Made by a program: the position numbers and the translations under genes
Shown: one piece after another, positions 1-43,495 of the stretch
Layout of the letters: the number at the start of each line of letters is the position of its first letter
Numbering within the stretch: position 1 is the stretch's first letter
Notes under the pieces: model-generated
Database searches by the model: none
What the model was told of the DNA's origin: nothing
The model's input: only the letters and a program-made list of their open reading frames with translations
Source: Bifiguratus adelaidae
Taxonomy: Eukaryota; Mucoromycota; Endogonomycetes; Endogonales
NCBI GenBank assembly: GCA_002261195.1
Contig: MVBO01000128.1
Location: 1 to 43,495 of the forward strand
Direction: 5' to 3'
DNA length: 43,495 nt

Positions 1-31
<31 letters not shown>
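1..31. repeat. (GA)n dinucleotide microsatellite
   Basis: The window opens inside an uninterrupted GA dinucleotide tract of at least 31 bases. Its left end is not visible, so the full length is unknown. Confidence 0.97.
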
Positions 32-33
<2 letters not shown>

Positions 34-765
34 TATGGGGGTCCCCCAAGGGATGGTTGCATAGGATGCTGACGTCGACAAATTCTTCGGTGTGACGCCA
101 ATTTGAGAGGGCTTGAACAAGGAGAAAACGTGCGAGTTTCAAGGGATTGAGTAGAGAAGGTGAAGAGTATTGGGAGGGTGCGGGGTATCAAAAGGGAGAG
201 GGTAGAGTTGAAGGATCGGTGTGAAGAGAGATGGGTATATCGACAGAGATAAATGTTGATTGCGCAATACATTGGCTAGTTGGAACAAGGGAAAGGAACC
301 ATGCAAGCATCCATGGAATCATTCCAATAGATTCCTTCATGTAGTGTTTCGTGCCCTCAGTTCCATCCTTGTCGCTTATCCTTGCACTTAGCAGCATACC
401 CGCGTTATCATCGTCATCCCACGCTGTCTATAGACACAGTCACACTGGCTATTTGGTGCTCCGCTTGGCCTACGTAGGCTATTTCGGCTACGCTTGGGTC
501 GTTTGACGGATTAAGAGGGATAGACGGGGAATATACACTGCTGGTTCACTGACCTAGGAGCGCCACCTATAGATCCGGAGAGGCTTGATTAAGGTGATGA
601 CGCGGACAAAGAGTGCATCCATTCTGTTCTATTAACAGACTAGTTTCTCCGCGACAGTCGCTTTTCGTTGGAAACGGTTAAAGAGGTCCCGAAAGGTTTC
701 AACGTCACTTGCTTTGACGTGAACCTTTTTCGTCCAGAGGCATACAGCGCTACAGTTGTACTGAC
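32..765. other. Intergenic left edge, no supported gene
   Basis: No reading frame here has recognisable family features. Positions 130-330 are rich in GA on the plus strand (CT on the minus), as in fungal promoters, so a minus-strand gene promoter near the edge is possible. A short minus-strand open frame ending at 632 is discussed among the rejected items. The right part presumably holds the UFD2 promoter and 5' leader. Confidence 0.5.
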
Positions 766-955
766 ATGACATCTTCGTCACCGTCAAACCAGACGAGCAA
801 CATATCCAAAGGCACAATACAGGTACGCGTCTGCGCAGCGTTGCGGTGGCCACAAGTTGAGCCCTGCAACGTTGTGCCTTGCTTCGTTTTCATCGTTGCA
901 TGAACAACTAAGAAAAAGGCAATTGCAGGCAGAGAGCAAACCCGCAACATTCGAT

Positions 956-3900
956 ATGCAGACAGATCAGAAGCCGTCCGCGCCGCGATCTCTCGAGCAG
1001 TGGCAGACCGATGCATACTTTCGGATCTTGGGTGTTACCCTAGACGTAAGTTAAATGTCAATGCGTTGCTGACAGTTCAATCTTATATTTGCGGAATGGC
1101 ATAGGCAAATAATACAGTGAAGGGAGGACAGAAGTTATTGTATCTTAGTGGACTAGCCGAGGAACTCCGAGATGAAGGCGAAAAAGGTTAAGTTGCATAA
1201 AAACTATGCTCACCTTTCTCATTATGTTTGCTGCAGAACCCTTTCTCGTCACAGCCCACAACCTCGACCGCCTACTTGTTGCCCGACTGACGATGGAATC
1301 GGCTGATCCTTCTATGGCATCTAGTTATCCAGCGGCGATGCTTAACGCTACGGTATTTGATTATCTACTCACTTGCTGGCGCAAGGCAAGCGATGTCCGC
1401 AAAAACTTGATCAGCCGCGGCAAGGTAGGTGCATTAGCGATAAATTGGCCGAATGCTCTACTCACACCTCTTTACCTCGTAGGGTGATCCGACTGCGACG
1501 AATGAGCGTGTCCACGCCGTGGATGCACTCCGCAGTTTGCTCGTATCGTACGCTGGTTTGATCTTGCAAATGCCAGACATGTTTCCGCAGCTCGAAACGG
1601 ACCCCGTTACTCAGAAGCCAAGAGCTATAGGCTCAGATCAGCTCGCTTCACGGTTACTGAATGATCCAGATCTTCCTGAAGGTCTCCCCGATGAGTTCAC
1701 TCTGGAGCTCATCAGTCGATTCACTGGCGATGGGCTAGAATCGATCTTTGGCCCACCTTTGCAAGCAATTGCGGATCGCATGAAGCAAGAGACTATCATA
1801 ACTGATTTTCGCACTCCGTTACGAGCACTTACACGACTAGTTGAAATCAAGCCATTCGCCGCCATGCTACATACTCTGCCGAATTGGGATCCTACGCCAC
1901 CACCTCCAGTTCGCGTGAATCCAATGCAGACACAACCACCAGCGGAAGCACCTCAGCTGGAAGTTATAAGCTTGTTGGGTCCTTTCTTTCGTATCTCGGC
2001 TTTCCCTGATGATGTGCCTCAAGTCGCAGAAACATTTTTTTCACATCCCGACCAAAGATCTCGATCCGATATCGAGAGCGCAGTCGCATCGATCAGAGGC
2101 ACGGTGGGGCAACTCAATACCACTTACCTGGCCATATTCAACAGCATTGTGAGAGCTTCTCCTGAGGCGCGACAGGGCGTGCTGAATTATATGGCGCATT
2201 TTGCACGTGCTAACGACAAACGTGCGCAGATGCAAGTCGATCGAGCATTAATCTCTGGTGACGGGATAATGTGGGGTCTTGCAGAAGCTGGGCGTGGTCT
2301 GTGCGAGCCGTTCATAGATGTTCGTGGCAGTAAGGTATGATGACGCAGATATGCAGAGTCGCCGCGGATGGTCAGCTAAATATGCGATGCAGATTGACAA
2401 GATTGATACCAACTACTTCCGCTCAACGGATAGACTGAACTTCAAGGCTGATACCAAGATAAATGCTACTCAAGAGGAATCGGACGCATACTACGGCTCT
2501 GTGACCCGCACGGAGGGTTCAGCTGCCAAACGTACGTTCAGAATTCATGTCCTTCACCAAGTCTGGCTTACCTTATTTGCCCTTTAGCTGCTTCCTTTAT
2601 TACCGAAATCTTTTACCTAACGCTTACTCTCATGCATCTCGGACCCATACGCTCCTATGTCAACCATAACGAATTCGTGAGGAGGCTGAAAGAAGTTTTG
2701 GGTCAAGTTAACCGAATACGGGAGGATCAATCGCGTTGGGCCGGGGTAAGTTGTGCGATACCCGCTAACGTCCCATTGGCTAACATATTCTCGCCATAAT
2801 AGACACCTCAAGGTCCTCTGAATGAGCTAATTCTCAAACGTGCCTCCGATTCGCTTAGCAAAATGCAAGCGCACAAGTTGGCATATGATGCGCATCTGCT
2901 TGATCCCATTACCCTGTCTAACCACATGCGCTTCTATAATTTTGTCATGAGCTGGGTGATTCGCTTGGCCGACCCAAAACATAACCATCCCTGGACAACC
3001 GTCCAATTGCCTCTCCCTGATGAGATTCCTGAGGTATTCCGTATGCTGCCGGAATGGGTCATGGAAGACGTGCTCGAGTTCTTTATTTTTGTTGGCAGAT
3101 TTGGCTATGAGGCGCACGTCCTGGCGAGCAACTCCACGGATGAGCTCGTTACCTTCATTGTCACCTTTCTTCGATCCTCCAAATACATCAAGAATCCCTA
3201 CTTGAAAGCCAAACTTGTTGAGGTAGGTTGATGAGAGCAGTATTGCAGCATTATAGCTGGTCACGCCATGATCTCACGCATATCACGTAGATATTGTTCT
3301 TCTTTACCTTCCCAATGTATCAAGGCGTCCCCGGTGATTTGGATGCGACACTCAACTCGAATCCTGTCGCATTGGAACATCTCGTCCCGGCAATCATGGC
3401 CTTTTACGTGGATGTTGAGCAGACCGGTGTGTCGTCCCAATTTTACGACAAATTCAACATTCGCTACAATATCTCGCAGGTGATGAAGACTATCTGGAAT
3501 CATCCAACACATCGTGCCAAATTGCGAGAGGAGTCCCAAAACACGGACCGCTTCACGCGATTTGTCAATATGTTGATGAGTGATGTGACCTACTTGCTTG
3601 ATGAGAGTTTGAGCAAGCTCGCCGATATTCACCGCATTCAGGTTGAAATGGGCAACGCGGCTACGTGGGAAGCGAAAACGCCGGTAAGTCCAGGCGTGCA
3701 TGCCGTATGCATGGCATTCTCAAAGATGGCTCTTATAGCAACAACGACAAGAGATTGAAGGAAATTTGCGCTCCCTTGAGCGACAAGCCACGTCTTACGT
3801 TGCGTTAGGCAACGAGACGGTGCACATGCTGAAATACATGACGGCTGAGGTTGTAGATCCCTTCATGTCGCCTGAAATTGTGGATCGTCTCGCAGCCATG

Positions 3901-4543
3901 TTGGATTACAACCTGGCCCAACTCGTAGGTCCGAAATGTACAGAGCTCAAGGTATCCAAGCCGGAAAAATATCATTTCCAACCTCGCGTTCTTCTCTCGG
4001 AGCTTATTGACATTTACCTGAACCTGTCCGAACGCAAGGAGTTTGTGCTGGCGGTTTCACGTGATGGGCGATCGTACAACAAAGCCTACTTTAGCAAGGC
4101 AGCCAACATCATGCTCAGGTTTAGCCTGAAAGGTCAGGACGAGGTTGTCAGTCTCGGTCGATTTGTTGATCGAGTGGAAGAGGCGGTCAAGAGCGGCGCA
4201 GAAGAAGAGGAAGAACTTGGAGATGTCCCTGATGAATTCTTAGGCAAGTAACTGCACCAACACCCAAAAGCAAGCCTGACCTTTCCTTTAGATCCCATCT
4301 TTTTTACCCTCATGGAAGATCCTGTACTACTACCGACGTCTCACACCATTGTCGACCGAAGCACAATCCGTGCACATCTCCTGGGCGATACTCGAGATCC
4401 TTTTAATCGTGCTCCTCTGACCATGGAAATGGTTGTGCCAGGTAAGTATCTTGTGCTAACCTGATCCAACCGCTCACCCGATGTCAGATGATGCCTTGAA
4501 GCAGCGCATCCAAGATTGGCGATCGGCTGCCCGACAAAAGTAA
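956..4543 (+). CDS. UFD2: Ubiquitin conjugation factor E4 (UFD2/UBE4B family, U-box)
   Basis: E4 ligase that lengthens ubiquitin chains on substrates handled by Cdc48/p97. Eleven exons can be chained in phase: 956-1045, 1105-1186, 1237-1424, 1483-2334, 2393-2531, 2588-2745, 2803-3222, 3291-3683, 3739-4243, 4292-4441, 4488-4543, giving about 1010 residues, normal for the family. Seen: the Ufd2 core with CEPF-D-KI-KID, KAQMQ-DR, NPYL-AKLVE and [16 protein letters not shown]-like blocks, and a C-terminal U-box with [19 protein letters not shown] and DPFNRAPLT. Intron 9 (4244-4291) has a GC donor. The N-terminus is uncertain. The ATG at 956 gives a start just before the conserved SLEQW segment, but an in-phase upstream exon 766-822 spliced to 929 is possible and would add a short Ser-rich stretch. 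Confidence 0.93.
4244..4291 (+). other. GC-AG intron in UFD2
   Basis: The junction between the helical core and the U-box needs the donor GCAAGT, since no GT lies in the right phase. Splicing 4243 to 4292 rebuilds the conserved DEF-L-DP sequence at the start of the U-box. The acceptor is CTTTCCTTTAG. Confidence 0.8.
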
Positions 4544-4822
4544 TACATTCATGTGTGTAACAATAGATCCAAATATAGCAATCACCTTTGAGGTATGCAT
4601 GGGTTAAGAAGAGTAGACCTTGAGCTGTTGCTCAACCATCCCCTTCATCACCTGTGCCTTGCTTGTCCTTCACTTTCACCTCACCCTTCCTCACACTACC
4701 CATTGGGCTAACGTGTCATCTTTAGAATAGCTTCATGAAAACTGCAAAAATTCCAACGTTTGCCTTTTCTATCAGAATTCCAGCCACCTGTACCTTCTTG
4801 CTCTCTTTCTCATCTACTCATC

Positions 4823-6119
4823 ATGGCCGAAGCAGTTCTCGCACCTGTCAAGGGTATTGTCAGCGCATTTAGCGAAATGTCTATTGCTGACTACAGAAAG
4901 AGAAAGATTGCTCTTATCACAGGTATGAGATGTCATCAGGGGTAGCGCGTCTGATCTGCTGCCCTGGAGGTCAGATGAACAAAACACTGACTTGTTCTTC
5001 TTTGCCTAGGTGTCACTGGTCAAGATGGATCCTACTTGACTGAATTTCTGCTGGCCAAGGGATATGAGGTTCACGGTGTTATTCGCCGGTCGTCTTCCTT
5101 CAACACTGGACGTATTGAGCATATTTACAAGGATCGTCACGAGTCGAGTAAGTACAACATACATTCATGGACAGGGATGCTGTCCTTTTGGCGCGGGTGC
5201 TGAATCGTTTGTTTTCCGTTTACCAGACGTCAAGTTCTTCCTTCATCACGGTGATTTGACCGACTCTACCTGTTTGGTCCACATCATCTCTCAGGTACAA
5301 CCCACCGAGGTGTATAACCTAGGTGCTCAGTCTCATGTCAAGGTTTCTTTTGACATGTCCGAGTACACTGGTGATGTCGATGCCCTTGGTACCCTCCGTC
5401 TTCTTGATGCCATCCGTACGTGCGGTTTGACCGATCGGGTGCGTTTCTACCAAGCTTCCACTTCCGAACTTTACGGTAAGGTCGTCGAGACTCCCCAAAA
5501 GGAGACCACGCCTTTCTATCCTCGCTCTCCTTATGGTGTTGCGAAGCTTTACGGCTACTGGATCGTGGTCAACTACCGTGAGTCCTACAACATGTACGCT
5601 TGCAACGGTATCTTGTTCAATCACGAATCTCCCCGTCGTGGACGTACATTTGTCACCCGCAAGATTTCCCGTGCAGTCGCTGATATCCATTTGGGTCGTC
5701 AAGAATGCCTTTACCTCGGTAACCTTGATGCCAAGCGTGACTGGGGTCATGCCCGCGATTACATTGAAGGCATGTGGCTGATGCTACAACAGGAGAAGCC
5801 CGAAGACTTTGTCCTCGCTACCGGTGAAACTCACACTGTCCGTTCTTTTGTCGAGAAGGCCTTTGCCGTGACTGGACGCAAGATTGTCTGGGAAGGTGAG
5901 GGTGTGAACGAAGTTGGCAAGGATGCCGAGAGTGGCAAGATCAGAGTCCGCGTTGACCCTCAATACTTCCGTCCCGCTGAAGTTGAATTGCTGCTGGGTG
6001 ATCCGGCCAAGGCCAACAAGCTTCTTGGCTGGAAGCGAAAGGTGACCTACGATGAACTCGTGACCGAGATGGTGGTTGCCGATATTGAAGGTTCCTTGAA
6101 GAATGACACGTACAACTAG
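4823..6119 (+). CDS. gmd: GDP-mannose 4,6-dehydratase
   Basis: Converts GDP-D-mannose to GDP-4-keto-6-deoxymannose, the first step to GDP-L-fucose, using bound NADP(H) in the cytosol. Three exons, 4823-4922, 5010-5147 and 5227-6119, give 376 residues, close to the family's 345-375. Seen: Rossmann motif [11 protein letters not shown] near residue 34, the [13 protein letters not shown] nucleotide-binding segment, the STSELYGK active-site segment, the SPYGVAK segment with catalytic Tyr/Lys, and the NHESPRRG and RDWGHARDY substrate motifs, all intact. The ATG at 4823 is preferred; an internal ATG (MSIADY) 18 codons in would still precede the Rossmann fold. No GDP-fucose synthase partner lies in the window. 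The gene is uncommon in Dikarya but known in basal fungi, so it helps place the organism. Confidence 0.97.
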
Positions 6120-6279
6120 GCGTACACGACCTTGTCAAAGTCTGACCTCTTTATACAATGCATCTCTCCACCTCACAAATCTTGTTATCCCCACCGCTCG
6201 CTAGATTGTCCATTGTCTTATATATTGATTGAGATTTGAACAAAGGAACAGAAAGTTATTAGATCCACACACATTCTCT

Positions 6280-7286
6280 CTACAAATGAGATGTTCTTCC
6301 CTGACCCATCCAACGTTCTATAGCCTTGACCGCCTCGTCAATCATGGGTTGCTTGACCTCATGGCCCACACCGTCATACACCACCACCCGCAAATACCCG
6401 TCATCATCGCCGTGCTCACTCATGCCTGCTTGACGCAATGCTTCAATGAACGCTTCGTTGCAACTCCAGGGCACCAGGGTATCCGCTCCACCGCTCAGGA
6501 CGCACAGTTGCTTGCCTACAAAGCGAGACACATGCGTCGATGCCTGACGCTCAGTCACCATGTGCAGAAAATGAGGTGGCAGGTAATAATCGCGGCCCTG
6601 ATTTGCATTAGGTGGAGCAGTCGCGAATCGGGAAGTAATAAGGCTGGTATAGGAGGCAGCAGCAATGATAGGGATCGCCAGACTTAGACGAGCGTCTATA
6701 GGGATGCAAGCGTAAATGCTTGCGTCATGAAGCATCCATCGTTACGTACCCCGGATCATGGCGAGATAGGTGGAATGACCGCCCAAGGAAATGCCGCAGA
6801 CACCCCATCTTACCACCGGATTACGATCAAAGTTGGGAAAAAGGTAGCCTGGCACGACATCGATCAAATGACTCACATCCGCTGCGGTGCTGTACCTGGA
6901 CAAGACCAACGTCAATACGATCCAAGAGCACGACCCCGCGTAGACTTACTGAGTCGCCCACATGTCCAGTCCATGCGTATCATTGCCTTCAGCCCACGTT
7001 AAGTTGTACTTTTTGTCCAAAAGGCGAGAACCATGGTTGGGATGATCAAAAGCAATCAAGACAAGATACTCTGAAGACGGAGCCTTGGTCTTGGTCAATG
7101 CGGTACAGAAAGGTTCGAGGCCCTGAGCGCTCCCTGAAGACCCATCAGAGTCGGCACCTTTTGGCTTTTTTACATACCCATTCTACCATGCATGATAAAA
7201 ACGACCGATACCTTGGCGTTCCTGTCCGTTGCCGCCGCATCGGCACCATACACGACGCATTGTAGACCACCCAGGACCTTTTCCAT
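6280..7286 (-). CDS. Alpha/beta hydrolase family protein
   Basis: Serine hydrolase of unknown substrate. Four exons on the minus strand, 7286-7178, 7133-6950, 6895-6750 and 6695-6280, chain in phase to 284 residues. Seen: an HGRMG-type oxyanion-hole strand near residue 33, FDHPNHGSR, nucleophile elbow GISLGGHS, acid residue in SGGADTLVP and the catalytic histidine in DGVGHEV near the C-terminus. No signal peptide is visible. An in-frame stop lies a short way upstream of the first ATG, which supports the chosen start. It is head to head with the short-chain dehydrogenase at 7461, 174 bases away. It could be an esterase, a dienelactone-hydrolase-like enzyme or a peptidase-like member; the sequence does not decide. 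Confidence 0.85.
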
Positions 7287-7460
7287 GGAGATGTGCGAAA
7301 GAAGGGCGAATAGCGCTTCAATTTCCAAAATAGGAGATTAGTGGGGTGGGCCGAAGGTTAGGTTCCCACTCGGAACACTCCCGCGTTCTGTCTCCTTCTC
7401 TCTCTCGCTTACACTCTTTGACTCTCCTACTCTACTCTGGTGTTCTCATTGTATGTTAGT
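7287..7460. promoter_or_regulatory. Bidirectional promoter, hydrolase/SDR pair
   Basis: A 174-base spacer separates the two divergent start codons. The half next to the dehydrogenase (about 7380-7440) is a strong CT tract on the plus strand, typical of fungal core promoters and transcription start regions. No clear TATA box was seen. Confidence 0.55.
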
Positions 7461-8381
7461 ATGGCAACAGCGCCTCAAGGTATATTGGCTCAATTTGACT
7501 TGCGGGGAAAGACCGCCGTGGGTAAGTCGGGTGCCTCTCTCTCACTCACACGGGTTCGGCGTTCATCTATAACGTAGTGACCGGCGGCGCACGAGGTCTC
7601 GGCTTCGAAATGATGAAGACATGTGCTGAGCTTGGGGCGAATTGTGCTTGGTAAGTTTGGTCGCTTTGGTCCAAACAGGGGCAGAGACGCTGACGAGTGG
7701 AATAGCGTTGATTTGTTGGCGAGCGTGGGGCAAGGGTCTTGTCAACTGCTGGCGTCTACCTATGGCATCAAGGCGACCTCTTGGGGATGCGACGTGACAA
7801 GCGACGTTCAGGTGGCTGAGGTGTTTGGCAAGATCATGGCCGAACATGGGTCTATTGATATCCTCATCACCTCGGCCGGTATCTGTCATAACGTGCCGGC
7901 AGTGGAATACCCTGTCAAGAACTTTAACCGCGTCATGGACATCAACATTACCGGATCATTCCTATGTGCTCAAGCTGCTGCCAAGTACATGATTGAAGCT
8001 GGCAAAGGTGGCAGCATCGTGTTCGTAGCGTCGATGTCGGCTCATATCGTCAATCATCCCCAACCTCAAGCGGCTTACAACGCCTCCAAGGCAGGTGTTA
8101 TTCAACTCGGCAAATCGTTGGCTTGCGAATGGGCTCAATACAAGATTCGTGTCAATTCCATCAGTCCTGGATATATGGAGACAGATCTCACCAAGGATAT
8201 TCTAGAAAAGGCGGGTGAGGAAGGCAGAAAGTTGAGGGCCACCTGGGAAGGATCGGCGCCGATGAAGCGAATGGGTCAACCGGCCGAATTGGGCGGCGTC
8301 ATTGCGTTCTTGGCCAGCAATGCTAGCTCATTTGTTACTGGTACAGACATTTTGGTAGATGGTGGTTATACGGCCTTGTGA
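7461..8381 (+). CDS. Short-chain dehydrogenase/reductase (classical SDR)
   Basis: NAD(P)-dependent oxidoreductase, likely acting on a sugar, polyol or ketone. Three exons, 7461-7521, 7578-7650 and 7706-8381, give 269 residues. Seen: cofactor motif TGGARGLG, DVTS acid pair, TSAG in place of the usual NAG strand motif, the N of MDINITG, catalytic Ser in ASMS, YNASK with catalytic Tyr and Lys, and the SPGYMETDL and VDGGYTAL C-terminal motifs. The pattern resembles the fungal sorbose reductase, mannitol and arabinitol dehydrogenase group (SOU2-like), but the substrate is inference. The stop is TGA. It shares a short promoter with the divergent hydrolase, so joint regulation is plausible. Confidence 0.93.
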
Positions 8382-8484
8382 TTTCAGATCTGTACATCCA
8401 TCCTTCCCTGTGACCCAATATATTGTGCATAATGTACATTGAGATGCAGTAGTGTACAACGCGTCATGATGTGAGTAGATGGAC

Positions 8485-10213
8485 TCAATGTGAGAGAGAC
8501 AATGGTTCCTGGATGGATGGTTCGTCTTCCATGACGCCATCGGTGAAATAACTATCCAAGACATGACTGGCCAATCTATAAATGTCCGGATTGTCGTGCA
8601 TTTGCAGGTCGCTGATCAAGTCCATGCCGCCGTTCTCTTCGACATAGTACGCATAGATATTGTAAGGAGCATTTGTGCGTTCTTGGACTGTTTTGCCCGC
8701 TCGCAGGATGCGACTGAGCGCCTCCAGAGAGCGAGCGACCATCTTGTTGTTTTTAGATGTCAAACAGTCACAAAGCGATGGAATGCATCCCTCTGCGACC
8801 AAGTAGTGCACTTGTTCTGGCCGCGTTTCGTAGGCGCTCGTGGCATTAGAAATGGCCCAACAGGCTTCAAGTCGTATCTTGGCATCGGCTTCGGTTCGGA
8901 GGAGATGGATGAGGGTTGGGAATATGGATGCATCGATGATGGTTTGGATTTGTGACGCATTACCAGCCGCGATATTGGATAGGATCCAGCAGACTTCCCG
9001 AACTCGGCGCCTGTCTGGAACCGTCAACATTTGTTTAAGGTACGCGAGTACCCCACTGTTGATCAACATTTGCGTTTGATTGTCGTTGCCAGAAGCAATA
9101 TTGCCCACGACTTTAAGAGCCGTGTCGCGCACACACGTGGACTGATGATCCAATAATTCGGTAATACGACGACAAACTCCGGCCTTGACGACTTGTTGTA
9201 TATGCGTCTCGTCTCCAGACGAGATATCCACCAGGCACTGGCATGCATTTACCAGAATGTCTTCTTCCAGAGAGTAGATCAACTTTGCAAGAATAGGAAT
9301 AGCGGGGGAAATCTGAGGGAAAAATAGAAGCCAATTAGCCTTACCGCTTATTTGGCCGCATTCAAGTTCGTACCTGAAGCCATTTCGGACGCGGTATGTC
9401 CTTTCCGCATAAGTTCGACAAAGCCCACGTAGCATTCATGACCATGGATACGGACGTGTATTGTTGTAGTATGGCCAAGATGGGTGACATTGCTCCGCAG
9501 TCGAGCACGTAATCTCGTGCTTTCTCACTGTCGCCTGCAATGTTGCCCAGCGCCCAGACGGCCTGTTCTCGAAGATTATCATTGGGGCTATGCAAAAGTT
9601 TGACGAGTTTTGGAACGGCCATGGCATCAATGACAGTTTGCGTTTGCTTGGAGGTTCCAGAAGCGATGTTGCTTAGCGCCCAAGCAGCCTCAAACTGCTG
9701 AAACATGAGATGATACCCTAATGTCCATTCCTTATCGTACCTGAATTAGCTCATTTGGATTGCTCAACAAATTCACGAGTAATGGCACCATGTTGTTCTC
9801 AATGACTTGGTCTATAGGCGGATCTCGTACGCGGGATAGAAAGCGCTGGATCTCACTGACTGCCCAGTGAACCATATCAGGCGATTCACTCGATAACCCT
9901 GTGTACAGCGCGGGGACTTTGGCTGCAAACTAGAAGACGCTATAGTGCTGTTCACTTTTCCGGTCAAATCAATAGACCTTACCTCTGCGTCAAATCCCTC
10001 CATGGCTACTTCCACATCGGAGTTGTTCTGCGTTGATGCTTCATCCTCCGAGTTAAGACGAATGTTGCGCCGTTTAAACAAGTGTTCTTCGCGCTTTTGC
10101 TTTCGGATTTGAATCTGCTCCACTTCTTTGCGTCTCCTCACATCTTCCCGGTTAAATGAGCGCCGGACCGATTGGGGCAGTCGCAGCTTCTCCCTCGCCC
10201 TCGGTCGCTCCAT
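8485..10213 (-). CDS. SRP1: Importin subunit alpha (karyopherin alpha)
   Basis: Adaptor that binds classical nuclear localisation signals and carries cargo into the nucleus with importin beta. Exons on the minus strand: 10213-9983, 9929-9741, 9697-9374 and 9312-8485, giving 523 residues. Seen: an N-terminal importin-beta-binding domain with basic clusters RRRKEVEQ and [14 protein letters not shown], followed by about ten armadillo repeats with the NLS-binding W..N pairs ([54 protein letters not shown]). The third exon starts at a tandem CAGCAG acceptor, so an isoform with one extra Gln is possible. The spacer to the upstream porin gene on the same strand is only 71 bases. Confidence 0.97.
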
Positions 10214-10284
10214 CGCCTAAGCCGACCAAAGAACAAGACAAAAAAGGCGCAGATTTCCTTTTCAGACAAGACATTGTTCGGTGT

Positions 10285-11456
10285 TCAATTCTCAAAAGTG
10301 AAGGAAAGTCCCATCTTGGGACCAACTTCTCCAATACGAGCAGTATCAATCATGGATCCAAGATTAATCTTCACACCAGGACGAAGTAATTGTGTGAAGC
10401 CGAGAGCAAGAACGCCCAGGTTGTTCACTTTGGCCTTGAGGATGGCGTCGGGGCTCACACGATACTTGGCGCCTACTTCCAGGGCCATTTGATCAGCTTT
10501 GCTGTCATACAACACGCGTCCACCTGCTTCTGTATCCTTGTCCAGACGATGGAAGAACGATACTATCGGGATGAATGAGCTGAGTCGTTGTGAAATTGAG
10601 AATGTGCCTTACCTGAAAAGATGGTCAAGGCCGAGGTCGCGTGCAGGGCTACAGCATAGTCCGGAGTAGAGTACCCGATAGCGCTGTTGTAGCGTGTCAC
10701 CTAAACACGGTTCATCAATGGTGCTCAAGTTCGCCATTTGATTAAGCATCAGAAAGAGCTTACCTGACCGCTGGGCAAGTCGTATCCTACTTCAGCACCT
10801 AGGAGCAAACCTTGATGACCAATAACAGTGTCAACGCTCACATGTGACTAAAACATAACTTGAGTCAACATAACAACACCCGCAAGCCGTCATAAAGGAC
10901 TCTACGTACCTTCAGTAAGTCCACATGGGCCACAGAGTGCAAATTGGGCTGTCTGTAAGTGATGCCAACGGCTGCGTTCTTTAGGCCAGTGGCAGGCGAT
11001 AGCGATGTTGTTAGATCCAACTTTAGGCCTTTGGCAAGGTTATTGTCCAATTCAATCTTGCCAAATAGCTGTCCACGCGTGGTCCACGTCTCAGTAATGC
11101 TCACACCCTTGGAGCGATCGGTATACTTGGTTTCAAGGTCACCATAAATGAAGCCAGACTTTGCGTCTTGACTGCCCCCAAGCTTAAACGTCTAGAGTGC
11201 ATCGTAGCCCGAGTTAGCAACAACCAGGTGAAGCAAGAGGGGCGCACTGGACGCGCTCTAGCTTGCTACAAGTGTTGACGACAACTTACCACACCATTTG
11301 GGGCAGTTGTTTTCACCTCAAGCCTATACAAGCAGTTTGAGCACTCGGCAAGCGCTAAGCTGATCCTCCTCACCTTGTACCACTGGTAGTAAAGTCCTTT
11401 GAGAGCAAGTCTCTGGAAAGCTTGCCAATATCGTTGTACGGGATAGGAATCGCCAT
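10285..11456 (-). CDS. POR1: Mitochondrial outer membrane porin (VDAC)
   Basis: Voltage-dependent anion channel for metabolites such as ADP and ATP across the mitochondrial outer membrane. Six exons on the minus strand: 11456-11374, 11323-11290, 11191-10910, 10847-10764, 10700-10613 and 10562-10285, totalling 282 residues, the usual VDAC size. Seen: the N-terminal PIPYNDIGKLSRDLLSKDF helix, VKTTAPNGV, alternating beta-strand pattern through the body, and the eukaryotic-porin C-terminus with KAKVNNLG, LRPGVKINLG and GLSFTFEN. The second coding exon is only 34 bases. The last acceptor was chosen as CCGATAG, because an earlier AG would put a stop in frame. TGA stop. The TFIP11-like gene upstream ends 78 bases before its start. 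Confidence 0.96.
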
Positions 11457-11534
11457 GCCGACTGGGGAGAAGTGGACTGCTTCGTCTTTAATGCGAGAAA
11501 TCAGTCACGACTATACACGAGATGGAATCCATGC

Positions 11535-14135
11535 TCAAGTAACGGTAGTATACAATCTAGAAGCCTCTCCCACGGGTGGCATAACCACTTTACCACCATT
11601 AACGGCTGTAGCCATCATTTCCAGTCCTTTCCGAAACTCTTTTTGTACGCTTGGATTGTTGTAGACACCAAAATGTTGAAAAGCGGATTTCCAGTATTCG
11701 TACCAGTCCGCCACTTCCTTGAGATCTGCACTCTCTTGGTCTGCAGTGAGCCACCGGTATATCATGTCGAGCCACTTGGGGAAGAATTCATTCTCCAAGA
11801 GTTGGCCATTGATGACGGGCGATAATAGCGTCGTCCATAACATGACCCATTGCAACGGGTCTAGCTGCTGATCTTGCGGATTGACTTGAAACTCTGTACG
11901 TAGGACATGAACGAGTTTTGGTAGGACAGACTTGATCAAGAATGTCTCCATTTCCGCCGGCTCCCAGACATCCTTCCAAGGATAGATAACTTCAAATGCC
12001 GACGTGTCGCTCGGATGCCATTGTCGCAACGTGATGCTAAACTTTTGCCGGACTGATGTATAAAGCTCCTGCAGTTTTGGATAACCGAGTATGGGTAACC
12101 AAGGGTGCAACCAGGTGTGTACCTTGGCGTCGTCATTTCGGGGATCCCATTCGTTAACTGCTCGTGCCAGTTTTGGAAGGATGAGTTGATCGACAATATT
12201 CTCGAAAATGAATTGCGGAAGCATGGGTGGTTTCCAGGCTGTCAAGAGCTTGATGAGAGGCTCTGACTCATGTGGATCCCAAGCATTGTTGACTGCGCTC
12301 CGTATCTTCGGCAACCATAGGTGATGAAGCATGCTTTCGAACCCAGTCATTCTGAGATCTTGCGGTTTTGAGTTGCGGTTCGGTCGGCCAAGCAGATAAG
12401 CGGCATCCATGTCGACGTCGGGTGGTGGTGGCTGCCAGCTTGTCTTTAATAAAACTCTCCATTTGCATATATCTGCAACGCCTAGCGTTGGATTGTCCAA
12501 AGGTGACCAATGGGTAACTTGACGTCGTAGTATCGTTGTCCATATCGATGCGATGAAGCTGTCCACGCCGTAGTCTTCATATTCCTGCAAATATGGGCCT
12601 GCAAGCTTGAGGAAGATGTCTCCAAAGGTGTTGTCAATGATGCCATCAGACGTCAAGAACTCATCAACCTGCTGTAGAAGAGTGCTTTGGCGCTGAACAA
12701 TGGTGTCAACAAGGGCTTGTAGTTCGGAGAAACGGGACAACTTGTGCTCTTCTTGTTTGAGTGCATCCTCAACGCTGGCCTGATCGCGCTGGTTGGCGGA
12801 TAACTTGTCGTTAGTAATGCGTTGCTCACGTCGAAGATGATCTAGATCGCTTCTCGACATGTCGACAAGCAAGCGAATATTGTGCCGCAACTCGGGTATA
12901 TGAGCAGACATTTCCATCCCGGTGGGGGTTTGTGATCGTAATTGTTGTAAGTCGGCGGCGGACAACTCACGCGCATCTGGTCCTGTCATGTCGATGATTT
13001 TTTGTTGTGCGAGAGATGGTGAACTTGATCTTGATGAGGTGGTAGAAAGGATGTCATTCGCGGTCTTGTACACGGTTTTGGTGATCTTGCGAGCCGTCTG
13101 CGTGCGTCTTCCTTCCCCACCTTCGGGCTTTTTCTTCCACGCAGCGCGTTTGGCAGATTTTCCAACGTCTTGCGGAGTATCGTCGACAATTTCACCACGC
13201 CGACGCGCTTCCTCTTTGTGCTGTTCTGTCATCTCGGTGAAACCTTTGTAAGCCAGACCCATTCTTCCAGGTCGTAGCTTGGTCTCAACTGGATTGACGA
13301 TACCAGCTCCGTCTTGACCTAGACCTGTACCTGCTTGCCATCCCATCTTTTGCAGCATCTTTAAGCCAAAGCCGCTTCCGTGAGCATTAAACTTTGCAAA
13401 GTCCTTGGGGACAGAGACAGGTGGTGTTCCTGGTCGACTAGCTTGGCTCGGCGGTGTTGACCAGCCTGCAGGAGATCCGCCTGACTGACGCGATTGCAAT
13501 GGTGGTTTTTTGCCTTTTGACGAGCCAAATTGCATGGCCGGCATCTCCAAAGGAGGTGGTGCCCTTGTACTAGATCCGTTCAAAGTACTCTGTCTAAGCG
13601 CTGCTGCTGCATTCTGATTCATGCTGCGTAGGGCAGCGTTGTCACTTCGCTCTGGTATATTCTGTGGTGTTTGGTTGAGTGAGTCCATGGAAAGCGTTTG
13701 CCCTTTTGCGAAACCGAGTCCACCTATAGGCGCAGCTGTATCCTCTTCGTCACTTTCCTGAAACTGTTTACGCGGCACGCGAACTGGCTCCGCCGACTCG
13801 TCTCCCGATGAAACGTCTGATCCTTCCGATTCCGAACTCCCTGCCATATCGGTGTCTTGCCCTTCTCGATTGCCTTTTGACTGCGATTTGACAAAAGATA
13901 CTCCAGAGTAGGTCACAGGTCTTCGTCTCGTGTCTCTCCCATCGTATTCATCCTCCTCCTCGTTGAAAATGCCCAACATTGCGTCTTCCTTGGTAAACTT
14001 GCGCCGCTTTCTAAAGTTACCGAATCCGGCGGCTTCCTCTTCGTAATTGCGATCCACTACCTCGAACGATTCCATATCTTCATCCTCCGAGTTGGACGAG
14101 TCCATATCGTCCATGAACTTCTTCCTACGCCCCAT
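11535..14135 (-). CDS. G-patch spliceosome disassembly factor (TFIP11/Ntr1 family)
   Basis: Homologue of tuftelin-interacting protein 11 (yeast Ntr1/Spp382), which activates the helicase Prp43/DHX15 to take apart the intron-lariat spliceosome in the nucleus. The frame is a single exon of 866 residues, unusual here because nearly all neighbours have introns. Seen: acidic TIP_N-like N-terminus, a Ser/Glu-rich stretch (about 100-135), a G-patch at about residues 254-300 (GFGLKMLQKMGWQAGTGLG followed by GIVNPVETKLRPGRMGLAYKG), then a long GCFC-type helical region with the WKPPMLPQFIFENIVDQLILPKL-like block and the PLLQWVMLW-like block near the end. The ATG at 14135 opens with MGRRKKF. It is divergent from the AP-2 mu gene, 120 bases away. 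Confidence 0.94.
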   Translation of the reverse strand: MGRRKKFMDDMDSSNSEDEDMESFEVVDRNYEEEAAGFGNFRKRRKFTKEDAMLGIFNEEEDEYDGRDTRRRPVTYSGVSFVKSQSKGNREGQDTDMAGSSESEGSDVSSGDESAEPVRVPRKQFQESDEEDTAAPIGGLGFAKGQTLSMDSLNQTPQNIPERSDNAALRSMNQNAAAALRQSTLNGSSTRAPPPLEMPAMQFGSSKGKKPPLQSRQSGGSPAGWSTPPSQASRPGTPPVSVPKDFAKFNAHGSGFGLKMLQKMGWQAGTGLGQDGAGIVNPVETKLRPGRMGLAYKGFTEMTEQHKEEARRRGEIVDDTPQDVGKSAKRAAWKKKPEGGEGRRTQTARKITKTVYKTANDILSTTSSRSSSPSLAQQKIIDMTGPDARELSAADLQQLRSQTPTGMEMSAHIPELRHNIRLLVDMSRSDLDHLRREQRITNDKLSANQRDQASVEDALKQEEHKLSRFSELQALVDTIVQRQSTLLQQVDEFLTSDGIIDNTFGDIFLKLAGPYLQEYEDYGVDSFIASIWTTILRRQVTHWSPLDNPTLGVADICKWRVLLKTSWQPPPPDVDMDAAYLLGRPNRNSKPQDLRMTGFESMLHHLWLPKIRSAVNNAWDPHESEPLIKLLTAWKPPMLPQFIFENIVDQLILPKLARAVNEWDPRNDDAKVHTWLHPWLPILGYPKLQELYTSVRQKFSITLRQWHPSDTSAFEVIYPWKDVWEPAEMETFLIKSVLPKLVHVLRTEFQVNPQDQQLDPLQWVMLWTTLLSPVINGQLLENEFFPKWLDMIYRWLTADQESADLKEVADWYEYWKSAFQHFGVYNNPSVQKEFRKGLEMMATAVNGGKVVMPPVGEASRLYTTVT

Positions 14136-14187
14136 TATTGACCGTCACGACAATGGTGAAAGCGCCGCAGAAAACGAGAGTGCAAAT

Positions 14188-14195
14188 TCACGTGA
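14188..14195. promoter_or_regulatory. TCACGTGA palindrome (E-box / Cbf1 CDEI-like)
   Basis: The 120-base spacer between the divergent TFIP11-like and AP-2 mu genes contains TCACGTGA, extended to GTCACGTG on the minus strand. This matches the RTCACRTG consensus of Cbf1/USF-type bHLH factors in fungi. Its position midway between the two starts suggests it serves both genes; binding is inference. Confidence 0.5.
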
Positions 14196-14255
14196 CTTGG
14201 CATTCCAGCGTTTCAGGGCAAGCTTGTGCTCGTTTGCTCTTTGCACCAGAACGCA

Positions 14256-15893
14256 ATGATTAGCGCAATCTTCATATACAATCAGAAAGGCGAGGTACTA
14301 ATATCTCGTCTTTATCGCCACGATCTCAAGTGAGTTGTCTGCTGACCATCGGTCCCAGGCTTTTAGACCATCAGCTAATTGTTCCGGTCGTTCCCTCTAG
14401 GCGTTCGGTGGCCGACATATTTCGCATCCAGGTCATCTCCAACACAGACGTGCGTTCTCCGATAATAACACTTGGTTCGACATCTTTCTTCCACGTTCGA
14501 CACGAAAACCTGTATATTGTTGCGGTCAGTAAATGGAACGCCAATGCGGCATTGATATTCGAGCTCTGCTATCGGGTCGTGAGTATCGGTCGAGGTTACT
14601 TTGGCAAATTTGACGAGGAGGCCGTCAAGAATAACTTTGTCTTGATCTATGAGCTTTTGGATGGTAAAGTCGCGTGCTTTAAGTTAAACATTATGCTAAC
14701 ACTAACTTTAGAAATACTTGATTTCGGATACCCCCAAAACTCGGAGACGGATACGTTAAAGTTATACATTACCACCGAGGGAATCAAGTCTCCTTCAGAA
14801 TCACTTGAATCTTCGTCCAAAATCACCATACAAGCAACCGGCGCAACGTCATGGCGGCGAAGCGACATCAAATACCGCAAAAATGAGGCTTTCGTTGACG
14901 TTATTGAAAGTGTGAATTTGTTGATGAGCAACACAGGCACTGTACTCCGGGCAGATGTCAGCGGGCAGATCATGATGAGAGCGTACTTGTCGGGCACACC
15001 AGAATGCAAATTTGGGCTAAACGACAAGCTACTATTAGAGAAGGATGCTCTCGGTCGCGCCAGGTATGTATCGGGAGCAACCAAATTGTCCGAAAGCACA
15101 AACTCAACTTACTTGCAGCAACGCAGCAAAACGAGCGAATGCAGTAGAGATTGATGACTGCCAATTCCATCAATGCGTGAAACTAGGAAAGTTTGACAGC
15201 GATCGGACGATCAGTTTCATTCCTCCGGATGGCGAGTTTGAACTAATGAGGTGGGTTCGGAAGCAAGTTGCTTGATGCTGCAATTCTTATTCACTTGTAC
15301 TTTCAGGTATCGGACGACCGAAAACGTAAACTTGCCTTTTAAAGTCCATCCTGTGGTGACGGAGGTGGGAAAGTCGCGAATTGAATACCAGATTGCCGTC
15401 AAGGCAAACTTTCCCCCCAAGTTGAATGCCAATAACGTGGTCATCAAGATTCCCACGCCTCTCAACGCAGCCAAAGTCGAAGTCAGGATCAGTGGCAACG
15501 GCAAAGCGAAATACGTACCCGGCGAAAATTGCATCGTATGGAAGTGAGTGTGACCATAGGATCGCATCTGTGGCAGAAATTAAGAAGTTTGTTCCAGGAT
15601 CAATCGATTCCAAGGTCAATCTGAATTTATCCTCAGTGGAGAGGCGACATTGACTTCAATGACGCACAAAAAGGCGTGGTCGCGGCCTCCAATATCCATG
15701 GATTTCCAAGTGCTCATGTTCACATCTTCTGGACTGCTCGTACGATTTTTGAAGGTGTTTGAAAAGTCGGGTTATCAAAGTGTGAAATGGGTCCGATACA
15801 TGACAAAGGCTGGTAGCTACCAGATTCGGGTAAGTTGAACTGTGCATTCAAGGCTAGGTCGTGCACCTGCTTATTGATGATCTATAGTTTTAA
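14256..15893 (+). CDS. apm4: AP-2 complex subunit mu
   Basis: Medium chain of the clathrin adaptor AP-2, which recruits YxxPhi cargo during endocytosis at the plasma membrane. Seven exons: 14256-14329, 14401-14663, 14712-15063, 15119-15250, 15307-15543, 15598-15829 and 15888-15893, total 431 residues, matching animal AP2M1 in size. Seen: longin-like N-terminus ([20 protein letters not shown]), the linker ITTEGI, the mu-homology domain starting [33 protein letters not shown], the [14 protein letters not shown] block and the terminal [13 protein letters not shown]. The last coding exon holds only one Phe codon plus TAA. The ITTEGI linker and full-length match favour AP-2 mu over AP-1 mu. Confidence 0.95.
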
Positions 15894-16001
15894 TCGAGAG
15901 CGAAGCCATCCATTCTTTGTTGTGGGATAGAATGACGACTGTGCACTAAATAAAAGCCTTTACACTGTCTTGTTGCTTTGTTTACCTCGTTGCAAGTCGT
16001 T

Positions 16002-16368
16002 ATGAATGGTGCGTGTGAACAATATGCCGACGTCGGACCACTCTATTGGGCATTCAAATACCCATCAGCGTCCTTTTACAGACCAGAATTGCATCCGCAC
16101 TTTGAACTCAATGCAAGTTATCCACTAGCATTCAAAAATGCGAGACACGGTAAGCGTGTTTCCTCAAAACTGTGCGTGAGCTCATCCAATATGGTCAGAG
16201 GAGCTTGGCTTGCGAAGCACACATACGGAAGCGTCGGCTGTACCCATCCAAGCAAAGCAACAGCACATCACCCGCGCTCTCGAGCAAGTCAAAAGACCTC
16301 AAGATGACATTTTATCTCTCTTTGATATACGAATTCATGTGCCTGCGTACCAAACGAAAGCCCCGTAG
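16002..16368 (+). CDS. Small uncharacterised protein (two exons)
   Basis: I do not recognise this gene. An ATG at 16002 starts a frame that runs to 16149, then a canonical 49-base intron (GTAAGC to GGTCAG) joins 16199, and the frame continues to TAG at 16366-16368, giving 105 residues. The two exon lengths sum to a multiple of three and the junction restores one open frame, which supports a real gene. The N-terminal half is aromatic and Pro-rich (SFYRPELHPHFEL); the C-terminal half is charged (ITRALEQVKRPQDDILSLFDIR). A further in-frame 60-base stretch from GTGCGT (16008) to CAG could be an intron, which would shorten the protein to 85 residues. It ends 43 bases from the convergent minus-strand gene. 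Confidence 0.5.
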
Positions 16369-16411
16369 ACGATGCATGACCCTATCGCATGGCCGGATAT
16401 GTTGCATATTA

Positions 16412-17421
16412 TCAACATAGGGTGGATACGCCACTTTGGATGAGGAGTTGAATCGTCTGTTGCATTCGATCCAATGTATTCGTAAAATGAACCTCGTCGT
16501 TGGACGAGGTAAAGGAGGGAAACCGTGAATGCGTCAATTGCGTGTCTGAAAGCCACGTGTTGGGCTCTTGCGATCGAAAAGAGGTCGGTGGATGCTTAAG
16601 GCGATAAAGGTGTCTTGCGCTCATACATGGTGGCACACATTTACGTTTCTGGCTATGGCGCCTTCGTGAACGCCAGTTCGTGAGGCGCAGTTGCCGATGT
16701 CGGACTGGCCGTGTTTGTGAATGATGGGATGGAGATGGCTTGATGATAGCGTGGCTCGCCATAGCAGCAAAATCCTGAAGCTCAGCTAATTGAGCGCTGA
16801 TGCTGTCGATGCGTTGTAAAAATTCGGATTCATGAGGAATACATGTCAAGGTTGGGGAGTCGACGGAAAATTCTGGTTCAGACTCGTTGATACTTGCGCA
16901 AGAGACGTGTGAAGGAGTCATCGTGTGTGCCGTCACGGCTGGAGTTGCTTTGGCTAAGCGGCACAGGACAATGGAAAGCGCCCACGCGTAGATGATTGTA
17001 TCTCGTGCAATGATGGTCAAGCCTTGGATGTAATCTCGTCCTGAAGGAGCTGTTAGATACCATGGCTACCCTCTTACGCATACATACCTTTGGAGACGGA
17101 CTGATTGCCGGACTGAAGCGTGATATCGAATGAGGATGGCCTTGTGGTGGCGGCGACGATATCATTTCCCTCAATGGAAACGTCGTACTCTGCTAAATCG
17201 CGCCAAGAATATTCGCGCGGGGCTACGGCATTAGGCACTGCGGCCCCATTTTGCAGCAGGAGATCGAATCGTAGGAGACGGATGCGATAATCCCAGTCAT
17301 TAATACATATATCGAACGATAGCAAGGCATCCTGCAACACAGCCGCCGTGAATTTTGCATCATACCAGGGCGCAGCTTCCGGGAACAAGTCAATCTTCAC
17401 GCCAAAGCTCCAGGTAATCAT
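16412..17421 (-). CDS. Uncharacterised protein with one hydrophobic segment
   Basis: Not recognised. Two exons on the minus strand, 17421-17088 and 17040-16412, join in phase at a 47-base intron and give 320 residues. The first third (about 1-110) is acidic and aromatic, looks folded and beta-rich (WSFGVKIDLFPEAAPWYD, CINDWDYRIRLLRFDLLL). Around residues 117-136 a moderately hydrophobic stretch (TIIARDTIIYAWALSIVL) could be a membrane helix. The rest is Ser/His/Arg-rich with a short predicted coil (EFLQRIDSISAQLAELQDF) and a basic cluster (RSRRRHSQKRK). It could be a membrane-anchored protein, but that is inference. Its start faces the Zn2Cys6 gene across about 750 bases. Confidence 0.6.
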
Positions 17422-18170
17422 TGGTCAAGTGTTGCTAGAGTTTTATCCTTCCCTAGACCTAGTACAAGCCGCAACGTCATTGACGCTTCACGCCAGACCG
17501 AGTTTATCCGTCATGCGATAGATTCCCCTTTATACTCAAAGAGCGATCCACAGGAATGCCGTTCATTTTGAAATCCCTATCCCCCTTATGCCTACAGTTC
17601 TCTCGGATGAACGCCAGTGCCTTTAGAAATGCAAGCAAAGCACAGACTTGCGTGTGATGGTTGCTAATATTGGCGTGCGATGCGTAGATTCCTCCTTGCA
17701 CAGTGATGCAAGCCATAAAAGGCAAAGTCAGTATCGCTTTATATCGCTTTCACGATCCTGGTAAACCCCAACGACATCACTAATCTTGGATCAATCCGCA
17801 TCGACTGCATCTTCAACCTATTTGTTCTCTCCCTGAAGGGTCATGCGTCGATACTTGTTTCTCTTTAGCATGGATAGCTCGGTTGAATTTTACTCCGAAA
17901 CCCCAGGAGCGATGTGAAACAGAGTGATCCGAGGACATGGATTGCTTGGCACTGCAACGGAAGGCAACGGCATCTAAAGGGATTAGGATCCTTCAAGGCA
18001 AAGCAGCACATAACTTCCCATATTCACATCGGATGTGCATTGAATAGCCTCCGTAGAAGCACAATCTCGCCACAGGGCATCATCATTCAAAAGGTTCAAC
18101 GCTTTGAAATTTCCTGGAATTTAAAGTGCCTTTTATCTGCTTGTTGACAATTCCGCCCCCCCCGCTCTTC
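17422..18170. other. Long divergent intergenic region
   Basis: About 750 bases between the minus-strand uncharacterised gene and the Zn2Cys6 gene. Short open frames occur on both strands but none has a convincing start, splice pattern or family motif. There is a run of eight C at 18156-18163 just before the transcription factor ATG. A regulated promoter for the transcription factor is likely; I see no RNA gene. Confidence 0.5.
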
Positions 18171-20504
18171 ATGCCTTTCACAGAGGATGATATGGACCTA
18201 GCCAAGATCAAGACAGAGGAACTTTCGTACGAAACACCCCACACACCAACACCATTGCAGGTGCGGATACGGTCGAATCCTTGCGAAAACTGTCGAACGA
18301 GACGAAGAAAGTGTACCTACGACAGGCCGTCTTGCGAGCGATGTCTGAAACAAGGCAAGGAATGCGTTTACATACGAAACATTGCCCCTGATGATCAGCA
18401 ATACGAGCGTGACCTTCTACTGAAAGAGTCGTTGCCCTCCACCATAGATGAGGTCGAGCAGACGATTGAGGAGATGGAGGCACAACTGAATGAATACCGT
18501 ACCAGAGCAGCCTCGCAACGTCTACAGCCCGTGCAAGGCTCTTTCGCATCAATGGATACGCGGTATAAGGTATCTAACCCATACTGCTTGCCTATTATTC
18601 AATCAGAAGCTTCACCGCCCACTTCCGATCATTCCAGCCCACCCTCACTTTACGAAGGAGTGTCCTCTGAAGAGAGTGCGACAGAAATTGAAAGCGCTGC
18701 TCGCGTGCAATCTGAGACATTGCGGGAACGAAACGGGCGGATGTATGCCTCTCCGTCCTCTTTAGGTGGCTCAACATCATCGTCCCTCCAAACGCAACGA
18801 ACAATGTCCTTGGACGATGCTATGCATTTGCAAACCTTCAAAACCGGTCTCGGTTGGGATATCCAAGTTATGGATGACGGTCTCCGCATTCAGACCAACA
18901 TTCGCTCGTATGTCGATCTTTTGCAACAACTCTTATATCCGCTGAGAACATCACTTCAAGTCTTGCTTTCGGAATCTAAGACACCACCATCCTCCTTACG
19001 TTTTCCTCCCAATGTCCTGCACACACAAAACTCAAGCATACAATCGTCAATTTCTAGCGGATTACCGCAAGCTTTTCAAACGACGGTATTAACCAAGAAT
19101 CGACGGTCTAGTGGTATAAATCATCGAGTATCTAAACTTCTCCATGGAAGAATGCCAGAAGACCTCGGAACTCTCCCACAATCATCGCAATCCGCCCACA
19201 TCAATGACCACCTGACTGTCGAGCTGGTGAAGCTACACTTTCTGTGTTCAAATATCCGTAACAGCGATATCGACGAGAAATACTATTATAATCATTGGTT
19301 CAATAGTCAGAACCCTACAAATGAACCCCTTACATGTGCCATGGTAGCGATGGCAGCAGCCCTTCCATGTCAGCACACAAGGCGCTGTTCTGCCCTGCAA
19401 GGTCTAAGTTTGGATAGCGTCTGCAACGTTTATTTCGCCAGGTCAAGGCAGCTCCTACAAGACTCTTTCGACGAATATTCACTGCGAAACATGATTGCCT
19501 ACCTTTTGTTGGCGCGGTGTGCCTGGTTTTCACTACGCGTCAAGCAATCACATCAGTATAGAGGGCTTGCACTGAACATGGCGGAGCTTCTTCTACGGCA
19601 CGAATTCAACCATAAGGACGCCGAGTCCAGGACAGTCGAACATGAGATGTTTGTTCGAAACTATTGGATCCTACTCAGTCTCGATCTTCTCGTCAAAAAG
19701 CTCAGCATCAATCAACATGAAATGTCGACCTTTGTCGACTATATCGGTCGGATAGGACTTCCTATACCACGTCTCGGCGAAAGCAACTCGGCAGTTCGGG
19801 CGGTGATAGCGCAGCAACACATCATCAGTTACCGCGCTACCTATGATACAATCATAAAGCGTATATTGGCCAAGAATGTATCGGAAGTGCCACTACAAAC
19901 AATTACAGAAGCCGAAGATGCATTATATCTCTGGTATAGTAACATCCCCGCAGACTTCCAACTCCCCACCTATCTCACCTTAGCACCCAACCAAACATTT
20001 ATGGATGTCCTCGAGACATGTTCGTCGCTCGACTATCACGCCTTTTATCTTTCAGCCCAATTTCACAGTTGCCTTCTCCGCATCCATCAATTCTTCCTTC
20101 CAGACCATTCCAACCCAAGCAAACCACCTTCTCAACTTGCTCTACGATCCCAGGCCATAGCGTTGCAGTGTGCCAACATCATCACCGACCTAGCGCGTAT
20201 TCATCGGCGATACGAGTGGTGTCAATATGGCTTAAATGGTCTCTTCCTTGTCATCAACGTGCACCATGAAAACAGCAAGAGCCCCAATCCCTTCATTCGA
20301 TGTGAGGCCAAGAAGGGACTCGAGCTATGCCAACAAATTGTAGAACGCGCCTTCCCGGACGAGAAGGATGCGATATTTCAGGACGATTTTAACAGTGATG
20401 ATTCGACTGGAGAAAGTTCAGGAGAATCTGATACACGATTGCGTGTCCTCATCAAGCGGAGCTTCGCATCTGCTCTACAGGGCTCTGGCATTGTATCTGT
20501 ATAG
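18171..20504 (+). CDS. Zn2Cys6 fungal transcription factor
   Basis: Fungal-specific zinc binuclear cluster regulator, nuclear, target genes unknown. A single exon of 777 residues from the ATG at 18171. Seen: a Zn2Cys6 cluster at about residues 38-65 with spacing C-x2-C-x6-C-x6-C-x2-C-x6-C (CENC, KC, SC, RC, EC), followed by a linker and a short acidic coiled stretch (TIDEVEQTIEEMEAQLNEY), a Ser-rich linker, and a long helical middle region typical of the fungal transcription factor domain (LAMVAMAAALPCQH, ARSRQLLQD, LRNMIAYLLLARCAWF). The earlier in-frame GTG at 18126 is not needed as a start. The acidic Ser/Asp tail (SDDSTGESSGESD) might be an activation segment. Confidence 0.93.
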   Translation: MPFTEDDMDLAKIKTEELSYETPHTPTPLQVRIRSNPCENCRTRRRKCTYDRPSCERCLKQGKECVYIRNIAPDDQQYERDLLLKESLPSTIDEVEQTIEEMEAQLNEYRTRAASQRLQPVQGSFASMDTRYKVSNPYCLPIIQSEASPPTSDHSSPPSLYEGVSSEESATEIESAARVQSETLRERNGRMYASPSSLGGSTSSSLQTQRTMSLDDAMHLQTFKTGLGWDIQVMDDGLRIQTNIRSYVDLLQQLLYPLRTSLQVLLSESKTPPSSLRFPPNVLHTQNSSIQSSISSGLPQAFQTTVLTKNRRSSGINHRVSKLLHGRMPEDLGTLPQSSQSAHINDHLTVELVKLHFLCSNIRNSDIDEKYYYNHWFNSQNPTNEPLTCAMVAMAAALPCQHTRRCSALQGLSLDSVCNVYFARSRQLLQDSFDEYSLRNMIAYLLLARCAWFSLRVKQSHQYRGLALNMAELLLRHEFNHKDAESRTVEHEMFVRNYWILLSLDLLVKKLSINQHEMSTFVDYIGRIGLPIPRLGESNSAVRAVIAQQHIISYRATYDTIIKRILAKNVSEVPLQTITEAEDALYLWYSNIPADFQLPTYLTLAPNQTFMDVLETCSSLDYHAFYLSAQFHSCLLRIHQFFLPDHSNPSKPPSQLALRSQAIALQCANIITDLARIHRRYEWCQYGLNGLFLVINVHHENSKSPNPFIRCEAKKGLELCQQIVERAFPDEKDAIFQDDFNSDDSTGESSGESDTRLRVLIKRSFASALQGSGIVSV

Positions 20505-20759
20505 AATGTAGAGAATAGAAATCTTTTCGAAGTGCAAAACCAGACATACAACATTTATTCTACATCCATTGACTTGAATCTCCCGTTTCCGCCTGATTTT
20601 TATACGAACAATAATCCTTTGACCTTTGCCTGTGATGCTGTGATTGTCCACCGTGGAGTGCCAATTGGTCGTTGCACAGAGAAATCGAAGGACGTCGAAA
20701 GAACGAGTTGCCTAAAAGGGGAATCCGTTGGCAACCAACGTCTCTTACCGGTTCACGCA

Positions 20760-21513
20760 ATGGCCACTCGAGTTGAAGAGTCTATCATCGTTTTTGCTCC
20801 CTTGGAGAAGGTGAGTAAGACTGAGCAAGGTCACTCTGCATGCAAGCGAACGCTATCTGCACTATGTCCACCCTAGTCGTCGTTTCGCACTCCCTTGCCT
20901 ATTGTGTGACGACTGTTGCGCCAACACTAACGACCTGTAGGTTTGGGCTGCCGTCAGGACCGCAGAGTTTGGATGGTGGAGTATTTTAAAGAATGTGACT
21001 CTGGAGGCAAAAGACAATGCTTCAGGCAAGTAGCGCTACGCAACAATTGCCTCTCCACTGACCTCGTAGGTAGTCGGCGGTGTTCGTCAATTGACCTTCA
21101 AGGACGGTACGGTTCAAAAGATTCGTCTCGTGGAACTATCTGGTATGCCGTACGCCTCCGCTTCCGTTGATGGTTTATTCAATGTCCTCTAGACTTGAGC
21201 AATTCGGTGTCCTATGAGATTATTGAGTCGGATCCTGCTGTGGACTATTTCTCGTCCTTGCAGACGATTTCCGTTTACTGTGTGACTTCGGTAAGCATGA
21301 AGACATACCTGCGAACGATGAATGACACATGTACAGGACAACTCTACCTTTGTCAGATGGACCGCCGAATTCTCGTCGGATGCTTCTCAAGGTAAGCCAT
21401 CCATACATAACCACACAATGTCACACTCAGATTCATCGATGAATCTAGCCGTCATTCAAGATAGTCGCTACAAGCGCAAGGAAGGTCTCGAGGATCTTAA
21501 AAACGCCTTTTAA
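20760..21513 (+). CDS. SRPBCC (START/Bet v1-like) fold protein
   Basis: Small helix-grip protein of the polyketide cyclase/dehydrase (SRPBCC) superfamily, which bind hydrophobic ligands; the role here is unknown. Six exons: 20760-20810, 20941-21025, 21074-21142, 21193-21290, 21337-21391 and 21449-21513, giving 140 residues. Seen: N-terminal ESIIVFAPLEKVWAAVR, the central GGVRQLTFKDGT turn with a following LVELSD strand, a YEIIESDPAVDYFSSL strand pair, FVRWTAEFS, and the C-terminal amphipathic helix. Intron 2 (21026-21073) uses a GC donor. No signal peptide. The next gene's start is only 70 bases beyond its stop. Confidence 0.8.
21026..21073 (+). other. GC-AG intron in the SRPBCC gene
   Basis: The exon 2/3 junction needs donor GCAAGT and acceptor AGGTAG. 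This is the only choice I found that keeps the conserved GGVRQLTF frame open. An earlier AG at 21069 would shift the frame. Confidence 0.65.
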
Positions 21514-21583
21514 CTCTTCAATGCTTCTCTTCTTTCATTCTCTTCTCTACTTAAAGACCGAGTGTGAAATTCTTGACTACACA

Positions 21584-23201
21584 ATGAACACGTTACGTTT
21601 CGCACGTTCTCCTCTCATGCCGAAGTCTAGTGTCTTTATCGCTAATCAACGAACGCAGACATTGCAGAGGTGGTTGACGAGTGCCAGGACCATGTCGACG
21701 GTTCACGGAACAGCTGTAGGCACCGAATCACAACAAGCAGACGTGATTCATCGCAAAGTACTCGGATCTCGAACATTCATTCTTAATCGACCTAAACGTC
21801 TTAATGCGCTCGACTTGAGCATGATTCGCAACATGACACCTCAGTTACAAGCCTGGGAAACCAGTGACTTAGCAAAGGTCGTTGTGTTGAAGGGTGAGGG
21901 CGAAAAGGGTTTCTGTGCCGGAGGCGACGTCAAGAGTAGGTACAACCATGGTCGTACTGCCCCCCCCCCAACTCACACATGGCATAGCGGTGGTTGATTT
22001 GGCAAAGGCTAAGGATCCGGCGGCTCTCAAGTTCTTTGAGGAAGAGTATCAATTGAACCATATGATTGCGTCCCTCAAGACACCTTTTGTGGCCATCATG
22101 GACGGTATTACCAGTAAGTGGTCAAGGAAGCTTTTCTCCTTTGAAAACTCAATCCGCATACAGTGGGTGGAGGCGTTGGTCTGTCTGTTCATGCTCCTTT
22201 CCGTATCGCCACCGAGAATACCGTGTTTGCGATGCCTGAGACAGCGATTGGTCTTTTCCCTGATGTTGGCGGTAGCTTCTTCCTTCCTCGTATGGACGGT
22301 GAGATTGGTACCTATCTGGCTTTGACCGGAGAGCGATTGAAGGGAAAGGATGTCTTGTAGGTTGACTACAATTTGCGTTGTGCCCGTGCTGATTTGTTAC
22401 GATAGCTTTTCGGGCATTGCTACTCACTATGTGCCTACGTCGCGTCTACAAGCCATGGAAGACCGTCTTGCCGAACTCGATTCTTCTGATCATGATGTGA
22501 TAAATGCTGCCATTGAAGACTTTGTGGGTACGCCTGAAGAAGATGCGACAAAGTATTCCCTCGCAGGCGATGTTCGAGCTGCGATTGATCGATGCTTCAA
22601 ATTTGACTCTGTCGACAAGATTATGGATGCTCTAAAGAAGGAGGATAGCGATTGGGCACGCAAGACCATCACCACGCTCGAAAAAATGTCTCCCACATCG
22701 CTCAAAGTGACCTTGCAACAATTGCGTCTAGGCAAGAAACTCTCGATCGCCGACTGCTTCCGCCTTGAATTCAAACTCGTCCAAAAGTTCCTTGTCACGC
22801 CCGATTTTCACGAGGGTGTCATGGCAACCTTAGTACGGAAGAGCAAGGAGAGACCGAACTGGAAGCCTTCAACAATTGCCGAGACATCCGATGCCGATAT
22901 CAAGGCGGCCTATTTTGATGCGCCGAGCCCTCAACAGCTCTCTCTGCTAAACAAGGTCGATTTCCACACGTATCCACACGGCAAGTACGGGTTGCCGACC
23001 GAGTTTGATATACAGCAAGTCATCACGGGTGAAGCGCCGGATGTGGGCAATTATGCCATGAACAAGGATGAAGTCGTCAACTGGTTCTTGAGAGAGCGTA
23101 ATGGCAAGGTTGGCGTACGGGAAAAGGTGGAAGATACGATTGCTCGCAAGACCAAAATAGTTGGTGAAGGCGAGGGCAGTGGATTGAAATGGGTGCGATA
23201 A
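21584..23201 (+). CDS. EHD3: 3-hydroxyisobutyryl-CoA hydrolase, mitochondrial
   Basis: Hydrolyses 3-hydroxyisobutyryl-CoA in valine breakdown, in the mitochondrial matrix. Four exons: 21584-21935, 21988-22113, 22164-22356 and 22406-23201, total 488 residues, near yeast Ehd3 (500). Seen: a basic, Ser/Arg-rich N-terminus fitting a mitochondrial presequence ([10 protein letters not shown] and [13 protein letters not shown]), then the crotonase fold with [21 protein letters not shown] (oxyanion hole), [34 protein letters not shown] holding the active Glu/Asp, and the family-specific [10 protein letters not shown]. An in-frame ATG at 21521 lies only 8 bases after the previous gene's stop and is less likely. 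Intron 1 contains a run of ten C. Confidence 0.96.
21960..21969 (+). repeat. Poly-C run in intron 1 of the HIBCH-like gene
   Basis: Ten consecutive C residues inside the first intron of the 3-hydroxyisobutyryl-CoA hydrolase gene. It is the longest homopolymer noticed in the window and lies between donor and acceptor, so it does not affect coding. Confidence 0.9.
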
Positions 23202-23253
23202 ATGTAGATTTTTTGCTCATTTTACACAATACCAGATAGATGTTATTCCTTCT

Positions 23254-26200
23254 CTAGGGTGTATACTCTATGGCAAAGTCATCTAGGGCATATTGTTGGA
23301 AATGGACAGCATAAGGCGCGGCTTGCTTGGGCATATCGCGCAAGTAATCAACGCCAGAGTCCGCAGGGGGTGTTAGGAGGATCGTGACGAGACGTGTGCC
23401 GGTCAGGAATTGCTTGAAATAGACGTCAAAAACTCGGCGCAGGTCGGTCTTTTGCACCTTGTAGATGAGTTCATGGTGCCTGTACTGGTCTTGGAGCGTA
23501 GCAAATCCCTAGGTGCCCATGAAGGGAAGCGACACAGACAAAGATTTACGGCAAGACTTACCTTCAGCGAACTTCGCAAAGCGCTGCCAATAAGCCCACC
23601 TACCGTACTGCGCTCGAGACAAAACTTGTACAGGCAGCTCGCGCGAGATGTTTCGATATCAAACGAGTCCATGCTGGTGTCCCATTCCTTGTCTAAGTGA
23701 TCTAGGGTATCAATGAATGCCTTTGTGGCCTTGGCAGGGTCAACTGCGTCCCGTATTTCAAAAGCCAACTGCCCAGTCCAGAGATATGTGGATATCGTCG
23801 CATCGTACGCGTAACCATTTCCTCGAATGGACGTGTATAATGGTCCTTCGTTACGAGATAGATATTCACAAAGCAGTATTGTCGCGTAATAATCAAGGTC
23901 GCTTTGAGCGGGTGATCGTGTGCTCACCTTGGCCACAATGTCGCAAGGAGCTATAGAGATTAGATAAGATGAGGTGAGGGACGGGTGAGGAACATGTATG
24001 TTTTGAGTTTCTGAGAAGAGTGGTTGGTACGGACTGCGGGGAAATGGAAAGGCAGATGCCACTTGCAATTGCGCTGACTGTCCGTCGAGGCTGTCGCTGC
24101 GTTTCCGTTTCGGCGACTGAGAGGAGTTCGAACCGATCAGAACTTCTTTCAAACTCTGGATACCCGCATCCCATGTCGCCAAAAAGACATCCTCTGGATG
24201 TGGATGGCTTTGAGCGTACGCAAACGAGTACGCCAGCTGCAGGAAGCCATGAATCGGCGTGGAACCTTGTTGCTCACCCAGAAGCGTTAGTATATGTAGT
24301 CGGAGACTGTTCAGATTGCTGATAATTGCTTGAACCGTCTCGCTGGTGTCGTCCTGCTTCATATGCTCCACAATGTATCGGAGGAATGATTCCTGCTGAA
24401 ACACGCTGATCGCATTGTCATGGTTGACTGCGCTTGACGAGCGGTTGGTGTTGAATATCCTAGACTTTTCTTTGCTCACTAAAGGAGTCGTGAGTCGCGT
24501 CGACAGTAGACTAGCGCAATCTCCGCCTTCCCTTTTGAGGGATGAGCAATCGCTTAGGAGGTTACGTGCAATAGTCCGAATTCGCGCCGGCTCGAAGACC
24601 GAAAACATTAAAATATGGACGATCCATCGCACGAGCTTGGTAAAATTCTCGGGCGTACTCGATCCGGCGAGACAAAATAGCTCGCTTAGCCAGCTGCAGG
24701 CGAATGTGTCATTTCCGAACCCTACAGCACTTTCAAAGAAGACAAGATCCTGATTAAGCAGACGAGACAAATCACGATAGTCAACGTTTCTTGAAGCTGC
24801 TCCGTCAATGGAAGGGATGGACAAGGACGATTGGAACAGCAACTCCTGGAAAAGAACCAAGTAAGGCCGTAGGTGTGGAGCTATATGTGTGAGAGGTAAA
24901 CACAGCTTCAGATTCACAAATGCTGTGTCCGTTGAAAGCGTTTGCAGGGTCTTGAAAGGGCGAATACTCTCCGAATAGGGAATATCCTGGACAAACATCG
25001 TTTCCTTCAAGCGACTGACATGTTTGATGTCGGGGATGGGCGGCATAGTCTCTCGAATCGCTGGACCGATGTGGATCTCATTGGCAGCAAGAGCCTGTTG
25101 CAACCTCTCTGCACAGATCTTCAAGCCATCCTCGCCTAGTTCGCACCTCCGCTTCTCTAGCGATTCCGCGTTCATTCCCTCCAATTCCTTGCCTAGCTCA
25201 GGTGAGGGAATCATTTGTACCTCTCCTACCGATGCGTCGAGCAACCAGCGCTTTGCAAGACTTGTCCAAAACTCTGGCGGCTCGTTCTCCAACTGTTGTA
25301 GAATATCGAAGACATGTCTACGCGTGCCAATTCTATCTGCATCAGTAGAGCGAAATTCTTCATTCCGGAAACGATTATTGACAATGTCGCCAACAAGATA
25401 TCCTGTGATGACTTCGTGCGGATCGTCCTCCAGAGACTCTAGAATTTTGATTCGAGTTCTAGATATGGATTTGCGAACGTTGTCGAAGGCTTGGTGGCCA
25501 TTGCCGACAAAGTCTTCAATGGTTTCCTTAACCAGTTGATAAAATACTCGAGGTTCGAAGAGTATATTGTTGAGATCGTCTTCCTCCTGATGGGAATCTG
25601 GAATGGACCCATCATCTTCATCTTCCGAAATGTCCTCTTCGTCCGTTTCCTCCTCGCTCCCATCCTCATCTTCACCGTCCATAGCAGTCTCGGAATTCTC
25701 TTTTTCGGGTAATTGCACGCCGCTGAAAAGAAGCAAGATGCTCGTTGGCAGATAGGGCTTGATTTCGAAATCGACCTGACTACAAAAATGACTTTTGCCG
25801 TCAACAAACTTTTGATAAAAAGGCGAGGCCGGCGTCTCATGTAGGTAGCGAAACAGGACGTCGAGAGCAACAAGCGTCCGAAGGTCCTTGTGATCCGGGC
25901 CGTGCCACGCGTATCCAATGGAACCAATTGAATTATCTGCGCTTGGAAAGCGAATTGTTTTCGTAGCGAATTCCGCTGCATTCGTGGCTTGTGCTTCTTG
26001 ATGAACCCACATCCGATGAGTTGAATCGCTAGGCTGCTTGACCTCTAAGAGCCCCGGTTCCTTCTCTAGTCTTTCAAACAAAGCCGGAACATCCAACGCG
26101 TCTCCAGTCAGAACAATAGTGATATTGTCCAGGTGATAGAATCGCTCATGGTATGCCTTGATCTGCTCATTGGTCAGCTTGGCGATATCAGGGGTCAGAC

Positions 26201-26914
26201 CTCCGCATTCATGATGGTAAGTAGATTGTTTGCTGTAGATCAATCGACGCAGATTGAGATCCAAAAGATCCGCTTCAGAATTTTCCCGTGATGCCATTTC
26301 CGAGAAAACAACGCCTTGTTGTTTTCCCTGTCCGTCAACATGGTACACTTCGGTCATGAATTGCTCTTGCGTCAAGGTAGGATGCAATACATGATCCAAA
26401 AAGACTGGCAACAATTCCCGTAGACCTTCTTGACCGGCCGCATTGATTGTGTAGCCTGTATGATCCTGGACCCAACGTTATTAACTTCAGGCATTGTGTG
26501 TGTAAACTAGCTTACCTCGCAGGTATATGCGTTCGTACCGGTAGACAGAGATCGATTGGCGAGGTTGTCGAGATAACCTCGCTGAGGATAGTTTTTCGAT
26601 CCGCAAAACACCAAGTGTTCTAGGGTATGCGGCAACCCTGAATCATCGTGCGCAATAGTAGGTACCACTAGAGGAGGTTAGCGTATGTCTGTTGAGTATT
26701 GTGCAAGCGCTATGGAGGCCCGCAAAGGTACGATCAAAAGCTTACCGATAGCCGCCGTCGCAATCGGTCCTGGAATGTCAGCAATTGCAATGCGAAGGTT
26801 AGAATGGTCATGTTTATAAGAGCGGATACGGCAAGTTGAGGCAGGCAAAAGGAATTGAATGCTTGATTCAAGCCCAAACTGACTGCTCGGCCGATCCCTC
26901 TCCGCCTGGCCCAT
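23254..26914 (-). CDS. M16 family metallopeptidase (YOL098C/SDD3-like)
   Basis: Pitrilysin-type zinc peptidase-like protein. Four exons on the minus strand: 26914-26746, 26667-26516, 26465-23562 and 23508-23254, totalling about 1159 residues, somewhat longer than the roughly 1040-residue yeast relatives. Seen: the inverted zinc motif HTLEH near residue 70 with FCGSKNYPQRGYLDNLANR, a downstream Glu in EMASRENSEADL that could complete the site, GGLTPDIAKLTNEQIKAYH, and the second M16 lobe. An acidic low-complexity insertion (Glu/Asp-rich, about 25565-25700) accounts for part of the extra length. Its start lies just 13 bases after the upstream gene's stop, so its 5' leader must lie within that gene. 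Peptidase activity is likely, substrate unknown. Confidence 0.93.
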
Positions 26915-26927
26915 ATAATTAAAAAGT

Positions 26928-27990
26928 TTAGCTTTCTGACTTTATACCAGTAATTTGAACCCAAGCGTCTCCGTAAACAGCATTCCATCCAGCGCGTTCA
27001 AAGGCTTTCATGGCACCCATATTCCACGTTTCCACATCGAGGTGCAAATATACCGGTTGTTGTGGCGCATACTTTGCATACAAATCTAGGTGCTTCTCGC
27101 CCATTCGTGTTAGCAAAATGGTCGACAAGCCCTTTCCACGGAGTGGAGGTATAACGTACAACGAGGAGAGGGACACTAAACTGACTTAATCATCTGCAGG
27201 ATCCTGAATTGGTAATCAACTTACTGTCACTATGGGTGAGACACCAGCCAACTAATTGACCTTTTGCGTCACGGATACCAACCGATATTTTGCTACACTC
27301 GACCACGTAGGGGCGAGGAAATTTGAACTTGTTGGAGTCAATGATCTGCACACATGTTAGCTCTCAAGCGGATGAACTTGGCTTTGCTCAGAGACTCACC
27401 TTGTCAATCTCTGCCTCACCAATGTCGTCTTCTCGTAAATTAAGCTCATCCAGTTTCGCTTTTACATTTGACCCGGATGCTATTTCTGTCAACGCCTCCC
27501 CGGAGATTGCATATTTGATGCAGGGATTTCGGTAAGACACCTCGTACCGATCTTGTACCACCTCTAGCCAGGCTTGCGACAGCGAATGAAGGAAGACTAG
27601 ACCGCATCAGTCCCTGCATGAACGTTTCATCCATGGAAAGTTAGCACCTGAAGGCTCGTTTTGCAACCATTCATCAATAGCTTTCACGACGACGGGACGC
27701 GCACGTTCAAAAACCGAACGCTGATCACCTAGAACCAAGGGACCACCTTGCGCCGCGTTGGGCAGTGTACAGGGTGCGAGAACCTTCTCTGTACTACACC
27801 AAAGCCTCCAAATTGTACGTGAACCAATATCTAACCGAAGTCGGACCACTTGAACATCGCCATCGCGAATCTCGTCCACCTCGCGACGATCATAAGAAAC
27901 GCCGCCTTCGGCCGCAGGCAGGTCAGATCGAAATAGGCAACCCAAGAGCCCTATTCCGGATGAATCCAGGTTCAACGTCAAAGGTGTCAT
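26928..27990 (-). CDS. GNAT-family N-acetyltransferase
   Basis: Acetyl-CoA-dependent acetyltransferase of unknown substrate. Four exons on the minus strand: 27990-27648, 27596-27400, 27345-27225 and 27175-26928, total 302 residues. The C-terminal third shows the GNAT fold: VGWCLTHSD strand, then LYVIPPLRGKGLSTILL with the acetyl-CoA pyrophosphate loop (RGKGLS), and LHLDVETWNMGAMKAFERAGW, the typical final motif. The N-terminal 200 residues are not recognised and may be a divergent, partly duplicated GNAT-like half. The first intron begins GTGCTAAC, a weak donor, but the phase agrees. Stop to the next gene's ATG is 13 bases on the same strand. It is divergent from the second Zn2Cys6 factor. 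Confidence 0.82.
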
Positions 27991-28539
27991 CTAGCGATTT
28001 CCCCCTGACTGTTTCGCAACCATTTATTGAGAAGCTGGTCGCACAAGTCGCACTTGTTTCCTACCGGGTTTCGTGAGGTTAGCTTTAATATAAAGTGAGG
28101 GAATCACGCGCCCCCACACACCTGGAACAAGTCACCGAAGAAGGGCAGGCTGACCGACAGTTTTCAGGCATTGCCCGGACCTGAGCTTAACCAACTTTGT
28201 CATTTTCGTGATACATTGCTCTCTTGCTCATATTTGGCCATCAAGCCGGGGTCCGCACACTGAAACCGGCGACGCACGTTAAGCACGCGTGCTGTATGCA
28301 ATGTGTGACAAAGGGACCAACAGAGAGCCGTACACGAAAAAATTGTGCACTGTCACCGGACTTGGCGCACAATGTGTACAGACGGAATCCATCCGAGCAC
28401 CCATATGCGCTGCTATTTTTCGCGTATATGAGAAAAATCCAAGGTAACGCCTCACATAAATAGGGATTTTGCGGTCGACATGCGTATTTTTTCGGTTCTT
28501 TCTCCCATGTCTTGCTAGATTGCATTTCTCTTACGAGAG
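27991..28539. other. Divergent intergenic region
   Basis: About 550 bases between the GNAT gene and the second Zn2Cys6 gene. Short frames on both strands lack support. No tRNA, repeat or clear conserved element was recognised. The T-rich stretch near 28483-28500 is close to the transcription factor start and may be part of its core promoter. Confidence 0.5.
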
Positions 28540-31300
28540 ATGCAGAGCGTATTCAATACTGTGGAGCAGGAAGAAACCCCATCCGAGGGTTGGAAGCGGC
28601 GGCGACCGAAGCTGACCACCGCTTGCAACGAGTGCCGACGACGCAAGACAAAATGTAATGGGGAAAACCCTTGTAGCAGTTGCATAAAATCCAGGGCGAC
28701 GTGCAGCTACGCGACACCGACCGAGCTGAATGATGTCTGCTCCCGGGAGGTTCTGGAGCAAATCAATGAGCGACTCAAGGTGATGGAGAACTTGTTGATC
28801 AGGTTGGTCAATAGTGAGCCTGCTCACGCAGAGACTGCGAGAATCGGAGAGGTACATAGTGCGCTTCCAGTCTACGGCTTGGTCTGACCCAAAGTTTCTC
28901 CGACTAGCCCCAAGATCGTTATATGACCGACAACTACCGTGCAAACCGCTTGAAGCGGCCATACAGGGACACTCATCCGGGTAGGTCAACTGGGGCGTAA
29001 TGAAACTTGGGGACTTGGGTACATTAGTAAGGATTGCCATGCGATATCCTGTAATTCCGAGATCTGCACATCAAACCTGTGGCTGGATTGACCTCTACAA
29101 CATTACTGATGTTTATGTCACCATGCTTGTAGATGAAGGTTATCAAGGATCCGACGTCTCACACTCTGGCTCACGGAATTCTTATGCGGACAATCATGCC
29201 GGACAACCGTACAATCCGAATTTGCATCGTTCATGGGTGAAGCGATCGACGTACGACATGACCTATACATCCAAGTCGGTAACTCGTGATCAACTGGAAT
29301 CGACCAAAAGCTTCAATCAAGATATCCCAAAGTTACCCCCGGCTCCACTTTATGACGCGCTTTTAGAGGTCTGCAAGCCCCTCCTTCGCATCACCTTTCC
29401 CGCTTTAGATATACCTTTTATACACGACACGCTTCTCCAATGGGGCAAAAAGCCGGCAGACCCTTTACTGCCCCTACCTATACCACCATTTCTTCTGTTT
29501 GCTCTCTTCACCGTCGCATCACCCTTCTCCCCACTTCCCATCGAAATCAAGTCGCCGCCTTCTGCTGGTGATTGTAACACAAATTTTCTGTGGCACGCTG
29601 TCGTGGGTCTGTATGACCAAAACCGATCTTTCCCCCGTTGCAGCTCGATTTGCGCTTCAGTGTTGATGACTTACTACACGTCAGTGCCCATTACCAAAGC
29701 ATCTGAAGGTCACACGGATCGGTTCATGGATACAGCAATCAGCATGGCACGCGAGATAGGGTTGTCATCGGTTTTTGCGGGTGCGCACATTGAAGGCCTT
29801 GCCCGTAGCGAATCGATCACTATCCAAGGTATGCATGTCGAAGCCCTGAGTAAGATGCTTTTCGGTTTCGATGTGCTCGAACACGCTCTGAATGGTCGGC
29901 CTCATCGTTTTGCAGCGCAATGTGTAGCGCTTGCTTCACATACAGGCCACAGAGGCAAAGACGCCTACTTTCGTAACGTCGTGACGCTCGCAGATCGATT
30001 TCAAAAAGCCGCCTCCATGCTCTACAAAATCCAGGAACATGGGCGGGCCATCCATGCGCGTATGGCCGAGGTACCAGCCACTCCGACCGTGGTTGCCTTC
30101 GAGGACGATTGCGCCGGTCTCACTTCGCTGGACCACAATCTAACCGAATTGTACTACTCGTTCGGCATAACATCCACCAACACCTTCGGAACAGCTTTTG
30201 ACGCCACCCCAGAGGAGCGTCCGCTACTTTCCATCCTTGTTTACGTCTCTACATTCGTACTTCATCAATCATTCCTCATACGACAATTTGTGGCGAGGCC
30301 CTATTCCGAGACGCTGCAAAGCCGAGCCATGAGCCAGCACCTCGATAATTCACTCGCCATCTTGTCACGATCCATGCCGGTATTGGAAGACTATATTGCC
30401 GGTCTGTTTGATGAAATGTTTGCCATGAAGACTCCGGATATGAACCACAAGGGAAAAGGAAAGGTGTCGGATGCACGGAGTGAACAGAACGGCAAGTCAG
30501 ATCACGCAAACTATGGTCTGAACCTTCAGTTCAAATTTATACTATTGGGTCTCTATTCGGTTTTGAAGACGCATTTGATCCAAATGATACTCTACAATCC
30601 CAATCAACCATTCCCTCGCGGTCCGCTCACGAAAACGCGTGATTTATTCAAGGAGGTACAACGCCATTTTCCGGCTGAATCCGAGGATGTTAGTCAAACC
30701 ATCCAAACTCTCAGTCGCGCAGTTGACATGATTGATCATATGCTTCACCGGTTGACGGTGGAGATGGCGGAGCCTGTCGAGAGGGACCCCTATAACGAAC
30801 AGTCCATGTCCCCACGGCATCAGCCTTACGAACGGTCGAAACCACCTTCGCCTGGTCCGACCCAGTTGTCCCCGATGGGTGAACCCGACAAGTCCGCCAG
30901 CACCCCTGTGCGAGCTCGTTCTGCAAGCTCCGAAATCCCTACGCAACGAGCTTCTGGCCAATTAGGACTTCCAAGCATTTCTTCGCTTCTTAATGCCGAA
31001 GAACATGAACCGAGCCCCTCGAGAGCGATCTCCGAAGTCAGATCTGAACGAGAATATGCCAATCTGCCTCCAACAGGTGCATCCAAAGCATTTGCGCCCT
31101 CACCTCCCTACACCTCGGCGTCTTTGACCAGACCTCGACAGCCCTCTGCCACCTCTTCGTGGATTAGTCGGCCTTCTTTCCCTGCCCCCTTACCCCGTCG
31201 TACCGACGTAACAACGCCCAGGACGATTGCCCTTGATGCCATCCGCAATTATCCAATTAGCGGCCTGTGGGATTTGACGGTGACCATTCCACCCTACTGA
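28540..31300 (+). CDS. Zn2Cys6 fungal transcription factor, second
   Basis: Fungal zinc-cluster regulator. Proposed exons: 28540-28851, 28908-28980 and 29133-31300, giving about 850 residues. Seen: Zn2Cys6 cluster at about residues 30-56 with spacing C-x2-C-x6-C-x5-C-x2-C-x6-C, a short leucine-rich coil (LEQINERLKVMENLLIRL), then the fungal transcription factor domain with PFIHDTLLQWGKK, SICASVLMTYYTS and FMDTAISMAREIGL motifs, and a Pro/Ser-rich C-terminus. The first exon is certain and so is the long last exon. The middle exon and its borders are a best guess: intron 2 would be 152 bases, and an alternative with an extra small exon from about 29028 also stays open. Target genes are unknown. 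TGA stop. Confidence 0.83.
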
Positions 31301-31523
31301 TCATACATCATACCCTCTCTGTATATTCTGTGCGCTATACCCTCTTACACACACACCATCGAAAAAGTCTCTATTATTCTTTCTCTTTTATCTCGCTAGA
31401 AGTCGATATAGACTGGCATTAATGTGTTGTATCCATTTGCGTGTTGTCTTGGCCCCGAAAAGAAAAATAGGAACATGACCATGAAACTCACTCTCTATTG
31501 GCCATGTTTGTGCTATGGTACAA

Positions 31524-32289
31524 TTAGTCTAACGTGGACACCACAAGTCCTTTTTCGTGCTCCGAATAGTAATTGGATCCACTCTCGAGCGAATCAATCA
31601 AGACTTCTAACCGCCTTCCATCGAAATTCTCCTCCTGCTCATCGTCAGCCAGCTACAAAACGCTCTCTCACAGGGAGCTTACCTGGCGAATACTATCCAG
31701 CGAGGTGCCAAACGCCTGCGTCACCAGTGCCATATAAAGTCGCTTAAACCGTTCAGCCGTTTCGGGTTGAGAAAGAGGGTGATGGAGATGTTGATGATTG
31801 GCATCGTAAAAGATAGCTTGGCCCGTCTCGTCCTTGTCGGCTTCATTCTCAGCGGCTTCATCCTCAGAGACGGGTTCTCGTGCGCCGTCAGAGTCATCCT
31901 CGGATGCGGTGTTTTCGGCATCCATATTGTCGTCAGGATGTTCGGCTAAGTCTGCGTCTTGATTGACTTGTTCGTCCTGCGCTTGAAACATGGTCTCGTC
32001 CAGGTCATTGCCCTCTGTATCTTCTAGGTTATCAAATAGTCCTTCTGACGCAGGCTCTTCCTCGGACGACGAATCTGCAGAATGTCCATTGAGCGCCAAA
32101 TGCAAAACCGAAGTAGCATGGGCTTACCGAATCGTGACATGTCTCCCATGATTTTGGCATCTGCGCACCCGTAAGAATGTCGATGCGTGCGCGCAACAAG
32201 AGTAAAATGCAAAGCTTACCTAGCACTGGTTGATCCCTTCGTCGCTTCACACCATGCTGTGGTTGTTCTCCTCGTCGTTTCTTGGCCAT
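31524..32289 (-). CDS. RSA3: Ribosome assembly protein 3
   Basis: Factor for late nucleolar 60S subunit assembly. Four exons on the minus strand: 32289-32220, 32160-32128, 32074-31683 and 31634-31524, giving 201 residues. Seen: a basic, nucleolar-like N-terminus (AKKRRGEQ, VKRRRDQ), a long acidic Glu/Asp/Ser-rich middle, then the Rsa3 core: ERFKRLYMALVTQAFGTSLD followed by RRLEVLIDSLESG and EKGLVVSTLD. The ATG at 32289 has a perfect ACCATGG context; another in-frame ATG sits six bases upstream. The last intron (31635-31682) is taken as 48 bases with branch site CTGAC; a 30-base version ending at an earlier AG would be in frame too. It lies 310 bases downstream of the glutathione peroxidase on the same strand. 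Confidence 0.82.
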
Positions 32290-32351
32290 GGTCATAAAAT
32301 CAGAACACTGCACACTATATTTATTGTCTTGAAATGATCCGTTTGACACTA

Positions 32352-32401
32352 TCCTGGCTATAGCATCTACTGACCATGGGCATGCGCTATGGCATTCTCA
32401 T
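32352..32401 (-). promoter_or_regulatory. Second SECIS-like hairpin candidate
   Basis: On the minus strand an ATGA (32401-32398) precedes a hairpin of eight or nine pairs, GCCATAGCG with TGCTATAGC (one mismatch), and a GGAT follows at the 3' base. A CC pair lies in the loop, as in some SECIS elements. The bases between the ATGA and the helix do not pair, and there is no AA in the loop, so the fit is poor. Confidence 0.2.
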
Positions 32402-32545
32402 CGCTTGGTACAGCTCGGTATGGAGGGTATGGGTCTAATATCCACCATCCCATTGAGATGTATTCTAGCGCTGTTTCGGCTACAATCCGCGGTCGTGAAA
32501 CGATTTGTGCGGAAAGGCGTCATATAGAGAGAAGGCCATAGCGCA
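32383..32545. repeat. 11-base inverted repeat spanning the GPx 3' region
   Basis: TGCGCTATGGC at 32383-32393 is the exact reverse complement of GCCATAGCGCA at 32535-32545. The arms lie about 140 bases apart in the spacer between the glutathione peroxidase and RSA3 genes, so a transcript covering both could form a long stem that encloses the first SECIS-like hairpin. It may be chance. Confidence 0.5.
32463..32523 (-). promoter_or_regulatory. Candidate SECIS-like hairpin in the GPx 3' UTR
   Basis: On the minus strand, 77 bases after the glutathione peroxidase stop, ATGA (32523-32520) is followed by 13 bases and then AAA (32506-32504), the same spacing as in vertebrate GPx SECIS elements. CGCCTTTCCGC then pairs imperfectly with GCCGAAACAGCG, and a GA (32465-32464) lies near the 3' base. 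Two unpaired bases separate the helix from the GA and the lower helix is weak, so this is not a textbook SECIS. It is the best candidate found by eye in the spacer. Confidence 0.28.
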
Positions 32546-32599
32546 AGCAAGCCAACGTCTGCACATGGTTTGAAAGGAAGAAAAAAGAAAACAACGCCG

Positions 32600-33345
32600 T
32601 TATTGAGAAGGTTGTTCCTTCTGGGCGTTTCGTTTTGCCAATAGAGACTCCAAAAGAGGGATCATCGAGTCTGGTTCATCCTTGGGTCCAAATCGTTGAA
32701 CCGGTGTACCTTCATGATCCAGCACAAACTAGACCCTGGTCAGTGGTGCTGTTGAGTCAGCCGATCTCCCAAACCTACCTTGGTGAAATTCCACTTGACG
32801 GCATCCACCAACGATCCATTGAGATGATGCTTGAGGAAGGTAAAGAGCGGATGGGCATTGGAGCCATTCACATCAACTTTTTCAAACATTTGAAACTCGA
32901 CAGGATACTGAGAGATGAATTTCTTAATGTCCTCCGGGGTACCAGGTTCTAGTCGGTGTCAGTATGGCATGTCACCCATCGGGTTGACCAAGCGAACTCA
33001 CCCTGATTGCCAAACTGGTTACAGGGAAAGCCGAGAATCCTTAGACCCTGGTCTCGGTACTTTCGATCAAGCGCGCTCAACTGTTTGTAGTTGAGCGGAG
33101 TCAAACCTCACTACACAAATCAGTCTATATTCAAGAGCAAGTAGCGACGACCTACCTTGGACGCGACGTTGACAACCACGACCACATCACCATTGTACTT
33201 GCTCATGGAGATTTCTTCTCCATCGAGCGACTTTGCAGAGTACTCGTAAAACTGTATCAAAAGTAAGCTTCACTGCAAGACTAGTCATATCACTTACCGA
33301 GCGTTTCGACGGCGTCGCCTGATTACCAAAGATTGAGCGAAACAT
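32600..33345 (-). CDS. Selenocysteine glutathione peroxidase (GPx4-like selenoprotein)
   Basis: Reduces hydroperoxides, likely with glutathione. Exons on the minus strand: 33345-33298, 33251-33156, 33110-33002, 32948-32779 and 32728-32600; total 184 codons including stop. The first codon of exon 3 is TGA, at residue 49, flanked by VVNVASK and [10 protein letters not shown], precisely the position of the catalytic Cys/Sec. The rest is intact: [15 protein letters not shown] with the tetrad Gln, KVDVNG, and KWNFTKF with the Trp and Asn, then a normal TAA stop. The segment after NQEPG ([16 protein letters not shown]) has no resolving Cys and resembles animal GPx4, not yeast thiol peroxidases. I find no splice choice that avoids the TGA. 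A recent inactivating mutation of a TGC/TGT codon is the alternative. Start region MFRSIFG; cytosolic or mitochondrial location unknown. Confidence 0.82.
33108..33110 (-). other. In-frame TGA at the active site (putative Sec codon)
   Basis: TGA read on the minus strand as the first codon after intron 2 of the glutathione peroxidase. It replaces the Cys codon found in nearly all fungal homologues, with AAG before and GGT after. TGA ends several other genes in this window, so recoding must be local, as for selenocysteine. Confidence 0.8.
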
Positions 33346-33818
33346 GCTAATCAGAGGTGTGCCACAGTGCGCAATTTATCCAGCCTTTTGAGCTTTTCTG
33401 TGATTGGATGACTGCCATTGTGTGTCTATGGAGGATTGGAGTAGCCATGGGTGGATGGAACTCAAGGTGGATGATGGTTGCTATGTGCACTGGTAGTTCC
33501 CATAGTGCCATGGCAAGGACAGGCGTATCACACTAATCTAACTTATCTTTGCAACGTCTACATCATTCCCTCCAAGCGATTGAAACTCAGTGCACCATCC
33601 CATGTCTACGCCAGCCATGCAAGGCATATGGTCTCGCCTTGATGGCTCTGGCCACAATGAACTGCTCTTGACACGCGCTTTCCTCACGGAGGATTGAAGC
33701 TTGGAACGCTTTCCATTTAAGGAAGCTCAGGTACCTAAAGGTGGAACAGAACGCTCTCTTTCACACCATCACACAGCACGATCCATAACCGAGCTTATTT
33801 GGCTCGCAACACAGCCCC
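33346..33818. promoter_or_regulatory. Divergent promoter region, GPx and kinesin
   Basis: 473 bases between two divergent genes. A CCAAT box on the minus strand (ATTGG at 33403-33407 on the plus strand) lies about 60 bases from the glutathione peroxidase ATG and is the only motif recognised. Short open frames here have no support. Confidence 0.45.
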
Positions 33819-36800
33819 ATGAGCGTCAAAGACAGAGACAAGGGGCCAGAGAGCACTTCTGTCCAAGTGGGTATGTAAGAGCCTGAGACCGTCTGTTCAG
33901 GCACGCGATAACGCGCCAATTTTATTGAACCGTGCTTTCAGCGCTTCGTATCAGGCCCTTGACCTCTTCAGACCGCAATCAACCACGCTTCTCGACCCAA
34001 AATGAACATGATATTTTGTCACAGTCCTCCGTACCTCCCTACAACAGCCTTACCGTTGTTCCTTACGGGCAACAATATACCTTTGACGCTGTTCTAGGTA
34101 CATCTGTGGGACAAGAGGAGGTATTTGAACGATGCGCCAAGGGTATGGTGGACAAGTTTGTGGAAGGTGGGTAAAGAGAGACGGTGAGATTGTGCAACGA
34201 ATTAAAAATACATTGTAGGTTACAATGTGACGATCCTAGCCTATGTGAGTGTGGAAGGCCGGCGATAGTCATGAACTTGATCATACAAATCTAATCGCAT
34301 GCCTCCCATAGGGACAAACCTCTTCCGGTAAAACATATACTATGGGAACGGCTCAAGGCGTCAAAGGGAGTAATCCACAAGATGCGGGTATCATTCCTCG
34401 CGCGATGCATCAGCTGTTTGCTGCATTACAAGCCAGTCAACCCACCAGCCCTGCCAATAGCCGACCCCACACAAGATCATCTACACCTTCCGGCATCAGA
34501 GCCCCTGGTTCTACGCTTCCGCGCGCGAATGGCATTGCTTCGCCTCCGACCCCGCGTCCCCGGAAGGCTAGCTCCAATAATCTTATCGTGAATGGCAACC
34601 ACGACGGTCCAGCCGACACGCATGCTCCCAAATATACAGTCAAGGTTTCCTTCTTAGAGTTGTACAATGAAGAGCTCGTAGATCTCTTGGCCGACAATCG
34701 CTCTCCCGAACGGCTCCCCGTCACGATCAGAGAAGACACAAAGGGGGTAATATATTGGAGTGGAGTTCGTGAGGTACCGGTAGAAGATGTAACGGACGTC
34801 CTGCATTATCTCGCTGTCGGAAGCGAAAACAGAGTTACAGGCGCTACCGACATGAACGAGAAATCATCGAGATCGCACGCGATATTTTCAGTGACACTTC
34901 GTCAGGAAAAGTGGGTATCGAATGGAACTCACGTTCGACACCAGACGAGTCCAGTTCCCAGTGCGTCTTCTCGGACTTCTGGCACCACGAAACGACCCAG
35001 CAGTTCTCTTGCTGTACGCGCTCCGGATACGGACAGCAGTGATGTTGAAGTGAGTGGTGAAAGGGTTGTGCTCACATCCAAATTTCACTTTGTGGATCTT
35101 GCGGGTAGTGAACGGGTACGTATGAGAAAACCACGCCATGGCGTATGTGTGCACGCTAACCCGAATCACCACAGCTCAAGCGTACCGCTGCCTCAGGCGA
35201 GCGTCTCAAGGAAGGTATTGCCATCAATGCCGGCTTGTCGGCGTTAGGCAACGTTATTTCTGCCTTGGGCGATCCTCATCGTAAATCGACAACCCACGTA
35301 CCGTACCGTGATTCCAAGTTGACGCGTCTCTTACAAGATTCACTGGGTGGCAATGCACAAACGTTGATGATTGCTTGCGTCTCGCCTGCTGAATATAACC
35401 TGGTGGAAACTGTGAATACCATCAAATATGCCAGCCGGGCTCGAAACATCAAGAACAAGGTGGAAAAGAATGAAGAGTGGGAGAGCGAGAACAATATTGA
35501 GGTCTTGAAGCGTATCATCGCCAAGCTGCGGCAAGAGGTCAAGGAGTTGAAGGTGGGCCATGCGAACGGCACAACGGATGGTGACGGGCACGAAAATTCC
35601 ATGCGCGAAAAGTATGTTGGCTTAGAGAAGGAATCAAACGATGCCCAGCGCATCGAGATTGAAGAGTTGCAGCATCGCCTAGAACAAGTGGAACAAGAGC
35701 ATGCCATGACTCGTAGTCAGTACCAAAAGAGCGAACGTGAGCTCAATCGACTGAAACAAGCATCTCACAATGATCAAACCGCAGGAGCTAGCTCTGAAAA
35801 TTCGGTCTTCAGCTTTCAGGAACTGGTCGAGCCGGTCATTGAAGAATACGAAAAGACCATTGCGGATCTGGACTCCAAGTTGGCCCTTACGCGTGCTGCA
35901 CTCAATCATTCGGATTCCGCGCTTCAAGAGCAGGAAGCGCTCATTCAACACAAGTCTCGTCTTCACGAAAATGACTTGGCGACAATAAGCGAACTTCAAG
36001 CACAACTTCAACGATGCGCCGAGCGAGAGTTGTCATCAGACCATTACATTGAGCAGCTGGAAGTCAAACTTGCCGCGTATACGCAAGAGAATGCTCGTGA
36101 TCAATCGCTGTTGACTGATTTGCGGGATCGTATCGCCAAATTTAAGGAAATGGACGAAAGCACGGAAAAGTATATCAAAGAGTTAGAACAGCGGGTCCAA
36201 GAGAGCGATGAAGAGCTTGGTCGCGTACAGCAGACCGTGAAAGACTCTGAGAAGGCTCTTCGTGAGACCGAGGCGAAACTGGCGGAGCTAACGAAATCAC
36301 GCAGGGTTGTCTTAGGCAACAAGCACGAGCTGGATGATCAAGCGCCAATACCCAGAGCGCAACCCGTTTCTTCAGCAACCGAATCGATTCCTGCGACTGC
36401 AACTGTGCAAGTCCCTCGATCGACTGATGTGGAAGAGGAAGTCGAGGCTAGTACGTTCGACGATGAACCTCCTGGCAGATCTGGTCGAAACACTATGGAG
36501 TTGGAGCTGCAGAGCGCTAATATCCAAGCGAAATTACTGGAGGAACTTGAGCAAAAGCATTCGAGCGCCAAGGAGCAATTGGAAATGTACATTGCCAAAA
36601 GTAAAGCGAGCGAGGAAGAGATCGCGCGACTTCAGCTTCAGCTGGAGCATACCCGCCAACATACCGCGAAATCAGAACAAATGGCGCTTGCAAAGGCACA
36701 GCAAGAAAAAGATTACGAAAATGCCAGAATGGAACTGTCCAACTTGCAGGTCAAAGTAGCAGGCATTGAACACGAAAAGGAAAAGTTATCGATACTGGTG

Positions 36801-39800
36801 CAAGATTTGCGGGCCATCATTGCCGATCAAGAATCCAGATTGAGCGCAGCAGACGCCTTGCACGCCAGTGAGCTTCTAACGCTCCGTTCATCCATGACCC
36901 GATCCGAGCGAGAACTGTCCCTATTGCAAGAGCAACACGACAAGATGGTACAAAGTTTGGATGGTGGACAGGATGCAATGAGCGACCTACCAAAGGAGTT
37001 GTCGCGCAAAGACGAACTAATTGCACAACTACAAGACAATCTCTTTGCCTTGGAGCAAGCACAAAAAGAAGAAGATGAATCCAATAAGCGGCTTGAAGCG
37101 ATTCAACAAGAGTTGACTCAATCGCGGGCAGAGCTTTCTGAGCAGGCGACCAGTGCAAAATCAATGCAGGCCATGATCAAGCAGCTCAAGAGTGAGAAGG
37201 AGTCACTCGAGAGCAACCTTTCTGCCATCGTGGAGATAAACAATATCAACGAAGGTGAACTTGTCATCATGAAAAAGCGACTAGAATTGATGACAAATCA
37301 AGCCAAAACCGAGAGTGCTTCAGTGCAGGCGAATGGCAATGCTGCCGCTTTGGCAGAGGAATTGCGATCATCCAAGTCAAAATTGTCTCAAACTCAACAG
37401 TCTTTGGATGCGTTGAAGTCCTTGCTGGAACAAAAGGAGACAGAGTGGATGCAGCGACAAAGCGACGAAAAGGATTACGCGAGCAAAGTCAGTGAACTTG
37501 AAGGAGCCCTGGCAAATGCCAAACAAGAACATCAAGCTACCGAGGCTGAACTAGCTACAACACTAGAACAGCTTGCGCAAGCAGATTCGCAAAACGCGAC
37601 CTTGACGGACAAACTTGAGCAGGAACGTCTATCTGCACAGACAACGACAGACGTCATGTTGAACTTGGAGAAGCGCATTGAGGAAGCGGATGCTGAAATC
37701 ACGAGATTGAAACAGGAGCTGTTCGCCCAAAAGCAACGGTGGGCGAAACAGACCAGCGAAATAGAGCGCAAGGAGGTTGCCATTTCTGAGCACCAAGAAC
37801 GACTAGCGAAAATCACGGCCGAGAACGACAAAAATCTCGCGTCGCTCCAGGAGCATATGCAAAAACTCGCCTCTACCGATGATCTACACCATCAACAATT
37901 CGCTACTATTAGCACACTACGAGCGGATATCGACAGGTTACAGTCACTCGCAAACTCCTTGGAAGAAGAGAAGAATGCGCATCATATGCGCATGCAAGAA
38001 GAGACGAGTCGTGTCCAAAGTGAGTTGGCCAAATGGAAGGCAGATTACAACGAGACCGAGACACAGAAGGCCGACGTGGAAAGGCAGCTACAGAATGCCG
38101 TCAAGGCTCAAGAACAAATGCAAAGCTTACTAAACCAGCTTCAACGTCAACTTAGCGATGCTGAGACGGCTGACAAGCTTAAATCTGACAGACTACATGA
38201 ATGTTTGGCTCAACTTGCGCAGGCCGAAGATCGAGGTAAAAAGGAAGCGGATCGATATCAGGAACTTGCACAGCAATTCGGCGATCTGCAACGGACATTG
38301 GACACCATGAGCAAGGAGAGCAAAGTGGCGGAAGAGACGATACAGCAATTGCAGATGAACTTGAACGTCTCCGAAAAAGAAAAGGCACGCCTTTCAGCCG
38401 TACAACAAGACCTGCAAAAGAATGAACTGGAAGCCGACCATGCGAGGTCAAGTTTGCAGAAGATCATGGATGACTTGCAAGGCGAATTACGTTCGGCTAA
38501 ACAGCAATCAGACTCTCAACAAACAGAAATTGCGACCTCGAGGAAAAGTCTACAAGCGTTGGAGAAACACCTTAGCCAAATGCAAAAGGAAAAGGAGGAC
38601 CACGAGCAGACTATTTCAACGGTGCAGCGACAACTGGACGAATCGAGGCATCAACTCACCACGCAGATAAGGGAGCGGGAACAGCACGAAGCTGGCAATT
38701 TGGAGAAAGCAAACCTCATTTCAGAATTCAAACGCACTATTTCTGTATACGAAAAAGAGATACAAAACTTACGCTCGAAAGTCACCACGCTTGAAGAAGA
38801 GAATCGCGAATTCGAAGAATTGTCTCAGACTTTGGATGACGAGGTACACCGTGTATCCTTACGTATGGAACAGACGCAAGATACGGATCGTGCAAGGATT
38901 GAGAGTCTTGAAAGCACTATAACCACAATCAAGCGCCAAAGCCTTGACAACACATCGGTTATCACGGATTTGATGAAGAAACTTGGGCAATATGAAACTG
39001 AAATGGCTGAAAAGGATGAAGCGCTCAATGAAGCAAGGCAACGTATTGCGGAGCTTTCGAAAGTCCACAATTCCACAGAGACAGCCAATGGAAACTTGCA
39101 AGCAGAGCCAAACGGTCCCACAGAAAGCAATATGGACAAAGCAAGTCTATTGCAGTCTTTGAATGAATTGAGATCTACCATTCGAAAGCAAGAGCAGATG
39201 ATCTCCGATCAAGCACAGCAGATCAGAAAATTGAAGGGAGATGTCACGCGCGACCCTGCCAGCACTACCGCGAATTTGTACGCCGCCAGTCGATCGCAGA
39301 GCGGTAGCTTGCACGCAGACCGGCTACATCCACACGGACTCGATCCTCTCCTCAGTCGCCCTCCTCCTACTCCACCGCCGTCTAATCCTGTACCACCCGC
39401 TCCCACTTCCCCCAAGGACATTGCATCGCCGGTCTTGATGTCAGCAACGCGCGATGGAACGCCTCGTACCATGTCACCGCTGGCCGGACAAAAGCAACTT
39501 CCTTCAGCCGAGTCGACCAACTCTATTGAAAGTATGCTCGCCGCATCGCGCTCTGAGTTAAAGCAGCATCAACAGGTGATTTCAAAACTTGAATCGCAGC
39601 TCAATCGATCCGAGCAACTCTGTCGAGACGCTAGAAATCAAGTGACACTGTTAGAACGTGAAAGGGATCTCATAGCCAGACAACTTTCGGAATCACAAGA
39701 TACCCCTACTAACGACAGCAAAGCGGCAGATACGGCCGTCACGGAGCTCGAAGCAGAGAAAGCACAATTGAATGCTTTGCTAGAAACGGAGCGCAAGGAG

Positions 39801-39890
39801 AGGAAGAAGGCCGAGAGAGCGCGCGCTGTCCTGGAGAATCGATTGGAGGAACTCATGTCCAGTCGAAAGGGCAAATTCATGTGTTTCTAG
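33819..39890 (+). CDS. Kinesin motor with long coiled coil (kinesin-4/Kin4-like)
   Basis: Plus-end-directed microtubule motor, probably kinesin-4 family. Five exons: 33819-33870, 33942-34166, 34219-34244, 34312-35115 and 35175-39890, giving 1940 residues. Seen: N-terminal SVQVALRIRPL, P-loop GQTSSGKT at about residue 102, switch [11 protein letters not shown], switch [37 protein letters not shown] and the motor end [14 protein letters not shown] near residue 460. Two Pro/Ser/Thr-rich insertions (about 140-215 and 300-350) enlarge the motor domain by over 100 residues. Then more than 1,200 residues of heptad-rich coiled coil, a Pro-rich linker (about 1735-1790, SRPPPTPPP) and a final short coil. 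It ends in KGKFMCF. The small exon of 26 bases lies just before the P-loop. Family assignment within kinesins is inference. Confidence 0.92.
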
Positions 39891-40088
39891 CATCTCTACA
39901 CCGCTCTTATACCCTTAGTTAGTCATATGCATTGTATTCACTTGTCTTATACCCTCTTATTACACATCAATGTCTTTAATCTCTCCATATCTTCGATTGC
40001 TTCAATCCATATGACAATTTCAATTTCCCTATTTGGTTGACCAGTGAGGTTAGCGCGGACACGACGCCTTGTCTCGTTTCTGATTGAG

Positions 40089-42106
40089 ATGGCGACTCCT
40101 ACAACTGAGAAGTTGGCCAACAAGATCAAACATACCTTTTATGACGTGGCTCAGGAAGTGGTGCGAGAAATACGAAGGTAAGGGGGAAACTACTCGTGAA
40201 GTTTCAAGGACTGTCTTGTCTGGCTCGACAACCGGCCCTGAGACTTTCTACCTGTTCGGCTCCCACCAAAACCGCCGGGGTGATGACATAGGATGATACT
40301 TCTCTAATTACACGTTTGCTCTAGTGAAAGGGAGTCCAAGTCGCATCAAATGTTGCGGGCAGCTCCTGGAAACGCAAACAGGGCAGACGCCGTCGATCAT
40401 GACATGCATACACACGGTATCGAGCACCCAGCTTCTACTGGAGTGATATATGTGATGGATAGAGCCATGGCCAATGGATTTACCTATGGCGACGACAGCT
40501 GGTAAGCGTGCACCTACTTTGAGCGAGCGAATCTCATCCTTTGGAACCCCAGGGCAAATTTCGGTCAAGGTGCACCTGAAGGTAAGCATTCTGCAACGAT
40601 GCACAGGCTGATATTATGTCTGCAGTCGGTCACATTGAAGGCTGTCGAGATAAGCCTAGCTCCATTGCCCTGCCTCTCGACGCCTTGGAGTATGCGCCAA
40701 CGGCGGGAATCAAGCCTCTGCGAGAAGCTGTTGCCAACTTGTACAACGATCTGTACCGCAAAGACAAGGTCAGCAAATATACTTACGAAAACATTTGCAT
40801 CGTTCCCGGTGGAAGAGCCGGATTGACTCGTGTCGCTGCTGCTGTTGGCGATATCAATGTTGGATACTTTCTGCCAGAAGTATGATCAATTACTGGATGG
40901 AAGCGGCTTTTTTGCTTAATTTGTCCTCCACAGTATACCGCCTATGAGCAGATGTTGGGCGTTTTCAGACGATTCTGTCCCATTCCGACAACCCTGGACG
41001 AGGAATCAAAGTATCACATTGATACAGCGACGATCCGCAAGGAGATAACTGGTCGGGGATTGGGTCTCGTCGTGGCGTCTAATCCACGTAACCCGACTGG
41101 ACAAGTCATTGAGGACGGGGAATTGCGTGATCTTGTGGCCTTAGCCAAGGAAAGGCACACCACGCTTGTCATGGATGAGTTTTATTCTGCCTATATCTAC
41201 AGTCATGATGAGGCTGAGAATGGGCGCATGGTGTCCACTTGTGAATACATTGAGGGGAAGTACTCCACAAGCGTCACCCTTGGCATGGTGTTGTAACCTT
41301 TCTATAGACGTGAACGCTGATCCAGTTATCATCATCGATGGTTTGACCAAGAATTTCCGTCTTCCGGGATGGCGTATTTGCTGGATTGTGGGACCAAAAG
41401 ACGTTATTTCGTCAATGCAATCTTGCGGTTCTTTCTTGGAAGGTACGTCTGGATTCCGCACGACTCGGCTAACTGGTACTTTCCTTCCCTTTTAGGTGGT
41501 GCAAACCATCCTTTGCAATTGGCTGCCATCCCTCTCGTGAACGCTGCTGTGTACAAGGAGGAAGCCAAGCACTTGCAGATCCATTTCCGCGCCAAACGCG
41601 ACTATGTGCTCCGTCGCCTGGAGGAAATTGGTTTCAACATCAAGGTCAAGCCAGTAGCGACATTTTATATTTGGCTTGACCTCAAGCAGCTGAAGGCTCC
41701 AGTTGATGTTGGCCTCAATTTCTTTGAGGAATGCTTGAAAGAGAAAGTGTAAGTGGATGCAGGATCCCATGATTTTACTCACGCGACGTGTGTCATCCTT
41801 TCCCATCGTTCTTATAGCATTCTCGGTAAGTAGAACTAATCAAACTACCTGATGATTTCTTGATTCTAAAAATGTGTGGCACTGCAGTTCCCGGCATCTT
41901 CTTTGACATCAACGTAAGTGTTTACGACGAGGTCTGTATCTATGTTCACCAAACTATCCCAGCCATCTCATCGACGCGAACTTTTTGAGTCCCCATGCCA
42001 CCATTTTGTCCGTTTGAGCTTTGGTCCGCCCATGCATGAACTCGAGAAAGGTCTTGAAGGCATTGCTCGCGTCGTCAAAAAGTTTGGTTTTCGCAACAAG
42101 GTCTAA
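40089..42106 (+). CDS. PLP-dependent aminotransferase (class I/II, fold type I)
   Basis: Transfers amino groups using pyridoxal phosphate; the substrate is not decided. Ten exons: 40089-40177, 40325-40501, 40553-40581, 40626-40879, 40934-41240, 41308-41442, 41496-41748, 41818-41825, 41888-41913 and 41963-42106, total 473 residues. Seen: NFGQGAPE, YAPTAGIKPLREAV, NPRNPTGQ, MDEFYSAY and the PLP lysine in DGLTKNFRLPGWR. The eighth exon is only 8 bases (V-I-L-V junction) and is needed to restore phase. The exon 5 donor is uncertain: GTGAAT at 41241 is in phase but drops six residues (CEYIE and one more) that look conserved, and no in-phase GT follows them. The first 70 residues are poorly conserved. 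Confidence 0.85.
41818..41825 (+). other. 8-base micro-exon in the aminotransferase
   Basis: CATTCTCG between acceptor TTATAG and donor GTAAGT. Joining GT + CATTCTCG + TTCCCGG reads V-I-L-V-P-G, a normal family sequence before GIFFD, and restores the frame. Skipping it would shift the frame. Confidence 0.8.
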
Positions 42107-42261
42107 CTCACTCCTGTACAATCGATGCGTACTTGTCACGCCCTAGAGGTACATAGGGTCAAAGAGCGTGTCATAAACCATCATTGGATGTCTCCAATGT
42201 CTAGCTGTCGCAAATTTTCCATCGTCTTGGGATTTCTTTGGAGTTGGCGCGCGTCTTGACC

Positions 42262-43495
42262 ATGTCGCGTTACTCGCATGGACTTTCTCGACGACAGTCC
42301 ATATATGGCACAGAAGACAGGATAGTCCTTGACATTGGCTCGCTCTACATCAAGTGCGGGCTGTCTGGAGAACCTCGACCGAGGCACATCATACCCGTAT
42401 ACGCGCAAACCGGCTTTTCAAAAGAAAAGCATGGAGCCATGCATTCGGTGGAAGGACAGGTGAGTGAGGCAAGCGAGCTGCTAGCTTGGCCTATGCTTAC
42501 AAGAACAATAGTGCAAGGAACTGTATACGACGTCACTGTTTCTACCCGATCCTTGGGAAGACGACGACTTTTCAGGTATACACGAAACTACATATACCAC
42601 CGACACGGTCACAGCTATGTCCGCCATGGAATCGGTGGAGAGTCCAACGGCGTCGCATGCAGACATACAATTCAGCAGGATAGAGACGCAATTATCGCAG
42701 TTATTGCGATCCATTTACTTTGAGTAAGTTTTCCCTTCGCGCGAGTCAGACACACGGCTGACAAAGATGCACTAGTTATCTCTTGACAGATCCAAAGAGT
42801 CGTAAAGTCACTATATGTGAATCACCGCTGCTTCCGGTGCAGCTAAAGCAACTCATCGCCAAAATCCTCTTTCAACATTTTCATGTAAGGAATGTTAATC
42901 TGTTCTTGAGCATGCTCAACTGACATGATACCATCAGGCTCCTTCTATATCCTTTGCACCCATTCATTTCCTGGCTATTTTGTCAACCGGTCGAACTACT
43001 GGCCTGGTCGTCGACGTTGGTAATTTGGAAACCATTGTCCTACCGGTAGGTCAAACTTCCACCCAAGTAGCTCACTTCCTCATGATGCGCGTAGGTTTAT
43101 CTGTCGCGTCCACTGTTTCCCTATATCAAGACATCACTATTAGCCGGAAAAGCCTTCACATTATCACTTCGACGCCTTTTGTTATCCTTTGGCCGCATCA
43201 TTCCAGATTCTAGTCTCCACTCCGAACTTGCCACGCAATATCCCCTAACGCCGAGTATCCTGACACGCAACCTTCTTGAAGACATCAAGGTTCGACTTTG
43301 CATTGTATCACCTCTGATGGCCGCAGACAAGTCAATCATGCGTGATCTCAATGAAGTCCAAATCCACCAGACCTATGCAGACCTTTCAACAGCCACGAAT
43401 ATACGCCTACAAATCACGGTCAAGGAAGACGTACTTTACGATGACCAGAAAATTCTCTCGATAGGTGATCGTGCAACACTCTTGATACCCGGTTG
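42262..43495 (+). CDS. Actin-related protein, Arp10-like (dynactin), 3' partial
   Basis: Actin-fold protein; by pattern most like Arp10/Arp11 of the dynactin pointed end, but this is moderate. Exons in the window: 42262-42459, 42512-42723, 42776-42884, 42938-43045 and 43095 to the window end, 342 codons so far. Seen: the actin phosphate-1 strand as DRIVLDIGSLYIKCGLSGE, SFAPIHFLAILSTGRTTGLVVDVG matching the actin adenosine-side strand (a degenerate GLVVDVG in place of GLVLDSG), then SRPLFPYIK. Many ATP-contact positions differ from actin, as in Arp10. The reading frame is open at position 43495, so the C-terminus is missing. Confidence 0.72.

Follow-up and report, generated by a model that had tools for sequence, protein, structure and literature searches.

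The window, a 43,495-nucleotide stretch of Bifiguratus adelaidae DNA corresponding to contig C33 in a genome of 18.6 Mb and 286 contigs, carries a gene for a GPX4-like glutathione peroxidase (GPx; the monomeric, phospholipid-hydroperoxide type) whose catalytic residue is very probably selenocysteine (Sec). Sec decoding is established here at gene level. The gene is a member, new or already listed, of a known class of fungal selenoproteins and not a new kind of system. It is a well-supported example of a trait that is known, rare and disputed, and that the majority of fungi no longer possess.

The GPx gene lies on the minus strand at 33345-32600. Splicing and translation yield five exons that keep phase throughout and a spliced reading frame of 552 bases, encoding 183 residues followed by TAA. 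Exon 1 (33298..33345) begins with the start codon at 33345, and exon 2 (33156..33251) terminates in NVASK. Exon 3 (33002..33110) opens with the TGA and contains Gln80; it is supported by translation and by a Pfam match. Exon 4 (32779..32948), also matched by Pfam, holds Trp137-Asn138 and Ile96, the latter at the position of the resolving cysteine. Exon 5 (32600..32728) ends in the TAA at 32602-32600; like exons 1 and 2, it is drawn from splicing and translation. The four introns measure 46, 45, 53 and 50 nt, and all are bounded by GT...AG. A search of the whole genome with the Pfam GSHPx profile recovers the gene independently, as two exon groups of 70.3 and 37.6 bits, and finds one further GPx, on contig C228.

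The sole internal stop of this frame is the TGA at 33110-33108 (minus strand), which opens exon 3 and so lies immediately 3' of an intron. Translation and homologue alignment place it at residue 49, the catalytic position, in the context NVASK-U-GLTPLNY. The catalytic tetrad reads U49, Q80, W137 and N138. The frame runs on for 134 residues beyond the TGA, and the protein matches 42 PDB sequences (E <= 0.001), headed by designed GPX4 variants and GPX4, which align from about residue 14 to 160. Given an open frame of that length and an alignment of residues 14-160 to GPX4 structures, the TGA is not a chance occurrence. Coding sequence is conserved on both sides of an in-frame UGA at a redox-active position, as in selenoproteins, and the GSHPx domain together with the Cys/Sec-Gln-Trp-Asn tetrad assigns the product to the glutathione peroxidase family. 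The first-pass annotation, made from the letters of the window, had described a five-exon frame in phase, a single in-frame stop at the catalytic codon, and intact flanks and Gln/Trp/Asn residues; each of these points is confirmed, and the strand is now fixed as minus.

Comparison with homologues separates the gene from the common fungal and bacterial type. Among the best 120 of 8000 scored candidates, the catalytic position is cysteine in 107, tryptophan in 12 and a gap in one (P0066, from Thamnocephalis sphaerospora). The resolving position is cysteine in 101 of the 107 rows with catalytic cysteine, the exceptions being P0015, P0028, P0035, P0073, P0092 and P0103; it is cysteine in none of the 12 tryptophan rows, and is valine in P0066. 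Within the same 120, the difference between tryptophan and cysteine rows gives a Fisher p of 2e-12 with relatedness ignored. The tryptophan seen in P0001, P0003, P0017 and the other nine rows probably reflects TGA codons that gene calling on metagenomes rendered as Trp. Having TGA at the one position and Ile96 at the other, the window gene falls outside the two-Cys (thioredoxin-type) class. These residues bear on the simplest competing account, in which the gene is a normal Cys-GPx whose catalytic codon was changed by a recent nonsense mutation or misread in sequencing. TGA is indeed one base away from TGC or TGT. The remainder of the frame, 183 codons with four introns, is nevertheless undamaged, and the resolving position holds isoleucine where 101 of the 107 Cys homologues have cysteine. 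Such an error would also leave aside the Sec machinery and the second TGA gene of the same genome, described below. A pseudogene or base error is thus highly unlikely.

A tree of 35 rows agrees with this separation from two-Cys enzymes. It comprises both GPx proteins of the genome and P0066, together with 11 of the 12 tryptophan rows, 16 of the 101 with two cysteines, and five of the six that have the catalytic but not the resolving cysteine; trimming was applied to three long rows, and P0020, P0073 and the remaining rows were left out. A 99/99 branch sets the C228 gene and the 16 two-Cys rows apart from all others, and the genome therefore retains two kinds of GPx that diverged long ago. The window GPx forks with P0001, a tryptophan row from an unnamed metagenome, and with P0066, at a support of 84/88. 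The tryptophan rows are not monophyletic. The second GPx of the genome (C228:30594-31073; L004) is of the two-Cys type, and its intron interrupts the catalytic Cys codon (AAATG/gtgagt...cag/CGGG), two bases off the intron site of the window gene.

The annotation of P0066 omits the stretch around the catalytic residue. This protein may be another Sec-GPx from which the TGA was removed by annotated splicing. The same omission can be turned into an argument against selenocysteine: were exon 3 to start from a later acceptor (the CAG ending at 33081), ten codons including the TGA would be skipped. That acceptor is in frame, and a comparable stretch is missing from P0066. The resulting product, however, would lack its catalytic residue while retaining Gln, Trp and Asn, and the Sec machinery and the TGA of the second gene would be left unexplained; P0066 is more simply read as an annotation that dodges a stop. 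Removal of the TGA by splicing is accordingly rated extremely unlikely, and Sec at residue 49 stays the preferred reading.

Six parts of the eukaryotic Sec pathway are matched in the same genome: tRNA-Sec(UCA), PSTK, SecS, eEFSec, SBP2 and SPS2. The first-pass annotation had named this set as what to look for; all were matched, so an absence of Sec machinery does not count against the reading. The tRNA-Sec gene (C23:39599-39685) scores 67.1 bits (cut-off 47), and ARAGORN assigns it the anticodon TCA. TATATATGG lies 22-30 bases upstream and a T run downstream, as in other eukaryotic Sec tRNA genes; TATATATGG also recurs elsewhere in the locus. SecS, on C31, has eight exons and 481 residues and scores 577 bits to TIGR03531 (cut-off 225). 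For PSTK, a single exon on C146 has L-seryl-tRNA(Sec) kinase as its best PDB match and selen_PSTK_euk as its best NCBIfam match. It reaches 83.5 of 382 bits, under the whole-protein cut-off because one exon was submitted. Another match in the KTI12 family, at C233:33936-34987, is taken as KTI12 itself because its score is higher than that of C146. eEFSec, on C249, scores 64.1 bits to euk_SelB_III (cut-off 27), and its N-terminal stretch of 157 residues has eEFSec as top PDB match (4e-51). SBP2 is one of eight L7Ae matches. It lies at C233:43107 and extends into a 141-residue stretch that, in a PDB search at E <= 0.1, matches SBP2 alone (1.6e-23). A second match to the tRNA-Sec model, on C284, scored 34.6 bits, below the cut-off, and is an ordinary tRNA.

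SPS2, the sixth part, is itself a TGA gene. It lies on C2 (C2:23660-25161; L041), with nine exons and 357 residues as read (the start, ahead of FDPAEAG, is provisional), one of the exons being a microexon of 8 bases (C2:23815-23822). It scores 233 bits to selD (cut-off 125). Its in-frame TGA, at C2:23726, stands in the context LKG-U-GCKVPQ, the Sec site of the SPS2 family; the same oddity therefore occurs in two unrelated genes. This pairing is informative about how the codon is read. Decoding of UGA as Trp or Cys, through an altered code or read-through, has nothing specific in its favour, the tryptophan of the 12 homologues among the best 120 of 8000 being uninformative on decoding. It sits poorly with a single TGA per gene, each at the family's known Sec codon, and with a dedicated tRNA-Sec(UCA) and Sec enzymes, and is exceedingly improbable. 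The earlier proposal that UGA is read as Sec is supported, at gene level, by the six machinery parts and the SPS2 codon. The search for a third Sec gene covered the Rdx family of Pfam (SelW/T/H type) only, where the one match is a Cys form (CTGC).

The Sec reading is weakest at its recoding signal: the SPS2 hairpin is convincing, and the GPx stem is broken. Searches with the Rfam SECIS models returned none in the window at gathering scores, none at 31400-33400 at E <= 10 (one chance snoRNA match), none in the GPx 3' untranslated region (UTR) alone, and none in the SPS2 3' UTR (two chance matches). A strict scan of the 400 nt past the stop was set to require an ATGA core, a stem of seven or more pairs, AA lying 9-13 nt inside, and GA. 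For SPS2 it found a hairpin near C2:25187-25249, with the ATGA core, a ten-pair stem, AAA after 13 bases and GA opposite. The hairpin folds at -20.9 kcal/mol, equalled in 7 of 400 dinucleotide shuffles of the UTR in the strict scan and, under a second constraint, in 9 of 2000 interior shuffles. The scan gave nothing for GPx (where the stretch began one base late), the Cys-GPx or eEFSec. A candidate, degenerate SECIS is present in the GPx 3' UTR, 76 bases past the stop, at 32475..32523 (minus strand): ATGACGC, ten bases, AAA and, further on, GCCGAA. Its upper stem could pair as UCCGC/GCGGA, and UCGU/ACGA could close a small hairpin; the lower stem is broken, and 68 of 2000 interior shuffles equalled the fold.

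The GPx and SPS2 3' UTRs have landmarks in common: ATATGACGC, ten bases, AAA, then GCYGAA. Across the genome, ATATGACG-N11-AAA occurs at 12 places (6 for the reversed pattern) and ATGAC-N12-AAA-N15-45-GCYGAA at 29 (9 for the reversed pattern), and the GPx and SPS2 places are the only ones on both lists; this evidence is after the fact, because the motif was derived from the same two genes. By fold energy, SPS2 ranks first and GPx 11th among the 29. The four places next after SPS2 (L060, L066, L052 and L055), inspected by eye, showed no preceding gene with an in-frame TGA; the element of L060 sits within a long frame. The common landmarks support, and do not prove, a recoding element shared by the two genes. 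Mariotti et al. are said to have found in 2019 that consensus SECIS elements are absent from most fungal selenoproteins. A broader reading can be put forward tentatively, at somewhat less than even weight. It holds both that the two Sec genes have a reduced recoding signal of their own (ATATGACGC, ten bases, AAA and a GCYGAA that closes the core), functional in GPx despite the partly broken stem, and that the fungal Sec trait extends beyond the nine species reported so far, annotation having concealed it. The second part is suggested because SecS occurs in Polychytrium aggregatum and Hyaloraphidium curvatum and because P0066 lacks its active-site stretch. Among the best 120 of 2987 SecS homologues, that of Polychytrium aggregatum (P0154) is nearest, at 56%, and none is near-identical; that of Hyaloraphidium curvatum (P0233) stands at 53%. 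Together these two proteins suggest Sec machinery in further fungi. In the open-licence literature, no paper was found that links 'selenocysteine' with Thamnocephalis, Polychytrium or Hyaloraphidium.

From these genes we infer UGA decoding in vivo, a SECIS in GPx and the enzymology of the product, along the following lines. (i) PSTK would phosphorylate Ser-tRNA-Sec(UCA). (ii) SecS would convert it to Sec-tRNA using selenophosphate from SPS2. (iii) eEFSec would bring Sec-tRNA to the UGA, aided by SBP2 on the 3' UTR hairpin. (iv) Sec49 would reduce peroxides, assisted by Gln80, Trp137 and Asn138. (v) Because the resolving cysteine is absent, the enzyme is predicted to rely for its regeneration on glutathione or some other external thiol, not on an internal disulfide and thioredoxin.

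Several known systems resemble this one. Animal GPX4 has Sec at the catalytic site. Like the window GPx it keeps Gln, Trp and Asn and lacks the resolving cysteine, and it provides the best natural PDB matches; unlike it, the window gene is fungal, has introns of 45-53 nt and carries a degenerate candidate SECIS. The two-Cys enzymes of fungi and bacteria (thioredoxin-type, such as yeast HYR1) share the fold family. The C228 gene, with both cysteines, belongs there, whereas in the window GPx TGA replaces the peroxidatic cysteine and Ile the resolving one. The genome's SPS2 resembles animal SPS2 in its TGA at the catalytic Sec position, LKG-U-GCKVPQ, and differs in its nine exons as read and its 8-base microexon; human-type SPS1, a PDB match of SPS2, has Thr at that position. 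The closest precedent is the fungal selenoproteins of early-branching lineages reportedly described by Mariotti et al. (2019), B. adelaidae among them, where, as here, Sec machinery and TGA genes occur together outside Dikarya.

Published statements on fungal Sec diverge. B. adelaidae is listed among Sec-using fungi in a passage of PMC7988114, and Harpellales are given as seven of nine such fungi in one of PMC10386755. Zancudomyces is credited, in an excerpt of PMC12611240, with Sec machinery and with RNA-seq evidence for expression of selenoproteins and machinery, and loss of selenocysteine from Dikarya is noted in a part of PMC11378755. The earlier note's view that Sec is confined to a few early-branching fungi agrees with these portions of the four sources. 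The 2021 survey of annotated proteomes states, in a section of PMC7988114, that Sec is not encoded by fungi, and a passage of PMC8559351 likewise denies it from annotated proteomes; GPx evolution is treated in part of PMC8614756. The present genome gives an independent yes at the level of DNA: it holds six genes of the machinery, and in two genes unrelated to each other TGA stands at a known Sec codon. Searches of annotated proteins for the letter U can overlook the trait. The co-occurrence of a TGA-GPx and a two-Cys GPx makes this genome well suited to the question of why Sec is retained, and the degenerate recoding signal is testable.

Bifiguratus adelaidae belongs to the subphylum Mucoromycotina. 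Among 7995 candidates, a TFIP11-like protein encoded in the window (14135-11535) has 33 matches at E <= 1e-40, the first of them the window's own entry. The nearest other named sequences are from Umbelopsis (45-46%), followed by Apophysomyces, Radiomyces, Phycomyces and other Mucorales, with Calcarisporiella at 37%. As a single marker, this protein points to Mucoromycotina, near Umbelopsis and without a close named relative. The 18S primer NS1 had no match in the genome, and the placement therefore rests on one protein. Two highly similar copies of an apparent ribosomal protein gene, which we take to be eL8, lie at C40:3951-4205 and C79:185332-185592. Elsewhere in the window, a long plus-strand frame at 18126-20504 begins with a Zn(II)2Cys6-like cluster of the fungal transcription factor type, and two adjoining plus-strand frames at 34342-39890 appear to encode a kinesin-like motor and, after it, a long coiled coil.
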